A stretch of 64,000 bases of DNA from Actinomadura sp. J1-007 (GTDB lineage: Bacteria > Actinomycetota > Actinomycetes > Streptosporangiales > Streptosporangiaceae), in the NCBI RefSeq assembly GCF_009793335.1, contig NZ_WING01000001.1, positions 6,634,001-6,698,000 on the forward strand. Direction: 5' to 3'. The notes beneath the pieces were generated by a model. That model had not been told where the DNA came from. It did not search any database and saw only the letters and a program-made list of their open reading frames with translations. This document shows, one piece after another, positions 1 through 64,000 of the stretch. The translations under genes and the position numbers were made by a program. Every line of letters begins with the position of its first letter. Position 1 is the stretch's first letter.

Positions 1-516
1 ATCGGCGAGATCGGCACGTGGGGCGAGTTCCCCACCGAGGCCGAGGAGCGGTGCCTGCGCGCCGCCGCGCACGCCGGCCGCTACTCGGGGCTGCCCGTCG
101 CCACGTACGGCCGCGCGGGCCTCGCCCAGCTGGAGATCCTCACCACCGCGGGCCTGGCCCCGGAGCGCGTCGCGGTCGGGCAGCAGGACCAGGTGGACGA
201 CGCGGGCGCGCACCGCAAGATCGCCGAGACGGGGGCGTACGTCTCGTTCGGCACCCTCGGGCTCGGCGGCGACGACCCGGCGGCGCTCGGCGCCCGCGTG
301 CGCGGCGTGATGGACCTGCTGGAGGCCGGGCACGCCGACCGCGTCCTGCTCAGCACCGGCGTGTCCCGGATGGCCCAGATCACCCGGTACGGCGGCACGG
401 GCTACGGCTACCTCTTCGAGACGTTCCTCCCGGCCCTGCGCACGGCGGGCGCCGACGACGCCACGCTGGACGGCATCCTGCACGCCAATCCGCTGCGCTG
501 GCTCACCGCCGCCTGA
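1..516 (+). CDS. Phosphotriesterase-family protein, C-terminal part (truncated by window start)
   Basis: The frame is open from base 1 and ends with TGA at 514-516, giving the last 171 residues of an amidohydrolase-fold phosphotriesterase-like protein. The start lies outside the window. Family landmarks are visible in order: IGEIGT near the beginning (the Glu of this motif bridges metals in family members of the PHP type), a strand ending VATYG, then AVGQQD, then GAYVSFGTLG, and LLSTG near the end. In characterised phosphotriesterases the last three metal ligands are a His in TH, a His in GH and an Asp in S-x-D. Here those positions read Tyr, Gln and Gly. The protein may therefore have lost the usual binuclear metal site and hydrolase activity. 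Family assignment is fairly secure; function is unknown. Confidence 0.7.
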   Translation: MGEIGTWGEFPTEAEERCLRAAAHAGRYSGLPVATYGRAGLAQLEILTTAGLAPERVAVGQQDQVDDAGAHRKIAETGAYVSFGTLGLGGDDPAALGARVRGVMDLLEAGHADRVLLSTGVSRMAQITRYGGTGYGYLFETFLPALRTAGADDATLDGILHANPLRWLTAA

Positions 517-604
517 ACACGCGCCCGCAGCGCGGTGCGAACGCGTCCCGGCCGCGCCCTGGGGGCTTCCTGAGGCATCGTCCGGACGGCCCGCCATACC
601 GTCC

Positions 605-623
605 TTGACCGGGAACGTTCCCG
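605..623 (+). promoter_or_regulatory. Putative LacI-type operator and -35 box
   Basis: CGGGAACGTTCCCG at 610-623 is a perfect 14-bp palindrome, the shape bound by actinobacterial LacI-family repressors. It directly abuts a TTGACC -35-like hexamer at 605-610. No convincing -10 follows at 17-18 bp. It lies 78 bp upstream of the phosphoribosyltransferase start and could control that gene pair. Confidence 0.4.
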
Positions 624-700
624 TCTGGGAGATCGCGGCCGAAGTTGGGTAGGGCTGAGGGAAAGGTGCTGTTCCGCGACCCCGGGAGGGGGTGGCGCCG

Positions 701-1395
701 ATGCCCTGGAGACCCGCTCGCACCGATGCCCGGGAGGCCGGGACCGTGCGGCTTCCGTTCGCCGACCGCGCCGAGGCGGGCCGCGCGCTCGCCGAGCGGC
801 TGGCGCCGCTCGGCCTGGAGGGCGCGGTGGTCCTCGCGCTGCCGCGCGGCGGCGTCCCGGTCGGCCACGAGGTCGCGCGGCGGCTGGGGGCCCGGCTGGA
901 CGTCCTGGTCACGCGCAAGATCGGCTATCCGCCGCAGCCGGAGCTCGGCGTCGGGGCGGTCGCCGAGGGCGGCGACCCGGTGTTCGACGGCGGGCTGCTG
1001 CGGCGGCTCGGCCTGACCGAGGACGACCTGGCCGCGACCGTCGCGTCCGAACGCGCCGAGCTGGACCGCCGCGTGCGGGCCTACCGGGGCGACCGGCCGC
1101 TGTCCGGCACGGCGTCCCGGCCGGTGGTCGTGGTGGACGACGGCCTCGCCACCGGGGGCACGGCCCGCGCGGCCCTGCGCGCCGTACGCGGGCACGGCCC
1201 GACCAGGCTGGTGCTGGCGGTGCCGGTGGGCGCCGCCGAGACCGTACGGGACATGTCCGGCGAGGCGGACGACGTGGTGGTGCTGGCCGCGCCCTCGTCG
1301 TTCCGCGCGGTGGGCCAGTGGTACCACGACTTCGACCAGCTCACCGACGCCGACGTGGTCGCGTGGCTGGACCGGGCCGGCGGGGGCGGCCGTGA
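701..1395 (+). CDS. Phosphoribosyltransferase-family protein (frame broken near its end)
   Basis: This is a type I phosphoribosyltransferase-fold protein. The PRPP-binding loop is visible as VVVVDDGLATGGTARAAL at about residues 143-160, and an earlier ALPRGGVPVG loop is typical of the predicted PRTase family found with dienelactone hydrolases. The ATG at 701 is preferred because GGGAGGG at 684-690 sits about 10 bp upstream. After the conserved C-terminus (about base 1380) the frame runs on without a stop to 2080, antisense-like and non-conserved. One missing base in the GGGGG run at 1382-1386 would bring the gene to TGA at 1393-1395, forming a GTGA overlap with the next gene. In Mycobacterium the two domains are fused in one protein (Rv0571c type). 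The natural substrate is unknown. Confidence 0.75.
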
Positions 1396-2045
1396 CCGAG
1401 GTGCACGTCCCGGCGGGGGACGTCCGGCTGGACGGCGACCTCTCCGAGCCCGCCCGCGCCCGCGGGATCGTGGTGTTCGCGCACGGCAGCGGCAGCGGGC
1501 GGCACAGCCCCCGCAACCGGCGGGTGGCCGCGTCGCTGGCGGAGCGGGGCTTCGGGACGCTGCTGTTCGACCTGCTGACGCCCGAGGAGGAGCTCAGCGA
1601 CCTGCGCACCGCGCACCTGAGGTTCAACGTGCCGTTGCTCGCGGGGCGGCTCGGCCAGGTGGTGACGTGGCTGCGGCGGGAGGGCTGCCCGACCGCCGCG
1701 GGCTGTCCCGTGGGGCTGTTCGGGGCCAGCACGGGCGCCGCGGCGGCGCTGGTGGCCGCCGCGAGCTGCCCGGACGACGTCGCGGCCGTGGTGTCGCGGG
1801 GCGGTCGCCCCGACCTCGCGGCGCACGCGCTCGGGGCCGTACGGGCGCCGACGCTGCTCATCGTGGGCGGACGCGACCTGGAGGTCCTCTCGCTCAACGA
1901 GCGGTCCCTCGACCGGATGGACCCGGCGGGCGGGCACGAGCTGACGGTCGTCCCGGGCGCGGGGCACCTGTTCGAGGAGCCGGGGGCGCTGCGGGAGGTC
2001 TCCCGGCTCGCCGGGGAATGGTTCTCCGCGAATGTGCGGGAATAA
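1392..2045 (+). CDS. Alpha/beta-hydrolase (dienelactone-hydrolase family)
   Basis: A 217-residue alpha/beta hydrolase. VVFAHGSGSGRHSPRN at about 28-43 is the oxyanion-loop region of this family, GLFGASTGAAAAL at about 112-124 carries the nucleophile elbow (G-x-S-x-G), the acid is likely Asp in VGGRDLEV, and the catalytic His is in GAGHLFEE near the end. The GTG start overlaps the presumed stop of the phosphoribosyltransferase by four bases, which implies translational coupling. In relatives the two domains form one polypeptide, so the pair probably acts together. Substrate unknown. Confidence 0.8.
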   Translation: MTEVHVPAGDVRLDGDLSEPARARGIVVFAHGSGSGRHSPRNRRVAASLAERGFGTLLFDLLTPEEELSDLRTAHLRFNVPLLAGRLGQVVTWLRREGCPTAAGCPVGLFGASTGAAAALVAAASCPDDVAAVVSRGGRPDLAAHALGAVRAPTLLIVGGRDLEVLSLNERSLDRMDPAGGHELTVVPGAGHLFEEPGALREVSRLAGEWFSANVRE

Positions 2046-2108
2046 CTCACATTCGAGCGCCGGGTGCGGTAATGGCCTGAGGATGTCGCCGCAATAGGGA
2101 TCTGTGTC

Positions 2109-2135
2109 GTGACGCACATGTGACGCACATGTGAC
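2109..2135. repeat. Tandem 11-bp repeat between convergent genes
   Basis: GTGACGCACAT occurs twice head to tail (2109-2119 and 2120-2130) and is followed by a partial third copy GTGAC. It lies in the gap between the hydrolase and whiB-type gene. No function is apparent. Confidence 0.5.
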
Positions 2136-2185
2136 CGACCTTGGGACGGCCCCGGTAATCCGGGCGCGCAGATCCGGGCACGCAA

Positions 2186-2217
2186 ACGGCCCCGCCGTAG
2201 CGGGGCCGTACGTTTTT
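2186..2217 (+). terminator. Rho-independent terminator
   Basis: A perfect 10-bp stem (ACGGCCCCGC at 2186-2195, GCGGGGCCGT at 2200-2209) with loop CGTA is followed by TTTTT at 2213-2217. It ends the rightward hydrolase transcript. The opposite side carries GTTTG, so it may also serve the convergent whiB-type gene. Confidence 0.85.
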
Positions 2218-2270
2218 CGGTGGCGTGCCGGGGTGCGCGGGGAGCGTACGTCGGGCGCCTGCCTGAACTG

Positions 2271-2567
2271 CTAGGCGGCGTTCGCGCGACGCATCCGGCG
2301 GCGGCGCTCGGACGCGCGCTCGTCCTCGTTCAGACCGCCCCACGTGCCGTACTTCTCGGGCCTGGACACCGCGTAGTCCAGGCACTCCGTGCGAACGGGA
2401 CAGCCCATGCAGATCTGCTTGGCCTTGCGTTCGCGGATCTCACGCTCGGGCTGACGCTCGCCGTCGGGGCCGAAGAAGAGCACGAGGTCTTCCCCCCGGC
2501 ACGCCGCGGCGTCCTGCCAGCCCCAGCTCGGGCGAGGGAGGTTTGCCTGCCGACGTACCTGAGCCAT
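2271..2567 (-). CDS. WhiB-family transcriptional regulator (Wbl protein)
   Basis: A 98-residue Wbl protein. Four cysteines at positions 23, 53, 56 and 62 match the C-x29-C-x2-C-x5-C ligand set for a redox- or NO-sensitive [4Fe-4S] cluster. GTWGG at 74-78 is the family turn, followed by LNEDERASERRRRMRR, the basic C-terminal DNA-contact tail. The ATG at 2565-2567 is preceded by AGGTGGG about 6 bp upstream. Wbl proteins usually work by binding the principal sigma factor and are confined to actinobacteria and their phages. The sequence does not match the WhiB, WhiD, WblA or WblC subtypes I know well, so I give no symbol. Confidence 0.92.
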   Translation of the reverse strand: MAQVRRQANLPRPSWGWQDAAACRGEDLVLFFGPDGERQPEREIRERKAKQICMGCPVRTECLDYAVSRPEKYGTWGGLNEDERASERRRRMRRANAA

Positions 2568-2767
2568 GGAACACCCACCTTGATTGGTTTACTGAGCAAT
2601 TTCGGGACATGGACGCCCGACGTGCTTCCAAGACGTGCGTTGCACGCGACGTGCTACAGAAGCGCCGAAAGGTCCAACGTCTGGAGTTGCCGCTCTGTTC
2701 CCCGCCCGGTAGTCCGGGAACCTGGGGCCGTGCGACAAGGAAGCCCTCGAATGGGGCCTCCAGGAGA

Positions 2768-3673
2768 TTACACGAGGGCCGCCTCGTTGAGAAGGGTGAG
2801 GTCCCTAACAATGTAGGTTCCGAGGTTCTCGCCGCAGTCCGGGCCGCAGGGATCGGCCTGGACCGCGCTCTCCATGATGATCCGGTAACGGGTCCCCTGG
2901 ACGGAGACGACCGCTTCGAACGGCGCCGACCCGGTGACCGACTCCACGGTCACCGCGCCGATCCCGAGCGCGCCGGTGCGCTCGCGCGCGAAGTGCTCGG
3001 CGGCCTGCGCCGGCTCGGGCAGGCCCGCGCGTCCGCGCAGCCGGTCGAGCACGACCTCGCCCCGCAGGTAGGCCTCCACGGCCCGTACCGCCTCGGCCTT
3101 TCCGAGGTCGCCGTAGTAGAGCCCGTGTGGAAGACATACAAGGTTCGCCGCAAATCGGTCGCCGCCGACGTGCGTTGTTTCCCAGACAAACGGGTCGAAA
3201 CGTCCCGCAAGCGTCCGGGCGAGCGGCGCGCCCGTGCGGGCGCAGCAGGCGTTGCGCCGCCCGTGCGTGCACACGAGCAGGACGGGCCCGTCCACGGGCT
3301 CGCCGAAGCCGGGGCGCCGACCGGCGGCGACGGCCGCCAGGTCGAGGCCGGCGAGCTCGGCCGGGTCGGCGATCTCGCGGCCCTCCAGCCACACGTCCGG
3401 CCCGTCGGAGTAGGCGACGTACACCTGCGACGGGGGGACGGCCCGGCGCCTGCCGGTGCGCCGGATGAGCTGGGGGCGGATCCCGTGCGCCAGCGCGGCC
3501 CGGATCGCCTCGGCGAGCGGCTCCGGCGCCTCCAGGTGCTCGATGCGCTCGGGCCAGGGGCCGGGATGCTCGACGAGCAGCCAGGCGCGCGCCTTCGCCG
3601 TCGCGCTGGCCAGGCACGGCCGCTCGCCGGAGTGGCTGCCCGGGCAGTGCCCGCAGCCCTTACCGCGCGTCAA
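2768..3673 (-). CDS. Sucrase/ferredoxin-like (thioredoxin-fold [2Fe-2S]) protein
   Basis: A protein of about 301 residues of the sucraseferredoxin-like family. VCTHGRRNACCARTG at about residues 150-164 is the family Cys-His signature, ETTHVGGDRFAANLVCLPHG follows, and CGPDCGE lies close to the C-terminus; an N-terminal CGHCPGSH adds two cysteines. The fold is thioredoxin-like and expected to hold an iron-sulfur cluster. The frame stays open to 3835, but a TTG at 3671-3673 with a G-rich ribosome site (GGGGGA) just upstream is the better start, because the longer version would place the gene start beyond the iron box at 3703-3721. Iron-box control fits a role in iron homeostasis or siderophore reduction, which is inference. 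Confidence 0.75.
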   Translation of the reverse strand: MTRGKGCGHCPGSHSGERPCLASATAKARAWLLVEHPGPWPERIEHLEAPEPLAEAIRAALAHGIRPQLIRRTGRRRAVPPSQVYVAYSDGPDVWLEGREIADPAELAGLDLAAVAAGRRPGFGEPVDGPVLLVCTHGRRNACCARTGAPLARTLAGRFDPFVWETTHVGGDRFAANLVCLPHGLYYGDLGKAEAVRAVEAYLRGEVVLDRLRGRAGLPEPAQAAEHFARERTGALGIGAVTVESVTGSAPFEAVVSVQGTRYRIIMESAVQADPCGPDCGENLGTYIVRDLTLLNEAALV

Positions 3674-3702
3674 AGCTCCCCGTCCCCCGTCGCTCGTTGA
3701 GA

Positions 3703-3721
3703 TTAGGTAAGGGTAACCTAA
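3703..3721 (-). promoter_or_regulatory. Iron box (DmdR/IdeR-type operator)
   Basis: TTAGGTAAGGGTAACCTAA matches the 19-bp IdeR/DmdR consensus TTAGGTTAGGCTAACCTAA at 17 of 19 positions. It sits about 30 bp upstream of the TTG start of the sucrase/ferredoxin-like gene, where a repressor loaded with ferrous iron would block transcription. Confidence 0.85.
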
Positions 3722-3856
3722 TCCACCCCGGTATCCCCAGTACACGTGACTCACCTCATAGCCCAAGCGTGATCTTTGGACTCCGCAGGGTGAACGCATG
3801 CGCATCCGTGGTGCACGGGCGTTGACGGACGTCACAGGAGCGGCGGCGCGGCCGGG

Positions 3857-5416
3857 TCAGCCGAGCGGGGCGGCCGGGCTGGACGCCGCGCCGAGATGGC
3901 GGGCGGCGGCGCCGGTCGCCCGCGCGCGGTCGTCGGCGACGAGGCCGATGCGCGTCCGGCGGTCCAGCAGGTCCGACACGTCCAGCGCGCCCTCGTGGCG
4001 GACGGCCCAGGCCAGCTCCGCGTGCAGGACGGGCAGCCCCGGCACGACCGGCTCCAGCAGCGCCGGGTCCTCGCGGGCGAGCGCGGCGAGCAGCGGCGCC
4101 TCCGTCCCGTACCGCTGGACGAGGCGCGGCGGCGCGTCGAGCCCGGCGAGGCGGTCCGGCGGCGCGGCCCCGACGAGGGGCAGCCGGGCGGTGCGAGCGC
4201 GCCCCGCGCGCACGCGTCCGGCGGCGACCAGCGCGTCCACGGCGTCCTGCGCCATGCGCCGGTACGTGGTCAGCTTGCCGCCGACGATGGTGACGACCCC
4301 GTCCCGCGAGGTGAGGACAGCGTGGCGGCGGGAGATGTCGGCGGTACGGCCCCGTTCGTCGTCCAGCAGGGGGCGCAGCCCGGCGAACGCCCCGGCCACG
4401 TCGCCCCGGTGCACGGGCACGTCCAGCGCCGACCCGAGGATGTCGAGCAGGAAGCCGATCTCGCCCTCGGACGGCTCCGGCACGTCGGGGATCGGGCCGT
4501 CGGCGGGCTCGTCGGTCAGGCCGACGTAGACCCGGCCGTCGCCCTGGGGGATGACCAGGACGAAGCGGTTGCTCTCGCCCGGGACCGGCACGTGCATCCC
4601 GGCCGACAGCCCGCGCAGCGCCTCGGCCCGTACGACCAGGTGGGCGCCCCGGGACGGGCGCAGCCGCACCCCGTCCACGAGACCGCCCGCCCAGACGCCC
4701 GCGGCGTTCACCACGGCGCGGGCCCGTACGGTGTGCTCCTCGCCGGTCAGCTCGTCGCGGACCAGCGCGCCGTCCCCGGTGAGGGCGACCGCCCGGCAGC
4801 GGGTGAGGACGCGCGCGCCGTGCGCGGCGGCGGTCCGGGCGATCGCGGTGACGAGGCGCGCGTCGTCGGCGAGCTGCCCGTCCCACGACAGCAGCCCGCC
4901 GCGCAGCCCGTACGGGCGCAGCGCGGGCGCGAGCCGCAGCGTCTCCACGGCCGACAGGCGGCGCGGCGCCGGCAGGACCGAGCGCGGCGTTCCGGCGGCG
5001 AGCCGCAGCGCGTCGCCGGCGAGCAGGCCCGCCCGCGTCACCGCCGCCTGCCCGCGCGTGACCATCGGCGTCAGCGGCAGGACGAACGGCAGCGCGCGCA
5101 CCAGGTGCGGCGCGGTGCGGCCCATCAGGACGCCGCGCTCGACGGCGCTCTCGCGCGCCACGTCCACCTGGCCGCTCGCCAGGTAGCGCAGCCCGCCGTG
5201 GATCAGCTTGGAGCTCCACCGGGACGTCCCGAACGCCAGGTCGTGCGCGTCCACCGCCGCCACCGACAGGCCGCGCGACGCGGCGTCCAGCGCGACGCCC
5301 GCGCCGGTCGCGCCGAGCCCGACGACCAGCACGTCCACGACCTCGCCCGGGAGCGCGGCCAGCTCGCGCGCCCGCCGCGCCGCGTTCAGCGACGACCGCT
5401 CCGGCATGGGGTTCAT
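3857..5416 (-). CDS. glpD: Aerobic glycerol-3-phosphate dehydrogenase
   Basis: A 519-residue flavoprotein that oxidises glycerol-3-phosphate to dihydroxyacetone phosphate and passes electrons to the quinone pool. The FAD dinucleotide fold VVGLGATGAGVALDAASRG lies at about 29-47, followed by GTSRWSSKLIHGGLRYL, the GlpD signature. Later FAD and substrate segments are VVNAAGVWA, GVVTIVGGKLTTYRRMA and the C-terminal DUF-type domain. The length is usual for the family. The ATG at 5414-5416 overlaps the TGA of the upstream tetR by four bases, so the two form an operon and the regulator probably controls glpD and the divergent lipid genes. Confidence 0.93.
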   Translation of the reverse strand: MNPMPERSSLNAARRARELAALPGEVVDVLVVGLGATGAGVALDAASRGLSVAAVDAHDLAFGTSRWSSKLIHGGLRYLASGQVDVARESAVERGVLMGRTAPHLVRALPFVLPLTPMVTRGQAAVTRAGLLAGDALRLAAGTPRSVLPAPRRLSAVETLRLAPALRPYGLRGGLLSWDGQLADDARLVTAIARTAAAHGARVLTRCRAVALTGDGALVRDELTGEEHTVRARAVVNAAGVWAGGLVDGVRLRPSRGAHLVVRAEALRGLSAGMHVPVPGESNRFVLVIPQGDGRVYVGLTDEPADGPIPDVPEPSEGEIGFLLDILGSALDVPVHRGDVAGAFAGLRPLLDDERGRTADISRRHAVLTSRDGVVTIVGGKLTTYRRMAQDAVDALVAAGRVRAGRARTARLPLVGAAPPDRLAGLDAPPRLVQRYGTEAPLLAALAREDPALLEPVVPGLPVLHAELAWAVRHEGALDVSDLLDRRTRIGLVADDRARATGAAARHLGAASSPAAPLG

Positions 5417-6021
5417 GGGGCGAGGGTCCTTTCGAGGATGTGGCGCAGCTCGGCGTCGAACGCCTCGGCGGCCAGCTCGGCGTCGTCCGCCGCGACGACC
5501 GTCCGCGCCGAGAGCGCGAACGACTGGACGATCAGCAGCAGCGACCGCGCCTGCCGGGCCGGGTGGCCGCGGCGGACCGTGCCGTCCCGGTGCCCGGCGT
5601 CCAGGGCCTGCTCGAACAGCTCCAGGAAGGCGAGCTGGCTCGCGCCGCAGCGGTCGAGCACGTACGGCAGCAGCAGCTCGGGGTCCACTTCGATGATCTT
5701 GCGCAGCAGCGGGTGCCCGCGGAACGTCCGCACGCCCTCGACCAGGCCCTCGACCAGGCGCGCGCGGACGGGGCGGCCGTCGTCGGGCGGGTCCAGGCGG
5801 GCGCCGATCGCGACCCACTCGCGGGTCATCAGGTCGCCCACGATCGTGCGCACGTCCGGCCACCGCCGGTACAGCGTCATGCGGGAGACCCCCGCGCGGC
5901 GGGCGATGTCGGTCAGCGTCGTCCGGCGCACGCCGACCGCCAGCACGCAGTCGCGCGCCGCGTCGAGCACGGCGTCGTCGGCGGTGCGGGCGGGCGCCCT
6001 GTTGTGACGATTCGACGTCAT
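5413..6021 (-). CDS. TetR-family regulator
   Basis: A 202-residue regulator with an N-terminal TetR helix-turn-helix (TLTDIARRAGVSRMTLYRRW at about 36-55) and a variable ligand-binding C-terminal domain. It is translationally coupled to glpD and divergent from the FAD-linked oxidase, with an 81-bp shared promoter region (6022-6102). The arrangement points to local control of glycerophosphate and ether-lipid metabolism. The effector is unknown. Confidence 0.88.
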   Translation of the reverse strand: MTSNRHNRAPARTADDAVLDAARDCVLAVGVRRTTLTDIARRAGVSRMTLYRRWPDVRTIVGDLMTREWVAIGARLDPPDDGRPVRARLVEGLVEGVRTFRGHPLLRKIIEVDPELLLPYVLDRCGASQLAFLELFEQALDAGHRDGTVRRGHPARQARSLLLIVQSFALSARTVVAADDAELAAEAFDAELRHILERTLAP

Positions 6022-6102
6022 ATGTCACAGTGTAATCCACATCAGCCACGTACGACGTCAGCCACGTGAGCGTGCGGGGACGGGCGACCGACGGGAGAAG
6101 CG

Positions 6103-7769
6103 GTGGAGACGCGGGACATGCTGTGGAGCGGTTGGGGCGATCCCGCCAAGGCGTCGCCCCTCCCCGAACCGGTGGTCGGCCTGCTGCGCGACCTGCTCGG
6201 CGTCCGCCCTCCGACGCGAAGCCGCTCGCGCTGGACGATGTGGCCGTTCCCGCGCCGAAGCTGCCGGACGGCGTGCTCGCGGCCCTCGCAGACGCGGCGG
6301 GCGGCGACGCGCACGTCCGCACCGACGCCGAGACGCGCGTCCGCCACACGCGCGGGAGGTCCACGCCCGACCTGCTGCGCATCCGCGCGGGCGAGGCGTC
6401 CGACGCGCCCGACGCGGTCGTCCTGCCCGGCTCGCACGACGAGGTCCTCGCCGTCCTGCGCGTGTGCGCGGAACGGCGCGTCGCGGTCGTGCCGTTCGGC
6501 GGCGGGACGTCGGTCGTCGGCGGGCTCGCCCCGCGCGGAACGGACCGGTTCGCCGGGGTCGTCGCGCTCGACCTGCGGCGCATGGACGCGCTGGTCTCGG
6601 TCGACGAGGTCTCCCGCACGGCCGTGCTCCAGCCCGGCCTGCGCGGGCCGCGGGCCGAGGCGCTGCTGCGCGAGCGCGGCTACACGCTCGGGCACTTCCC
6701 GCAGTCGTACGAGTGGGCGTCGGTCGGCGGGTTCGCGGCGGCCCGCTCCAGCGGCCAGGCGTCCGCCGGGTACGGGCGGTTCGACGAGATGGTGCTCGGC
6801 CTCACTGTCGCCACGCCCGAGGGCCCGCTCGACCTCGGCCGCGCGCCCCGTTCCGCCGCCGGGCCCGACCTGCGGCAGCTCGTGCTGGGCTCCGAGGGCG
6901 CGTTCGGCGTGATCACCTCGGTGACCGTCCGGATCCACCCGGCGCCGGAGGCCGCCGCGTACGAGGGCTGGCGCTTCCCGTCGTTCGAGGCGGGCGCGGC
7001 AGCGCTGCGGCGCGTCGCGCAGGACGGGCCGATGCCCGTCGTGCTGCGGCTGTCGGACGAGACCGAGACCATGATCGGGCTGGCCGACCCGTCCGCCGTC
7101 GGCACCGGCGACGCGCCGGAGAACGGCGCGCCTCAGGGGGCGGGGCTCCCGCAGGGGGCGGGCTGCCTCGCCGTCCTCGGGTACGAGGGCGCGCCCGCCG
7201 CGATCGCCGAACGCCGCGAACGCCTCGCCGCGGTCCTGCGCGGCGCGGGCGGCGAGCCGCTCGGCGAGGGCCCCGGCGACGCGTGGGCGCACGGCCGGTT
7301 CAACGCCCCGTACCTGCGCGACGCGCTCCTCGACGTCGGCGCGTTCGCCGAGACGCTGGAGACCGCCGCGTTCTGGTCGGGCGTCCCCGCGCTGTACGCG
7401 GCGGTGCGCGAGGCGCTGATCGGCACGCTCGCGCGCGCCGGCACCCCGCCGCTCGTGATGTGCCACATCTCGCACGTGTATCCGGCCGGGGCGTCCCTCT
7501 ACTTCACCGTCGTGTCGGCGTCCGGGCCGTCCGGGCGGGAGGTCGGGCACTGGCGCGAGGCCAAGCGCGCCGCCAGCGACGCCATCCTCGGCGCCGGTGG
7601 CACGATCAGCCACCACCACGGCGTCGGCACCGACCACCGCGACTGGTACGCCCGCGAGATCGGCCCCCTCGGCGGCGCGGTCCTGCGCGCGGTCAAGGAA
7701 CGGCTCGACCCCTCCGGCGTCCTCAATCCCGGCGTCCTGGTCCCTCCGGCCGACGGCGCGCAGGAGTAG
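6103..7769 (+). CDS. FAD-binding oxidase, alkyldihydroxyacetonephosphate-synthase-like (frame broken)
   Basis: The vanillyl-alcohol-oxidase-type FAD domain is clear: VVPFGGGTSVVGGL is the FAD loop, GSEGAFGVITSVTVRIHP the second FAD segment, and GGTISHHHGVGTDH near the C-terminus is the signature of alkylglycerone-phosphate synthase. This enzyme class exchanges the acyl group of acyl-DHAP for an alkyl group. The N-terminus (GTG at 6103, SD GGGAGA; MLWSGWGDPAKA, PEPVVGLLRDLLG) is in one frame, and the rest, from about base 6215, is in the frame one base back. The total of 1667 bp is 3n+2, as expected for one missing base in the C-rich stretch at about 6212-6218. It is followed after five bases by the lipid-kinase-like gene. 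The neighbouring glpD produces DHAP, the precursor. Confidence 0.8.
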
Positions 7770-7774
7770 CCGCG

Positions 7775-8677
7775 ATGTCCTCCCCCCGAACGTTCACCGC
7801 GGTCGTGAACCCCGCCGCCGGAGGGTCCGCCTCCGCGGCCACGCTGATCCCGCTCGCCCGGCTGCTGCGCGAGGCGGGCGCCGAGCTGGCCGTCGAGTAC
7901 AGCCGCGGCCTGGAGCACGCCAGGGCGCTCGCGCGCGAGGCGGCGGACGCCGGACGCGTCGTCCTCGGCGTCGGCGGCGACGGCATGGTCGGATGCGTCG
8001 GCGGCGCCCTCGCCGGGACGGACGCGGTCTTCGGCATCGTCCCCGCCGGGCGGGGCAACGACTTCGCGCGGCAGCTCGGCGTCCCGTCCGACCCGGAGGC
8101 GCTCGCGCCGCTGCTCCTGGAGGGCGAGCCGCGCGCGGTCGACGCCATCGAGGCGAACGGCGTGCCCGTCCTCGGCAGCGTGTACGCGGGCGTGGACGCC
8201 GTCGCCAACGACAACGCCAACCGGACGCGGCTGCTGCGCGGCTCGGCCGCCTACTACTTCGGGGCCCTGCGCGCGATCGCGTCCTGGCGGCCCGCCGACT
8301 ACCTGGTCACCGTGGACGGCGAGGAGCACCGGCGGCTCGGCTACACGGTCGTCGCCGCGAACTCCGGCTACTACGGGTTCGGCAAGCACATCGCCCCGGA
8401 CGCGCGCGTGGACGACGGCCTGCTCGACGTGGTGCTCGTACGGCACGCGCCGCGCCTGCTGTTCTTCGCCGTGATGCGCGAGCTGGAGGCGGGCACGCAC
8501 GTGCGCCGTCCGCAGGTGGAGGTGCTGCGCGGGCGCGAGGTGCGCATCGAGCTGGCCGCGCCGACGCGCGGGCGCGCGGGGCGCACGCTGCCGTACGGCG
8601 CGGACGGGGAGTTGCCCGGCGTCCTTCCGGTCACGGCCAGGGCCATGCCGGGCGCGCTGCGCGTTCTCGCCCCGTGA
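7775..8677 (+). CDS. Diacylglycerol-kinase-family lipid kinase
   Basis: A 300-residue member of the DagK/LCB5/YegS family, which phosphorylates diacylglycerol or related lipids. Motifs in order: VVNPAAGGSASA at about 9-20, VLGVGGDGMVG (the usual GGDGT appears as GGDGM), IVPAGRGNDFARQLG, and GYYGFGKHIAPDARVDDGLLDVV in the C-terminal beta-sandwich. Start ATG at 7775 follows GCAGGAG. It is five bases downstream of the oxidase stop, so the two are co-transcribed, consistent with a shared role in ether or phosphatidic lipid synthesis. Confidence 0.88.
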   Translation: MSSPRTFTAVVNPAAGGSASAATLIPLARLLREAGAELAVEYSRGLEHARALAREAADAGRVVLGVGGDGMVGCVGGALAGTDAVFGIVPAGRGNDFARQLGVPSDPEALAPLLLEGEPRAVDAIEANGVPVLGSVYAGVDAVANDNANRTRLLRGSAAYYFGALRAIASWRPADYLVTVDGEEHRRLGYTVVAANSGYYGFGKHIAPDARVDDGLLDVVLVRHAPRLLFFAVMRELEAGTHVRRPQVEVLRGREVRIELAAPTRGRAGRTLPYGADGELPGVLPVTARAMPGALRVLAP

Positions 8678-8828
8678 CCGCTGAGTCGGCCGCCTGACCA
8701 GCGGGTTCGTGCGGGATTCCAGATTTGGCGAGCGCGTTTGGGTGGGTTTACGGGCCCATTATGGTCCGCGGGATAGCGTTCCTATACGTCCCGATTTCGG
8801 GACCTTGGGGCCGTCTGTGGGGGGCATC

Positions 8829-9044
8829 ATGAGAAGGCGCTCGTTCGCCGTTCTGGGGGGACTCATGATCACCACGGGCGCCCTCGTCGTGGTGGCGCCG
8901 GTGTCCACAGGAGTGGCGCCGGCGTCCGCCACGCATCCCGCCGGCCCCGCGCGGCCGATCCCGATCCGGAGCGTGACCGCGCCCGCCCCGCCCTCGCTCG
9001 GGGACGTGATGTCGCTGCCGGGCGCCGCCTCCGGCCGCACCTGA
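8829..9044 (+). CDS. Small secreted hypothetical protein
   Basis: A 71-residue protein starting at ATG 8829 after a GGGGGG stretch. It has an MRRRS basic start, a hydrophobic core (VLGGLMITTGALVVVAPV), and a likely signal-peptidase cut after the ASA of APASATHP, leaving a mature part of about 35 Pro- and Ala-rich residues. I recognise no family. The frame is open further upstream, but the signal peptide argues for this start. Coding potential is plausible rather than certain. Confidence 0.45.
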   Translation: MRRRSFAVLGGLMITTGALVVVAPVSTGVAPASATHPAGPARPIPIRSVTAPAPPSLGDVMSLPGAASGRT

Positions 9045-9088
9045 CGATCTTCCGGCGCGGAACCCTGTGCCCGGCGGGACGGGTCGCC

Positions 9089-9100
9089 TAGAGTGATCGC
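9089..9100 (+). promoter_or_regulatory. Leaderless-type -10 box for the yccF-like gene
   Basis: TAGAGT at 9089-9094 lies six bases before the GTG start at 9101, with no Shine-Dalgarno sequence. This is the geometry of a leaderless transcript starting at the initiation codon. Confidence 0.55.
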
Positions 9101-9499
9101 GTGCGCACCCTCCTGAACATCATCTGGCTCGTCCTGTCCGGCTTCTGGCTGGCCCTCGGATACGCCTTCGCCGGGATCATCTGCTGCATCCTGATCATCA
9201 CCATCCCGTTCGGCATCGCCTCGTTCCGGATCGCGGCGTTCGCCCTCTGGCCGTTCGGCCAGACCGTCGTGCGGCGCGGCGACGCCGGGCTCGCGGCGGG
9301 CCTCGGCAACGTCGTCTGGCTGATCGTCGCGGGCTGGTGGCTCGCGCTCGGGCACCTGGTCACCGGCATCGCGCTGTGCGTCACGATCATCGGCATCCCG
9401 TTCGGCATCGCCAACTTCAAGCTGATCCCCGTGTCGCTGCTGCCGCTCGGCCGCGAGATCGTCTCCACCTCGGACCCGCGCGGCTTCGGCGTCGGCTGA
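9101..9499 (+). CDS. YccF-domain inner-membrane protein
   Basis: A 132-residue protein with two copies of the YccF domain. Each copy has a long hydrophobic helix (IIWLVLSGFWLALGYAFAGI and VVWLIVAGWWLALGHLVTGI) and the signature TIPFGIASF or GIPFGIANF. It is predicted to span the membrane four times. The start is GTG with a leaderless promoter. Function is not known for the family. Confidence 0.88.
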   Translation: MRTLLNIIWLVLSGFWLALGYAFAGIICCILIITIPFGIASFRIAAFALWPFGQTVVRRGDAGLAAGLGNVVWLIVAGWWLALGHLVTGIALCVTIIGIPFGIANFKLIPVSLLPLGREIVSTSDPRGFGVG

Positions 9500-9609
9500 C
9501 CGCCCCGGCGCGGGCCGCGGACGAAGCGGACGAACGGGCCGGGGGACGGGCGGACGCGCGGAGAAGCGCGCGGAGCAAGTGCCCGCGGGGTAGAGTCGTC
9601 GCACGTCGC

Positions 9610-9625
9610 TGTGATTTTGATCACA
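9610..9625 (+). promoter_or_regulatory. CRP/GlxR-type binding site
   Basis: TGTGATTTTGATCACA has perfect TGTGA and TCACA half-sites separated by six bases. It lies about 150 bp upstream of the DUF485-actP operon. CRP-family cAMP receptors control acetate uptake genes in several bacteria, so carbon-source control of acetate import is likely. Confidence 0.75.
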
Positions 9626-9773
9626 GTCCGGCATCGGACGGGCATCGGGCCGATATCCCTTCCCGCAGGCCAACCAAGTTCTTGGTCATTCAACTTCCAC
9701 CGGCCGGTCACGTGGGGCATCGTGTCCGCCGTTCTCGGTGACACTCGCAAGAGATCGTTCGGCGGAGGTGTGT

Positions 9774-10376
9774 GTGACAACGGAGCCATCAGGGCCCGGG
9801 CCCGCCCCAGGCGGGCTCGACAACGCGGCCTACGTGCAACTCAGCCAGACCCCGGAGTTCCAGCGGCTCCGCCTGGCGTTCCGCCGCTTCGTCTTCCCCA
9901 TGACGGTGGCGTTCCTGCTGTGGTACCTGCTGTACGTCGTGCTCTCCGCGTACGCGCGCGGCTTCATGGGCACCAAGGTCGTCGGCGAGATCAACGTCGC
10001 GCTGGTCTTCGGCCTGCTTCAGTTCGTGTCGACCTTCCTCATCGCCTGGGCGTACGAGCGCTACGCGCGCCGCGGACTCGAACCGCTCGCCGCGAGCGTC
10101 CGCGACGCGATCCCCGGCCGCGCCGCCGGAGGCGCCGCTCCCGGCGCCGCCGCGACGGCGGGCGGGACCGCCGCCGTGTCCACCGAGAAGACCGCGACGC
10201 CTTCCGAGAAGACCGAGACGCCCCCCGCCGACGGGACCGCCACCGGAGCCGACGCGGGCGACGCGGGCGGGACGGGCGCCGGCGGCGCCACGCGCGCCGA
10301 GAAGACTGGCCCGGACGGCGACAAGGACGGCAAGAAGGACGACGGCGCCGCCGAGGGCGGGGAGGAGCGCGCATGA
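9774..10376 (+). CDS. DUF485 membrane protein (acetate-permease partner)
   Basis: A 200-residue protein. Residues about 15-100 form the DUF485 domain with two membrane helices (FPMTVAFLLWYLLYVVLSAY and INVALVFGLLQFVSTFLIAW). The rest is a low-complexity Ala/Gly/Thr tail ending in a highly charged Lys/Asp/Glu stretch, which is longer than usual. GTG at 9774 follows GGCGGAGG by five bases and is preferred to upstream GTG codons. DUF485 proteins such as YjcH are co-expressed with ActP, and here the stop overlaps the actP start by four bases. Confidence 0.85.
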   Translation: MTTEPSGPGPAPGGLDNAAYVQLSQTPEFQRLRLAFRRFVFPMTVAFLLWYLLYVVLSAYARGFMGTKVVGEINVALVFGLLQFVSTFLIAWAYERYARRGLEPLAASVRDAIPGRAAGGAAPGAAATAGGTAAVSTEKTATPSEKTETPPADGTATGADAGDAGGTGAGGATRAEKTGPDGDKDGKKDDGAAEGGEERA

Positions 10377-12031
10377 CCGCCCACACGCTGGCCGCGCCGG
10401 TGCTCGCGGCCTCCGACAACGAGCACCGGACGTTCTCCCTGATCCTGTTCGCCGTCTTCGTGGCGATCACGCTCTACATCACGCTCTGGGCGTCCCGGCA
10501 GAACAAGACCGCCGCCGACTACTACGCGGGCGGCCGGCAGTTCTCCGCGATGCAGAACGGCCTCGCGATCGGCGGCGACTACATGTCGGCCGCGTCGTTC
10601 CTCGGCATCGCGGGCATGTTCGCGCTGTCGGGGTACGACGGGTTCCTGTACTCGATCGGCTTCCTCGTCGCGTGGCTCGTGGCGCTGCTGCTGGTCGCCG
10701 AGCTGCTGCGCAACTCGGGCCGCTTCACGATGGCGGACGTGCTGGCGTTCCGGATGCGGCAGCGGCCCGTGCGCGCCGCCGCCGGGATCTCCACCATCGT
10801 CGTGTCGATCTTCTACCTGCTGGCGCAGATGGTCGGCGCGGGCGCGCTGGTGTCGCTGCTGCTCGGCGTCTCGGGCGAGGCCGCCAAGATCTGGACGATC
10901 GTCGTCGTCGGCGCGCTGATGATCTTCTACGTGACGGTCGGCGGCATGAAGGGCACGACCTGGGTCCAGATCGTCAAGGCCGTCATGCTGATGACCGGCG
11001 CGCTCGTCATGACGGTCTGGGTGCTGTCCAAGTACAGCTTCAACCTCTCGACGCTGCTCGGCGCCGCCGCCGACGCGAGCGGCAAGGGCCACGCGTTCCT
11101 GGAGCCGGGCCTGAAGTACGGCGCGACCGACATGTGGTCCAAGCTCGACCTGCTGTCGCTCGGCCTCGCGCTCGTCCTCGGCACCGCCGGGCTCCCGCAC
11201 ATCCTCATCCGCTTCTACACCGTGCCGAACTCGCGCGCCGCCCGCTCGTCGGTCAACTGGGCGATCGGCATCATCGGCGTGTTCTACCTGATGACGCTCG
11301 TCATCGGGTTCGGCGCGGCGGCGCTGGTCGGCGGCAAGGCGATCGCGGCGCAGGACAAGGGCGGCAACACCGCGGCCGTCCAGCTCGCCGAGAACCTCGG
11401 CGGCGGCAGCGGCTCGACGGGCGGCGCGGTGTTCCTGGCGGTGATCGCGGCGGTCGCGTTCGCGACGATCCTCGCGGTGGTCGCCGGGCTCACCCTCGCG
11501 TCGTCGTCCTCGTTCTCCCACGACCTGTTCGCGAACGTGTTCCGGCGCGGCAAGGCGTCCGAGCGCGACGAGGTGCGGATGGCGCGGATCTCGGCCGTCG
11601 TCATCGGCGCCGTCGCGATCGTGCTGTCCATCTTCGCGCGCGGGCTGAACGTGGCGTTCCTCGTCGCGCTGGCGTTCGCGGTCGCGGCGTCGGCGAACCT
11701 GCCGACGCTGCTGTTCTCGCTGTTCTGGAAGCGGTTCAACACCAGCGGCGCCGTGGCGGGCATCTACGGCGGCCTCGTCTCCGCGGTCGGGGTCGTCCTG
11801 CTCAGCCCGATCTGCTGGGGCGGCAAGTCCGACACCATCCCCAAGGGCAACGTGGACGCGCTGTTCAGCGAGACGACCGTCGCGCCGATCCCGCTCCAGA
11901 ACCCCGGGCTCATCTCGATCCCGATCGGGTTCCTGTGCGCGTACCTCGGGACCGTCCTGTCGAAGGAGCGCACCGCCGAGAAGTACGCCGAGCTGGAGGT
12001 CCGCGCGCTGACGGGCGAAGGGGCGCACTGA
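10373..12031 (+). CDS. actP: Cation/acetate symporter
   Basis: A 552-residue sodium:solute symporter of the ActP (YjcG) branch. It imports acetate and possibly other short monocarboxylates with a cation. Thirteen or so hydrophobic helices span the sequence. The family signature region SASDYYAGGR-like appears as AADYYAGGRQFSAMQNGLAI, followed by GGDYMSAASFLGIAG. The central GTAGLPHILIRFYTVPN segment is highly conserved in ActP. The ATG overlaps the DUF485 gene, and the CRP-type site at 9610-9625 probably governs both. Confidence 0.93.
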   Translation: MTAHTLAAPVLAASDNEHRTFSLILFAVFVAITLYITLWASRQNKTAADYYAGGRQFSAMQNGLAIGGDYMSAASFLGIAGMFALSGYDGFLYSIGFLVAWLVALLLVAELLRNSGRFTMADVLAFRMRQRPVRAAAGISTIVVSIFYLLAQMVGAGALVSLLLGVSGEAAKIWTIVVVGALMIFYVTVGGMKGTTWVQIVKAVMLMTGALVMTVWVLSKYSFNLSTLLGAAADASGKGHAFLEPGLKYGATDMWSKLDLLSLGLALVLGTAGLPHILIRFYTVPNSRAARSSVNWAIGIIGVFYLMTLVIGFGAAALVGGKAIAAQDKGGNTAAVQLAENLGGGSGSTGGAVFLAVIAAVAFATILAVVAGLTLASSSSFSHDLFANVFRRGKASERDEVRMARISAVVIGAVAIVLSIFARGLNVAFLVALAFAVAASANLPTLLFSLFWKRFNTSGAVAGIYGGLVSAVGVVLLSPICWGGKSDTIPKGNVDALFSETTVAPIPLQNPGLISIPIGFLCAYLGTVLSKERTAEKYAELEVRALTGEGAH

Positions 12032-12114
12032 CCCGAGGGCGCCGCCGAGCGCGGGCGTGACGAAAGCCGCGCGGAAAGCCGCGCGGCCAGTACGGGCAAG
12101 GCGCTTGACGCTCC

Positions 12115-12165
12115 GATCACCTCCGGGACAGGGTGTGGCTGAACCCTCACCCCCCGGAGGTGATC
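12115..12165 (+). promoter_or_regulatory. Hairpin masking a perfect Shine-Dalgarno sequence
   Basis: GATCACCTCCGGG at 12115-12127 and CCCGGAGGTGATC at 12153-12165 are perfect 13-bp inverted repeats. The right arm is the extended Shine-Dalgarno sequence (GGAGGTGATC, fully complementary to the 16S rRNA 3' end) of the metallophosphoesterase gene, two bases before its GTG. The 25-base loop contains a further AGGGT/ACCCT stem. If transcribed, the left arm would mimic the 16S anti-SD and shut the ribosome site. A DNA operator role is the alternative. A TTGACG at 12105-12110 is a possible -35, which would instead put the left arm at or above the transcription start. Confidence 0.6.
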
Positions 12166-12166
12166 T

Positions 12167-13708
12167 GTGTCCGCCGACGAAGCGGTGGCGCCGCAGCGGG
12201 AGCTGGTCAACTCGCGTACGTCGGAGGCGGGCGCGGGCTGGGCCTGCCAGCGGCCCGGCACGTTCAACGAACTGCTCCCCGAGCGGGTGCGGCCGCTGTC
12301 GTGGTGGCGTCCGACGGTCCTGTGGCGCTCGCGCAACGACGTCGTGGCGCGCCTGTTCGGCGACCCGTCCGACGAGATCCGCCGCCGCTGCGTGACGGCG
12401 CTCGGCGAACGGGGCACGCCCGCCGCGTTCACGATGCACCGCTCGGCGCCGGAGTTCTCGTTCGCGCTGCTCGGCGACACGGGGGAGGGCGACAGGTCGC
12501 AGTACGCGGTGGTGCCGCCGCTGCTGCGCGCCGCCGCCGGCACCGACTTCATGGTCATCGCCAGCGACGTGATCTACCCGACGGGCGAGGCGGCCGACTA
12601 CACCGCCAAGTTCTTCCGCCCGTACAAGGACTACCCGGCCCCGATCTACGCGATCCCCGGCAACCACGACTGGTACGACGGGCTGCGCGGGTTCCTGCGC
12701 GTGTTCTGCGACCTCGACCTGGACTGCGAGCCGCCGCCCTGGCGCGGCCCGCTCGGCCTGGTCGCCCGGCTGTTCTGGCGGATGCCCGGCAAGGTGGACG
12801 AGGCGGAGATCGCGGACGCGCGCGCACGCTACCGGGGGACGGCCGCGCAGCGCGGCGTCCAGCCCGGCCCGTATTGGGCGATCGACACGCCGAGCCTGCG
12901 CGTCGTCGGCATCGACACCGGGATCACCGGCGGCATCGACCGCGACCAGGCGGCGTGGCTGCGCGAGGTGTCGGCCGGCCCGAAGCCGAAGATGCTCATC
13001 ACCGGCAAGCCGCTGCGCGTGGACGACGACCGCCGTCCGGGCGCGATCGAGGGCGAGGGCGCGACGGTCGACGAGATCGTCCAGGACCCGCGGCACAACT
13101 ACGTCGCCGCGGTCGGCGGCGACATCCACAACTACCAGCGCTACCCGGTGCGGCTGGTCGACGGCCGCACGATCCAGTACATCGTGTCGGGCGGCGGCGG
13201 CGCGTTCATGCACGCGACCCACGTCATCCCGAAGACGCGGGTGGTGGAGGAGGACGCGTTCCGCTGCTATCCGCTGCGCGGCGACTCGCTGTCGCGCTAC
13301 AGCCAGCTGTACGGGCGGTGGACGCGGCTGCCGAAGCTGTTCGAGCTCACGCCGGAGGAGGCGACGGCCGCCGTCGAGTACCGCCTCGGCATCAGCCCGG
13401 GGCGCGGGTACGACGGGGTGGAGCCGTCGCGGCGGGCGCGTTTCGTCGCGTCCGTGCTCGGCGTCCCCTGGGGGCAGCGGCGGCGGCACCGTTTCCTCCG
13501 GCTTCCGGTGCGCGCGCTGCCGCAGCGGTTCCGTTCCGAACTGGCCGACTGGGACCGTCCGCCGTTCTTCAAGAGCTTCCTGCGCGTCGAGGTGACGGAG
13601 AGCGAACTGCGCATCCGCTGCTTCGCCGCGACCGGCTGCGGCGACCACGAGGAGAGCCCTCCGATCGAGGACGAAGTGGTGATCCCCTTGCAGCAGAAGA
13701 GGAACTAG
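12167..13708 (+). CDS. Calcineurin-like metallophosphoesterase
   Basis: A 513-residue protein with the metallophosphoesterase core in the order expected: LLGDTGEGD at about 101-109, IASDVIYPTGE, PGNHDWYDG at about 164-172, and GGDIHNYQRYPV at about 317-328, supplying Asp, Asn and His metal ligands. The N-terminal 90 residues and C-terminal 150 are outside the catalytic core; neither shows a signal peptide, so it is likely cytoplasmic. Start is GTG behind an unusually strong SD that is locked in a hairpin. The substrate is unknown. It stands alone between actP and the DUF4234 gene. Confidence 0.82.
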   Translation: MSADEAVAPQRELVNSRTSEAGAGWACQRPGTFNELLPERVRPLSWWRPTVLWRSRNDVVARLFGDPSDEIRRRCVTALGERGTPAAFTMHRSAPEFSFALLGDTGEGDRSQYAVVPPLLRAAAGTDFMVIASDVIYPTGEAADYTAKFFRPYKDYPAPIYAIPGNHDWYDGLRGFLRVFCDLDLDCEPPPWRGPLGLVARLFWRMPGKVDEAEIADARARYRGTAAQRGVQPGPYWAIDTPSLRVVGIDTGITGGIDRDQAAWLREVSAGPKPKMLITGKPLRVDDDRRPGAIEGEGATVDEIVQDPRHNYVAAVGGDIHNYQRYPVRLVDGRTIQYIVSGGGGAFMHATHVIPKTRVVEEDAFRCYPLRGDSLSRYSQLYGRWTRLPKLFELTPEEATAAVEYRLGISPGRGYDGVEPSRRARFVASVLGVPWGQRRRHRFLRLPVRALPQRFRSELADWDRPPFFKSFLRVEVTESELRIRCFAATGCGDHEESPPIEDEVVIPLQQKRN

Positions 13709-13867
13709 GTCTCATATCGGAGAACTTTGCACGATTAAGCTCTAAACAGCCTGATTTCTCCGTCATCGCGTCGGCTCGTGTCGTACAGTCTTGGCTTCCA
13801 TCACGGGTGACCGGTAACAGCGGACGGTCGGCCGAACCTGACCGCGTCCACAGGAGTACAGACTCGA

Positions 13868-14380
13868 ATGAGCTACCCCCAGCAAGGCCAGAGCCAGCCC
13901 TACCAGCAGCAGCAGCCGCAGCAGGGCGGCTACGCGCCCGCGCAGGTGCCGCAGCAGCGCCAGGCCCCGGTCGCCGCCGGAGCGGGCAACAACATGAAGC
14001 GGCGCAACCCCGTGGGCGCCTGGCTCGGCCTGCCGATGATCACGCTCGGCATCTACGGGCTGGTCTGGATGTACAAGGTCCACGCCGAGCTCTACGACTA
14101 CGACCGCCGTACGGGCGACGCGGCCACCAACGCGCTGCTGTCCATGATCTTCGGCTTCTGCACGCTCGGCATCTGGCCGCTGGTGATGTGGGTCAAGCTC
14201 GCCGGCCGCATCGCCCAGGCCCAGCGCGCCGCCGGCCTGCCCGCCTCGTGCAGCGGCGGCGTCGGCTTCATCCTCGGCATCTTCGGCTTCGGCGTCCTGT
14301 ACTACCAGCTCCAGCTCAACAAGATCGTCGACCGCTACGGCGACACCCCGGCCGGCCAGCAGGTCTCCCTGGTCGCCTGA
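13868..14380 (+). CDS. DUF4234 membrane protein
   Basis: A 170-residue protein. The first 45 residues are Gln/Pro/Tyr-rich and probably disordered. The rest is a DUF4234 domain with NPVGAWLGLPMITLGIYGLVWMYKV as the first membrane helix, then two further hydrophobic segments (IFGFCTLGIWPLVMWV and GFILGIFGFGVLYYQLQLN). SD AGGAG precedes the ATG. The role of this family, common in actinobacteria, is unknown. Confidence 0.85.
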   Translation: MSYPQQGQSQPYQQQQPQQGGYAPAQVPQQRQAPVAAGAGNNMKRRNPVGAWLGLPMITLGIYGLVWMYKVHAELYDYDRRTGDAATNALLSMIFGFCTLGIWPLVMWVKLAGRIAQAQRAAGLPASCSGGVGFILGIFGFGVLYYQLQLNKIVDRYGDTPAGQQVSLVA

Positions 14381-14488
14381 TCCCGCACGTCCCCGGACCC
14401 CTCCGCGCCCGCGCGCCGGAGGGGTCCGCCGTACCGGCCCTCCGAGCGGGACCGTCATGGCCGTCATGCCGGACGGCGCCGTTGTGCG

Positions 14489-14720
14489 GGTCCGCCGGGC
14501 GCGTCCGTGCGGCCGGTCCGCCAGGCGATCCTCCGGGCGGGGCCGTGGTGCCGGTCCGCCGGGCGATGCCGCCGGGCGGCCGCGGCGTGGGTCCGCCGGG
14601 CGCGTCCGTGCGTCCGGTCCGCAGGGTGCCCGTCCGCCGGGCGGTGCCGCCGGGCGGCCGTTGTGCGGGTCCGCCGGGCGTGGCCGTGCGGCCGGTCCGG
14701 GGTGCCGGTCCGCTGGGCGG
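14489..14720. repeat. Degenerate 13-bp tandem array (intergenic)
   Basis: The gap between the DUF4234 gene and the polymerase-like gene is filled by about 18 imperfect copies of a unit close to GGTCCGCCGGGCG, with occasional 11-, 12- or 15-base copies. The least altered copies begin at 14489, 14551 and 14588. All three frames on both strands stay open over much of it, so apparent ORFs here are artefacts. It resembles the 16-bp and 27/28-bp arrays elsewhere in the window in style but not in sequence. Confidence 0.75.
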
Positions 14721-14747
14721 CGCGGGGGAAATGTCGGAGGGCTCGGC

Positions 14748-14759
14748 CAGAATGGGCGG
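14748..14759 (+). promoter_or_regulatory. Leaderless-type -10 box for the polymerase-like gene
   Basis: CAGAAT at 14748-14753 is six bases before the GTG at 14760, with no SD. It lies just after the 13-bp array. Confidence 0.4.
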
Positions 14760-16460
14760 GTGAGGATCGTGGTGGCCGTCGGACCGGGCGGCGGGGGGAC
14801 GCTGCGTCCGTTCGCCGCCGACGGCACGCCCGCCGGGCCCGCCGAGACCGTTCCCGACCTGGTCGCGGCCATCGCCGCCCGAGAGCCCGCGGGGACGGTC
14901 GGGGGCGGCGAGGGGCCGCGGTGGGTGTGGTCGTCCACGGCCCGGCTCTACCCGCGCCTGCTGCGCGCGGGCGTACGGATCGGACGCTGCCACGACCTCG
15001 AACTCGTCGAGAACCTCCTGCTCGGCCACGCGGGACGTTACGGCGAGCCCCGTTCCGTACGGGCCGCGTGGGCGAGGCTGCGCGGCGAGCCCGTTCCGGC
15101 CGACCCGCCGCCCGCGCAGGAGGCCCCGCCGCAGGGGTCGCTGTTCGACGCCGGAACGAGCGGCGACGAGTCCTCCGCCGAACGCGAGGACATCGAACGG
15201 ATCGTCGCCGTGCACGACGAGCAGCGGCGGCGCATCGCGGAGCTCGACGGGTTCGCGCTGCTCGCCGCCGCCGAGTCCGCGGGCGCGCTCGTCGCCGCGG
15301 AGATGAGCCACGACGGGCTGCCCTGGTCGGCCGCCGAGCACGACGCGCTGCTCACCGACCTCCTCGGCCCGCGCCCGTCCGGCGGGCTGCGCCCGCGCAG
15401 GCTCCAGGACCTCGCCGACCGCATCGGCGCGGCGTTCGGCCCGCGCAACCACGTCAACCCCGACTCGCCCGCGCAGGTGCTCAAGGCGTTCGCGGCCGCG
15501 GGCCTGTCGATCGCGTCCACGCGCGCGCACGTGCTGAAGGCGGTCGACCACCCGGCCGTTCCGCTGCTCCTGGAGTACAAGGAGCTGTCGCGCCTGCACA
15601 TGGCGCACGGCTGGGCGTGGCTCGACACGTGGGTGCGCGGCGGGCGGTTCCGGCCCGAGTACGTCGTCGGCGGCGTCGTGTCGGGACGCTGGGCGACCAA
15701 CGGCGGCGGCGCGCTCCAGATCCCGCGCGTCCTGCGCAAGGCCGTGGTCGCCGATCCCGGTTGGGTCCTCGTCGTCGCCGACGCCGCCCAGCTCGAACCG
15801 CGCGTCCTCGCCGCGCTCGCGGGCGACCGGGCGTTCGCCGACGCCGCCGCGCACGGCGACCTCTACGCGGCGCTGTCCGACGCGTTCGGCGCGAGCCCCG
15901 GCGCCGAGGGGCTGAGCGCCCGCGACAAGGCCAAGCTCGCGCTGCTCTCCGCGATGTACGGCGGTGGAACGGGCGAGGCCGTGCAGCTCCTCGCCGTCCT
16001 CAAGAACCGCTTCCCCGACGCGTTCGACTACGTCGAGGCCGCCGCGCGCGCGGGGGAGCGCGGCCGGCTCGTGCGCTCGCGCCTCGGCCGCACGTGCCCG
16101 CCGCCGTCGGACGACTGGCGCCGGCTGACGTCCACGGCCGACGGCCCCGACCGCTCGGCGGCGGGCCAGGCGCTGCGCAGCCGGGGCCGCTTCACCCGCA
16201 ACTTCGTCGTCCAGGCGACCGCCGCCGACTGGGCCCTCGCCCTGATCGCGACGCTGCGGCACCGCCTGGCCGCCCCGTCCCACCTGGTGTTCTTCCAGCA
16301 CGACGAGGTCATCGTGCACGCCCCCGCGGACCTCGCCGACCAGGCCGTCGCCGCGATCCACGCGTCCGCCGAGGAGGCCGGGCGCCTGCTGTTCGGCGCG
16401 ACGCCGGTCGTGTTCCCCATGGAGACCGCGACCGTCCACCGCTACGCCGACGCGAAGTGA
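14760..16460 (+). CDS. DNA polymerase I-like protein (bifunctional 3'-5' exonuclease/polymerase type)
   Basis: A 566-residue family-A polymerase-like protein common in actinobacteria beside the normal PolA. Polymerase motif A is VADAAQLEPRVLAALAGD at about 337-354, motif B RDKAKLALLSAMYGGGTGEA at about 387-406, and motif C FFQHDEVIVHAPADL at about 511-525. The N-terminal 200 residues occupy the place of the exonuclease domain but I see no clear DEDD acidic set. Motif A lacks the usual Tyr/Ser-Gln-Ile-Glu spelling (here AAQLEPR). No 5' nuclease domain is present. The start is chosen from the leaderless promoter geometry; upstream sequence is the repeat array. Confidence 0.85.
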   Translation: MRIVVAVGPGGGGTLRPFAADGTPAGPAETVPDLVAAIAAREPAGTVGGGEGPRWVWSSTARLYPRLLRAGVRIGRCHDLELVENLLLGHAGRYGEPRSVRAAWARLRGEPVPADPPPAQEAPPQGSLFDAGTSGDESSAEREDIERIVAVHDEQRRRIAELDGFALLAAAESAGALVAAEMSHDGLPWSAAEHDALLTDLLGPRPSGGLRPRRLQDLADRIGAAFGPRNHVNPDSPAQVLKAFAAAGLSIASTRAHVLKAVDHPAVPLLLEYKELSRLHMAHGWAWLDTWVRGGRFRPEYVVGGVVSGRWATNGGGALQIPRVLRKAVVADPGWVLVVADAAQLEPRVLAALAGDRAFADAAAHGDLYAALSDAFGASPGAEGLSARDKAKLALLSAMYGGGTGEAVQLLAVLKNRFPDAFDYVEAAARAGERGRLVRSRLGRTCPPPSDDWRRLTSTADGPDRSAAGQALRSRGRFTRNFVVQATAADWALALIATLRHRLAAPSHLVFFQHDEVIVHAPADLADQAVAAIHASAEEAGRLLFGATPVVFPMETATVHRYADAK

Positions 16461-16467
16461 GGGCCCC

Positions 16468-16851
16468 ATGCCGTCCTACACGGTGCTCATCGAGATCCGC
16501 TACGCGGGCGGCCAGCGCGACGAGCAGGACGAGGCGCGCCGCGTCCTCGCCGGGGCCGTCCCGGCCGCGCTGACGCCCGGGCCCGGCGGCACCGTCATCC
16601 TCAGCGCCGTCCTCGACGCAGACGGCCCGCTCGCCGCGCTCACCGCCCTCGACGAGCACCTCCAGCGGGCGCTGATGTCCACGGGACTGTTCGAGGAGTT
16701 CGACGTGTCCGGCCGCATCCTGCACGTCGCACCGCAGCACGCCGCCGAACGCGTCTTCGCGTGGACGACCGACTACCCGTTCTCCCGCACGCCCAAGCCC
16801 CCGCACCCCCGCGGCGTTATCCACAGGCTTAGGAACGGCTTGCGCCGCTGA
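16468..16851 (+). CDS. Hypothetical protein
   Basis: A 127-residue soluble protein beginning MPSYTVLIEIRYAGG, seven bases after the polymerase-like gene and probably in its operon. It looks like a small alpha/beta protein with a basic Pro/Arg tail (RTPKPPHPRGVIHRLRNGLRR). I recognise no domain. Codon use is ordinary for the window. Confidence 0.6.
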   Translation: MPSYTVLIEIRYAGGQRDEQDEARRVLAGAVPAALTPGPGGTVILSAVLDADGPLAALTALDEHLQRALMSTGLFEEFDVSGRILHVAPQHAAERVFAWTTDYPFSRTPKPPHPRGVIHRLRNGLRR

Positions 16852-16944
16852 CCCGCCGGGCCGGAACATCGAGGGGTGGTGATCGCGCGCCGTGACGAGA
16901 GGAGCACGCCATGCACGCGAGTCGGCGCCGTCGGCGGAGGGTGT

Positions 16945-17637
16945 TCAGGTCGGTGCGTTCAGGCGGGAGGCCAGGGCGCGAAGGGTGCTGGCGGCTGCGA
17001 TGGCGTGCCCGCGGGCGTTGAGATGCAGCCGGTCGGCGCTGTAGATCCTTGGGTCGGACGCGGCGGGGATGTCGTGCGGGTTGACGACGTGGCATCCCCC
17101 GTACGCCGCTGAGACCTCCCCGGTCACGCGGCCCAGCGTGCGCGTGCGCGACGACATGGTCTCGCGGTGCCGTTCCGCGATGATCCCGGCCCGCGTGATG
17201 TCGAACAGGCCGATCGTCACGACGTCGGCCCCCGCGTCCCGGAACGCCGAGACCATGGCGGCCAGCTCGTTCCGCACGGCCTCGGGATCGAACGACCGGC
17301 CGAGCAGGTCGTTGCCGCCCGCCACCACGAACGCCAGATCGGGGCGGAACGCCAGCGCGGGGGCGAGCTGCGTCTCCCGCACCCGCGCCGCGACCAGGTC
17401 CCGCCGCGCCAGGTTGAGCGAGGTGAAGCCGGGAGCCTGCGCGGCGAGGGCTTCGCCCACCCGGTCCACCCACGAAAGGTTCCGGTAACCGGGCGCCGGG
17501 TCCCGCACGCCCTCGGCCACGCTGTCCCCGATCGTCACCATCCGCCGCCAGGGCGCCCCCTTGAGCAGGATGGCCGCCTCGTTCAGGGGCAGCACGTCCG
17601 GGTCTGCGTTCTCTTCGGCGAACTCGACCATCGTCAT
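16945..17637 (-). CDS. SGNH/GDSL-type hydrolase
   Basis: A 230-residue esterase/lipase-fold protein. Block I is VTIGDSVAEG at about 34-43 with the nucleophilic Ser, block III is VVAGGNDLLG with the Asn, and block V is YSADRLHLNARGH with the Asp-x-x-His pair near the C-terminus. There is no signal peptide. The ATG at 17637 is preferred over the GTG three bases upstream because GGAGG lies six bases away. A second, related SGNH protein is encoded at 38253-39029 with the same opening layout; the two are probably paralogues. Confidence 0.85.
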   Translation of the reverse strand: MTMVEFAEENADPDVLPLNEAAILLKGAPWRRMVTIGDSVAEGVRDPAPGYRNLSWVDRVGEALAAQAPGFTSLNLARRDLVAARVRETQLAPALAFRPDLAFVVAGGNDLLGRSFDPEAVRNELAAMVSAFRDAGADVVTIGLFDITRAGIIAERHRETMSSRTRTLGRVTGEVSAAYGGCHVVNPHDIPAASDPRIYSADRLHLNARGHAIAAASTLRALASRLNAPT

Positions 17638-17719
17638 CACGCACCTCCAGGAAGGAATTCCGAAACGAACACCGGCGATCCTTGGCCATCCCCGTCTCCG
17701 TCAGCTATGGCCGTCTCGC

Positions 17720-19111
17720 TCACCGCGCGGCCTCGCGTGTGCCGGTCCACAGACCGGCCGCCACGGCGGCGGCCGAGGCTAGAGTGCAGAAGAGGTAGAC
17801 AGTGGTGAAGTCATCGTGGGACGCCGCGTCCGGGAGCAGGGCGGCCAGAGCGGCGATCCCGAGCGCCCCGCCGAGCTGGCGGGCCGTCGTGTTGAGCCCG
17901 GTCGCCCCCGCGAAGCGCAGCGGGCTCACCGAGAGGGCGGCGGCACCGGCCGTCCCGGTGCTGAGCGCGCCCATCCCCACGCCGACCAGGAGCCCGACCG
18001 GCAGCCAGAACGTCAGGAAGCGCGGCTCCTCCGGGAGGCCCGCGCACGTCCAGAGACCGGCGGCGACCATGGTCAGAGCGCCGCCGACCACCGCCGGGCG
18101 GGCGCCGAGGCGTCCGGTGAGCCGGCCCATGGCGAGCGCCGCGGCGGTCGCGGTGAACGCGCCGGGCGTCGAGGCGAGGCCCGCCTTCAGCACCGAGTAG
18201 TGCCACCGCTCGGTCAGGAAGAGCACCCCGACCAGCAGCCACGAGTACAGCGCCGTCCCGTACAGGAAGGAGGCCGCGTTCGCGGCGGCGAAGCGCCGGT
18301 TGCGCCACAGGCCGATCTCCAGCGCGGGCACCGGGTGGCGCACCGACCGCAGGACCGCCCACGCCATCATCGCCGGACCCGCGGCGAGCAGCGCGAGCGT
18401 GCCGGGATCGGCCCAGCCCCATTCCCGGGTCTGGGTGACGCCCAGCGCGAGCGCCCCGACGCCGCCGCCCAGCAGGACCGTGCCCGCCAGGTCGGGCAGG
18501 CGCCCCCGCTCGCCGGCGGCCCGGGGCAGCCTGACTCCGGCCAGGAGCATCGCCGCGCCGAACGGGAGGTTGATGACGAACAGCGAGCGCCAGCCGAACG
18601 CGTCCACGAGGACGCCGCCGAGGCTCGGCCCGATCGCCGCCGCGAACGCCCCGGCGGCACTCCACAGCCCGACGGCGCCCGCGCGCCGTTCGGGAGCGGT
18701 GTCGTGCAGCAGCAGCGCGAGCGACGCCGGGATCATCGCGGCCGCCGCCGCGCCCTGGAGCCCCCGGGTGGCCAGCAGGACGGGCACGTTCGGCGCCAGC
18801 GCGCAGGCCAGCGACGCGAGCGTGAACACGCCCACCCCCGACTGGAACATCACCCGCCGCCCCACCAGGTCGGCGAGGCGCCCGGCCGGGGCGAGCAGCG
18901 CGGCGAACGGCACGGCGTACAGCGTGATCACCCACGTGAGGCCGGCGAGCGAGGTCCCGGGGAAGTCGGCGTGCAGGTCGGGCACGGCGAGGTTCGCGAC
19001 GGTGGCGTCGAGCATGGCCAGGAACGTCGCCCCCGCCGCGAGCACCGGCACCCCGCGCCTCCCCAGGCGGGCCGCGCCCGCCGGGGGAGCCGGGGCCGTA
19101 TCGGTGGTCAT
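17720..19111 (-). CDS. MFS transporter, DHA2 (EmrB/QacA) drug-exporter type
   Basis: A 463-residue transporter with about 14 hydrophobic segments. FLAMLDATVANLAVPDL at about 31-47 is the first-helix signature of the DHA2 family (D-x-T-V-x-N-x-A-x-P), GRLADLVGRRVMFQSGV the loop 2-3 motif, and RGLQGAAAAAMIPASLAL the helix-5 antiporter motif. It is divergent from a TetR gene and separated from it by two matching operator-like sites, the standard layout for a repressed drug-efflux gene. The exported compound is unknown. Confidence 0.9.
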   Translation of the reverse strand: MTTDTAPAPPAGAARLGRRGVPVLAAGATFLAMLDATVANLAVPDLHADFPGTSLAGLTWVITLYAVPFAALLAPAGRLADLVGRRVMFQSGVGVFTLASLACALAPNVPVLLATRGLQGAAAAAMIPASLALLLHDTAPERRAGAVGLWSAAGAFAAAIGPSLGGVLVDAFGWRSLFVINLPFGAAMLLAGVRLPRAAGERGRLPDLAGTVLLGGGVGALALGVTQTREWGWADPGTLALLAAGPAMMAWAVLRSVRHPVPALEIGLWRNRRFAAANAASFLYGTALYSWLLVGVLFLTERWHYSVLKAGLASTPGAFTATAAALAMGRLTGRLGARPAVVGGALTMVAAGLWTCAGLPEEPRFLTFWLPVGLLVGVGMGALSTGTAGAAALSVSPLRFAGATGLNTTARQLGGALGIAALAALLPDAASHDDFTTVYLFCTLASAAAVAAGLWTGTREAAR

Positions 19112-19136
19112 GAGCGCCCCTTCCGAAGAAAGTTAA

Positions 19137-19213
19137 ACGAACGGTCGTACTTTCTTCTCCGCCCACCACCCGCGTCAAGGGCTTTGCCCCCTTGACTTAG
19201 AACGAACGATCGT
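19137..19213. promoter_or_regulatory. Paired TetR operators between MFS and tetR
   Basis: ACGAACGGTCGT at 19137-19148 and ACGAACGATCGT at 19202-19213 differ by one base; the second contains the perfect palindrome ACGATCGT. One sits beside the MFS start. The other lies between TTGACT (19192-19197) and CACATT (19215-19220), a -35/-10 pair with 17-bp spacing for tetR, whose GTG follows seven bases later. Binding there would block both promoters. Confidence 0.7.
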
Positions 19214-19227
19214 GCACATTCACCCGT

Positions 19228-19839
19228 GTGACCGACGGACGGCTCCTCAAGGGAGAGCAGACGCGCAGGACGATCCTCGCCCGCGCCGCCGACATCGCCT
19301 CGGCGGAGGGCCTCGAAGGCGTCTCGATCGGCCGCCTCGCGACCGAGCTGAAGATCAGCAAGAGCGGCGTGTTCACGCACTTCGGCTCCAAGGAGGAGCT
19401 CCAACTCGCGACCGTGCGCGCCGCCGCCGAGACGTTCCGCCGGCACGTGGTCGAGCCCGCCCTCGCCGCGCCCGAGGGCATGCCCCGGGTCCGCGCGCTC
19501 TACGAGGCATGGCAGCGCTACCAGCGCGAACCCGTCTTCCCCGGCGGCTGCTTCTTCTACGCCACGGTCGCCGAGTTCGACGCCCGCCCCGGCCGCGTCC
19601 GCGACGCCATCGCCAAGGCCGAACGCGCCTGGAGCGACTTCACCGAGCGCTGCCTCCGCGAGGCCCGGGACCTGGGCCACCTCACACCGGAGACCGACGT
19701 CGCCCAACTGGCCTTCGAACTGCACGCCCTATGCCGCGCCGGCGGAGCCAACGCCCTCCTCCACGACGACAACGCCGCCTACGCCCGCTCCGCCCAAGCC
19801 ATCAGATCCCGCCTCTCCACCGCCACCCCCCACCCCTGA
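19228..19839 (+). CDS. TetR-family regulator of the MFS exporter
   Basis: A 203-residue repressor. The helix-turn-helix lies at about 25-50 (GVSIGRLATELKISKSGVFTHF). The C-terminal domain has PVFPGGCFFYATVAEFDARPG at about 110-130, a motif of one TetR subfamily linked with transporters. Divergent from the MFS gene with shared operators, it almost certainly represses both. A decayed copy of its codons 74-134 lies 4.7 kb away at 24212-24410. Its stop codon is the first base triplet of the 16-bp array that follows. Confidence 0.9.
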   Translation: MTDGRLLKGEQTRRTILARAADIASAEGLEGVSIGRLATELKISKSGVFTHFGSKEELQLATVRAAAETFRRHVVEPALAAPEGMPRVRALYEAWQRYQREPVFPGGCFFYATVAEFDARPGRVRDAIAKAERAWSDFTERCLREARDLGHLTPETDVAQLAFELHALCRAGGANALLHDDNAAYARSAQAIRSRLSTATPHP

Positions 19840-20517
19840 CCACCCCCACCTGTGACCCCCGCCCCTGACCGTCCTTATCCCTGACCGCCCCCACCTGTGA
19901 CCGCCCTCATCCCTGACCGCGCTCGTCCCTGACCACCTCCACCTGTGACCGCCCTCGCCCCTGACCACGGCCACCTTTGACCACGGCTATCTCTGATCAC
20001 GGTCGGCTCTGACCACCGCCACCATTGACCACGGCTATCTCTGACCACGGCCTCCTTTGACCGCCGCCACCATTGATCATGGCTATGTCTGACCAAGGTC
20101 GGCTCTGACCACGGCCATTCCTGAGTACGGCCATCCCCGACCACGGTCGGCTCGGGTCTCGGCCGGGGCCACGGTCGGCTTGGGTCTTGGTTGGTTCTGA
20201 GCGTGGTCACTTCGGGTTACGGCCGTTCTTGAGTAGGGCCATGCCTGACCGCGGTCGGCTGGGGCCACGGTCGGCTCGGGTCTTGGTTGGTCGTGAGCGT
20301 GGCTACTTCGGATCACGGTCATCCCTGAGTACGGCTAGGTCTGAGCGCGGTTGGCTTTGGCCACGGCCATCTCTGAGTACGGCTGGTCCTGAGCGCGGTT
20401 GGCTCTGGACATGGCCATCGCTGAGGATGGCTGGGGCTGAGCGCGGTTGGGCCTGGCTGCGGTTGGCTCTGGCTTTCGCCATTCCTGGGTACGGCTGGTC
20501 CGGGTCTCGGTGGGCGT
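19837..20517. repeat. 16-bp tandem minisatellite, about 42 units
   Basis: Starting at the tetR stop codon, nearly all of this 680-bp stretch divides into units of exactly 16 bases beginning TGA(C/G)(C/T), for example TGACCACGGCTATCTC, TGACCACGGCCATTCC and TGAGCGCGGTTGGCTC. A few boundaries are blurred into runs of 32 or 48 bases, and single units of 12 or 15 occur. The early part is C-rich, the later part G/T-rich, so the consensus drifts along the array. Because 16 is not a multiple of three, long open frames on the minus strand are repeat artefacts. GC content drops relative to flanking genes. Confidence 0.9.
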
Positions 20518-20669
20518 CGGCCGGTGTGATTCCTGGCCACCGCGAGCGCGTTCCTTGTCGCGACGAAGGCGTCTGCTCACCGCCGCGTGTGGGCTTCGAA
20601 ATGATCAAGCTCCGGTCATGGTTGGCCGCTGGCGGGGGAGAGGTGCTCGTGCCCGGAAACGCGCGGCCG

Positions 20670-20683
20670 TAGCGTTCCGGTCT
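20670..20683 (+). promoter_or_regulatory. Leaderless-type -10 box for the dehydrogenase gene
   Basis: TAGCGT at 20670-20675 lies eight bases before the GTG at 20684; no SD sequence is visible. It would start the exopolysaccharide-type operon directly at its first codon. Confidence 0.4.
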
Positions 20684-21550
20684 GTGGCGAACATCCTCAT
20701 CGTTGGGGCGGGTGTGGTGGGAACGGCCACCGGCCTTGGTTTCAGCCGGCACGACCACAAGATCGCGTTCATCGACGTCGACCCCTCGGCCCGCCGCCGT
20801 GCCGGTGAGCTCGGGTTCGTGGCGGCGGCGGCCGGCGCGGTCGATCTCACCGAGGCCGACGTGGTGTTCGTGGCGGTGCCCACGCCGACGGGCCGGCGGG
20901 GCTGCGATCTGTCGCGCCTGCGGGAGACGGCCCACGCTCTCGGGACGGCGCTGAAGCGGGTCACGCCGGACGCGTTCCCGGTGATCGTGTACCGGTGCAC
21001 CGCGCCGCCGGGGACGACGCGGGAGATGGCGGCGATCCTCCAGGCCGTCTCCGGCAGGCGGGCCGGCGCCGACTTCGGCGTGGCCTACAACCCCGAGTAC
21101 CTCAGGGCGCACAGGGCCGTCGAGGACTTCGCCACCCCGCCCGTGGTGACCATCGGCGTGGTCGACGGCGACCGCCGCGTGGCGGAGGTCCTTCGCTGCC
21201 TGTACCGCCCGTTCGGGGCTCGCATCGTGGTCACCGGGGTGGAGGAGGCGGAGTTCCAGAAGTACGTGCACAATCTCTTCAACGCGGTCAAGATCTCGTT
21301 CTTCAACGAGATGAGGGGCGCCGCCGCGCGTCTCGGGCTGCGCGATGTCGATGAGATCTTCGAGATCACGGCACGTTCGGCCGAAGGGATGCGCAACCCG
21401 TCGTACGGAATCGCCGACCTCGGCCCTTACGGCGGCGCGTGCCTGCCCAAGGACCTGGGGGCGTGGCTCGCCGAGATGCGGCGGCTGGGCGTCGAGACCC
21501 CCCTTGCGGCGGCGGCGCGCGAGGTGAACGTGCGCCTCGGAGGCCGTTGA
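20684..21550 (+). CDS. UDP-glucose/GDP-mannose dehydrogenase, short form without C-terminal domain
   Basis: A 288-residue NAD-dependent nucleotide-sugar dehydrogenase, expected to oxidise a sugar nucleotide to its uronic acid. The Rossmann motif ILIVGAGVVGTATGLGFS lies at the N-terminus, FVAVPTPTG and VAYNPEYLRAHRAVEDF follow, the helix EEAEFQKYVHNLFNAVKISF carries the conserved Lys, and YGGACLPKDLGAW holds the catalytic Cys. The protein stops just after the central helical domain. Family members are usually about 430 residues and have a third, nucleotide-binding domain that is missing here. Its TGA overlaps the ATG of the glycosyltransferase, so the two are coupled. Confidence 0.82.
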   Translation: MANILIVGAGVVGTATGLGFSRHDHKIAFIDVDPSARRRAGELGFVAAAAGAVDLTEADVVFVAVPTPTGRRGCDLSRLRETAHALGTALKRVTPDAFPVIVYRCTAPPGTTREMAAILQAVSGRRAGADFGVAYNPEYLRAHRAVEDFATPPVVTIGVVDGDRRVAEVLRCLYRPFGARIVVTGVEEAEFQKYVHNLFNAVKISFFNEMRGAAARLGLRDVDEIFEITARSAEGMRNPSYGIADLGPYGGACLPKDLGAWLAEMRRLGVETPLAAAAREVNVRLGGR

Positions 21551-22832
21551 TGGACGACCCTGGATGGGCGCAGTACCTCCAGTGGGCGTGCCTGCCGTTC
21601 TTCCTCGTCCCACTGGCCGAACTGCTGCTGATGGGCGTCGGCTACGTGCACGGCCGAATGGCCTACAGGGTCGCGGCGGATGAATTCCGTCATCTGATCA
21701 TCCAGATCACGACGGTGGGCAGGGAACCGGACCTGGTACGCCAGACCATCGCCGCCATTCGCGGATACGGACTCACCGGCTCCTATGAGATCTGGGTCGT
21801 TCTGGAACCGGGCCACGATGACCATTATCCCTTGGCCGACCGTGTCATCACGGTGCCCGAAGATTTCACCTGCAAGGCCATCGACAAGGCGAGGGCCCTG
21901 GAGTTCTCCCGGCTGGAGCGCGCCGCGCACGGGTTGAACTCCTATGACACCAAGATCTTGTTCGTCGATGACGATACTTTGCCGACCAAGGAGTACATCA
22001 CCAGCGCCTACGCCGGCGACTACGACCTCTGCCAAGGCGTGACGGTGGTGAACCGGCATTACGCCGCCCGTCCATGGAAACACTTCCTCCTCTCCCATCT
22101 GGACAATATCCGCACTCGCAACTGCCTGGTCTATTGCAGTTGCACGCAGGGGGTCACGGGCAAACCGCTGTTCGTGCACGGCGAAGGGCTGTGCGTCACC
22201 GGCCTGGTCGAGGACGTGATCACCTGGGACCATCCGATCGTCGCCTCGGACGACCTGGTCTTCGGTACCAAGGCGGCTTACGCCGGTTTCAGTTGGGGCT
22301 ACTTCCACGAACACATCCAGCTCGTGTCGCCGTGGACCTTCACCGATTCCTGGAGGCAGCGCAAACGCTGGACGTGGGGAAACTTCACGGCGATCCGGCG
22401 GCGCGACATCCTCCCGCTCTCGGTGGCGGTGCCCAAGGCCGCCAAGTACGCGCTGGGGTCGTATCGGTCTTCGCATCCGCCGCAGGGGCGATATGCGTCA
22501 CCACAGGCATTACCAAGGTTCCCGCGCAGGCTCACGTGCTGTTCTGGATTTCGTTGGGGTCCTGGTTCGCCTCTTACGGACTGATGGGCTGGATCAACTC
22601 CGGTGGCGACGCCAACAAGGAACGGTTCGGCGGACCGGGCGTCCGCTACATCGGTTTTCGTGCCGTTCAGACCGTGGCCGCCGTGCTGCTGTGCGTACCG
22701 ACGGCGATCCTCCCGGTCTTCATCGTCATCGGCAGTACGGTGACCGGAAAACCCCGGCGATTCGTCACCATCGCGAAGACGCGTCCCGGAGCCGTTCCTG
22801 ACGTTCCGGAAAGGCAGGTGCCATGCCCCTGA
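21550..22832 (+). CDS. Membrane family-2 glycosyltransferase, processive type (frame broken)
   Basis: A polysaccharide-synthase-like enzyme of about 427 residues. An N-terminal membrane helix is followed by a GT-A domain with ILFVDDDTLPTKE (DDD metal site), TWDHPIVASDDLVFGTKA (acceptor-site acid) and WRQRKRWTWGN, the Q-x-x-R-W motif of processive beta-glycosyltransferases. It resembles Egghead-type beta-mannosyltransferases more than cellulose synthases. After AKYALG the reading continues one base back: GVVSVFASAAGAI then membrane helices to 22832. One missing G in the GGGG at about 22455-22458 explains this, and the total length is 3n+2. GC is visibly lower than in neighbouring genes, suggesting transfer. 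The product polymer is unknown. Confidence 0.78.
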
Positions 22833-23140
22833 CGACGGATCCCGCGCAGCCGCGGGCGTGTGCCTGGCGCCGGTCTCTGGGTGGGATATTCACGCTCCTG
22901 GTTCTGCTGGCCTCAGCCGGGCTCGTGCTTTCACTGGGCATGGGCTGGGGACGGCCGAGGACGCCGACCGCGACCGGAGCCGCCGAAGCGGCCTTCCGTC
23001 TTCGCTGCCTGTGGACCGCGCTGGCGGTCTCGTTCGCCATCGGCTCGGTGGGCGTCCTCGCCGCCACCCATCGTCTCCGCCAGAACGTCAGGCGTTCCAG
23101 AGACACCGATCGCAGCGGCGACACCGACGAGCTGCCTTGA
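22823..23140 (+). CDS. Small membrane protein of the exopolysaccharide-type cassette
   Basis: A 105-residue protein with two hydrophobic segments (about 19-41, SLGGIFTLLVLLASAGLVLS; and about 63-82, LWTALAVSFAIGSVGVLAAT) and a charged Arg/Asp tail. It overlaps the end of the glycosyltransferase gene by ten bases and is 11 bases from the beta-helix gene. Nothing matches a known family by eye. Its position suggests an accessory role in polymer synthesis or export. Confidence 0.6.
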   Translation: MPLTTDPAQPRACAWRRSLGGIFTLLVLLASAGLVLSLGMGWGRPRTPTATGAAEAAFRLRCLWTALAVSFAIGSVGVLAATHRLRQNVRRSRDTDRSGDTDELP

Positions 23141-23151
23141 CGGAAGGTTCC

Positions 23152-24183
23152 ATGCACCGGCTGACGACCGCGGCCGCCACAGCCGCGACGGCCATCCTGG
23201 CGGTCACCGCGCCCCTCGACGCGGCGCACGCCGCGGCCCCGGAGGGGGAGTGCCCGGCCGAGACCGTCACGGTCCGGACCCCGGCGGAGCTTGGCGCGGC
23301 CCTCGCCGGAGCGCATGGCGGAACGGTGATCCACCTCGCCGACGGCGTCTACGACGGCGACTGGACCGCCACCACCGCAGGCACGCGCGCCGCGCCCATC
23401 TGGCTGTGCGGGGGGTCTCAAGCGATCCTGACCAACACCGGCCGCGGCACCGCCGGGGCTCCCGGCCGACGCCCCGGCTCGCAGCCGGGATACGGGCTGC
23501 ACCTGGACCGCGCGTCCTGGTGGCGCCTGCACGGATTCTCGGTGGCGCACGCCAAGAAGGGCATCGTGGTGGACGCCGCCGCACACGTCACCCTGCGGCG
23601 TCTGGAGATCCGCGACGTGGACGAGGAAGGCGTCCACCTGCGCCGCGACACCACGGACTCGATGATCGTCGGCAACCGGGTGCACGGCACGGGACGGACG
23701 CACGACGAGTGGGGCGAGGGCGTCTACATCGGCTCGGCCAACACCAACTGGCACCTCTACACCGGCGGACGGCCCGACCGCAGCGACAGGAACACCGTCT
23801 CCGGCAACGTGATCCACGGTACGACCGCCGAGCCCATCGACATCAAAGAAGGCACCACAGGGGGCCTGGTCACCGGCAACTGGCTGGACGCCGCCGCACT
23901 GACCAAGGCGGGCGGCGACAGTTGCGGCGACGTCAAGGGCGACGACTGGCTGATCGCCTACAACCTGTGCACCGGCAGCGGCGCCGACGGATGGCAGACC
24001 CACCGCAAGGAGGGCGGCGGCCAATGGGGCCGGCGCGCCTTTTTCTACCGCAATCTGGTCGCGCTCACCGCGTCGTCCACTGGCTACGGCTTCCGAATCG
24101 ACGATCCCGCACACTCCAGCGCCATCGTCCACTGCGACAACCTCGTACTCGGCGCCTTCTCCAACGTTCCGTGCACCCCATAG
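23152..24183 (+). CDS. Secreted right-handed parallel beta-helix protein
   Basis: A 343-residue secreted protein. The signal peptide is MHRLTTAAATAATAILAVTA, with a cut near AHA-AAP. The body reads like a pectate-lyase-type beta-helix: repeated short strands such as GFSVAHAKKGIVV, VTLRRLEIRDVDEEGVHL, DSMIVGNRVHGTG, NTVSGNVIHGT, GGLVTGNWLDA. An N-terminal VRTPAELGAALAGAHGGTVIHLADGVYDG is the usual cap of polysaccharide lyases and chondroitinase-B-like folds. Cys residues are in positions that could pair. It could be a lyase or a C5-epimerase acting on a uronic-acid polymer made by the two upstream genes; the specificity is not visible. Confidence 0.72.
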   Translation: MHRLTTAAATAATAILAVTAPLDAAHAAAPEGECPAETVTVRTPAELGAALAGAHGGTVIHLADGVYDGDWTATTAGTRAAPIWLCGGSQAILTNTGRGTAGAPGRRPGSQPGYGLHLDRASWWRLHGFSVAHAKKGIVVDAAAHVTLRRLEIRDVDEEGVHLRRDTTDSMIVGNRVHGTGRTHDEWGEGVYIGSANTNWHLYTGGRPDRSDRNTVSGNVIHGTTAEPIDIKEGTTGGLVTGNWLDAAALTKAGGDSCGDVKGDDWLIAYNLCTGSGADGWQTHRKEGGGQWGRRAFFYRNLVALTASSTGYGFRIDDPAHSSAIVHCDNLVLGAFSNVPCTP

Positions 24184-24211
24184 CCCGCCAGAACGCTTCA
24201 GAGTGGTGATT

Positions 24212-24410
24212 GTGGTCGAGCTCGCCCTCGCCGCGGCCGAAGGCATGCCCAGCGTCCGTACGTCCTACCGGGCATGACGGCGCTACCAGCACGAACCCGC
24301 CTTCCTCGGCGGCTGCTCCATCAATGCCACGTTCGCCGAGTTCGACACCCGCCCGGCCGCGTCCGCGACGCCGTCGCCGTTGCCGTCGCCATCGCCAAGA
24401 CCGAACGCGC
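24212..24410 (+). pseudogene. Decayed fragment of the tetR gene
   Basis: This stretch aligns by eye with bases 19447-19628 inside the intact tetR. The readable remnant VVELALAAAEGMPSV, then an in-frame stop, then YQHEPAFLGGC and ATFAEFDTRP parallels VVEPALAAPEGMPRV, YQREPVFPGGC and ATVAEFDARP. An extra block of about 17 bases, made of a repeated gccgtc-type motif, interrupts the end. It begins 28 bases after the beta-helix stop and runs into the 27/28-bp array. It marks the far side of the exopolysaccharide-type cassette with the same gene that marks the near side. Confidence 0.8.
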
Positions 24411-24529
24411 GGAACGGCCGGGCGGCGCGGACGCGCCAGGCCAGGCTGACGCGCCAGGCCGCGTCCCCGCTCGCCCAGCCCACACCGCCCCGCGCTCTGC
24501 CGCATCGTTCCCCCGGACCGCGCCCCGCC

Positions 24530-24900
24530 GCGCCGTCCCCCCGAACCGTGCTGTGTCGCGTCGTCCCCTCCGGACGGTGCTGTGCCGCGTCGTCCCCCGG
24601 ACGGTGCTGCGTCGTGCCGTCCCTCCGGACGGTGCTGGGTCGCGCCGTTCCTCCGGACGGTGCTGTGTCGCGCCGTCCCCCGGACGGTGCTGTGTCGCGC
24701 CGTTCCTCCGGACGGTGCTGTGTCGCGCCGTCCCCCGGACCGTGCTGTGTCGCGCCGTCCCCTCCGGACCGTGCTGGGTCGCGCTGTCCCCCGGGCCGCG
24801 CCCCGCCGCGCCGCCCCCCGGAACGTGCTGCGTCGCGCCGTGGTGCGCCACGGCCCGCCGCGCTGTCCCTCCGGGCTGTGCTGTGTCGCGCCGCGCTGCG
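24530..24900. repeat. 27/28-bp tandem array (intergenic)
   Basis: About a dozen copies of a unit close to GGACGGTGCTGTGTCGCGCC plus CGTCCCCC or CGTTCCTCC follow head to tail; the best copies lie at about 24595-24770. From 24411 to 25327 there is otherwise no gene I can support: the flanks are C/G-rich low-complexity sequence that keeps several frames open on both strands, so the long ORFs running through it in both directions are artefacts. Confidence 0.8.
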
Positions 24901-25327
24901 CAACGGCCCGCCGTCTCGCCCCGTCCCGCGACCCGTACCGCCCCGCCCCCGGACCGCGCCCGTCCCGGGCCGTGCTGCGTCGCCTCGGTCCGTCCCTGTG
25001 CCCGCCCTCGCGTCTGCGCTCCGCCCCGCCACCCCGTACCCCCGCCGCGCCGTCTCGCGCTGCGATGCGGTGCGTCGTGTTGGGCTGTGAGGCGTTACGT
25101 CGTCGTTTGTGGGTCCTCGCGGGTCGGCTCGTCGGCGTTGTGTTGCTGGCTTTGCTTGTTCGCTCCGTGCCGTTCTCGCGTTCTCCGCCGGGTCTTGCGC
25201 GTCCCCTGCCGCCTTGGGCTCCGCGTGGTGCGACGTGAGCCGCTGCGTGCCTTTCGACCGTGCCGGGGTGCAGGCAGGGTCCCGTATCGGAACGGGTTGT
25301 TCAGAGGGGGGCCGGCTGTTCTGTGGT

Positions 25328-26544
25328 TCAGGGCGAGTTGCGGGGGCCGGGTCGGGGGTGTTGGAGGAGGTTCGGCGGTAGGCGGTGGTGATGGTGTCGA
25401 GCTCTTCGGGGGTGAGGACGTCCTCGATGGCGGTGAAGCCGTTCGGGGCGCGTTCGGCGACGGTGTGCAGGATGCGGTCGGCGGGCATGTCGCGGCAGGC
25501 CAGGACGATCGCGTTGGCCTCGTCGCGGCGGGCGGCGTCGTAGGCGGCCAGGGCGGTGGGGACGTCGGGGGAGCGGGCCAGTTCACGGGCTAGGGCCCGG
25601 GCGTCCAGTACGGCCTGGGTGCCGCCGTTCGAGCCGACCGGGTACATCGGGTGGGCCGCGTCGCCGAGGAGGGTGACGCGGTGGCGCGTCCAGAACGGCA
25701 GGGGGTCGCGGTCGACCATCGGGTATTCGAGGATGCGGGCCGTGCGGGACAGGAGCGCGGGGACGTCCAGCCAGGGGAACGTCCAGTCGGCGTAGTGGGG
25801 GAGGACGTCCTCCAGCCGGCCGGTGCGGTCCCAGTCGGCGCGGAGGTCGGCGGCGGGGGTGCGGACCTCGGCGACCCAGTTGGTGAGGCCGCCGCCGACG
25901 GGGTAGACGACGATCTTCGCGGCGGTGTTGCTGCCCGCGACGGCCAGCGTCCGGCCGGTGAGGAACGGCTCGGCCTCGGTGACGCCGCGCCACATGCGGA
26001 TCCCGTTCCACAGGGGCGGCGGCTCGTGCGGGTGCAGGCGCGCGCGGACGCGGGAGTGCAGGCCGTCGGCGCCGACCAGCGCGTCGGCCTCGTAGGCGGT
26101 GGCGGCGCCGGACGCGCGGTCGCGGAGTACGGCGCGGACGTGCGTCCCCCGGTCGGTGAAGTCCTCGCACGCGGTGCCGGTGCGGACGGCCGCGTCGCCG
26201 AGGCGGGCCCGGACCGCGCGGAGCAGGATGGACTGGAGCTCGCCGCGGTGGATCGAGTACTGCGGCCAGGCGTGGCCGAGGGCCCTGCCCCGCGGCTCGG
26301 CCCAGATCCGTCCGCCGTGCCGGTCGAAGTGCACCATCTCGGCGGTCTCGACGCCGGTCGCGGCGAGGTCGGCGCCGAGGCCGAGCTCGGTGAGCTCGCG
26401 GGTCGCCTGCGGCAGGAGGTTGATGCCGACGCCGAGCGGGCGCAGGGCGGACGCGTCGACGACCTGCGCCCGGACGCCCGCGGCGTGCAGGCTGAGCGCG
26501 GCGGTGAGGCCGCCGATGCCCGCTCCCACGATCAGTACGCGCAT
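25328..26544 (-). CDS. FAD-dependent monooxygenase (frame probably broken near its end)
   Basis: A flavoprotein monooxygenase of the p-hydroxybenzoate-hydroxylase fold. The FAD motif MRVLIVGAGIGGLTAALSL opens the protein, DALVGADGLHSRVRARL is the DG motif, and VTLLGDAAHPMYPVGSNGGT the GD/FAD ribityl motif. As written, the frame passes the normal family end and continues about 350 residues to 24283 through the tandem array and the tetR fragment. One missing base near 25331-25400 would instead end it at TGA 25328-25330 with 405 residues, the usual length, and 1217 bp is 3n+2. SD GAGGAGG precedes the ATG. It is the last gene of the decarboxylase/transport operon and may hydroxylate the imported substrate or its product. 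Confidence 0.8.
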
Positions 26545-26563
26545 CGCCGGCCTCCTCGCCGCG

Positions 26564-27391
26564 TCAGCTCTTGGCGGTCGTCGGCTTCCCCGCGCCGGCC
26601 TTGTCCGCGTCGGCCTTCCCGGCGCCGGCCTCGGACGGCGGTGACGCGGCGCCCCGGACCAGGCCGCCGACCTCGGCGCGCAGGCGCACGAACTCGGGGA
26701 CCGAACGGGTCGTGATCTGGTCGCGGGGCGTGGGCAGCGCGACCGGCAGCTCGGCGCGGATGCGGCCGGGGTTGCGGGCGAGGACGACGACGCGGTCGCC
26801 GACGTAGACGCTCTCGTCGATGTCGTGGGTGACCAGGAGGATGGTCATGCCCTCGGCCTGGTGCACCTGGAGGACGAGGTCCTCCAGGTCCTCGCGGGTC
26901 TGGGCGTCCACGGAGCCGAACGGCTCGTCCATCAGCAGCAGGGACGGCCGGTACGCGAGGGCGCGGGCGATGGAGACGCGCTGCTGCATACCGCCGGAGA
27001 GCTGCCAGGGGTACTTGCGCGCGGCGTCGGCGAGGCCCACCTCCTTGAGGGCGGCCTCGGCGGCCGACCGGCGCTCGGCGCGCGACCTGCCGCGCTGGCG
27101 CAGGGGCAGCGCCACGTTGTCGCGGACGCTCAGCCAGGGCAGCAGGGAACGGCTGTAGTCCTGGAAGACGACCGCGAGGTCGTCGGGGACGCCGTTGATC
27201 GGCGTGCCGTTCAGGACGACCTCGCCGCCGGTCGGCGTGATCAGACCCGCGATGCAGCGCAGCAGGGTGGACTTGCCGCAGCCGGACGGGCCGACGATGC
27301 TGACCAGCTCGCCCTCGCCGACCTGGAGGTCCATGGTGTCCAGGACGGTGTGGTCGCCGTAGCTGTGGCTCAGTTCGTTGATCTGGAGCAT
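26564..27391 (-). CDS. ABC transporter ATP-binding protein (nitrate/sulfonate/taurine type)
   Basis: A 275-residue ATPase of the SsuB/TauB class. Walker A is SIVGPSGCGKSTLL at about 33-46, the signature QLSGGMQQRVSIARAL at about 137-152, Walker B LLLMDEPFGSVDA, and the switch His in LLVTHDIDES. A charged Ala/Lys/Gly-repeat tail of about 25 residues ends the protein. It starts five bases after the decarboxylase stop and powers the two permeases encoded upstream in the same operon. Confidence 0.9.
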   Translation of the reverse strand: MLQINELSHSYGDHTVLDTMDLQVGEGELVSIVGPSGCGKSTLLRCIAGLITPTGGEVVLNGTPINGVPDDLAVVFQDYSRSLLPWLSVRDNVALPLRQRGRSRAERRSAAEAALKEVGLADAARKYPWQLSGGMQQRVSIARALAYRPSLLLMDEPFGSVDAQTREDLEDLVLQVHQAEGMTILLVTHDIDESVYVGDRVVVLARNPGRIRAELPVALPTPRDQITTRSVPEFVRLRAEVGGLVRGAASPPSEAGAGKADADKAGAGKPTTAKS

Positions 27392-27396
27392 CCGCC

Positions 27397-29014
27397 TCAC
27401 CGCGCCCAGGGCTCGTACAGCGTCGAGTCGTCGTCGGCCACCGCCACGTCTACCAGGTACGGGCCCTCGTGGGCGAGGGCCCCGGTCAGGGCTTCGGCGA
27501 GGCCGGCGGCCGAGGTGACCGTGCCGCCGGGTACGCCGAGGCCCCGCGCGATGGTGGCGAAGTCGAGTCCGGTGATGTCGGCGCCGGGGACGCGGTCCAT
27601 GTCGATCCGGCGGCCGAGCGCCCGGATGGCGCCGTAGCCGTTGTTGTTGAGGACGACGACGGTCATCGGCACGTTGTGCTGGGCGGCCGTCCACAGCGCC
27701 TGGATCGAGTACATGCTGGAGCCGTCGCCGATGACGCAGACGATCCGCTGGCCGGGAGCGGCCGTGAGGGCGCGGCCCACGGCGAGCGGCAGGCTCCAGC
27801 CGAGCGCGCCGCTGCCGGACGTCAGGAACCCGCCGGTCGTGGTGATCGGCATCCGGGAGTGGAACGCGTCGCGGTGGCTCGGGCACTCCTCGACGATGAC
27901 CGTGTCCTCGGGAGCAGGTCCCGGAGGGTGTCCAGGACGTACCCGATGTCCATCGGGTCGGTCGGGAGGGCGTGGCGGGCAGCGTGCGCCGCTCCGGCGG
28001 GGTGCGGCCGAGCTTGCCGGCGGCCTCGGGGTCGACCAGGTCGAGCAGGCCCGAGACCCCGGCGCGGATCGTGGTGAGCACGCTGGTGCCGACGGGCGCC
28101 CACGCCGTCTGCGCCGGGTCGCAGTCGAAGTGGAACAGCCGCGAGCCCTCGGGGACGACCGGCCCGTCCGACTCGACGTGGTAGGTGAAGACCTGCGTGC
28201 CGAGCACCAGGACGACGTCGTGCCCTTCGAGCCGTTCGCGCAGGAGCGAGCGGACGGGCGGGAGGAAGCCGCGGAACAGCCGGTGGTCCTCGGGGAACCC
28301 GGAGCGGCCGGACAGCGGGCTGATCCACACGTGCGCGCCGGTCCGCTCGGCGAGGTCGACGACCAGCGGCATCGCCCGCTCGTCCTCGACGCCGGAGCCG
28401 ACGACGACGACCGGGTTGCGGGCCGCGTTGAGCGCGTCCGCGACCTCCCGCAGCGCCGCGGGCGAGGCGCCGAACTCGCTGTGCACCTCGCGCACCGGGA
28501 CCCGTTCGGCCGGACGGTCCCAGTCGTCCTCGGGGACCGACAGGAACACCGGCCCGCGCGGCGGGGTCATCGCCACCCGGTACGCCTCGGCGAGCGCGGC
28601 GGGCACGTCCTCGGCCCGGTCCGGCTGGCGGGACCACTTGACGTACGGGCGGGGGAACTGCGCGGGCTCGTCGGCCGACAGGAACGGGCGCGCGGGCAGC
28701 ATCGCCCGTCCCTGCTGGCCGGCGAAGATCACGAGGGGGACCCGGTCGCGGTGGGCGTTGAACACCGCGCCCAGCGCGTGCCCGACGCCGCCCGCCGAGT
28801 GCAGGCTGACCAGCGCCGCCCGCCCGGTGCCGAGCGCGTGGCCCGCGGCGGTGGCGACGACCACCGACTCCTGGAGCCCGAGCACGTAGGAGAAGTCCTC
28901 CGGGAAGTCGCGGAACATCTTCAGCTCGGTCGAGCCGGGGTTGCCGAAGAAGGTGGTCATGCCGGTCCGCCGGCAGAAGTCGTACACGGCCTCGCGGACC
29001 GTGGTCTCCGTCAT
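27397..29014 (-). CDS. Benzoylformate-decarboxylase-type ThDP enzyme (frame broken twice)
   Basis: A thiamin-diphosphate enzyme of about 540 residues. Ser28 in FFGNPGSTEL, Glu49 in GLQES, His72 in SLHSAGG and the His of VFTYHVES correspond to Ser26, Glu47, His70 and His281 of Pseudomonas benzoylformate decarboxylase, which argues for decarboxylation of an aromatic 2-oxo acid to an aldehyde. The C-terminal half has IGDGSSMYSIQALWTAA, the ThDP/Mg motif, and LNNNGYGAIRAL. Two single-base losses, near 27980 and near 27910, move LPTDPMDIGYVLDTLRDLLP and then EDTVIVEECPSHRDAFHSR into new frames; 1618 bp is 3n+1, as two deletions predict. Exact substrate is unproven. Confidence 0.8.
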
Positions 29015-29050
29015 GATGGGTGGTGCCTCTCTGGGGTCAGGCGCCGGGGG

Positions 29051-30033
29051 TCAGGCCGCCGGAGGGGTGAACAGCAGCGACTTCATGTCCGGCTTCTGCT
29101 TCAGCAGGCCGGCGCCGCTCATCAGGTCGGCGATCCGGCCGAGCCGGGTCGCGTTGAGCGACGAGGGGAAGCCGGGCAGGGTGATGACCGACGCCACGTC
29201 GGGCTTGATGTGCGCGTAGTCGGGGATGACCGCCTCGACCTTCTTGCGGTCGCTCGCGGCCTGCTGCGCCTTGAAGATGGCGCGCTGGAACGCCGCGGCG
29301 AGCTTCGGGTTCTTCGAGGCGAAGTCCTGCGTGGAGACGTAGCCGGAGACGGGCATGTCGGTCACCGGCTGGCTGCCGCCGTCCACCACGACCCGCGCGC
29401 CGAGCTTCTTCTGCGCGTCCGACAGGAACGGCTCGACGACGTGGATCGCGTCGACCTGCCCTTCTCCAGCGCGGCGGCCATCGTCGGGAACGCGAACTGG
29501 CGGTAGTTCACCTTGCTCGTGTCGACGTTCTTGGCCTTCAGGATCCCGTTGAGCGTCAGGCTCTGGATGTTGTTCGGGATGTTGACCGCGACCGACTTGC
29601 CCTCCAGGTCCTTCGGCTCCTTGATCTTGGACTTGGGCAGGACGAGCACGTTCATCATGTTGGAGGTGAGGGTCGCGGCCTCGGCGAGGATGCTCAGCTT
29701 GAGCGCCCCCTGGTCGTTGGCCGCGAGGAACGACACGTAGTTCGCGCCGGCGATCACGTCGACGGAGCCGTTCTTCAGCGCGGGCAGGGCCTGGGTGCTC
29801 TGCTGGACGGGCTGGATCTTGACCTTCAGCCCCTCCTGCTCGAAGTACTTCTGCTGCTGCGCGATGTAGAGGGCGGCGCCGTCCACCAGCGGCAGCGACG
29901 CGACCGTGATCTTCCCGCCGTTCTCCAGGCCCTTGGAGCTGGTGCCGCCGGAGTCGTCGCCGCACGCGGCGAGGCTGGCGCCGGCGAGCGCGAGCCCGGT
30001 GACCAGCGAGGTGAGGCGTCTGAACGAACGCAT
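29051..30033 (-). CDS. ABC transporter substrate-binding lipoprotein (NMT1/SsuA-like; frame broken)
   Basis: A periplasmic-binding-type lipoprotein of about 327 residues. MRSFRRLTSLVTGLALAGAS is the signal region and LAAC at 21-24 the lipobox. The mature part has ITVASLPLVDGAALYIAQQQ, KYFEQEGLKVKIQPV and GSVDVIAGANYVSF, typical of NMT1/nitrate-sulfonate-type binding proteins. After AAALEKG the frame moves one base back and continues QVDAIHVVEPFLSDAQKKLG to the end. The break is at about 29460, and 983 bp is 3n+2. It lies between the permease genes and the decarboxylase gene and probably selects the substrate that the decarboxylase uses. Confidence 0.85.
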
Positions 30034-30099
30034 GAACTCTCCAAATCGAAATGCGGGGAAGGGGGGTTGTGCGGGCGGGGCGGAGGACGCCGCGGCGCG

Positions 30100-30116
30100 G
30101 TCCCCGTCACGGGGAC
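30100..30116 (-). other. Small hairpin between permease and binding-protein genes
   Basis: GTCCCC at 30100-30105 and GGGGAC at 30111-30116 form a 6-bp stem with a 5-base loop just after the permease stop. In ABC operons such hairpins can stabilise or separate the binding-protein message; no T-run follows. Confidence 0.3.
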
Positions 30117-30120
30117 GGCG

Positions 30121-31047
30121 TCACGTGGCGACCCTCCGGGATGCCAGGTGCCAGCCGAGGGCGCGCCGTTCCACCGCGGTCAGCGCGGCGTTCAGCAGGT
30201 AGCCGAGGATCCCGAGCAGCACGATCACCGCCCACACGGTGGGCAGGTCCGAGCGGCTCTGCGCGTCGGTGAGCTGGAAGCCGACGCCGTTCGCGGTGCC
30301 CGGCAGCAGCTCGGAGAAGACCATCAGGATCAGCGACAGCGACAGCGACAGCCGGACCCCGGCGAAGATCTTGGGGAGCGCGGCCGGGAGGATCACCAGC
30401 CGCAGCCGGGTCGGCGCCGACAGCCGGAAGACCCGCGCGGTCTCCAGTTGCAGCGCGTCCACCGTGCGGGCGCCTTCGGCGGTGTTCATCAGGATGGGCC
30501 AGACCGCGCTGAACACGATCGACGCCACCTGCATCGGCGTGCCGACCTCGAACAGCACGATGAAGACGGGCACCAGGGCCGGCGGCGGGATCGCGCGGAA
30601 GAACTGGAACGCCGGGTCGAGGTAGGCGTAGGCCCGTTCGGAGCGGCCGAGGGCGAGCCCGAAGACCAGCCCGGCGGCCGCCGCGAGGAACAGGCCGAGC
30701 GCCATCCGGCCGAGGCTCGGCAGGATGTTGCCGGTCGCGGTCTCGTTGAGGAACAGCCGCGCCGCGCTCCCGTCGAACCACAGCGTGTGCATGTGGGAGA
30801 CGATCTTCGACGGCGGGGGGAAGAAGACGCTGTCGGAGGCGCGCGTCGCGAGCTCCCAGATCCCGACGGCGACGGCGAGGACGAGCCAGCGGTCGCGGAG
30901 CGCGCGCAGGATCCGGACCGACAGCGCGCCGCGCGGCCCGCCGCCCCCGCCTCCGGCGCCCGCCGCCGTCCGGGCGCCCTTGCGCCCGATGCCCCTGGCC
31001 CGGCCCTTGCCCGCGGTCTTGCCGGGGGCCGTACGGATCGCGGTCAT
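30121..31047 (-). CDS. ABC transporter permease (second of two)
   Basis: A 308-residue membrane protein of the SsuC/TauC type with about six helices. The first 45 residues are a basic Gly/Ala/Lys-rich leader. The EAA-type cytoplasmic loop is VDALQLETARVFRLSAPTRL, followed by LPAALPKIFAGVRLSLSLSL. The ATG overlaps the TGA of the first permease. Having two different permeases with a single ATPase implies a heterodimeric channel. Confidence 0.88.
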   Translation of the reverse strand: MTAIRTAPGKTAGKGRARGIGRKGARTAAGAGGGGGGPRGALSVRILRALRDRWLVLAVAVGIWELATRASDSVFFPPPSKIVSHMHTLWFDGSAARLFLNETATGNILPSLGRMALGLFLAAAAGLVFGLALGRSERAYAYLDPAFQFFRAIPPPALVPVFIVLFEVGTPMQVASIVFSAVWPILMNTAEGARTVDALQLETARVFRLSAPTRLRLVILPAALPKIFAGVRLSLSLSLILMVFSELLPGTANGVGFQLTDAQSRSDLPTVWAVIVLLGILGYLLNAALTAVERRALGWHLASRRVAT

Positions 31048-31898
31048 GCCCGTTCCTCCCGCAGGTGCCACCGGAACAGCCGGCGTTCGCCGCGGACGAG
31101 CACCGCGTTGGCGATCAGGCCGAGGCAGCCCGCCCACACGGTCCCGGCGAGCACGTCGCCGGTGCCGCTCGGGTCGTTGTTCGCCTGGGCGATGAAGATG
31201 CCGACACCCTCCCCGAACCCGGAGAGGATCTCGGTGCCGATGGTGAGGATCAGCGCGATCGACGAGGCCATGCGCACGCCCGTGTAGATGAACGGCGCGG
31301 AGGCGGGGAGGCCGACGCGCCACAGCACCGCGAGCGGGCCGAACCCGAACGTCCGCATCGTCTCCTTGGCGACCGGGTCGACGTCCCGCAGGCCGTAGAC
31401 GGTGTTGAACAGCACCGGCCACACCGCCGCGTACACGATGAGCGTGACCTTCATCTGGAGGCCCAGGCCGAGGATCAGCCCGACGAGCGGGATGAGCGCC
31501 ACCGACGGGATCGGCCGCAGGAACTCCACCAGCGAACGGGTCGCGGTGTTCACGATCGGCACGCTGCCGAGCAGCACGCCGAGCGGCACCGCGATGAGCG
31601 TGGCGATCAGCAGCCCGAGCCCCCACGCCGACAGCGTCGACCTGAGGTGCACGTTGATGAACTCGCTGTCCCCGAACAGCGCGCCCGCGCGCTTCAGCAC
31701 GGTCGAGGCCGGGGGGAACGAGTCCTCGTTCACGATGCCCGCGCGGCCGAGCGCCTCGTCCGCGGCCACGATGACCAGCAGGCCGACGGCGCCGCGGACG
31801 TAGCGTCCGGTGCGGGTGAGCGGCTTGCGCGCGGAGGAGGGGCCCGCCGTGGAGGCGGCGCGGGAGCGGCGCGGCAGCGACGCGGGGGCGCCCGTCAT
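31044..31898 (-). CDS. ABC transporter permease (first of two)
   Basis: A 284-residue permease of the same family, first gene of the leftward operon. Membrane helices include GLLVIVAADEALG, LGLLIATLIAVPLGVLLG and SVALIPLVGLILGLGLQM; the EAA loop is DVDPVAKETMRTFGFGPLAV followed by VGLPASAPFIYTGVRMASSI. The frame is open far upstream to 32201, but the ATG at 31896-31898 is where homology-like hydrophobic sequence begins. Operon order is permease, permease, binding protein, decarboxylase, ATPase, monooxygenase. Confidence 0.87.
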   Translation of the reverse strand: MTGAPASLPRRSRAASTAGPSSARKPLTRTGRYVRGAVGLLVIVAADEALGRAGIVNEDSFPPASTVLKRAGALFGDSEFINVHLRSTLSAWGLGLLIATLIAVPLGVLLGSVPIVNTATRSLVEFLRPIPSVALIPLVGLILGLGLQMKVTLIVYAAVWPVLFNTVYGLRDVDPVAKETMRTFGFGPLAVLWRVGLPASAPFIYTGVRMASSIALILTIGTEILSGFGEGVGIFIAQANNDPSGTGDVLAGTVWAGCLGLIANAVLVRGERRLFRWHLREERA

Positions 31899-32805
31899 GA
31901 AATCACCGCGAGAGCGCGACGAATTCCGGTTCCGGCGGGCGGGTTTCCGCAGATCAGATGCCCGACGGGCCCGTTGGACGGGCCGCGGAGCCGGGCGTCG
32001 CGGGAGGGCTCCCGGCCGTGGGTGTCTTCGGCTCGGCAGCCGACGAAGTGACACCTTGACCGTCTCATACTGATCCTTTGTGCTTTGGCAGGGAATGTGC
32101 CGTTGGCGACCTTCCGTCACGGAAGACGGAGCGCCCGATCCCGGCAGCGGACAATAGCGCAGACTGGGACCGATCCGCATGACCTGGGATGATCCAGACA
32201 TGGGCGACGAGCGATCATGCTAGAACTCCGCACCCTGCCTGGGGAAGGGGCGGCTTCCATCCACCGGACGCGGGCGGCCCCGGCGCCGCCGGACGTCCGG
32301 CGGACGGCCCGGCGCGGGCGCCCGGCGACCTGCGAAAACCCCCTAGTCAAGGGACTATGTATCGAATGGGATTCGAAATAGCGGTGACTGAATGGAGGGG
32401 AATGGTCGCACCCCGGTCACCGTACGGTCGCCTGGAGTCGTTTTTCGGCAACGGTTCCGTAACGGGGCCGAGATACGAGCGTGTTTCTTTCGGGGCGTGG
32501 CCCTTTCGGGACTCTCTGTGGCGACTTTCGACAGGACAAATCGGTCAAAAACGGACATCAAGGGACGAAAATAATCTCGGTTCCGGCTAAGATCACGAAT
32601 AATTCGTTCTCTTTGCAGCGGGTCCTCCTGATGTGCTGCAATGTCGGGCGCAGTGGAGGGACGGCGGGCAAGACGCGCATAGCGGACGGCCCTCGACCAG
32701 CCGATACGCCGCCGGATCCAGACCGCCGGCACGGCACTGTAAGTGAGAGGGTGTAAACGCCAAGTGCGCACGCAACCGGGCGATCAAGAGCGGGAGGCTC
32801 CTGCG
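31899..32805. other. Non-coding divergent promoter region with palindromes
   Basis: No gene I can support lies here. Base composition is less GC-rich than the genes, especially 32360-32640. Three operator-like inverted repeats stand out: TAGTC-AAGG-GACTA at 32344-32357, TCGAAT-GGG-ATTCGA at 32362-32376, and ACGAAT-A-ATTCGT at 32595-32607. The first two are side by side and could control the leftward ABC operon; the third is about 200 bases before the conservon. Confidence 0.5.
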
Positions 32806-35800
32806 GTGGAGGGGCCGCCGCCCGACTCCGGCGAACGGCCCCCGCGAGCGCGGAGGGGAACCGCGGGGGAACGAGGCGGCTGCGCCTGCGCAACTGGCGC
32901 GTGCTCGCCCGGCTCGTGGCCCTGATCGTGATCCCGACCGCCGTCGCGCTCGCGTTCGGCGGCCTGCGGGTCGTCTCGGCCAGCTCCGACGCCGAGACCT
33001 ACAGCCGGGTCGAACGGCTCACCGGCCTCGGCGGCGACATCACCGGGCTGGTGCACGAGCTCGGCGCCGAGCGCGACCTGTCCGCCGGCTACATCGCCGC
33101 CGGCCGGCCCGCCTCCAACAAGGCGCGCGTCCAGGCCCAGTACGCCAAGGTCGACCAGGCCGCCGCGGACGTCCGGCGGGACGCGACCGGGGTCGCCGAC
33201 GCCTACGGCGGCAAGGTCGCCACCGACGCCCGCGCGGTCGTCAACCGCCTCGACGGGATCGCGGCGCTCCGCTCGCTCACCATGGCGCGCGTCCCGCAGG
33301 ACACCGTCATCGACAAGTACAGCGAGGCGCTGGGCGAGATCATCACGTTCCTGGACGGCATGGCGGAAGGCTCCGCCGGCCAGGACCTCGCCGAGGGCAC
33401 CCGGGCGCTCGCCGCGCTCTCGCGGGCTAAGGAGCAGGCGTCGCGGCAGCGCGCCGTCCTGTTCGCCGCCGCGATCGACGGGCACCTCAACTCGGCCGAC
33501 CTCACCCTGCTGCTGGAGGCGCGGGCGCAGCAGAACGGCTACCTCGCCGCGTTCCGCGACGCCGCCACGCTCCAGCAGCGCCAGGAGTACGACGACACCG
33601 TCACCGGCCGCGACGTCGACCAGGCCAACGAGATGCGCGAGCGCGCGCTGTCGTTCGGCGTCACCGGGATCGGCACGGCGGGCAGCCGCCTCGATCTCGA
33701 CCCGAAGTACCGGCGCGACTCCGAGCCCTGGCGCAAGGCCATGACCGAGTCCATCGACAAGATGCGCACCGTCCAGGAGCATCTCGGCGACGACCTCGTC
33801 GCGCAGGCCGGGCGGGAGAAGAAGGACGCGCAGCAGACCGCGCTCCTCCAGGGCGCCGGTGTCGGGCTCGTGCTGCTGCTCGTGCTGCTGCTGACGTTCG
33901 TCGTGGCCCGCTCGCTCGTCCGCCCGCTGCGCCGGCTCCAGGAGGGCGCGCTGGAGGTGGCCGGCACCCGGCTGCCGGGGCTGGTCGACCGGCTGCGCGA
34001 TCCCGAGGCCGCCGCGGGCGGCATCGAGGTCGAGCCGATCGACATCGACTCCACCGACGAGATCGGCCAGGTCGCGCGGGCGTTCGACGAGGTCCACCGC
34101 GAGGCGGTGCGGCTCGCGGCCGACGAGGCGGTCCTGCGCGGCAACATCAACGCGATGTTCGTCAACCTGTCGCGCCGCAGCCAGTCGCTCATCGAACGCC
34201 AGCTCAAGCTGATCGAGGACCTGGAGCAGAGCGAGCGCGACGAGGAGCAGCTCGCCAACCTGTTCCGCCTCGACCACCTCGCGACCCGCATGCGCCGCAA
34301 CTGCGAGAACCTCCTCGTCCTCGGCGGCCAGGACCAGGCCAGGCGCTGGAACCAGCCCGTCCCGCTCATCGACGTCGTGCGCGCCTCCCTGTCGGAGGTC
34401 GAGCAGTACGAGCGGGTCGCACTGCGCGTCCAGGGCGACATGACCGTCGTCGGCCCGGTCGTCAACGACCTGGTGCACCTGCTCGCCGAGCTGGTCGAGA
34501 ACGCCACCGCGTTCTCCAACGAGAACACCAAGGTCACCGTCTCCGGTCAGCTCCTCAGCGGCGGCGGCGCGATGCTCCAGATCACCGACAACGGCGTGGG
34601 GATGCCCGCCGACGAGCTGGAGCAGGCCAACTGGCGCCTCGCGAACCCGCCGGTCATCGACTTCTCCGCGGCCCGCCGCATGGGCCTGTTCGTGGTCGGC
34701 CGCCTCGCCGTCCGGCACGGCATCCGCGTCGAGCTGCGCGCGGCGCAGGGCGGCGGCCTCACCGCGTTCGTGGTGCTGCCCGACGCGGTGGTCACCCCCG
34801 CCGAGGGCGGCGGCATCGGCGGGCGCGGTTTCGGCGGCCGGGAGGCGTCGCTCGGCGGCGGCTCCGCCCCGCTCGCGTCCCTCACCGCCGTGGCCGACCC
34901 GCCCGCGATCGGCGCGGGCGGCGCGTTCCGCCAGCCGGACGCCCCCGACGAGTACGGCACCGGCGGGCACCCGATGTTCGGCGCGACGGGCGGCCAGCCC
35001 GTCCTCGGCTCGGGCGCCACCGGCGGCCACCGCGCGTTCAGCGACACTGGCGGCCACCGCGGCGTGAACGACACGGGCGGCCACCGCAACCTGAACGACA
35101 CCGGCGCCCACCGCGGGCTGAACGACACCGGGAGCCACCGCGCGCCGAACGACAGCGGCGCGTACCGCGGCCTCAACGACACCGGCGGCCACCGCGGCGT
35201 GAACGACACCGGAAGCCACCGGAACCCGAACGACACCGGCGGGCAGCGCGCGTTCAACGACACCGGCGGGCACGCCGGCATCGGCGACACCGGCGGCCAC
35301 CGCGACCTGAACGACAGCGGCGCGTACCCGGGCCTGAACGACACCGGCGGCCGCCCCGGCCTCGGCGGGCCGGGCGCGCCGGGCGGGGCCACCGGGCCGT
35401 TGCGCCCCCTGCGGGGCGGCACGGGTCCGCAGCCGGCCTTCGGGGAACGGGTCCGCAGCCGCCCGTCGGCGACACGGGGCCGCGGCAGCGGTTCGGCCGC
35501 GACAGCGGCTCGCTGCCCGCCGTCGGCGGGACGGGCCCGCTGCCCGCCGTCCCCCCGCAGGGCGAACCGCCGCACCGCGACCAGGACGCGCCGCAGGGCC
35601 GCCTCGACGACCTGCCCGTCCGCGAGCCGGGCGCGCAGCTTCCGGGCCGTCCCTTCAGCGGAGGCGGCGAGGCCCACGACGGCCCGAACGGGTTCTTCGA
35701 CCCCGCCGGGCGGCAGACGGGCGCGCAGCCGGCCGTGCCCGAGGCGCAGCCCGCGGTCCCCGAGCCGCGGCGGCCCGCGCCCGAGGCCAACGCGCGGCAG

Positions 35801-36462
35801 CGGCCCACCTGGGAGACCGGCCCGCTGGAGCAGGTGCCCGCCGAGCCGGCGCCCGAGGAGCCCGCGCCGCGCAGGCCGGCACCGAGGGACGAGCCGTCCG
35901 CACGGGACGACGCCGCGCGCGCCGGGCAGGCCGCGCAGGCGGCGCGCGCCCAGCGGGGCGGGCAGGGACAGGAGGGGCCGCGCCGCGTGCCGGAGCGGTC
36001 GCCCATTTTCGACGCGATGCAGTCGGAGTGGTTCATGCGCCGGACGGGAGACGGGTCGCCGGAGGACCCGGTGAAGGGCTGGGAGTCGGCGGCCGACGCC
36101 GGCTTCCGCGCCGCCGAGGCCGCCACCAGGGAACCGGTGACGGACAAGCGGACGGCCGCGGGCCTGCCCAAGCGGGTGCCGGGCAAGAACCGCGTGCCGG
36201 GAGCGGTCGCCGCCCAGACGCCGCAGGCCAGGGGCCAGGGCGCCCAGGCGCCGGGGCAGGCCGCCGCGCCGCAGCGGCAGGCGCAGGGCCGGCAGGGCGG
36301 GCCCGCGCCGCAGCAGCCCCGGGCCAGTCGGCCGATCTCGTACGCAATCGTTTCGCGAGCTTGCAGCGCGGCGTCTACCGGGGTCGCACCGAGACCCGCG
36401 GTGGAGGCATGACAGGTGACGTGCCGTCGCAGGACGACGGCGAGACAGGAGGCACCCGGTGA
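32806..36462 (+). CDS. cvnA: Conservon sensor histidine-kinase-like protein with nitrate-sensing domain (frame broken three times)
   Basis: A protein of about 1219 residues. GTG at 32806 follows GGGAGG by eight bases; a membrane helix (LVALIVIPTAVALAFGGL), an extracellular nitrate/nitrite-sensing (NIT-type) domain, a second helix near residue 360, a HAMP-like linker and an ATPase domain (ELVENATAFSNE, ITDNGVGMP, MGLFVVGRLA) follow. No phosphorylatable His is obvious, as in other CvnA proteins. The tail holds twelve 9-residue repeats like DTGGHRGLN, then SPIFDAMQSEWF, TAAGLPKRVPGKN and NRFASLQRGVYRGR. Single-base losses near 32875, 35451 and 36330 explain the frame changes; 3657 bp is 3n, as three require. 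TGA overlaps cvnB by four bases. Confidence 0.85.
35022..35345 (+). repeat. 27-bp coding tandem repeat, twelve units
   Basis: Twelve consecutive in-frame 27-base units encode variants of GGHRGLNDT (examples: GGHRGVNDT, GAHRGLNDT, GSHRNPNDT, GAYRGLNDS) in the cytoplasmic tail of CvnA. Asp-Thr or Asp-Ser closes every unit. The array is intact in phase, unlike the intergenic arrays, so it is under protein-level selection or recent. Confidence 0.9.
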
Positions 36463-36905
36463 GCGGGCAGGATCTCAACTGGCTGGTGACGAACTTCGCC
36501 GATCGTGTCCCGAAGGTCGCGCACGCCGTCGTGGTCTCCTCGGACGGACTCCCGATGGCGTACTCCTCCGGCTTCCCGCCGGAGCGCGCCGACCAGCTCT
36601 CGGCGATCGCGTCGGGGCTGATGAGCCTCACCCAGGGCGCGGCGAAGATCTTCGACGCGGGCGGCGTGAACCAGACCGTCGTGGAGATGGACCGCGGGCT
36701 GCTGTTCGTGATGGCCATCACCAACGGCTCGGTGTTCGCGGTGCTGGCCGCCCCGGACTGCGACCTCGGCCTCGTCGCGTACGAGATGACCCTGCTGGTG
36801 GAGCGGGTCGGGAGGGTGCTGACGCCCGCGCTGCGGGGCGCCGAGCAGCCGCCGTACGGAGGCCCGCCGGTGCCCGAGATGGGCGCGGGACCCGCCCGGT
36901 TCTGA
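36459..36905 (+). CDS. cvnB: Roadblock/LC7-domain protein of the conservon
   Basis: A 148-residue roadblock/LC7 protein. LNWLVTNFADRVPKVAHAVVVS is the first strand-helix unit and SDGLPMAYSS the central loop; the tail is Pro-rich. It overlaps cvnA by GTGA and lies 39 bases before cvnC. In conservons CvnB acts as a regulator or scaffold for the small GTPase CvnD, in the manner of MglB with MglA. Confidence 0.93.
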   Translation: MSGQDLNWLVTNFADRVPKVAHAVVVSSDGLPMAYSSGFPPERADQLSAIASGLMSLTQGAAKIFDAGGVNQTVVEMDRGLLFVMAITNGSVFAVLAAPDCDLGLVAYEMTLLVERVGRVLTPALRGAEQPPYGGPPVPEMGAGPARF

Positions 36906-36944
36906 CCGACTTTGATCTGACTGACTCTGACGGAGGTCGGCGAG

Positions 36945-37448
36945 ATGGATCGAGGCAGTCCTTACGGTTCCGGTCCGGGAGGGCGGGGACGGTGGCCGGG
37001 CGACCCGCAGGTCCGCCCGCCCGCGCAGGGGCAGCCGGGGCAGGGGCAGCCGGGGGCGGCGCCGGGGCAGGGCCGGCCCCCCGGCGGCCCGCCGCCGGGG
37101 GAGGGGTCCGACACCAGCTCCCTCGTGCGCCCGTACGCCGTGACCGGCGGGCGGACCAAGCCGCGCTACGACCTGGCGATCGAGGCCCTGGTCACCGCGG
37201 CGCCGTACCCGCCGCGCGACGTGGCGATGCTGACGCCCGAGTACCGGGCGATCATGGATCTGTGCCGTTCCGCCCGGTCGGTCGCCGAGGTCTCGGCCCT
37301 GCTGCGCCTTCCCCTCGGGGTGGCCCGGGTGCTCGTCGCCGACATGGCCCTGGAGGGTCTGCTGCGGCTGCACCAGTCGCGTCCCGCCGGCGCCCAGCCG
37401 GACCTTCGCCTGCTAGAAAGGGTTCTCAGTGGCCTTCGGAAGCTCTGA
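36945..37448 (+). CDS. cvnC: DUF742 protein of the conservon
   Basis: A 167-residue protein. The first 55 residues are Gly/Pro/Gln-rich and disordered; the DUF742 domain follows with SLVRPYAVTGGRTKPRYDLA and LPLGVARVLVADMALEGLL, a winged-helix-like fold. Its last 20 bases overlap the cvnD start (GTG 37429), indicating coupled translation. Confidence 0.93.
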   Translation: MDRGSPYGSGPGGRGRWPGDPQVRPPAQGQPGQGQPGAAPGQGRPPGGPPPGEGSDTSSLVRPYAVTGGRTKPRYDLAIEALVTAAPYPPRDVAMLTPEYRAIMDLCRSARSVAEVSALLRLPLGVARVLVADMALEGLLRLHQSRPAGAQPDLRLLERVLSGLRKL

Positions 37449-38118
37449 CCAGGTTCCGGGCGCGGGCCCGTCCGGCCCCTCCGGACCGGACGCCGAGCTG
37501 ACCTCGGTCAAGATCGTGGTCGGCGGGGGCTTCGGCGTCGGCAAGACGACCTTCGTGGGGTCGGTCTCGGAGATCATGCCGCTCACCACCGAGGCGGTGA
37601 TGACGGCGGCGAGCGCCGACGTGGACGACCTGTCGGCCGTCCCGGACAAGACGACCACCACGGTGGCGATGGACTTCGGCCGCGTGTCGCTCGACAGCGA
37701 GCTGATCCTCTACCTGTTCGGCACGCCGGGACAGCACCGGTTCTGGTTCATGTGGGACGACCTGGTGCGCGGCGCGATCGGCGCGGTCGTGCTGGTCGAC
37801 ACGCGGCGGCTCGCCGACTGCTTCGCGGCGGTCGACTACTTCGAGGAGCTCGGCCTGCCGTTCGTCGTCGGGGTGAACGGGTTCCACGGCGAGTTCCAGT
37901 ACGCGGTGGACGACATCCGCGAGGCGCTGTCGATCAGCGCGCACGTGCCGATCATCCAGTGCGACGCGCGCAGCCGCGAGTCGACCAAGCAGGTGCTCAT
38001 CCATCTCGTCCAGCACGCGATGACGATCCACTCGGTCCAGCCCGCCCCCGCCGCGCAGCCGCCCGCCCCGGGCGCCCCCGGCGGCCCGCTCGGCACCACC
38101 TCGCCCAGCTGGACCTGA
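37429..38118 (+). CDS. cvnD: MglA-like small GTPase of the conservon
   Basis: A 229-residue GTPase. The P-loop is VVGGGFGVGKTTFVGSVSE at about 29-47, the switch Thr lies in PDKTTTTVAMDFG, and YLFGTPGQHRFWFMWDDLVRGAIG is the G3 region typical of CvnD. The specificity loop reads VGVNGFHG. A Pro/Ala-rich tail follows. CvnA-D form a membrane-associated signalling unit resembling eukaryotic receptor/G-protein sets. Confidence 0.93.
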   Translation: MAFGSSDQVPGAGPSGPSGPDAELTSVKIVVGGGFGVGKTTFVGSVSEIMPLTTEAVMTAASADVDDLSAVPDKTTTTVAMDFGRVSLDSELILYLFGTPGQHRFWFMWDDLVRGAIGAVVLVDTRRLADCFAAVDYFEELGLPFVVGVNGFHGEFQYAVDDIREALSISAHVPIIQCDARSRESTKQVLIHLVQHAMTIHSVQPAPAAQPPAPGAPGGPLGTTSPSWT

Positions 38119-38252
38119 CCCGCCCCGGCCCGTGACACGCCGCCGGACCCGGCTCCGCCGCCGGGTTCCGGTGGGCTACGGTCGCGTAGGGATGTGTGCA
38201 CGATGCATCATTAAGTCGCGTGACCGAGACAGAGTCAGTACGAGGGGTTGCG

Positions 38253-39029
38253 ATGGACGAATTGGAGCGGATCTCCACGTACGTGGCGATCGGCGACAGC
38301 TTCAGCGAGGGGCTGAACGATCCCTACCCGGACGAGCCGGACCGCTTCCGCGGCTGGGCCGACCGCCTGGCCGAGCTCCTGGCCGAGCGGAGCCCGGGCC
38401 TGCGGTACGCTAACCTCGCCGTGCGCGGCAAGCTCCTACGGCAGGTCGTGGACGACCAGGTCCCCCGGGCGGTCGAGCTGGATCCCGACCTGGTGACGTT
38501 CTGCGCCGGCGGCAACGACATGATCCGTCCGGGCGCCGACCCGGACGCGCTGGCGGTCGTGTTCGACGACGCGGTGCGGCGGCTGCGCGCCACCGGCGCC
38601 CGGGTGGTGATCTTCACGGGGTTCGACACCCGCGGGCTGCGCACCGGCGGGCGCATCCGCGGCAAGGCCGCCACGTACAACATGCACCTGCGGGCGATCG
38701 CCGACCGGCGCGGCTGCACCGTGGTGGACCTCTGGTCCGCGACGATCTTCAACGATCCGCGGGCCTGGTACGAGGACCGGCTGCACCTGTCCTCGGAGGG
38801 CCACCGGCGGATGGCGCTGCGCGTCGCCGAGACGATCGGGCTCCCCGTGAAGGAGAGCTGGCACGAGCCGTGGCCGCCGCTGGACGCCCGGCCCGACTGG
38901 CTGACGATGCGCCGCGAGGACCTCTACTGGGCCCGCGCGTACCTGCTCCCGTGGATCGGCCGCCGCGCGACGGGCCGCTCCTCCGGCGACGGCCGAGGCC
39001 CCAAGCGCCCCACGGCGCTCCCGCTGTAG
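38253..39029 (+). CDS. SGNH/GDSL-type hydrolase
   Basis: A 258-residue SGNH hydrolase. YVAIGDSFSEGLNDPY holds the nucleophile Ser, VTFCAGGNDMIRP the Asn block, and YEDRLHLSSEGHRRMALR the Asp-His pair. No signal peptide is present. ATG at 38253 follows GAGGGG. The C-terminal part includes RPDWLTMRREDLYWARAYLLPWI, a conserved actinobacterial tail. It ends 28 bases from the convergent STAS gene. It is related in layout to the SGNH protein at 16945-17637. Confidence 0.88.
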   Translation: MDELERISTYVAIGDSFSEGLNDPYPDEPDRFRGWADRLAELLAERSPGLRYANLAVRGKLLRQVVDDQVPRAVELDPDLVTFCAGGNDMIRPGADPDALAVVFDDAVRRLRATGARVVIFTGFDTRGLRTGGRIRGKAATYNMHLRAIADRRGCTVVDLWSATIFNDPRAWYEDRLHLSSEGHRRMALRVAETIGLPVKESWHEPWPPLDARPDWLTMRREDLYWARAYLLPWIGRRATGRSSGDGRGPKRPTALPL

Positions 39030-39057
39030 CCACGGCCGTGTTGATCGAAGCCCCGGC

Positions 39058-39594
39058 CTAGGACACCCGCCTAGGGCTCGCGTCCTGAACGTTCCTTTGT
39101 GAGTGCTTGCCCATGCACGTCCGCCCCCGGCCTGTGGCCGGAGGCGGACGTTCGGGCTCTGCGCCTCCGTTCGACGGGGCTTGGGACGAGGGTTCAGATC
39201 GGCGGGCGGAGGCCGTCGGGGGAGGGACGGCCCTCGTTCGCGGGGCGGTCGGGGGACGGGCGGCCAGGGCCTCGTCGATCGAGCCGACGACGGTCATGCG
39301 GCGGTGCAGGCCGGTGACCTCCAGGGTGCGGCGGACGATGGGCTGCGGGCCCGCGAGGGTCAGGCTGCCGCCCGCCTCGGTCGCGGCCTTGTAGCAGGCG
39401 ACGATGACCGACAGGCCTTGGGAGTCCATGAACTCCAGGCCCTCCAGGTCGAGGATCACGTGGTCGCCGTGCGCCTGCCTGGCGGCGCGGAGCCGCCGGC
39501 GCAGGTCGTCGGCGGCGGCGATATCGAGCTCGCCGCGCAGCCGCACGACGGTGTGCCCGTCGTGCGCGCGGGCGGTGACTTCCAGTGGTGGCAC
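39058..39594 (-). CDS. STAS-domain anti-sigma-factor antagonist
   Basis: A 178-residue protein. Residues 1-115 form a STAS domain of the SpoIIAA/RsbV type, with VVRLRGELDIAAADDLRRRL and LDLEGLEFMDSQGLSVIVAC; Ser58 of the DSQG turn is the expected phosphorylation site. The remaining 60 residues are a Pro/Arg/Ser-rich extension that most relatives lack. No kinase or sigma factor is adjacent, so its partner is encoded elsewhere. Confidence 0.85.
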   Translation of the reverse strand: MPPLEVTARAHDGHTVVRLRGELDIAAADDLRRRLRAARQAHGDHVILDLEGLEFMDSQGLSVIVACYKAATEAGGSLTLAGPQPIVRRTLEVTGLHRRMTVVGSIDEALAARPPTAPRTRAVPPPTASARRSEPSSQAPSNGGAEPERPPPATGRGRTCMGKHSQRNVQDASPRRVS

Positions 39595-39867
39595 GGGGGG
39601 TTCCCCTCATGTGTCGAGGCGCGCCCCCCGGGCGTCCGGGGGATGCTTTCCATTCGACAACTATCCCGGAGTCGGGGCCCCGTGCCAAGCGGATCGCGCA
39701 CCCTCGCCCGGCGGCGCGGGACGGGCGCGGGGACGGGCGCGCAGGGTCGCGCGACCCGGTGCGCGCAGGGGGTGCGGGATCGGCGCGCGAGAAGGGTGTG
39801 CCTGATCGCGCCGAGTCGTAGGGTGCTTGCCAGACGTGATGTCGAACGTAGGAGAAGGACCTCTCAG

Positions 39868-42800
39868 GTGAGCGCACCCCGGCTGCCGGAACACCTCGAA
39901 CTGCTCCTGACCGACGAGCCCGTCCTGGACGTGTACGCGCACGGTCCGTGGCGGGTCCCCGACGGGCTGTACGAGGAGCTGCGCGAGCGCGCGATGGAGT
40001 ACAACCGGGATCCGCGCGCGGTGGTGCTGACCAGGCAGCTCAACGACTTCTACGGCCCCGAGACCAGTGCGGCGGGCGCCGAGCAGTGGTCGCTGCTGAC
40101 GTTCCTGCTCGGCGCGTCGGCGGTGCGCGGCGGGTCGCGGGCGACGTCGACTACGAGCTGCTGTCGGAGTTCCTCGCCACGCCCGAGTCGGCCGTGCGGG
40201 ACCCGTCGGCGTGGTTCACCCAGGGCGGCCGGTGGCGGCCGCCGGGCCTGTGGCTGCCCGAGCCCGCGGGCAACGACCGCACGCGCCGCGAGCTGATGTT
40301 CGACCTCGCCCGCGCGGGGCTCGACGTCTTCGACGGGCTCGTTCCGCTGGAACGGCGCCGCCGCGCGCTCGCGGGCCTCTACGACCGCAGGGCGGGCGAC
40401 CCCGGCCTGCGCGAACAGGACCTGGCCGTTCCGCACGAACGGCTGGAGGAGACGTGGCTGGCCGGGCTGACGGACGCCGAGCTGGGCGTCCTGCCCGAGT
40501 TCGCCGGGCCCGTCGGCTACCTGTCATGGGTGTGCGGCGGGCTCGACGCCGCGCACGAGCGGCTCGCCGCGACGGTCGAGGACGGCGACGACGCGGACGT
40601 CGCGTTCGCGCGGCTGCTCCTCGCGGCGGACGTCCCGGTCGTTCCCGCCGAGATGGCCGTCGTGCTCGGCACCGCCCGCTACGAGAATGTGGCCGATCGG
40701 GTACGCGCGCTGCGCGGCGGGTTCTCCGCCGAGCCGTGGCAGCACGAGCTGCGCGCGTGGCTGGCGCGCGGCCTGGTCGCGGGCGAGGCCGACGCGTGCC
40801 GCGCGTGGCTCGACATGGCCGTGCGGTTCACCGGCGCCGCGCAGGGCCTGCCGGAACCCGCCGTGAGCCCGCGCTGCCGGGTGCCGGTGCGCGCGTTCCA
40901 GCTCGACCTGCGGCGGCTGTTCACCGCCCGCCGGATCGTCAACCCGCTGGCGGGCGAGCTCGCCGCGAGGTCCGGCGCGGACGAGGCGGGCGCCGGCGCC
41001 GAGGGGCGTTCCGGAGCGGACGAGTCGGGGCCGGCCGCGGCGCCCGGCGGCGGGCGGGACGAGGCCGTCGCGAAGGTGCTCGTCGGGCAGCCCGAGCTGA
41101 CCCGCGCCGTCCAGGACGCCCTGGCCGCCCGCGTCTCGGGCGAACGGCCCGTACGGCTGCTCATCGCGGGTCCCGAGGGCACGGGCAAGGGCACGGCCGC
41201 CGAGATCCTCGAACGCCGCCTCACCGACCACGGCGCGATCCGCGAGGCCGCGTGGATCTCCGACCAGGTGTTCGCGGCGCTCAGCGTCAGCGACGCGGTG
41301 CTGTGGCTCCAGGGCCGCGTGCGCGACTGCCTGGACGCGCGGCTGCTGCTGGTCGTCGACGACCTGGAGAAGCTGGTCACCTACGAGCGGTGCGGCCCGG
41401 CGGCGGTCGAGGAGCTGCGCCGGCTGATGGCGCGCTCGCCCGGCCTGGACGTCGTCGCGCTCTGCCGCCCCGGCGGCGACCGGCGGCTGTTCGACGCCAA
41501 CCCGGCGCTCGTCCGCGCGTTCGACGTGACCCGCACCCGCGACTTCGGCGAGGACGACTTCGGCGAGCTGTTCGCCCGCGCCGCCGCGCGCCGCGGCGCG
41601 TCCGTCCCGGACGAGGTCGCCGCGACGGCGGGCGTGCTGCTGTCCCGCACGCCGCCGCTGCTCAACCTGCGCGGCGCCCGCCTCGTCGAGCACCTCGCGG
41701 CGCAGAGCACCGCCGCCGCGCAGGCCCGCCTCGCCGCCTTCCGCCGCGCCGACCGGGCCGCCACCGCGGAGGCCGGGGAGGACGCGGCGCACGCGGCCGC
41801 GCCCGGCCTGGAGATCACCGTGGCGGACCTGCCGCAGCGGCTCATCTCCGGGCGCGCCGCCGGGACCGACGACCCGCGCGCCGAACTCGCGGCGTGCGCC
41901 GGGATCGAACCGGTCAAGCGGGAGGTGGAGGCGCTGGTCGCCGAGGCCCGCGCCGTCCGGCTCCGGCGCGAGGCGGGCATGGCCGTCGCGGCGCGCCCCC
42001 GGCACCTGGTGTTCGCGGGCAACCCCGGGACCGGCAAGAGCAAGGTCGCGCGCATCCTCGGCCGCATCTACGCCGACCTCGGCGTCCTGTCGTCCGGCCA
42101 CCTGATCGAAGTGGACCGCGCCGACCTGATGGGCGAGTACACCACCGAGAGCACCCTCAAGGTCCGGCGCGCCGTCGAACGCGCCCTCGGCGGCGTCCTG
42201 GTCGTCCGCGACGCGCACGCGCTCGCCGCGGCCGACGCCGCGCGGGGCCGCGAGGTGCTGGACGTGCTGACCACCGTGCTCCAGTCGCACCCCGACGACC
42301 TGGTCGCCGTCCTGACCGGCCCCGAGGCGGAGCTGAACGGGCTGCTGAAGTCGTCCGGCGACCTCGCCGCGCTGTTCCCGCGCACGGTGCGCTTCCCCGA
42401 CCTCACCGACGAGGAGCTGGTCGAGGTGTTCGCGGGCAAGGCCGCCGACGCGGGGTTCGCGCTGGCGCCCGGCGTGCTCGACAAGCTGCGCGGGCTCGCC
42501 GCCGCCGCGCCCCGCGACCGCGGCTTCGCCAACGCCCGCATCATGATCAACCTGCTGGACCGGGCCGTCGCCAACCAGGGCCGCCGCGTGCTCGCCGACG
42601 GCGTCGTGGACGAGACCGAGTCGCTGGACGAGCTGCTGCTGGAGGACGTCCCCGACACGCTCGCGCCCGCCCGCGAGGGCGTGCCCGGCGACCCGCTCGC
42701 CGAGGTCGACCGGCTGATCGGGCTCGACACGGTCAAGGCGGAGGTCGCCGCGCTCGTCGCCGAGGCCCGCGCCGAGCAGATGCGGCGCGACGCCGGGGTG

Positions 42801-43543
42801 CCGCTCGCGTCCCCGACGCGGCACATGGTGTTCATGGGCAACCCGGGCACCGCCAAGACCACCATCGCCCGCCTGGTCGCGGCCGTGTACGCCCAGCTCG
42901 GCCTGCTGTCGTCCGGCCACCTGGTCGAGGTCACCCGCGCCGACCTGGTCGCCGAGTTCATCGGCCAGACCGCCCCGAAGGTGCGCGCCGCCGTCGAGCG
43001 CGCGCTCGGCGGCGTGCTGTTCGTGGACGAGGCGTACGCGCTGGCCGGCACCGGCGGCGACCAGCGCGACTTCGGCTACGAGGCGGTCGCCGAACTGCTG
43101 AAGCTCATGGAGGAGCACCGCAACGACCTGGTCGTCATCGTCGCCGGGTACGACGCGGAGATGGAGCGCTTCCTGACGTCCAACCCGGGGCTCGACTCGC
43201 GCTTCCCGAAGGTCCTGCGGTTCCCGGACTACTCGGCCGACGAGCTCGTGACGATCTTCGAGCACATGGCGACGACCGCCGGGTTCGCCCTCGCCGACGG
43301 CGTCGCGGACGCCGTGCGGCGCCGGATGGCCGCCCATCCGCGCGGCGCGTCGTTCGGCAACGCCCGCCTGATCCGCAACCTGCTCGACGCCGCGGTCGCC
43401 CGCCAGGCCCAGCGCATCACCGCCGCCCACGACGCGGCCCCGGCGGCGTCGAGCCCGCCGAGGTGCGGATGCTGCGCCCCGAGGACCTCCCCGACGCGAC
43501 CTCCCACCCCCAGGACGAGAACGGCTTCGGCCCGTACATCTGA
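39868..43543 (+). CDS. Giant AAA+ ATPase with three CbxX/CfxQ-type modules (frame broken twice)
   Basis: A protein of about 1225 residues. GTG at 39868 follows GGAGAAGGA. The N-terminal 400 residues are helical and unrecognised. ATPase modules have Walker A sites GPEGTGKGT (about 434), GNPGTGKSK (about 717) and GNPGTAKTT (about 990). The third keeps a full Walker B (VLFVDEAYAL), the first LLLVVDDLEKL, the second only VLVVRDAHAL. Modules two and three are CbxX/CfxQ/EccA-like (LSSGHLVEVTRADL, FGNARLIRNLLD). Single-base losses near 40138 and 43440 explain the frame changes, and 3676 bp is 3n+1. Related proteins remodel RuBisCO or help type VII secretion, but no secretion genes lie nearby. Confidence 0.82.
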
Positions 43544-43601
43544 TCCTCGCGCCCGCGGGCCCGGCCAGGCGGGCGCGGTGGCCCGGGGGGCTGCCCGCGC
43601 G

Positions 43602-45686
43602 TCAGGCGGGCTCGGTGGAGGCCGCCTCCGGCGACGCGGGGTCAGGGGAGGTGCGGTAGGCGGCGGCCTGGAGGGAGTAGAGCTCGGCGTAGAGGCCGCC
43701 GAGCGCCATCAGCCGCGCGTGGTCGCCCTCCTCGATCACCCGGCCGTGCTCCAGCACGTAGATGCGGTCGGCGTGCCGGACGCTCGCCAGCCGGTGCGTG
43801 ATCAGCAGGACCGTACGGCCGTCGGCGTGCGTGCGGATCCGCTCGAACAGGTGGTGCTCGGCCCGCGCGTCCAGCGCGGCCGTCGGCTCGTCGCAGATCA
43901 GCAGCGGCGCGTCCCGGAAGAACCCCCGCGCGACCGCGAGCCGCTGCCACTGCCCGCCCGACAGCTCCGCGCCGCCCTCGAAGCGCCGGTCGAGCAGCGT
44001 GTCGTACCCCCGCGCCAGCCCCGCCACGACCTCGTCGGCCCCGGACGCCCGCGCCGCCGCCAACATCCCGTCCTCCCCGCCGCCCTCCGCGGTCCCATCC
44101 ACGCCCGCCCCGCCACCGTCCATGCCCGCTTTTTCTCGGGTGGGGGAGGTGGGGTGGCGGCCCATGGTGATGTTCTGGCGGGCGGTCATGGGCCAGTGGG
44201 TGTACTCCTGGGCGATGACGGCGACCGAGTCCCAGACCCGGTGGGGGTCGACCGTGCTCAGCGGGACGTCGTCCCAGCGGACCTCGCCGGCGTCCGGGTC
44301 GTACAGCCCGGCCATGATCTTGGCGAGGGTGGTCTTGCCCGAGCCGTTCTCGCCGACGAGCGCGACGACCTCGCCGCGCCGCACCTCCAGCGAGATCCCG
44401 TTCAGCGACGGCCGCTCCGCGGCCGGGTAGGTGAACGCGACGTCCTCGACCGTGATCACCTCGAAGTCGCGCGGCGGCCCGGCCGGCGGCGCGCCGGGCG
44501 AGGGCAGCGCGCGCCGCGGCACCCGCGCCTCGGCCGCCTCGCAGAACCCCAGGTAGTCGCCGAAGTACAGGCCCTCCTCGTAGCAGTGGTTGACCGCGAA
44601 CACCAGGTTCGTCAGGGACGTCTGCCCGCTGCGGATGGCGATGACGGCGGTGCCCGCGACCGCCAGCGGCAGCGCCCCCGCCCACAGCATCAGGCCGAGC
44701 GAGGTGTACATGCCGCCCATCGCCACGCCCTTGAGCGCGGCCCCCACGACCCGCGTGATCGTCTGCCGCCGCGCCAGGTCGAGCTGGACCTCGCGCTGGT
44801 ACGCGGCGAACCGGTCGTACTCCCCGAGCAGGAAGCCGCGCATGGTGAACGAGCGGATCTCGGCCGCGTGCCGCCGGTCGGCCATCAGGTCCGACAGGAT
44901 CCACTTGCGCCGCAGCACCGCGACCAGCGCGAGGTCGGTCATGTACTCCATCCGGGCCGTCCGCACCGACGCCCAGCCCTCCGGCAGCGCGGTCAGCAGC
45001 AGCAGCGGCAGCAGGAGCGGATGCAGCAGCCCGAGCGTTCCGGCCGCGGCGACGAGGCCCACCGCGCCGGTCAGCACGTCCACCGCGTACTGGACGAGCC
45101 TCGGCGCGGCCGCCATGCCCCGTGTCTGCGCCCGCCGCAGCTCGTCCAGGAACGCCGAGTCGTCCAGCGCGGCCAGGTGCACCGCCGTCGTCGCCTCGTA
45201 CAGCCGCAGCTCGACGAGCCGCTGGACCTGGGGCTCCAGCCGGGACTGCGCCCAGCCCGCGCCCGCCTGGAGCCCCGCCCGCAGGCCCGCCGCGGCGGCG
45301 ACCAGCGCCAGCGCGGGCAGCGCGGCCCGCACCCGGCCCGGCGTCGGGCCCCCGCTGAACAGCGCCGTGAGCACCCCGGTCGTCGCCAGCAGCCCGAACG
45401 CGGTGAACATGCCCGCCGCGAGGTTCAGCGCGATCGTCACGGTCGTGTCGGCCCGGCTCGCCCGCCACGCCAGCCGCGCCGAGCGGGCGATCACCGACGG
45501 CAGCCTCCGCGCCATCGTCCGCATGCTGGTCTCGGCCAGCTCGCCCGTCCGCGCCGTCCACATGTGCACGGTCAGCTCGGGCAGCCCCGCGTCCGCCGCG
45601 CCCGGGGCGCCGGGCCCTGCCCCGCGCGGGCCGCGCTCCTTCCCGAGGAGGAGGACGGCCCTCAGGAAACGTCGTCCGAAAGTCAT
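43602..45686 (-). CDS. ABC transporter, fused permease and ATP-binding protein
   Basis: A 694-residue ABC exporter half-transporter. The N-terminal 330 residues carry about five membrane helices; the ATPase domain has VALVGENGSGKTTLAKIMAG (Walker A), AELSGGQWQRLAVARGFF (signature), LLICDEPTAALDA (Walker B) and VLLITHRLASV. A Gly/Asp-rich insertion of about 30 residues (TSPTREKAGMDGGGAG onward) splits the helical subdomain. ATG at 45686 with GGGCGG upstream is preferred over the GTG at 45713. The substrate is unknown; such proteins often serve peptide or lipid export. Confidence 0.87.
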   Translation of the reverse strand: MTFGRRFLRAVLLLGKERGPRGAGPGAPGAADAGLPELTVHMWTARTGELAETSMRTMARRLPSVIARSARLAWRASRADTTVTIALNLAAGMFTAFGLLATTGVLTALFSGGPTPGRVRAALPALALVAAAAGLRAGLQAGAGWAQSRLEPQVQRLVELRLYEATTAVHLAALDDSAFLDELRRAQTRGMAAAPRLVQYAVDVLTGAVGLVAAAGTLGLLHPLLLPLLLLTALPEGWASVRTARMEYMTDLALVAVLRRKWILSDLMADRRHAAEIRSFTMRGFLLGEYDRFAAYQREVQLDLARRQTITRVVGAALKGVAMGGMYTSLGLMLWAGALPLAVAGTAVIAIRSGQTSLTNLVFAVNHCYEEGLYFGDYLGFCEAAEARVPRRALPSPGAPPAGPPRDFEVITVEDVAFTYPAAERPSLNGISLEVRRGEVVALVGENGSGKTTLAKIMAGLYDPDAGEVRWDDVPLSTVDPHRVWDSVAVIAQEYTHWPMTARQNITMGRHPTSPTREKAGMDGGGAGVDGTAEGGGEDGMLAAARASGADEVVAGLARGYDTLLDRRFEGGAELSGGQWQRLAVARGFFRDAPLLICDEPTAALDARAEHHLFERIRTHADGRTVLLITHRLASVRHADRIYVLEHGRVIEEGDHARLMALGGLYAELYSLQAAAYRTSPDPASPEAASTEPA

Positions 45687-45831
45687 CCGCCGCCCTTCGC
45701 CCGTACGTACCACCCACGGGCAGTGTGCGCCGCAGGGAGGACGGTTTGGAGGGCGAACGTCACATAGCGTGGTGATTTGGAGCTGTGGACAATCATGCGC
45801 CGGATGGACGCGGGCCGCGGCCCGCTTTGTC

Positions 45832-45844
45832 TAAGGTCTACGGC
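45832..45844 (+). promoter_or_regulatory. Leaderless-type -10 box for the LCP gene
   Basis: TAAGGT at 45832-45837 lies seven bases before ATG 45845, with no SD sequence. Confidence 0.5.
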
Positions 45845-46986
45845 ATGACCGACGGCTGGCCGGAAGGCCGGACACGACAGGAGGGCGGCCGCGTGGCCCG
45901 CAGCAGGCACGACTCCGCACCGGCGGAGTACCCGCACGGCTACGAACGGGATCCGTACGGCGGCGGGGACCAGCTCGCCGGGTACGGGAACGACCCGTAC
46001 GGCGGCGGGGACCAGCCCCCGCGCAGGGGCGCCGCCGCCGGCGCCGCTGGCCGAAGATCGTCGGGATCCTCGTCGCGCTGCTGCTCCTGGTCACCGTCGG
46101 CGGCTACTTCTGGCTGGACTCCCGGCTGAAGCGCGAGTCGGTCCTGGAGGACTACCCGGGCCGGGTCGCCGACACGCCCGGCACCAACTGGCTGATCGTC
46201 GGTTCCGACAGCCGCGAGGGGCTGTCCAAGGACCAGCGCGACAAGTTCGCCACCGGCAAGGCCGAGGGCCGCCGCACCGACTCGATGATGCTCATGCACT
46301 ACGGCGAGGGCGGGACGAGCCTGATCAGCCTGCCGCGCGACTCGTACGTCCCGATCCCGGGGCACGGGTCCAACAAGCTCAACGCCGCGTTCGCGTTCGG
46401 CGGGCCGAAGCTGCTCGTGCAGACCGTCGAGAAGGCCACCGGCGTGCACATCGACCACTACGCCGAGATCGGGTTCAGCGGCTTCGTCGGCGTCGTGGAC
46501 GCCATCGGCGGCGTGGACATCTGCGTCAAGCGGCCGATGAAGGACCACAAGGCGGGCATCGACCTCCAGCCCGGCTGCCAGAACATGAGCGGCGGAACGG
46601 CCCTCGGCTACGTCCGCACCCGCGCCTCCGCCCGCGCCGACCTCGACCGGATCGAGCACCAGCGCCAGTTCTTCGGCGCGCTGATGAAGAAGGCCACGGG
46701 CCCGGGGGTGCTGCTCAACCCGTTCCGGAGCATCCCCCTGGCCACCAACGCCACCAGCAACTTCATCGTGGACAACGGCGACCACCTCTACGACCTGGTC
46801 CGCATGATGTGGGCGATGAAGGGCGTCAGCGGCGGCGACGGCGTGACCGCCGCCGTCCCGATCGGCGGCACCGGCTCCTCGGCCGCCGCCGGGTCGTACA
46901 TCACCTGGGACCGGAGCAAGGCGGCCCGGCTGTTCGACGCGCTCAAGTCCGACCGCGAGATCCCGCAGGACGTCATCACCAAGTGA
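45845..46986 (+). CDS. LCP (LytR-CpsA-Psr) family cell-envelope protein (frame broken)
   Basis: A protein of about 380 residues that attaches glycopolymers to peptidoglycan outside the cell. A cytoplasmic Tyr/Gly/Asp-rich leader (DPYGGGDQ twice) precedes one membrane helix (IVGILVALLLLVTVGGYF). The LCP domain follows: NWLIVGSDSREG, RRTDSMMLMHY (Arg and Asp for pyrophosphate binding), SLPRDSYVPIPG, DAIGGVDICV and YVRTRASARADLDRIEHQR. A missing base at about 46025-46031 shifts the frame; 1142 bp is 3n+2. ATG 45845 fits a leaderless promoter. An alternative GTG at 45893 has GGAGG seven bases upstream. Confidence 0.87.
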
Positions 46987-47034
46987 CCCCGCCGAACGGG
47001 CCCCGGCCGCGCGCCGGGGCCCGTCCGCGTTCGT

Positions 47035-47046
47035 TAGAGTCGGGAC
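47035..47046 (+). promoter_or_regulatory. Leaderless-type -10 box
   Basis: TAGAGT at 47035-47040 lies six bases before ATG 47047; no SD is present. Confidence 0.55.
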
Positions 47047-47363
47047 ATGCCCGACGCGACTCCTGACACGACGCCCGGCGCCTCCGGGCCCGGCGCGGAC
47101 GACCTCGACTCCCTGTCCTCCAAGGAACTCCACGACCGGGCGATGGCCAAGGCCAGGGAACGGCGCGACATCGGCTTCCTCTGGGACCTGCTGCGCGCCA
47201 TCCCCGCTGCCGCCGCGGCCACCGGGGAGACCGACCGCGCCCAGTTCGACCTGCTCCACGGCCTGTCCCTGCTGGACGAGTTCACGCACGCGGGGAGAGC
47301 GACCTCGCCGACGAGCTCAGGCCCCTCTACATCACCTACCTGGCCGACGACGCCCGCTCGTGA
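47047..47363 (+). CDS. Conserved actinobacterial hypothetical protein (frame broken)
   Basis: About 105 residues. SSKELHDRAMAKARERRDIGFLWDLLRAIPAAAA is a helical segment typical of a small conserved actinobacterial protein. After LDEFTHAG the conserved end ESDLADELRPLYITYLADDA is one base back, ending at TGA 47361-47363. A missing G near 47294 accounts for this; 317 bp is 3n+2. Left uncorrected, the frame ends at 47370 with an unrelated tail. Function unknown. Confidence 0.7.
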
Positions 47364-47483
47364 CTCGTGACTCGAACACTTCCCTCCCGGTGACCTGACC
47401 GTCTCTTTGAGCACCTTTGATCTGCGCGCGCCCGCCCTGGGGAATTACGGTAGGTAGGCAATTGAGCGCAGAGGGTGGGGGAC

Positions 47484-47639
47484 GTGAACAAGAAACATGT
47501 GAAACTGGCCGCGATGGCATTCGTGGCCTGGTATGTCATCAGCAGGCCCGAGGGCGCCGCGACTCTCGTCAGCAACGCTCTCGGCAGCCTTGGGGGCGCC
47601 GCCGAGTCGCTGTCCACGTTCGTGAGCGCCATCCCCTGA
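47484..47639 (+). CDS. 51-residue membrane peptide, first of a tandem pair
   Basis: GTG 47484 to TGA 47639 encodes 51 residues: a basic start VNKKHVKLAA, one hydrophobic segment (MAFVAWYVISRP) and an amphipathic Ala/Gly/Ser-rich second half ending FVSAIP. GTGGGGGAC upstream gives a weak SD. The gene 174 bases downstream has the same length and layout (basic N-terminus, AxAFVxxYxxS-P, then N-A and FV-A at matching places). The pair is too alike to be chance. No known family. Confidence 0.65.
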   Translation: MNKKHVKLAAMAFVAWYVISRPEGAATLVSNALGSLGGAAESLSTFVSAIP

Positions 47640-47813
47640 GGGGGGCGGCACCGCGGGCCCCGTACCTCCATCGGGTGCGGGGCTCCTTCGCGCGTACCGC
47701 CATCAAGCGCTGGCCCCGCCGTCACAGTAAAATCCCGCTTTGCGAGCACCAGCAGATGGGCACAATTGGATCGGGTCAATGTGTCGCTGCGCTACTACAG
47801 GGACGGCGTTCGG

Positions 47814-47969
47814 ATGAAGAAGAACCTCCGCTATGTGGCCATCGCCTTCGTCATCTTCTACTTGCTGAGCTCACCCCGGGATGCGGCCAATGTCGTCAAC
47901 AACGCGTTCGACCAGTTGGCGAACGCGGGCAACCAGGTTGCGGCCTTCGTGAACGCCTTGGGCACCTGA
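47814..47969 (+). CDS. 51-residue membrane peptide, second of a tandem pair
   Basis: ATG 47814 to TGA 47969 encodes 51 residues beginning MKKNLRYVAIAFVIFYLLSS, then PRDAANVVNNAFDQLANAGN and ending AAFVNALGT. It matches its upstream sibling in length, the basic start, the single membrane helix and the amphipathic tail. The frame is open upstream to 47766, but the lysine-rich start here fits the sibling better. Function unknown; small helical membrane peptides can act in stress signalling or with larger membrane proteins. Confidence 0.65.
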   Translation: MKKNLRYVAIAFVIFYLLSSPRDAANVVNNAFDQLANAGNQVAAFVNALGT

Positions 47970-48038
47970 CCCGGGCGCGCCGGCCCCGCGCGGGGAGATC
48001 CGCCCTCCTCGGGCCGGTGGCGGACGGCGGCGATCTTC

Positions 48039-48051
48039 TAGGATCGACCGC
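48039..48051 (+). promoter_or_regulatory. Leaderless-type -10 box for the peroxidase gene
   Basis: TAGGAT at 48039-48044 lies seven bases before ATG 48052, without an SD. Confidence 0.5.
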
Positions 48052-48537
48052 ATGTCTGTCTACGACGTAGAGATCGATGGTCTGCGGGGCGGGTCCGCGG
48101 ACCTGGAGCAGTACCGGGGCAAGGCCGTGCTCGTCGTCAACGTCGCCTCCAAGTGCGGCCTGACCCCGCAGTACTCCGGGCTCGAACGGCTCCAGGAGAC
48201 GTACGCCGCGCGCGGCTTCACCGTCCTCGGCGTTCCCTGCAACCAGTTCATGGGCCAGGAGCCGGGCACCCCGGAGCAGATCGCCGAGTTCTGCTCGGCG
48301 ACCTACGGGGTGACCTTCCCCATGACCGAGAAGGTGGAGGTCAACGGCGACAACCGGCATCCGCTCTACCAGGGCCTGGTGGGCACGCCGGACGCCGAGG
48401 GCCACACCGGCGACATCCGCTGGAACTTCGAGAAGTTCCTGATCGCGCCCGACGGCACGGTCGCGGCGCGGTTCGCGCCGCAGACCGAGCCGGAGTCGGA
48501 CGAGGTCACCTCCGCCATCGAGAAGAACCTTCCCTGA
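48052..48537 (+). CDS. Glutathione-peroxidase-family thiol peroxidase
   Basis: A 161-residue peroxidase of the Cys type. The peroxidatic Cys35 is in NVASKCGLTPQY, the Gln lies in GVPCNQFMGQEPG, and the Trp-Asn pair in IRWNFEKFLI completes the active site. Actinobacteria lack glutathione, so thioredoxin is the likely reductant. The protein detoxifies peroxides in the cytoplasm. Its message is probably leaderless. Confidence 0.93.
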   Translation: MSVYDVEIDGLRGGSADLEQYRGKAVLVVNVASKCGLTPQYSGLERLQETYAARGFTVLGVPCNQFMGQEPGTPEQIAEFCSATYGVTFPMTEKVEVNGDNRHPLYQGLVGTPDAEGHTGDIRWNFEKFLIAPDGTVAARFAPQTEPESDEVTSAIEKNLP

Positions 48538-48758
48538 CCCCGTCTTCCGACCCCGCCCACCTGCCCGGTCCGCCGCGTGGGTGGGCGGCCTCCCCGGCGC
48601 CCTGACCGCTTGCGGCCGCCCCGCCGCGGACCGGCCGCCCCGCCGGGACGGGCGCGGGCGCGGAGTGTGGGCCGCGACACACCCGGCCGGATGGCTTGTC
48701 GCTATTCGATGGCCCGTCTAGTTTGGGTCATCGAGTCATGACGCGACGGAGGTGGCCC

Positions 48759-49676
48759 ATGGGCGGCTGGACGGCGGCCGACATTCCCGACCTGCACGGA
48801 CGGCGGGCGATCGTCACCGGGGCCAACAGCGGGATCGGCTACCACACCGCGCTCCAGCTCGCCCGGCGCGGCGCGGCCGTGGTGCTGGCCTGCCGCAGCG
48901 CCGAGCGCGGCCAGGCCGCGTACGACCGCGTCACCGCCGCCGTGCCGGACGGCGACGTCACGCTCGGCTCGCTCGACCTCGCCGACCTCGGGTCCGTGCG
49001 GGCGTTCGCCGCCCGCCACTCCGGCGCGCCGCTCGACATCCTCGTCAACAACGCGGGCGTGATGGCCCTGCCGCGCCGTACGACCGCCGACGGGTTCGAG
49101 ATGCAGTTCGGCACCAACCACCTCGGCCACTTCGCGCTCACGGGCCTGCTGCTGCCCGCCCTGCTGGCCGCGTCCGCGCCCCGCGTCGTCACCGTCACGA
49201 GCGGCCTCGCCTGGATGGGCCGGATGCGCTTCGACGACCTCCAGGGCGAGCGGCGCTACTGGAAGTGGGCCGCGTACGGGCAGGCCAAGCTCGCCAACCT
49301 GATCTTCACCAAGGAGCTGGCCCGCCGGGAGCCCGGCCTGCTCAGCGTCGCCGCCCACCCCGGCTACGCCGCCACCAACCTCCAGCACGCGGGCCCGCGG
49401 ATGGAGGGCAACAAGCTGATGGACCGCGCGGTCGCCTTCGGCAACGTCCTGATCGCGCAGCCCGCCACGGCCGGCGCCCTGCCCTCCCTCTACGCCGCGA
49501 CCGCGCCCGGCGTGCAGAACGGGGCGTGCTACGGCCCCCGCGGCCTCCAGACCCGCGGCGCCCCCGCGAAGGTGGTGATGCCGCCCCAGGCGGCCAAGCC
49601 GGAGCTGGGCCGCCGCCTCTGGGAGGTCTCCGAGTCCCTCACCGGCGTGACGTACGCCGCCCCCGCCAACCCCTGA
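48759..49676 (+). CDS. Short-chain dehydrogenase/reductase (retinol-dehydrogenase-like)
   Basis: A 305-residue SDR. The cofactor motif is AIVTGANSGIGYHTALQLA, VNNAGVM the structural NNAG, and YGQAK the catalytic Tyr-x3-Lys with Ser in TVTSGLAW. ACRSAERGQ after the second strand suggests NADP(H). ATG 48759 has GGAGG six bases upstream and is preferred to the ATG at 48738. It belongs to the group annotated as protochlorophyllide-reductase-like in actinobacteria; substrate unknown. Confidence 0.9.
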   Translation: MGGWTAADIPDLHGRRAIVTGANSGIGYHTALQLARRGAAVVLACRSAERGQAAYDRVTAAVPDGDVTLGSLDLADLGSVRAFAARHSGAPLDILVNNAGVMALPRRTTADGFEMQFGTNHLGHFALTGLLLPALLAASAPRVVTVTSGLAWMGRMRFDDLQGERRYWKWAAYGQAKLANLIFTKELARREPGLLSVAAHPGYAATNLQHAGPRMEGNKLMDRAVAFGNVLIAQPATAGALPSLYAATAPGVQNGACYGPRGLQTRGAPAKVVMPPQAAKPELGRRLWEVSESLTGVTYAAPANP

Positions 49677-49708
49677 CCCCGCCGAACGGCCCGGCCTCGG
49701 CCCGCGGG

Positions 49709-50263
49709 TCAGCGGGGTTGGTCGGGACCCTGGTCGGGGGACCAGTCGAGGGTGGCGGGGAGTGCGCCCTCCAGGGTGAGCAGCCAGCGCTTGACCTCGA
49801 CGCCGGAGCCGCCGCTGTAGCCGCCGAGGCCGTTGGCGGCGACGACGCGGTGGCAGGGGACGATGAGCGGGATCGGGTTGGCTCCCATGACCTGGCCGAT
49901 GACCTGGGCGTGGACGCCGGTGCCGCTGCGGTCGCCGAGCTCGCCGTAGGTGACGGTCCTGCCGTACGGGACGGTCTCGTAGAGGGTGCTCAGGACCTCG
50001 CGGTGGACGGGCGGGACCAGGCGCCAGTCGATGGGCAGCCCGAACGGGCCCGTGTCGCCCTTGAAGTAGCCGGCGACGGCGTTCAGCGGGGTGTCGAGGC
50101 GGGCCGGGTCGTCCACGACGGGCAGACCGGCCGCCTTGGCCGCGCGGGCGCGGCCGCCGGGGGTGTCGCGGAACGTCAGGCAGGCGACGCCGGTCTCGGT
50201 GGCGCCGACCAGGAGGCGGCCGAGCGGCGTGTCGGCCGTGCCGAACGCGAGGGTGTCAGTCAA
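49709..50263 (-). CDS. ogt: Methylated-DNA--protein-cysteine methyltransferase
   Basis: A 184-residue suicide DNA-repair protein that takes the methyl group from O6-methylguanine. IPLIVPCHRVVAANGLGGYSGG holds the acceptor Cys of the PCHR motif and the following Gly-rich loop; YGRTVTYGELGDRSG is the helix-turn-helix that flips out the base. The start is TTG at 50263, with GGAAGGAG five bases upstream, an uncommon initiation codon. It converges on the SDR gene. Confidence 0.92.
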   Translation of the reverse strand: MTDTLAFGTADTPLGRLLVGATETGVACLTFRDTPGGRARAAKAAGLPVVDDPARLDTPLNAVAGYFKGDTGPFGLPIDWRLVPPVHREVLSTLYETVPYGRTVTYGELGDRSGTGVHAQVIGQVMGANPIPLIVPCHRVVAANGLGGYSGGSGVEVKRWLLTLEGALPATLDWSPDQGPDQPR

Positions 50264-50694
50264 CGGTGCTCCTTCCGATGCTCAGCTTGGCAGCGGTGTC
50301 CGACATTCCAACACCGGCGGCCGACGGACGGTTGCGGCCCCCGCCGCGGGATGCGGCGATGGCGGCGGCCATCGGGACGTCCAGGGGGCGGTCGCGATGG
50401 CCGGGAGAGCGCCCCAGGACAGCGCGGTGACGATCGCGCCCGCGGCACCGCCGCCGACCGCGACGGCCATCGAGACGACCAGGGGGCGGTCGCGATGGCG
50501 GCGAGGGCGCCCCAGGACAGCGCGGTGACGATCGCGCCCGCGGCGCCGCCGACCGCGACCGCGGCGGCGGCGTTGCCCTCGGCCGCGACGGCGCTGGGCT
50601 GCGCCAGCCTGCCGACGGTGTCGGAGCCCGGCAGCGTCGCCGCCGCCGGCGTGCTGATGGTGACGCCGGTCGCTACGCCGACGCCGCCGAGCAC
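50260..50694 (-). CDS. Doubtful hypothetical ORF over the tandem duplication
   Basis: This 144-residue frame starts MLGGVGVATGVTISTPAAAT and contains AVAVGGAAGAIVTALSWGAL, a plausible membrane or signal-like helix, but after the first repeat copy it turns Arg/Pro-rich and runs past the ogt start. A related gene may once have stood here: the second repeat copy carries the same helix in another frame. I see nothing else in the 570 bases between ogt and the next gene. Confidence 0.2.
   Translation of the reverse strand: MLGGVGVATGVTISTPAAATLPGSDTVGRLAQPSAVAAEGNAAAAVAVGGAAGAIVTALSWGALAAIATAPWSSRWPSRSAAVPRARSSPRCPGALSRPSRPPPGRPDGRRHRRIPRRGPQPSVGRRCWNVGHRCQAEHRKEHR
50368..50560. repeat. Direct tandem duplication of about 95-98 bp
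   Basis: Bases 50368-50465 and 50466-50560 are near-identical copies (GCCATCG-G-GACG, CCAGGGGGCGGTCGCGATGG, GCCCCAGGACAGCGCGGTGA and so on in the same order), differing by a few substitutions and a 3-base gap. On the minus strand they encode two copies of GAAGAIVTALSWGAL but in different frames. Confidence 0.85.
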
Positions 50695-50835
50695 TTGGGG
50701 GCCGGTCAGGACGGCGACGACGGGCCGCTGCGCCGGGTGTCGCCCGGCTCGGTGTCATCGCCGTCCTGTCATGAGCGATCGTGCCGTTGGGGCGTGAAAA
50801 GCCCGCTCATCGTAGGGGCCGGGGGTATGTGCCTC

Positions 50836-53463
50836 CTAGGTCAGCGTTCGGTGCAGTCGGGCCGCCTCTCGGACGAGGCGGCTCGATCCGCCGCGCGCGG
50901 CTACCGCGGCGAGGCCGGGGACGTCGGCCCGCGCGCCGGTCGCCTCGGCGGCCCGGGTGCCGAGGGCGATCAGGTCGTGCAGCCCGCTCCGGGGCCGTTC
51001 GCCCGGCGCGGGCAGCAGGGCGGGCAGCGCGGCGGTGATCACGGTGAGGACGTCGGCGTACGCGCCGGTGTCGGCGACGCCGTCCAGCGCCCGCGCGGCG
51101 CGGTTCAGCGTGACGGCGTCGCGGGCGACGAGCGCGCCGAGGGCCGTGCCGAGCCCGGCGGCGGGCAGCGCGCCCCGGCCCGCGAACGCCGCGAACGCGT
51201 CGACCACGGCCGCGCGCTCGTCGGCGGGCGAGGTCGCGAGCCCGTACGCGAGCACGTGGGCGGTCGCCGTCCCCGCGGGGCCGTCGGCCTCCGCGAGCTC
51301 GGCGAGCAGGGCGCCCTGCCCGACCAAGACGTCGTCCCAGTGCCCGGAGTACGGCAGGACGTGCGCGGCGACGACCTCGCGGTGCGACGGCAGCATGGAC
51401 GGCCACCACGCCATGGGCCCGTAGTAGTACGGCCACGGCAGCGACTTCCATTCGCCGTCCTCCGGGACGGCGAGCAGCGGGGCGATGTCGGGCGGGAGAC
51501 CGCCCGCGGCCAGCACCGTCGCGACCGTACCGGAGACGTACTCCGGCCGGCCGCTCCCGTACCGGCGCCCGCGCTGGGGGAGCGACACCGTCGCGCACTC
51601 GACGTCCGGGTCCGCGAGCCCGCCCGACGCCAGCCACGCCGCGACGGCCCGTCCCGCCTTGGACGGCAGGCGCGCGGCCCGGGAGACGGCGTCGCCGTCG
51701 AGGTCGGCGGCGTCGCGCGGCAGGCGCAGGAGGGCCTGGGCGAGGTCGGCCCGGCCGGGGTCCGCGCCCGCCGCCTCCAGCCGTTCCAGCCGGGAGACGA
51801 GCACGCCCGGGTCGATGTGGCCGCTGCCCTCCGTGGGGGTGGCCAGCAGGACCGGTGCGCGCCGGACCGCCGCCGACGCCTCCCGGAGCCGCCACCGCAG
51901 GAACCGGTCCAGGACCGGCACGTCCCGGTCGCCGCGGGTCCACGAACGGCCGTGCCGCAAGATGCCGCGCGCGTCGACGAGCCCGTGCTTCGGCTTCGGG
52001 TCGAACAGCGTCCGCACGCACATCGTGGCCCACACGCCCGGGTCGTACGAGTCGAGGGCGTGCGGGGACATCTCCCACGACGCGGCGTCCGGCAGCACGC
52101 GCCGGAGGGCCTCGCGTACCGCGTCGGCGTCGCGGTACGCCAGCTCGACCACGCCCGCGACGAGCCGTTCGGTCCCGGGCCACTCCGACTCGGTGCGCGT
52201 CCGCGCCGCGAACTCCTCGGCCAGCTCCGCCGGCGACCCGATCGGCGGCGGCAGCGTCCGCGGCGTGAACGGCGGAAGACCGGGCGGGACCGGCGGCCCG
52301 GCCTCCGGCTCCTCGACCTCCCCGAACGCCGCCGCGACCGCCTCCCGCAGGTCCGCGGGCAGGACGGCGGCGGCCTCGCGCACCGCCGCGCCCGTCTGCT
52401 CATCGGTCACGTGGGCCGCGTGCCGTACGGCGCCCTTGACGGCGCGTTCCCGCAGGTCGAGGGCCTCGGAGGGGAAGACGGCGGTGAGCGCGGCCAGCGT
52501 CGCGTCCACCCGGCCGCGCTTGCGGGCCGTGCGGTCGAGCCAGGTCAGCGCGGCGCGCACGAGCTTCTTCTCCGGACGGAACAGCAGCGCGTCGGCGGCC
52601 TCCGCGAACTCCGCCGCGCCGAGCCGCCCGTCGTCGTCCGCGCGCCGCACCTCGCGCAACGCCATCTCCGCGACGGCCGCGGGCGAGGCCGGCAGCAGCC
52701 GCACGTGGTCGCGCAGCCGGGCGAACGACTCGTCCGGCGTGGGCGCCAGCGCGTCGTGCAGCGCGACGAACCACCGCAGGTCCCGCGCCTCGCCGCCGCG
52801 CAGGAACCGGCTCACGCAGCCGTCCAGCAGCGGCTTGCGGTCGAACCGGCCCTCCTCGGCCAGCGCCGCGATCCGTTCCGGCCACTCCTCGCTGAGCAGC
52901 GCGCCGAGGCCGTCCACCTCGAAGACCCGGGGCAGCAGCACGTCGGCCCACGGGTCGTCGCGCAGCACCCGCGGATCGTACGGCCGGTGCCGCACCCATC
53001 CGGCGACGAACCCGTCCGTCGCCGGAGGCTCCAGCCCCGTGCTGCGGGCGAACGCCGCCGTGAAGTCCCAGAGGTCGCCCGCGCGCCAGTCCGCGTCGAT
53101 CCGCAGCCGTTCGGCGAGCCGCCGCGCGACCTCCGCCCGCCACTCCGCCGGACGGTCGAGGGCGGCCTCGACGACGCGGCCCGCGAAGCTCTCTTGCGAC
53201 CAGCTCCGCAGGTCGCGGCGGCTCAGCCACGTCGCGACGGCCGCGGGGCCGCCGAGCGTGCCCGCCCCGGCGACCAGCAGCGGCCGGACGGCCTCGGCGT
53301 CCAGCGTGCGCCACTCGCTCAGCGCGACGCGTTCGCGCAGGTAGCCCGGCAGCTCCTTCGCGACCGCCCGGCGCTCGGCCTCGTCCAGCCGCCGCGCGAA
53401 CGCGGCGACCTCGCCGGCGTCGCCCGACTCGATCCGCTCCCGCATCGCTCCCCAGGCGGTCAC
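50836..53463 (-). CDS. Large HEAT-like helical protein (DUF5691/DUF6493-like)
   Basis: An 875-residue soluble protein made of repeated helical pairs with many Arg-Leu-Ala and Ala-Leu segments, for example ALREVRRADDDGRLGAAEFA and YYYGPMAWWPSMLPSHREVV. It has no catalytic motif that I recognise. The GTG start overlaps the stop of the SWIM gene by four bases, so the two are translated together. Such partners of SWIM zinc-finger proteins are common in actinobacteria; the family name is a memory-based guess. Confidence 0.65.
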   Translation of the reverse strand: MTAWGAMRERIESGDAGEVAAFARRLDEAERRAVAKELPGYLRERVALSEWRTLDAEAVRPLLVAGAGTLGGPAAVATWLSRRDLRSWSQESFAGRVVEAALDRPAEWRAEVARRLAERLRIDADWRAGDLWDFTAAFARSTGLEPPATDGFVAGWVRHRPYDPRVLRDDPWADVLLPRVFEVDGLGALLSEEWPERIAALAEEGRFDRKPLLDGCVSRFLRGGEARDLRWFVALHDALAPTPDESFARLRDHVRLLPASPAAVAEMALREVRRADDDGRLGAAEFAEAADALLFRPEKKLVRAALTWLDRTARKRGRVDATLAALTAVFPSEALDLRERAVKGAVRHAAHVTDEQTGAAVREAAAVLPADLREAVAAAFGEVEEPEAGPPVPPGLPPFTPRTLPPPIGSPAELAEEFAARTRTESEWPGTERLVAGVVELAYRDADAVREALRRVLPDAASWEMSPHALDSYDPGVWATMCVRTLFDPKPKHGLVDARGILRHGRSWTRGDRDVPVLDRFLRWRLREASAAVRRAPVLLATPTEGSGHIDPGVLVSRLERLEAAGADPGRADLAQALLRLPRDAADLDGDAVSRAARLPSKAGRAVAAWLASGGLADPDVECATVSLPQRGRRYGSGRPEYVSGTVATVLAAGGLPPDIAPLLAVPEDGEWKSLPWPYYYGPMAWWPSMLPSHREVVAAHVLPYSGHWDDVLVGQGALLAELAEADGPAGTATAHVLAYGLATSPADERAAVVDAFAAFAGRGALPAAGLGTALGALVARDAVTLNRAARALDGVADTGAYADVLTVITAALPALLPAPGERPRSGLHDLIALGTRAAEATGARADVPGLAAVAARGGSSRLVREAARLHRTLT

Positions 53464-54851
53464 CGGCCCTCACCCTCCAGCACCGCGGCGGCGGCGCCCT
53501 CGCTCTCCCGGACGGCGCGCGCGGCGAGGACGTGCTTGCAGGGCCCCCGCCCGCCCCCGTGGTCGGCCCACCACGGGCACGTGCACGACGCCCGGCCGCC
53601 GTCGAACCGCACCTGCCGCTCCCGGCCGTTGCTCGTGACGACGGCGACGTCCGGAGTGGCGAACCGGACCGCGCCCTCGTCGACCAGCGTCCGCGCCGAC
53701 CGCAGCCGCGGGTTGAGCGCGGCCACGCGGGACGGGTCGTACGGCAGCTCGCGGTGGAAGAACGCCGCCTCGGCCGTGTCGAACCCGACCTTGCCGGACG
53801 TGCCGAGCTGCGTCAGCGCCGCCCGCGCCCGCGCGGCGCCGATGCCCGCACGCTCGGCCAGCAGGTCGGGCTCGACGCGCGGCTCGAACGACAGCAGCGC
53901 GCCCAGCAGGTCGGCGTCGCCGGCGGCCTCGTCGGAGGCGAGGGCCTCCAGCACCGCGCCCTCACCGGAGAACCCGCGCCGCACCTCCGGGGACAGCGAC
54001 AGCACGTACCGCATCCCCGGCAGCTCCAGCTCCCAGACGCTCGCCACCGGCCCGCTCCCCGCCCGGACGGACGGCCCGTACGCGCGCAGCGCCTTCGCGA
54101 ACCGCAGCAGGGGCAGCATCGTCCGCAGCCGCTCGGGCCCCGGCAGGCACACCGCGCCCGCCGCGGCCCGCGACGCCACCCGCAGCGACCGCCCGGCCGG
54201 AACGGCCCACAGCTCGCCGCGCGAGCCCTTCGGCAGGCCGCGCAGGAACCGCACGGCCTCCGGGGCCGCCAGCTCCGCGCGCGGGTCGAACCCGGCCGTG
54301 ATGACCTGCACCTCGGCGAACCCGCGCAGCCACCGCTCGGGCAGCGGGACCTTCTTCTCCACCACCGCGCCGTCCAGCGTGGTGACGGCCAGCTCGTCCG
54401 CGCCGACCGCGAGGTGCAGCGGGTCCGAGCCGCCGACCCGCGCGAGCGCCTCCCGCAGCGGGCCGTTGACGTCCACGTTGGTGGTGCCGCGCTCGTGCAC
54501 CTCGCCGTCGAGCGCGCCCTCCAGCACGTCCAGCCGCGCGTAGACGCCGCAGCACGCGGAGAACGACTCCATCCGGAGCCGGTCGCCGCTGCAGGTGACG
54601 ACCGGGTCGCGGAACGACGTCGGGCGCGGCTGGTGGTAGCGGGTCCGCGCGACGTCGGCGAGGGCGGTCAGCGCCGCCGCGGCCGGCGCCGCCTGGGTGA
54701 GCAGCCCGCTGAAGAAGTACGGATGGGCCTGGGGTCCGGTGGACGTCGTGCCCCCGGAGGTGGACAGGCCGAGGAGCCCCTCGTCCAGTCCCGACGGTCG
54801 CGAGTACGTGTAGCCCTGCGCGGCGCTGGCCGCGGTTGCCGTGCTTGCCAT
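53460..54851 (-). CDS. SWIM zinc-finger protein
   Basis: A 463-residue protein. The SWIM finger lies at the C-terminus, CTCPWWADHGGGRGPCKHVL, giving C-x-C then C-x-H zinc ligands, preceded by RQVRFDGGRAS. The N-terminal half contains FFSGLLTQAAPAAAALTALA and an internal region of strands seen in SWIM proteins paired with helical HEAT-like proteins. ATG 54851 fits a leaderless promoter (TACGTT at 54864-54859 on this strand, seven bases away). The upstream Met at 54905 would lie beyond that promoter. SWIM fingers bind DNA or proteins. Confidence 0.8.
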   Translation of the reverse strand: MASTATAASAAQGYTYSRPSGLDEGLLGLSTSGGTTSTGPQAHPYFFSGLLTQAAPAAAALTALADVARTRYHQPRPTSFRDPVVTCSGDRLRMESFSACCGVYARLDVLEGALDGEVHERGTTNVDVNGPLREALARVGGSDPLHLAVGADELAVTTLDGAVVEKKVPLPERWLRGFAEVQVITAGFDPRAELAAPEAVRFLRGLPKGSRGELWAVPAGRSLRVASRAAAGAVCLPGPERLRTMLPLLRFAKALRAYGPSVRAGSGPVASVWELELPGMRYVLSLSPEVRRGFSGEGAVLEALASDEAAGDADLLGALLSFEPRVEPDLLAERAGIGAARARAALTQLGTSGKVGFDTAEAAFFHRELPYDPSRVAALNPRLRSARTLVDEGAVRFATPDVAVVTSNGRERQVRFDGGRASCTCPWWADHGGGRGPCKHVLAARAVRESEGAAAAVLEGEGR

Positions 54852-54858
54852 GCCGGAG

Positions 54859-54864
54859 AACGTA
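54859..54864 (-). promoter_or_regulatory. Leaderless-type -10 box for the SWIM gene
   Basis: On the minus strand TACGTT is followed after seven bases by the ATG at 54851; there is no SD. Confidence 0.45.
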
Positions 54865-55035
54865 CGGCCGGCCGCCGACAATCCGCCCCCGGTTCCGAAG
54901 ATCACGCGGCCCCCGGAACCCCCGCGGCGACGGATCAGTCGAGCTGCCCCGGGTGCCCGCCGATCAGGCGCAGCTCGTCGTCGGTGAGCGGGCGGCCGGT
55001 CTGCGCGTTGCAGAGCTGGACGAGCCTGAACGCCA

Positions 55036-55843
55036 GCTCCCCGTCCCCGCCCGCGACCTCGACGCCACCCACCCGTTCCGCCTCTCCCAGGACCCCGGCG
55101 GCGTGACGGCCACCGGCCGCGCCCTCATCGCCGGGCTCGTCGAGGCGCTGCCGCCCGCCGCGCGGGAGGACGGGCAGGGCCCCGGCGGCGAACGGAGCGG
55201 CCCGGCGGGGATCGCCGCGAGGCTCTGGACGCGCCTGTGCCGCAACCCGCCGACCCGGGCCTCCTGCACGCCCTGGAGGGCGCGATGATCCTGCTGATCG
55301 ACCACGAGCTGGCCGCGTCCACCGTGGCCGCCCGCATCGCCGCGTCCGTCGGCGCCGACCCGTACGGGGTGGTCGCGGCGGCGCTCGGCGTGGCCCACGG
55401 CCCCTGCACGGCGGCGCGTCGTATGGCGTGGAACGGCTCCTCGCGCAGATCGCCGACCCGGCCGACGCGTCCCGCGTGATCGGCGAACGGCTGCGAGCCG
55501 GGGAGCGCGTCCCGGGCTTCGGCCACGGGTCTACAAGGCGGGCGACGCCCGCGCGACCCGCCTGTTCGGCCTGATCAGGGAGGCCGCGCCGGACCACGAG
55601 CGGCTGGCCGCGGCCGATGCCGTCCTGGCCGACGCCGAGCGCCGCCGCCTGCCCGCGCCCAACGTGGACGCCGCGCCGGCCACCCTCGCCGCCGTCGCCG
55701 GCATGGTGCCCGGCGCGGGCGAGGCGGTCTTCGCCGTCGCCCGCACCGCCGGATGGCTCGCCCACGCCCTGGAGGAGTACGAGCGCCGCTCCCCGCTGCG
55801 CCCCCGCGCCGTCTACACCGGCCCCCCGCCGCGGCGGGCCTGA
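55036..55843 (+). pseudogene. Citrate-synthase-family gene, N-terminally truncated and frame broken three times
   Basis: Pieces of a citrate-synthase-like protein are readable in order: LDATHPFRLSQDPGGVTATG, HALEGAMILLIDHELAASTV, then GPLHGGASYGVERLLAQ (active-site His loop), GFGHRVYKAGDARAT (second His) and LAHALEEYERRSPLRPRAVY to TGA 55841-55843. Frame steps near 55246, 55401 and 55526 are all single-base losses. Unlike the other broken genes, the first half (the helix-turn-helix and N-terminal domain of this family) is absent: only about 185 bases separate it from the divergent SWIM gene. It is either a true relic or a truncated gene with sequencing errors on top. Confidence 0.7.
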
Positions 55844-55914
55844 GCGCGCCGAGCGGGGCCCCGGCGGCGAAGGCCCTCGGGTGGGGGTGTGCGCGGGTCG
55901 CGGGAAGGCGGGGG

Positions 55915-55927
55915 TACGCTCGTTGAC
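55915..55927 (+). promoter_or_regulatory. Leaderless-type -10 box
   Basis: TACGCT at 55915-55920 lies seven bases before the GTG at 55928, without an SD. Confidence 0.45.
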
Positions 55928-56290
55928 GTGCGACGGTTCTTCACCCCTGGATGGCTCGGGCTGCATCTGATCGCCATCGTGCTGTGCGCCTCGTTCATCG
56001 GCTTCGGGTGGTGGCAGTACGACCGCGCCCAGGACGGCAACGACCGCAGCTGGGCCTACACGTTCGAATGGCCGATCTTCGCGCTGTTCGTCATCGTGAT
56101 GTGGGTCAAGATGATCCGCGACGACCTGAGCGGCGACGACAGCCGCCAGGCGCCCAAGGTCATCGAGGAGCCCGCCGAGGCCGCGATCAAGCGCGCGATC
56201 ATCCAGCGGCACGAGGAGGAGGACCCCTCGCTCGCCGCGTACAACCGCTACCTCGCCCGGCTGAACTCCGAGACCCACCGGCGCGACTGA
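55928..56290 (+). CDS. Two-helix membrane protein, conserved hypothetical
   Basis: A 120-residue protein. VRRFFTPGWLGLHLIAIVLC opens into the first membrane helix, FGWWQYDRAQ and a second helix PIFALFVIVMWVKMIRDDL follow, and the last 55 residues are a soluble charged tail (DPSLAAYNRYLARLNSE) typical of a widespread actinobacterial family of unknown function, often found beside DUF3817 genes as here. Its message is probably leaderless. Confidence 0.75.
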   Translation: MRRFFTPGWLGLHLIAIVLCASFIGFGWWQYDRAQDGNDRSWAYTFEWPIFALFVIVMWVKMIRDDLSGDDSRQAPKVIEEPAEAAIKRAIIQRHEEEDPSLAAYNRYLARLNSETHRRD

Positions 56291-56386
56291 CGCGCCGCGC
56301 CGCCCGGCGCGGCGCGTGACGATCCGGCGCACCGGCGCGGCCGACCCCCGGCCCGCCGTCCGGCAGGCCGACGAAAGGTGTGAACT

Positions 56387-56731
56387 GTGGAAGCCGCGGT
56401 GACCAGGTACCGGGCTCTGGCCCTGGTGGTCGGCACGCTGTTGCTGCTGCTGGTGGTCGGCATGGTCCTGAAGTACGGCCCGACCGGCGAGGCGTCGGTG
56501 GCCGGGATCGTCGCGCCCGTCCACGGCCTGCTCTACATGGTCTACCTCGCCGCCTCGTACGACCTGTGGCGGCGGACCGGATGGCCGCTGAGCCGGATGG
56601 TGCTGATCGTGTTCGGCGGCGTCATCCCGCTCATGACCTTCTTCGTCGAGCGCAGGGTCGTCGCCGACGCGCGCGTCCTGGCCGCCCGGGGCGGCCCCGC
56701 CGAGGGCGCCGACGAGCGCGCGAACGCCTGA
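56387..56731 (+). CDS. DUF3817 membrane protein
   Basis: A 114-residue protein with three or four helices: YRALALVVGTLLLLLVVGMV, IVAPVHGLLYMVYLAASYDL and MVLIVFGGVIPLMTFFVERR. The PVHG and FFVERR positions are the conserved DUF3817 features. GTG 56387 follows AAAGGTG. It is 96 bases from the preceding two-helix gene and probably in the same unit. Function unknown. Confidence 0.85.
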   Translation: MEAAVTRYRALALVVGTLLLLLVVGMVLKYGPTGEASVAGIVAPVHGLLYMVYLAASYDLWRRTGWPLSRMVLIVFGGVIPLMTFFVERRVVADARVLAARGGPAEGADERANA

Positions 56732-56826
56732 CCTCCCGCCGTTCCTCCGTGGCGCGGTGCCGCCTCCCCTGAGTGGGAGCGCGTCCCCGGCAAACGGGTT
56801 GGAACGGGCCCACGCGTCCCCTAATC

Positions 56827-56841
56827 TTTGACTCAGTCAAA
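56827..56841 (+). promoter_or_regulatory. MarR-type operator
   Basis: TTTGACTCAGTCAAA is a 7+1+7 perfect palindrome of the kind bound by MarR dimers. It lies 16 bases before the ATG of the MarR-GNAT gene and just downstream of TAATCT (56822-56827), a -10 candidate, so autoregulation is likely. Confidence 0.7.
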
Positions 56842-56857
56842 GATCATGGAGGCGCGC

Positions 56858-57817
56858 ATGGCGGTCAGCACGGCGGACGTGGCGGCGGTCCGGTCGTTCA
56901 ACCGGTTCTACACGGCGGTGATCGGCGTGCTCGGCGAGGGCCTGGTGCGGACGCCGTACTCGCTCACCGAGGCCCGCGTGATCTTCGAGCTGGCCCAGCG
57001 GGACGACACCGAGGTGCTCGCCCTGCGCCGCGCCCTCGACCTCGACCCGGGCTACCTCAGCCGGATGCTCGCCCGCTTCGAGCGCGACGGCCTGGTCCGG
57101 CGCGAGCGCTCGGCCGGCGACGCGCGCCGCCAGGTCGCGCGGCTCACCGCGCGGGGCCGCGAGGTGTTCGCCATGCTCGACGAGCGGTCGGTCGCCGAGA
57201 TCCGCGCGCTGCTGGAGAGCCTGCCCGAGCCGGGCCGCGACCGGCTGCTCGCCTCGATGCGGTCGATCCGCGGAGCCCTCGGCGGCGCCGTCCGGGACGG
57301 CGCGCCGCCCGCGCCGCGCGCCGCGCGCCCCGACGCGCCGTTCACCCTGCGCGGCCTGCGGCCGGGCGACCTCGGCTGGATCGTGGAGCGCAACGGCGTC
57401 CTCTACGACGCCGAATGCGGCTGGGACCGCACGTACGAGGCGCTCGTCGCCGGCGTGGTCGCGGGATACGTCGAGAACCACGTCCCCGGACGGGAGGACG
57501 CCTGGATCGCCGAGGCCGGAGGCGAACGGATCGGCGGCGTCTTCTGCGTCCGCCGCGACGACACGGTGGCCCAGCTCCGGCTGCTGCACGTCGAGCCGGG
57601 AGCCCGGGGGACCGGGGTCGGCGCCGCGCTCGTCGACGCGTGCGTCCGGTTCGCCGCCGGGGCGGGCTACAAGGAGATCATGCTCTGGACCACCGCGCTC
57701 CAGCGCCCGGCGCACCGCCTCTACGAGCGCGCCGGATTCGAGCTGGAGGTGGAGGAGCCCCCGGTCCGCCGCTTCGGCGGCGAGATCCACGGCCAGTACT
57801 GGCGCAAGAGGCTCTGA
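56858..57817 (+). CDS. MarR-GNAT fusion protein
   Basis: A 319-residue two-domain protein. Residues 1-145 form a MarR winged helix (LALRRALDLDPGYLSRMLARF recognition region, RRQVARLTARG wing). Residues 155-319 form an acetyltransferase: LHVEPGARGTGVGAALVDAC is the acetyl-CoA loop and HRLYERAGFELE the C-terminal motif. ATG 56858 has GGAGG five bases upstream. Such fusions are a recognised family (GNAT-MarR); the fused acetylase may modify a small molecule that the regulator senses. A palindrome precedes the gene. Confidence 0.9.
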   Translation: MAVSTADVAAVRSFNRFYTAVIGVLGEGLVRTPYSLTEARVIFELAQRDDTEVLALRRALDLDPGYLSRMLARFERDGLVRRERSAGDARRQVARLTARGREVFAMLDERSVAEIRALLESLPEPGRDRLLASMRSIRGALGGAVRDGAPPAPRAARPDAPFTLRGLRPGDLGWIVERNGVLYDAECGWDRTYEALVAGVVAGYVENHVPGREDAWIAEAGGERIGGVFCVRRDDTVAQLRLLHVEPGARGTGVGAALVDACVRFAAGAGYKEIMLWTTALQRPAHRLYERAGFELEVEEPPVRRFGGEIHGQYWRKRL

Positions 57818-57869
57818 AACGGGGGAGCGGCGGAGCGCGGGCCGCGGGCGGCGTTCGGCATGAAAAGGC

Positions 57870-57905
57870 CCCGGCCCGCGGAGGCTGGTGCCTTCGCGGG
57901 CCGGG
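57870..57905. terminator. Strong hairpin terminator after the MarR-GNAT gene
   Basis: CCCGGCCCGCG at 57870-57880 pairs perfectly with CGCGGGCCGGG at 57895-57905, and AGGC/GCCT extend the stem inside to a TGGT loop. No T-run follows on the plus strand, but on the minus strand the stem is followed by GCCTTTT. It lies 52 bases after the stop. Confidence 0.6.
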
Positions 57906-58827
57906 TTCACTGGCAGCGTTTGCGCGCTGCCGTCCTGGCGGCCGGGACGGGGGTCGGGACGGAAGACCGGCCGCCTGGACGTACCGGCTGGCGCCGGAGC
58001 CTGGTCGGACCTGCTCTCACCTCCTCCCGGCGCCGTGCGAGGGGCGGCCGGGAGCCGCCGGCGGCGGCCCGGCGCGGCGAGCCCAGGGGCGGAGGGCCGG
58101 GCCGGCGGCATTGCTCGAAGATGCCGCCGGCCCGGCTGAGAGGGGCGCCGGTGCCGCGGGGGCGTACGGCGCCGGCGCCCTGTGGTGGTCGCGTGCGCGG
58201 GCCGGTCCGGTACGGCCGAGGACCCGAGGTGTGCCGACGGGGACCGTCATGGTGCGCATCCAGGCGGGCAGGGGGTGGTGCCGGATACGGGACGGTGCGC
58301 CCGAGGCATCCTCGGCCGTACGGACCGGTCCGCTGGGGGAAGGGTCCGTGAGATTCGCGAAAGCGCGGGCGCCGGTGGAACGGAGGGCGGTAGGGTCTGG
58401 GGTCCTGCCACCGCGCATCGGGTTCCTCCTCTTCCAGGGCCGGCGCGGAGCCCCGGGCCGTTTTACCGACCCGAGGGGCGCTCGTTTACTGTGCGTCACG
58501 ATCTCGTTGCGGTAAGTACCCGCACGCCATGGCGACGCAAACCCAGGTCAACGAAGAATCGTGATCGCGATCATGGCTTTACTTCCGCATTACCGAACCG
58601 GGAGGGCCGGACCCCGATCCGGGCGGGTGGAACGTCGCGCAACGTCACCTCACGTCCGGCGACGGCACCGTTTGCAGCAGCATCGTCCGGCATCGGCGGG
58701 CATCGACCCACTCGTTGTGACATCTCACAGTGCGGCCGGGAACGAGGTGGGCTGAAGGTCCATTGCCCGCCCCCGGCCCTCGGGGAAGAGTGATCCGCAC
58801 CATCCCGCCGCGGATCGGAGCGTACGC
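57906..58827. other. Long non-coding region with hairpins and operator-like sites
   Basis: No gene I can support lies between the MarR-GNAT gene and the MFS gene. A hairpin GGCAGCG/CGCTGCC stands at 57912-57931 and a very stable one at 58096-58136 (separate entry). Farther right the base composition is less GC-rich. TGATCGCGATCA at 58562-58573 is a perfect palindrome and TGTGA-CATC-TCACA at 58716-58729 an inverted repeat about 100 bases before the MFS gene; either could be an operator. Confidence 0.5.
58096..58136. other. Perfect 16-bp hairpin
   Basis: GCCGGGCCGGCGGCAT at 58096-58111 and ATGCCGCCGGCCCGGC at 58121-58136 are perfect inverse complements around a 9-base loop. No T-run follows either side. 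It stands alone in a 1-kb gap, so it could be a structured RNA element or a bidirectional terminator. Confidence 0.6.
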
Positions 58828-60171
58828 ATGGAGCCTGCCGCGCCCGCCCCCTCCTCCCCCTCCTCTCCCTCCCAGCCGTCCCCGCCGCCCGCGAACGCGA
58901 CCGCGCCCGCGCCGGACGCCCCGCCGTCCCGGCGCGCGTGGACGGTCGTCGCGCTGCTGCTGGCGTTCATGGTCGTCAACTTCATGGACAAGACCGTCCT
59001 CGGCCTCGCGGGCGACCACATCCGCGAGGACCTCGGCCTCACCGACACCCAGTTCGGGACGGTCGGCAGCGCCTTCTTCCTGCTGTTCAGCGTCGCGGGC
59101 GTCGCGGTCGGGTTCCTGTCCGACCGGATCGGCGCCGCCCGGCTGCTGACCGTCCTGGTGGCGGTCTGGAGCGCGTCCCAGCTCGTGGTCGCGGTGCCCG
59201 CCGCCGGGCTCGCCGTCCTGGTCGCCACGCGGATCACCCTCGGCGCCGCGGAGGGCCCGGCGTTCGCCATGGCCAACCACACCGCGTTCAGCTGGTTCCC
59301 CGACCGCGAGCGCGCGCTGCCCGGCACGCTGCTCACCGTCGGGGGCGCGGTCGGCGTCGCGGTGGGGGCGCCCGTGCTCGCGGTGACCATCGGCGGCCTC
59401 GGCTGGCGGGCGGCGTTCGCGCTGACCGGCGTCCTCGGCGTGCTGTGGCTGTTCGCGTGGCGGGCGTGGGGCGGCGAGGGCCCCTACTCGGCCCGCGCGG
59501 AAACGGCGGAGCCGGAACCGGGCGTGCCGTACCGGACGCTGTTCACGCGGGGGACGGTGCTGAGCGGCCTCGCGTGCGCGTTCGCCGCGTTCTGGATGCT
59601 GGCCGTGGCGGTCACGTGGCTGCCGCAGTTCCTCCAGCGCGTGCACGGGATCGAGCTGGAGAAGGCGTCGATGCTGGCGGCCGGGACGCAGGTCGTCGGC
59701 ATCGCGTTCATGCTCGCGCTCGGCTACGCGTCCACGCGGATGCTGCGCGGCGGCCGGTCCAGCCGGGCCGCGCGCGGCGTGGTCGGCGGCGCCGCGGTCG
59801 CCGTGTCGGGATGCGGCGTGCTCGCGCTGACCCGCGTCGGCGGCGGCGCCCCGCTCGTCCTCGTGATGATGGTCGCGTTCACGGCCGGCAACGCGTTCTT
59901 CGGCCTCTTCCAGGCCGCCCTCGCCGAGCTGGCCCCGCTGCGGCAGCGCGCCGCGCTCCTCGGCACCGTGACGGCGGCCGCGTCGTCCGCCGGCGCGTTC
60001 GGGCCGCTGCTGACCGGCGCCCTCGTGGACGCCGCCGGGACCGCCGCCGCCGGCTTCCAGCACGCCTTCGACCTCGCCGGCGGGCTGATGGTCGCGGGCG
60101 GGCTGCTCGCCGCGGCGTTCGTCCGCCCGGCCCGGGACCGCGCGTCCCTCCAGAGTTCCCGCATCACCTGA
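58828..60171 (+). CDS. MFS transporter (ACS-type anion:cation symporter)
   Basis: A 447-residue transporter. A Ser/Pro/Ala-rich 35-residue leader precedes twelve helices. FMVVNFMDKTVLGLAGDHIR in helix 1 and GFLSDRIGAARLL in loop 2-3 are typical of the organic-anion (ACS, phthalate/hexuronate) branch; FAMANHTAFSWFPDRERALP is the helix-4/5 signature. It is followed 14 bases later by the metallo-hydrolase gene, suggesting that it imports that enzyme's substrate or exports its product. Confidence 0.87.
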   Translation: MEPAAPAPSSPSSPSQPSPPPANATAPAPDAPPSRRAWTVVALLLAFMVVNFMDKTVLGLAGDHIREDLGLTDTQFGTVGSAFFLLFSVAGVAVGFLSDRIGAARLLTVLVAVWSASQLVVAVPAAGLAVLVATRITLGAAEGPAFAMANHTAFSWFPDRERALPGTLLTVGGAVGVAVGAPVLAVTIGGLGWRAAFALTGVLGVLWLFAWRAWGGEGPYSARAETAEPEPGVPYRTLFTRGTVLSGLACAFAAFWMLAVAVTWLPQFLQRVHGIELEKASMLAAGTQVVGIAFMLALGYASTRMLRGGRSSRAARGVVGGAAVAVSGCGVLALTRVGGGAPLVLVMMVAFTAGNAFFGLFQAALAELAPLRQRAALLGTVTAAASSAGAFGPLLTGALVDAAGTAAAGFQHAFDLAGGLMVAGGLLAAAFVRPARDRASLQSSRIT

Positions 60172-60185
60172 CGGAAGGAAGCAGT

Positions 60186-61484
60186 GTGACCATCGACATC
60201 CGGGCGTACGCCGACAAGGTGTGGAACGGCGCGAGCGACGACAGCATCGCGCACACCGGGCGCGGCGGGGACGGCGTCGTGGAGATCGCCGACGGGGTGG
60301 GCTGGAAGGCCGGCTTCGGCAACGTGGTCGCGTTCCGGGCCGGAGGGGAGCTGATCCTGTTCGACACCGGCAGCGCCCACGTCGCGGACCGGATGCACGC
60401 CGCGGTCCGGGAGTGGAGCGCCGACCCGCTGACGCTGGCGTTCTACTCGCACGGGCACATCGACCACGTCATGGGCATGGGGCCGTACGACGCGGGCGCG
60501 GAGGCCGCCGGGCGCCCCCGCCCGCAGGTGGTCGCGCAGGAGCGCGTCCGGGACCGGTTCGACCGCTACGCGCTGACCGCCGGATACAACTCGGTGATCA
60601 ACCAGCGGCAGTTCCAGGCGCCGGGGCTGCGCTGGCCGACCGAGTACCGGCTGCCGGACGTGACGTTCCGCGACGCCATGACGGTGACGCGCGGCGGGCT
60701 GACGTTCGAGCTGTTCCACGCCATGGGCGAGACCGACGACGCCGCCGTGGCGTACGTGCCCGAGCACCGGCTGCTGCTGCCCGGCGACATGTTCATCTGG
60801 CTCACCCCCAACTGCGGCAACCCGCAGAAGGTGCAGCGCTACCCGCGCGAGTGGGCCCGGGACCTGCGCCGGATGGCCGCGCTCGGCGCCGAGGTCATGA
60901 TGCCGTCGCACGGCGCGCCGGTGTTCGGCTCGGACCGGATCGAGCAGGCGCTCACCGAGACCGCCGAATGGCTGGAGAGCATCATCGACCAGACCCTCGC
61001 CATGCTGAACGACGGGTCGCGGCTGGACGACATCGTCCACGCCGTGAAGCCGCCCGCGCGCCTGTCCGAGCGCGTCTACCTCCAGCCGAAGTACGACGAG
61101 CCCGAGTTCATCGTCCGGAACCTGTGGCGCATGTACGGCGGCTGGTACGACGGCAACCCCGCCCACCTCAAGCCCGCCCGCGACGCCGACGTGGCGCGCG
61201 CCGTCGCGGAACTGGCGGGCGGCGCCGCGAAGGTCGCCGACGCCGCGCGCCGCGCGGTGGACGAGGGCGACCTGCGCCTGGCCGCCCACCTCGCCGAGAT
61301 GGCGACGCAGGCCGACCCGGAGAACGCCGCGCTGCACGAAATCCGCGCCGAGGTGTACGGAGCGCGCGCGAAGGCGGAGCCGTCGCTGATGGCGACGGGC
61401 GTGTTCAAGTGGGCCGCCAACGAGTCCCGCCGGGCGAGCGGGCAGGAGGAGGAACCCGGCTCCCTGCGGCGTCTGGTCGTTTAA
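60186..61484 (+). CDS. Metallo-beta-lactamase-fold hydrolase with alkyl-sulfatase-type dimerisation domain
   Basis: A 432-residue protein. FYSHGHIDHVMGMG is the H-x-H-x-D-H zinc motif and HAMGETDDAAVAYVPEHRLLLPGDMF the second metal half; PSHGAPV supplies another His. C-terminal to it, YDEPEFIVRNLWRMYGGWYDGNPAHL is the hallmark of the alkyl-sulfatase (SdsA1) dimerisation domain. The SCP2-like C-terminal domain of full-length alkyl sulfatases is absent. GTG 60186 has GGAAGG upstream. It probably cleaves an alkyl sulfate or related ester brought in by the MFS protein. Confidence 0.85.
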   Translation: MTIDIRAYADKVWNGASDDSIAHTGRGGDGVVEIADGVGWKAGFGNVVAFRAGGELILFDTGSAHVADRMHAAVREWSADPLTLAFYSHGHIDHVMGMGPYDAGAEAAGRPRPQVVAQERVRDRFDRYALTAGYNSVINQRQFQAPGLRWPTEYRLPDVTFRDAMTVTRGGLTFELFHAMGETDDAAVAYVPEHRLLLPGDMFIWLTPNCGNPQKVQRYPREWARDLRRMAALGAEVMMPSHGAPVFGSDRIEQALTETAEWLESIIDQTLAMLNDGSRLDDIVHAVKPPARLSERVYLQPKYDEPEFIVRNLWRMYGGWYDGNPAHLKPARDADVARAVAELAGGAAKVADAARRAVDEGDLRLAAHLAEMATQADPENAALHEIRAEVYGARAKAEPSLMATGVFKWAANESRRASGQEEEPGSLRRLVV

Positions 61485-61577
61485 GCCTCGAAGCGTGCGG
61501 CGGGCCACGGTCGCGGAGCGGAGCGGAGCGGTGCCGCGCCGCGAGCGCGGCTCACCGCGCGCCGCGGGGGAGGCGGG

Positions 61578-62549
61578 TCAGAGCCAGCCTCGGCGGGCGG
61601 CTTCCATGCCCGCCTGGAAGCGGTTGCGGGCGCCGAGCTCGTCGCTCAGGGCCTTCATGCGGCGGCGGGTCGTCCGGGTGGAGAGGCCGAGCTGGCGGGC
61701 GATGGCGTCGTCCTTGAGGCCCATCGCCAGGAGTTCGATCAGGCGGCGGTCCTCCTCGGCGGGGCCGCCGGAGGCGGGGGCGGGCGGTGAGGCGAACGGG
61801 ATCGCGCGCTGCCACAGCGCCTCGAACAGCATGACCAGGCTGTCCAGCAGCGACGACGGGTGGACCACCACCGTCTGGCCGATCACGTCGTCGGCGACGA
61901 GCGGCAGCAGGGCGATGCGGCGGTCGGCGATGACGAGCTTCATCGGCAGGCCGTCGAGGATGCGGGCCTCCTCGCCGAGGGAGCGCAGCTCCAGGACGGT
62001 GTCCGGGGCGCCCGGCACCGACAGGGACTCCGGCGCGTAGATCGCGCGCCAGCGGACGCCGCGTTCCAGGATCGGGCGCTGCCAGGGGTTGCCGCCCGCC
62101 TGCACGTACGGGGGGCGGTCGAACATCAGCATCTCTTCGGCGACCGTCGCCTGGATCTGCGCGAAGCGCCGTCCGGACGCCTCCGCGCCCGCGATCACCT
62201 CGACGAGCTCGCCCGGCTGCCGGGCGCGCGCGGACGCCCGGAACCGCTCCATCAGCTCCCCGGTCTCCAGCCGCAGCCGCTGGAGCTGCTCCATCCGGCG
62301 GCTGACGAGGATCTCGACGGCCGCCTCCGGCATGGTCGCCGACCAGCGGCGCGGCGTCCCCGACGACCGGCCGACCAGGCCGAGCCGCTCCAGCCGGGCG
62401 AGGGGGCGGGCGAGCCGCGCTGGCGGGACGCCGCGGGCGGCGGCGAGCTCGGCGGCGGTGCTGCCGGGCGCGTCGAGAACGGCCTGGTAGACCCGCTCGT
62501 CGGCGGCGGAGAGCCCGACGGGCTCGAACAGGTTGGCGTCGTCGCTCAT
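61578..62549 (-). CDS. Transcriptional regulator, TrmB-like N-terminus and LuxR-type C-terminal HTH
   Basis: A 323-residue regulator. Residues 12-75 form a TrmB-like winged helix (LSAADERVYQAVLDAPGSTA, VPPARLARPLARLERLGLVG). The middle is a sensor region. The C-terminal DRRLIELLAMGLKDDAIARQ, LGLSTRTTRRRMKALSDELG is a LuxR/GerE-type HTH. It is divergent from the S8 peptidase gene, an arrangement I know for such regulators in actinobacteria, and probably controls it. Confidence 0.85.
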   Translation of the reverse strand: MSDDANLFEPVGLSAADERVYQAVLDAPGSTAAELAAARGVPPARLARPLARLERLGLVGRSSGTPRRWSATMPEAAVEILVSRRMEQLQRLRLETGELMERFRASARARQPGELVEVIAGAEASGRRFAQIQATVAEEMLMFDRPPYVQAGGNPWQRPILERGVRWRAIYAPESLSVPGAPDTVLELRSLGEEARILDGLPMKLVIADRRIALLPLVADDVIGQTVVVHPSSLLDSLVMLFEALWQRAIPFASPPAPASGGPAEEDRRLIELLAMGLKDDAIARQLGLSTRTTRRRMKALSDELGARNRFQAGMEAARRGWL

Positions 62550-62690
62550 CGTTCCCCCACGCGTGAAGATGATCTACACCGTAGATGGCACAAACGTGCC
62601 GTTGTCACCAGGTGGACGGGCGAAAACGTCGACAGTGGCGATCTTCGGAACGTAGGACCGGGGGGACACCTGATCTTCGAGGGAGCCCCC

Positions 62691-64000
62691 GTGACGCCAT
62701 CGCGATCCCGCCACCGTCCGAGACCCCGCCTCCGTCCCCCGACCTCGCCCGCCTGCGGCGCGGCGCGGCGGCCGTGCTGCTCGCGGCGGTCCCGGTCACC
62801 GTCGCCGTCCCGCGCGCGCTGGCCGGGGAGGGCGGCGACCGGACGACGGACCTGATCATCGAGTTCGCCGCCGCGCCGGCGGCGACCGCCGCGACCGCTC
62901 CGGCCGGGCTGCGGGCCGCCGCGGCGCGGCAGGCCGTCGCGGAACGGCGGGGAACGCTGCGGGCCGGGCAGCGCGACCTGCTCGCGAAGGCGAGGTCGCG
63001 GGGCGTCCGGCTGACCGAGAAGCGGTCGTTCACGCTGCTGTTCAACGGCGTGGCGGTGCGCGCCAGGGAACGCGACCGGGCCGCGCTCGCCTCGCTGCCC
63101 GGCGTCGCGGCCGTCCACCCCGACCTGACGATGCGCCGCGCCGACACCGCGAGCAACGAGCTGACCGGCGTGCCGGGCGTGTGGAAGCGCAAGGCGCCGG
63201 ACGGGCGCGGGACGCGCGGCGACGGCACCACGGTCGCGGTGGTGGACACCGGGATCGACTACCGGCACCCGGACCTCGGCGGGGGTTCGGGCAGGGCCGC
63301 AAGGTCGCGGCCGGGTACGACTTCGTCAACGGCGACGGCGACCCGCGGGACGACAACGGGCACGGCACGCACGTCGCCGGGATCATCGCGGGCGACGGCG
63401 GGGTCCAGGGCGTGGCGCCCAAGGCCGGGCTGGCCGCCTACAAGGTGCTGGACGGACGGGGGCAGGGCGCGGAGTCGACCGTCCTCGCCGGGCTGGAGGC
63501 CGCCGCCGACCCCGCCGCCGCGCACCCCGCCGACGTGATCAACATGAGCCTCGGCGCGGCCGGCGACGGCACCGAGCCGATCGGCCGCGCCGCGACCCGG
63601 GCCGCGCAGTCCGGGATCGTGGTGGTCGCCGCCGCGGGCAACGAGGGCCCCGGCGCGCAGACCGTCGGGACGCCCGCCGCCGCGGACGGCGTGATCTCGG
63701 TCGGCGCGAGCACCAGCGGGGTGCGGGTGCCGCGGCTCAGCGTCGTCCGGCCCGCGAAGGAGAACGTCCAGGCGTTCCGCAACGCGCTGTCGGCCGTCCC
63801 GCCCGCGCGCGCGTCGGACGCCGCGCTGCTCGACGGCGGGCACGGCACCGCGGAGGAGCTGGACGGACTCGGCGACGTCAAGGGCGCGGTCGTGCTCGTC
63901 CGCGGCGTGGACGTCACGGAGACCGAGCCCGTCGCGCGCGAGATCGAGAGGCGGGGCGCGCTCGCCGCGCTGTTCGGCGGCGAGGAGAGCTCGGGCCCGC
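62691..64000 (+). CDS. S8 (subtilisin-like) serine peptidase, secreted, incomplete at window end (frame broken)
   Basis: GTG 62691 with GAGGGAG upstream starts a basic leader; the signal helix RRGAAAVLLAAVPVTVAVPRALA lies one base back in frame, implying a lost base between about 62700 and 62765. An inhibitor-like propeptide (LTEKRSFTLLFNGVAVRARE) precedes the catalytic domain: VAVVDTGIDYRHPDLGG carries the Asp, and after another lost base near 63292, DDNGHGTHVAGIIAG carries the His, VINMSLG follows, and VAAAGNEGPG holds the oxyanion Asn. An insertion with VKGAVVLVRGVDVTE resembles a PA domain. The catalytic Ser lies beyond base 64000. Confidence 0.85.

Follow-up and report, generated by a model that had tools for sequence, protein, structure and literature searches.

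A candidate alginate-type exopolysaccharide cassette, most likely acquired, in Actinomadura sp. J1-007

Four same-strand genes at 20684-24183 of a 64,000-nt stretch of Actinomadura sp. J1-007 DNA (the window) probably form a minimal, horizontally acquired locus for a mannuronan (alginate-type) exopolysaccharide, with a GT2 family of its own. Judging from sequence, we put the probability of this reading at roughly 0.65. In the proposed pathway, a short dehydrogenase would oxidize GDP-mannose to GDP-mannuronate, and the GT2 would convert this to beta-1,4-mannuronan and pass it through the membrane, possibly assisted by a two-helix protein. A secreted PL31-type lyase would then trim or release the polymer outside. 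Here we infer the donor sugar, the identity of the polymer and the role of the membrane protein. The features of the cassette and its surroundings are as follows.

19228..19839, + strand: TetR-type regulator outside the cassette, flanking the insertion site on the left
19827..20515: tandem array of 16/48-bp units in the interval between TetR and cassette
20684..21550, + strand: short GDP-mannose/UDP-glucose-type dehydrogenase, 288 aa (PF03721 and PF00984)
21550..22832, + strand: membrane GT2, proposed mannuronan synthase (PF13632); frame broken near 22455-22465
22823..23140, + strand: two-hydrophobic-helix protein, 105 aa (hydropathy; homologues at the same place)
23152..24183, + strand: secreted right-handed beta-helix, PL31-type polymannuronate lyase homologue (PDB 6kfn)
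24212..24378, + strand: decayed partial TetR-gene copy at the insertion's right edge, 85.7% to the window's own TetR (143 bp of it, 24212-24354, at 85%)
24506..24913: tandem array of 27/28-bp units
25294..26544, - strand: monooxygenase-like gene (named by the look of its sequence), right flank of the insertion site

Layout and probable insertion of the cassette

A sequence-only reading of this DNA had described four coupled genes, and the layout agrees. The dehydrogenase stop codon (21548-21550) overlaps the GT2 start at 21550 by one base, the GT2 and membrane-protein genes share 22823-22832, and 11 bp separate the membrane-protein gene from the beta-helix gene. All the families it named were found (PF03721/PF00984, Glyco_trans_2_3, two hydrophobic helices and a right-handed beta-helix). 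It had overlooked the break in the GT2 frame, the missing PF03720 domain and the downstream TetR-gene copy. The lower GC that it reported was confirmed: the cassette has 68.3% GC versus 74.1% for the whole window, and the 16 of 605 sliding 3.5-kb windows with GC this low all start at 18901-20901 and overlap the cassette.

The TetR gene and the monooxygenase-like gene adjoin each other in all seven genus-mates fetched, so the cassette was most likely inserted at this site. The partial TetR copy is 75-79% identical to the TetR genes of seven genus-mates. In A. rubrisoli the cassette sits at a different genomic location, again in line with the acquisition that had been proposed. Tandem arrays do flank the cassette, as had been noted, but they are not part of what is conserved: none was seen around the A. 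rubrisoli copy or at one empty site, and we set them aside as a component of the system.

Predicted enzymes and the broken GT2 frame

The NAD-binding and central domains of the dehydrogenase (PF03721, 1.4e-25; PF00984, 2.2e-17) place it in the UDPG/GDP-mannose dehydrogenase superfamily, together with its Thr, Glu, Lys, Asn, Cys and Asp residues (T106, E138, K193, N197, C253 and D257), which were invariant in the six sequences aligned and which we take to be catalytic. The C-terminal nucleotide-binding domain PF03720 was not listed for any of the 16 short dehydrogenases found beside this GT2, the window's included, in scans with E-value limits of 1, 0.05, 0.001 and 10. The Ectocarpus GDP-mannose dehydrogenase (GMD) is likewise said to have no C-terminal domain. 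In a tree of 12 of the 16 short forms (L074, L076, L077 and L078 were left out), these split from four full-length forms with support of 100/100. The window genome holds four full-length dehydrogenases, two of which (L024 and L025) were missed by the motif. The predicted structure had a mean pLDDT of 58 and a pTM of 0.63. Against the PDB, the dehydrogenase profile matched the GDP-mannose dehydrogenase AlgD best (3.8e-55), with a slight margin over the best UGDH (1.3e-51).

The published description of brown-algal GMDs, in the passages of PMC4782291 cited here, gives 315-320 aa, an incomplete Rossmann fold, a GxGxVG-to-GGxCLPKDV spacing of 245, Val17 and Pro257. Judged by these numbers, the window enzyme has the same features: ~300 aa (288), an incomplete Rossmann fold, near-equal spacing of GGxCLPKD (242) and Val and Pro at matching places. 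Two of the four substitutions named there could be placed; Ala146/Val147 had no certain placement. The predicted enzyme thus resembles brown-algal GDP-mannose dehydrogenases in length and motifs.

The GT2 matched Glyco_trans_2_3 (PF13632) at 1.1e-19. Its DDD, S(D/E)D and QxxRW motifs were invariant across six relatives, and the last of these, to which the sequence-only reading had pointed, is present in the window copy. As to an Alg8-type synthase, NCBIfam gave no match beyond noise and Pfam only the general PF13632. No solved relative was found in the PDB, and there was no hyaluronan synthase among the matches of the first 303 aa. Profile comparison with the hyaluronan-synthase-like GT2 of the same genome indicated no relationship (probability 2.5), and the A. 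rubrisoli GT2 had no match in the plasmid collection. The predicted GT2 structure (4 sequences; mean pLDDT 38, pTM 0.24) was not used.

In A. rubrisoli, Nonomuraea antri and N. rhizosphaerae (loci L008, L009 and L010), the GT2 is an open frame of ~420 aa that runs unbroken across the region of the window's break. Since the window assembly also splits 3 of the 11 L055 reading frames that match it (near 6210, 27940 and 29460), the frameshift is probably a sequencing error. Programmed frameshifting was set aside because the frame is intact in the three relatives and further conserved genes are likewise split in this assembly. The frameshift could also be taken as a sign that the cassette is a decaying acquired remnant, functionless today in this organism. 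Lesions occur in three of the four close copies: besides the window GT2, the N. antri dehydrogenase has a 38-aa deletion, and the dehydrogenase and PL7 genes of N. rhizosphaerae have frame breaks. Moreover, the dehydrogenase and the beta-helix gene are under weaker constraint than the GT2 (dN/dS 0.26/0.54 and 0.26/0.45 versus A. rubrisoli), and occurrence is sporadic (2 of 297 genomes of the order and 5 of 341 of the family, own genome included). We nevertheless regard a remnant as unlikely: the A. rubrisoli copy is intact, the window break is likely to be an error, and dN is well below dS for both window GT2 halves against all three relatives (0.085/0.68 and 0.19/1.18 versus A. rubrisoli).

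Homologues of the two-helix protein are in place in A. rubrisoli and N. antri; that of N. rhizosphaerae matched over 45 residues only. No PilZ domain was found by Pfam among the cassette proteins scanned. The fourth protein gave a beta-helix family match of 3.1e-6 and matched the alginate lyase PsAly of Paenibacillus FPU-7 (PDB 6kfn), the PL31 type enzyme, at 1.1e-31. All seven PsAly active-site residues, located in the 6kfn alignment with an offset of 34, are kept: Lys128, His154, Arg156, Tyr184, Lys221, Asp250 and Lys252. The first-cation-site residues E181, E216 and D219 are kept as well, and second-site Tyr244 falls at a gap position. The seven active-site residues are described as completely conserved in the cited passage of PMC6796002. 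The protein is recognisably a PL31-type lyase homologue and is predicted to act on polymannuronate.

Recurrence of the gene set in other actinobacteria

A search for the gene order in other genomes, which the sequence-only reading had proposed as a check, recovered all four genes in order in A. rubrisoli and N. antri. The first three are present in N. rhizosphaerae, where a PL7 alginate lyase replaces the fourth. We examined 17 distinct loci with this GT2; 16 of them have a short dehydrogenase alongside, and 15 include a PL31, PL7 or AlgG-like gene in the cluster. PL31 occurs at the window, A. rubrisoli and N. antri loci. The AlgG-like gene occurs in genome G510 and in all ten genomes of another actinobacterial family (f92), where it follows the dehydrogenase-GT2 pair; the best match to the AlgG model is the gene right after the GT2 in each of the ten. 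One copy (L071) matched PDB 4nk6 at 2e-23 and the NCBIfam AlgG model at 6e-28. Because the AlgG-like proteins score far below the NCBIfam cut-off and DPHS/DPHT replaces DPHD in all 11 (one residue being unread in one), their epimerase activity is doubtful. A PL7 scan was positive in 5 of 14 genomes, with one gene each, and in four of the five this gene is no more than 1 kb away from the pair. In three f92 genomes the sole PL7 gene adjoins the pair, and in f92 genome G796 it lies elsewhere. An acyltransferase is among the accessory genes of the pair in other actinobacteria, and in G536 the pair has no alginate-active neighbour.

That AlgD is the best profile match and that the neighbours belong to polymannuronate/alginate-active families makes it plausible that both enzymes use GDP-mannose/GDP-mannuronate; the common donor on which the sequence-only reading had staked its case thus appears tenable. 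Of the alginate or hyaluronan logic that it had suggested, the evidence favours alginate. Another uronic-acid polymer, such as glucuronan or a hyaluronan-like copolymer containing glucuronic acid, on which the lyase-like proteins would act, is nonetheless conceivable. The scores of UGDH chains come close to that of AlgD, and beta-helix lyases vary in specificity. A second locus of the same genome combines a hyaluronan-synthase-like GT2 (8smm, 4.4e-24) and a full-length dehydrogenase with two PL31-like genes. We consider such a polymer quite unlikely, as three alginate-active families (PL31, PL7 and AlgG-like) stand beside the pair in different lineages and hyaluronan synthases are absent from the PDB matches of the window GT2 (first 303 aa).

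PL7 and PL31 are also known as scavenging enzymes, and in 7 of 10 neighbourhoods fetched around PL31-like genes no other query gene was seen. The product of the pair might be a beta-mannan or a mannosyl glycan that is not a polymer, with another role for the dehydrogenase and with lyases that scavenge alginate. In G305, the GT2 adjoins a GH113 and two GH26 (mannanase-type) genes, and no dehydrogenase was seen in the 20 kb covered of its 25-kb region, a context that fits neutral beta-mannan there; the GT2 may also resemble the egghead-type beta-mannosyltransferases. Against this, the dehydrogenase is adjacent in the 16 remaining loci, its presumed catalytic residues are invariant in the six sequences aligned, and the single-copy PL7 gene lies at the pair in most genomes that have one. 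For the cassette itself we hold this to be very improbable, and mannuronan remains our preferred product.

Comparison with known polysaccharide systems

Alginate synthesis is reported from Pseudomonas, Azotobacter and brown algae with their sister taxon in the cited passages of PMC3815931 and PMC11468063, and a passage of a 2024 paper states that actinomycetes are not known to possess such a pathway. In our survey of the literature, mostly of titles and abstract openings, no actinobacterial alginate synthesis locus was recognised among the matches listed. An actinobacterial origin of brown-algal alginate has been proposed (PMC8307928), and for GMD a passage of PMC11468063 sees no strong support for it. 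A pathway this compact, in which a short dehydrogenase resembling that of brown algae has a defined GT2 as its partner, would offer concrete genes for testing this debate on the origin of seaweed alginate. On a far-reaching and rather doubtful view, actinobacteria have an alginate pathway of their own in which this GT2 family is the missing type of mannuronan synthase, paired with a brown-algal-type short GDP-mannose dehydrogenase. The loci would then be living relatives of the donor to brown algae, and the GT2 would identify their unvalidated mannuronan synthase. For biotechnology, the cassette could yield a two-to-four-gene alginate synthase free of Gram-negative envelope machinery.

The sequence-only reading had called the genes unlike both alginate and hyaluronan systems. 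This holds mainly for the GT2; homology to alginate lyases is recognisable in the beta-helix protein, and the dehydrogenase resembles a shortened AlgD. Like the cassette, class I hyaluronan synthase systems (HAS + UGDH) combine a dehydrogenase with a membrane GT2. They differ in that the window dehydrogenase is short, the accessory genes are of alginate type and it is the genome's other GT2, not that of the window, that matches a solved HAS (8smm).

The Pseudomonas/Azotobacter operon (algD-alg8-alg44-...-algG-algL) follows a common logic, clustering a GDP-mannose dehydrogenase with a membrane GT2, a beta-helix enzyme and a lyase. AlgD is nearest by profile, but the cassette enzyme is without its C-terminal domain. 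PilZ/Alg44 is missing, PL31 or PL7 replaces the PL5 lyase AlgL, and the DPHD epimerase AlgG is absent from the window cassette, whereas f92 clusters carry an AlgG-like gene. With PsAly, the window protein shares the beta-helix, the seven active-site residues and the first cation site; the window gene, however, adjoins biosynthetic genes.

The brown-algal pathway consists of GMD, an unvalidated GT2 mannuronan synthase, ManC5-E epimerases and PL41 lyases. Its epimerases retain DPHD, unlike the AlgG-like proteins of f92 and G510. Its GT2s are said to be non-Alg8-like, and its GMD to have its closest match (40%) in a Woesebacteria protein, with ~30% to an actinobacterial cluster, in the cited passages of PMC11468063. 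In the Saccharina lyase SjAly, the Tyr and Lys that are catalytic in PsAly are retained (PMC6796002, passage cited). The likeness of the dehydrogenases, both short with similar motif spacing and Val/Pro, was drawn from published figures (PMC4782291, passages cited).

Cassette and insertion site

Gene calls bore out the four coupled plus-strand genes that the sequence-only reading had placed at 20684-24183 in the 10.3-Mb, three-contig genome of Actinomadura sp. J1-007. The protein kinds it had claimed also fitted: Pfam gave N-terminal and central dehydrogenase domains, a GT2 domain and a beta-helix domain, and the product of the third gene, proposed as a two-helix membrane protein, has two hydrophobic helices. 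The GC content is indeed lower (68.3% vs 74.1%). Two further features adjoin the genes:

Window 19827-20515: degenerate tandem array of 16-bp units, beginning within the end of the TetR gene
Window 24212-24378: decayed partial copy of TetR that borders the insertion on the right, 85.7% to the window's own neighbouring TetR

The MFS-TetR DNA to the left of the cassette has matches, some of them partial, in 34 of 65 genomes of the genus, and seven of these 34 were taken for comparison of the insertion site. In all seven, the monooxygenase-like gene that borders the window's cassette on the right directly follows TetR, with roughly 13-520 bp between the alignment ends. A. rubrisoli, which belongs to the same genus by the classification used, carries the empty site and its own cassette on different contigs. 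The cassette is real and, as had been suggested, acquired, which the empty sites support. The partial TetR copy resembles the window's own TetR more than it does any of the seven relatives' (75-79%), and therefore the insertion brought or made the duplication. Tandem arrays comparable to that of the window were found neither around the A. rubrisoli cassette nor at one empty site (L057).

The GT2 gene is rare, with 2/297 genomes of the order, 5/341 of the family, 3/396 of the phylum and 11/394 of the class; the window's own genome is part of every count, and the sets overlap and differ in threshold. Its named relatives are in Actinomadura rubrisoli, Nonomuraea antri and N. rhizosphaerae. More distant carriers are three genomes (G305, G536 and G510) and ten that belong to a different family (f92) within the same class. 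When synteny was checked, A. rubrisoli and N. antri both had all four genes; they are intact in the former, and in the N. antri dehydrogenase 38 residues are missing from the NAD-binding region. N. rhizosphaerae has only the first three, the third matched across just 45 residues and the dehydrogenase disrupted in the N-terminal part; a PL7 alginate lyase gene on the opposite strand, also broken, replaces the beta-helix gene. A lesion in three of the four close copies counts against a functional reading.

Proteins of the cassette

The window GT2 frame is interrupted near 22455-22465, which the sequence-only reading could not see. The three named relatives are open across the same stretch and encode a protein of ~420 aa. 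Compared with A. rubrisoli, the two window halves gave dN/dS values of 0.085/0.68 and 0.19/1.18, with dN far below dS in both, and the break looks recent or artificial. Of 11 frames in a relative's stretch matching the window, three, whole in the relative, are split in the window (near 6210, 27940 and 29460); the window assembly seems prone to small indels. Constraint was weaker on the dehydrogenase (0.26/0.54) and the beta-helix gene (0.26/0.45) than on GT2. A PDB search with GT2 found no solved relative, structure prediction gave no usable fold, and profile comparison of its family with the genome's hyaluronan-synthase-like GT2 gave no alignment.

The dehydrogenase, at 288 aa, lacks the C-terminal nucleotide-binding domain PF03720, which had likewise escaped the sequence-only reading. 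Pfam detected this domain in none of the 16 short dehydrogenases beside GT2, the window's included. Its four matches elsewhere in the window genome all lie within frames of 448-489 aa; therefore, no detached C-terminal domain was found. A profile of six short forms matched AlgD (GDP-mannose dehydrogenase, 1mfz) best (3.8e-55), with UDP-glucose dehydrogenases next (1.3e-51 or weaker); the match ends ahead of the C-terminal part of these enzymes. The catalytic residues (Thr, Glu, Lys, Asn, Cys and Asp) are invariant in all six. A tree built on the region that both kinds share put 12 short forms (of 16) apart from four full-length forms with 100/100 support, the full-length set being small and three short rows being long branches.

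The sole strong PDB match of the beta-helix protein was PsAly, an alginate lyase of Paenibacillus FPU-7 (6kfn, 1.1e-31). The paper on PsAly describes seven completely conserved active-site residues, with Tyr184 and Lys221 as predicted catalysts, and a preference for polymannuronate (PMC6796002). In the alignment to 6kfn (chain and paper numbering offset by 34), all seven are kept in the window protein, as are Glu181, Glu216 and Asp219 of the first cation site; second-site Tyr244 lies opposite a gap. A search of ten neighbourhoods around PL31-like genes of the family detected none of the other query genes in seven, which counts against the alginate-type reading.

Elsewhere, the window genome again combines dehydrogenase, GT2 and PL31-like genes, in a separate locus:

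C1:2894251-2903781 (L026:3251-12781): GT2, two NosD-type beta-helix proteins, two PL31-like proteins and a full-length UDPG/GDP-mannose dehydrogenase

Its GT2 is hyaluronan-synthase-like (8smm, 4.4e-24), and its first PL31-like protein matched 6kfn at 9.8e-48. Two of the ten neighbourhoods, from two genomes of other genera (G201 and G025), share this order but have a single PL31-like gene.

Neighbours of the dehydrogenase-GT2 pair

In f92, the short dehydrogenase lies directly upstream of GT2, and an AlgG-like beta-helix protein follows GT2, in 10/10 genomes:

L071:10995-14847 and nine related loci: AlgG-like beta-helix protein cluster, with hydrophobic helices at both ends of the L071 copy

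The L071 protein matched poly(beta-D-mannuronate) C5 epimerase (4nk6) at 2e-23, and the gene after GT2 was the top match of the AlgG model in each of the ten genomes. Two points count against equating these proteins with AlgG: scores of about 77-108 bits vs a cut-off of 700, and the motif YG[VI]DPH[S/T] instead of DPHD in 11/11 (in one of them, a residue is unread). The following gene is of the acyltransferase-SGNH kind in 9/10 (domains read for two; the contig of L079 stops before it). Together, these genes would perhaps provide epimerisation or binding plus O-acylation of a polymer.

PL7 alginate lyase genes lie on the other side of the pair in three f92 loci (L071, L078 and L079). PL7 is scarce, with a single gene in each of 5/14 scanned genomes. 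It lies <1 kb from the pair in four of the five, the three f92 genomes and N. rhizosphaerae; the fifth (G796) has it on a separate contig. A crude binomial estimate (10-kb target in 9 Mb) puts chance proximity at 8e-12, a statistic limited by non-independence (three of the four share a genus) and by the 63% completeness of the N. rhizosphaerae assembly.

Of 17 loci, 16 have the dehydrogenase next to GT2, and 15 include a PL31, PL7 or AlgG-like gene in the cluster. G536 is an exception to the latter count, with no alginate-active gene on its 13.7-kb contig. G305 is an exception to both: 20 of its 25 kb contain no dehydrogenase, and GH26 and GH113 genes are present. Its cluster is possibly a beta-mannan variant:

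L018:4621-13904: GT2 family member with GH113, two GH26, another GT2 and a PMT-type gene; no dehydrogenase in the stretch

Relation to known alginate systems

The Ectocarpus GDP-mannose dehydrogenase (GMD) reportedly has no C-terminal domain either. Short dehydrogenases are known to be functional in brown algae (PMC4782291). Val17 of the brown-algal GMD has a Val counterpart in the window motif GAGVVG (8-13), and Pro257 has Pro248, close to GGACLPKDL (250-258); Ala146/Val147 have no certain counterpart position. Of the 16 short forms, all 15 whose motif can be read have the Val, and 13 have the Pro (absent from L019, L020 and L079). Motif spacing is 242 in the window enzyme, 245 in the brown-algal GMD and 254 in the full-length enzyme of the window genome.

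In the portions available, the literature on alginate synthesis yielded no description of these actinobacterial loci. It names two alginate-producing bacterial genera (PMC3815931), and a survey of synthase-dependent operons reported those for alginate chiefly from Pseudomonas, and atypical forms from environmental bacteria (PMC7112194). Published trees had already shown single actinobacterial relatives of these enzymes, and one paper recounts the proposal that brown algae obtained the alginate-specific steps from an actinobacterium (PMC8307928). The cassette is best read as a putative minimal alginate-type locus of a kind that we did not find described in that literature. It would work like an alginate system, its polymer being a prediction from the genes, yet it is outside the Pseudomonas/Azotobacter operon type.
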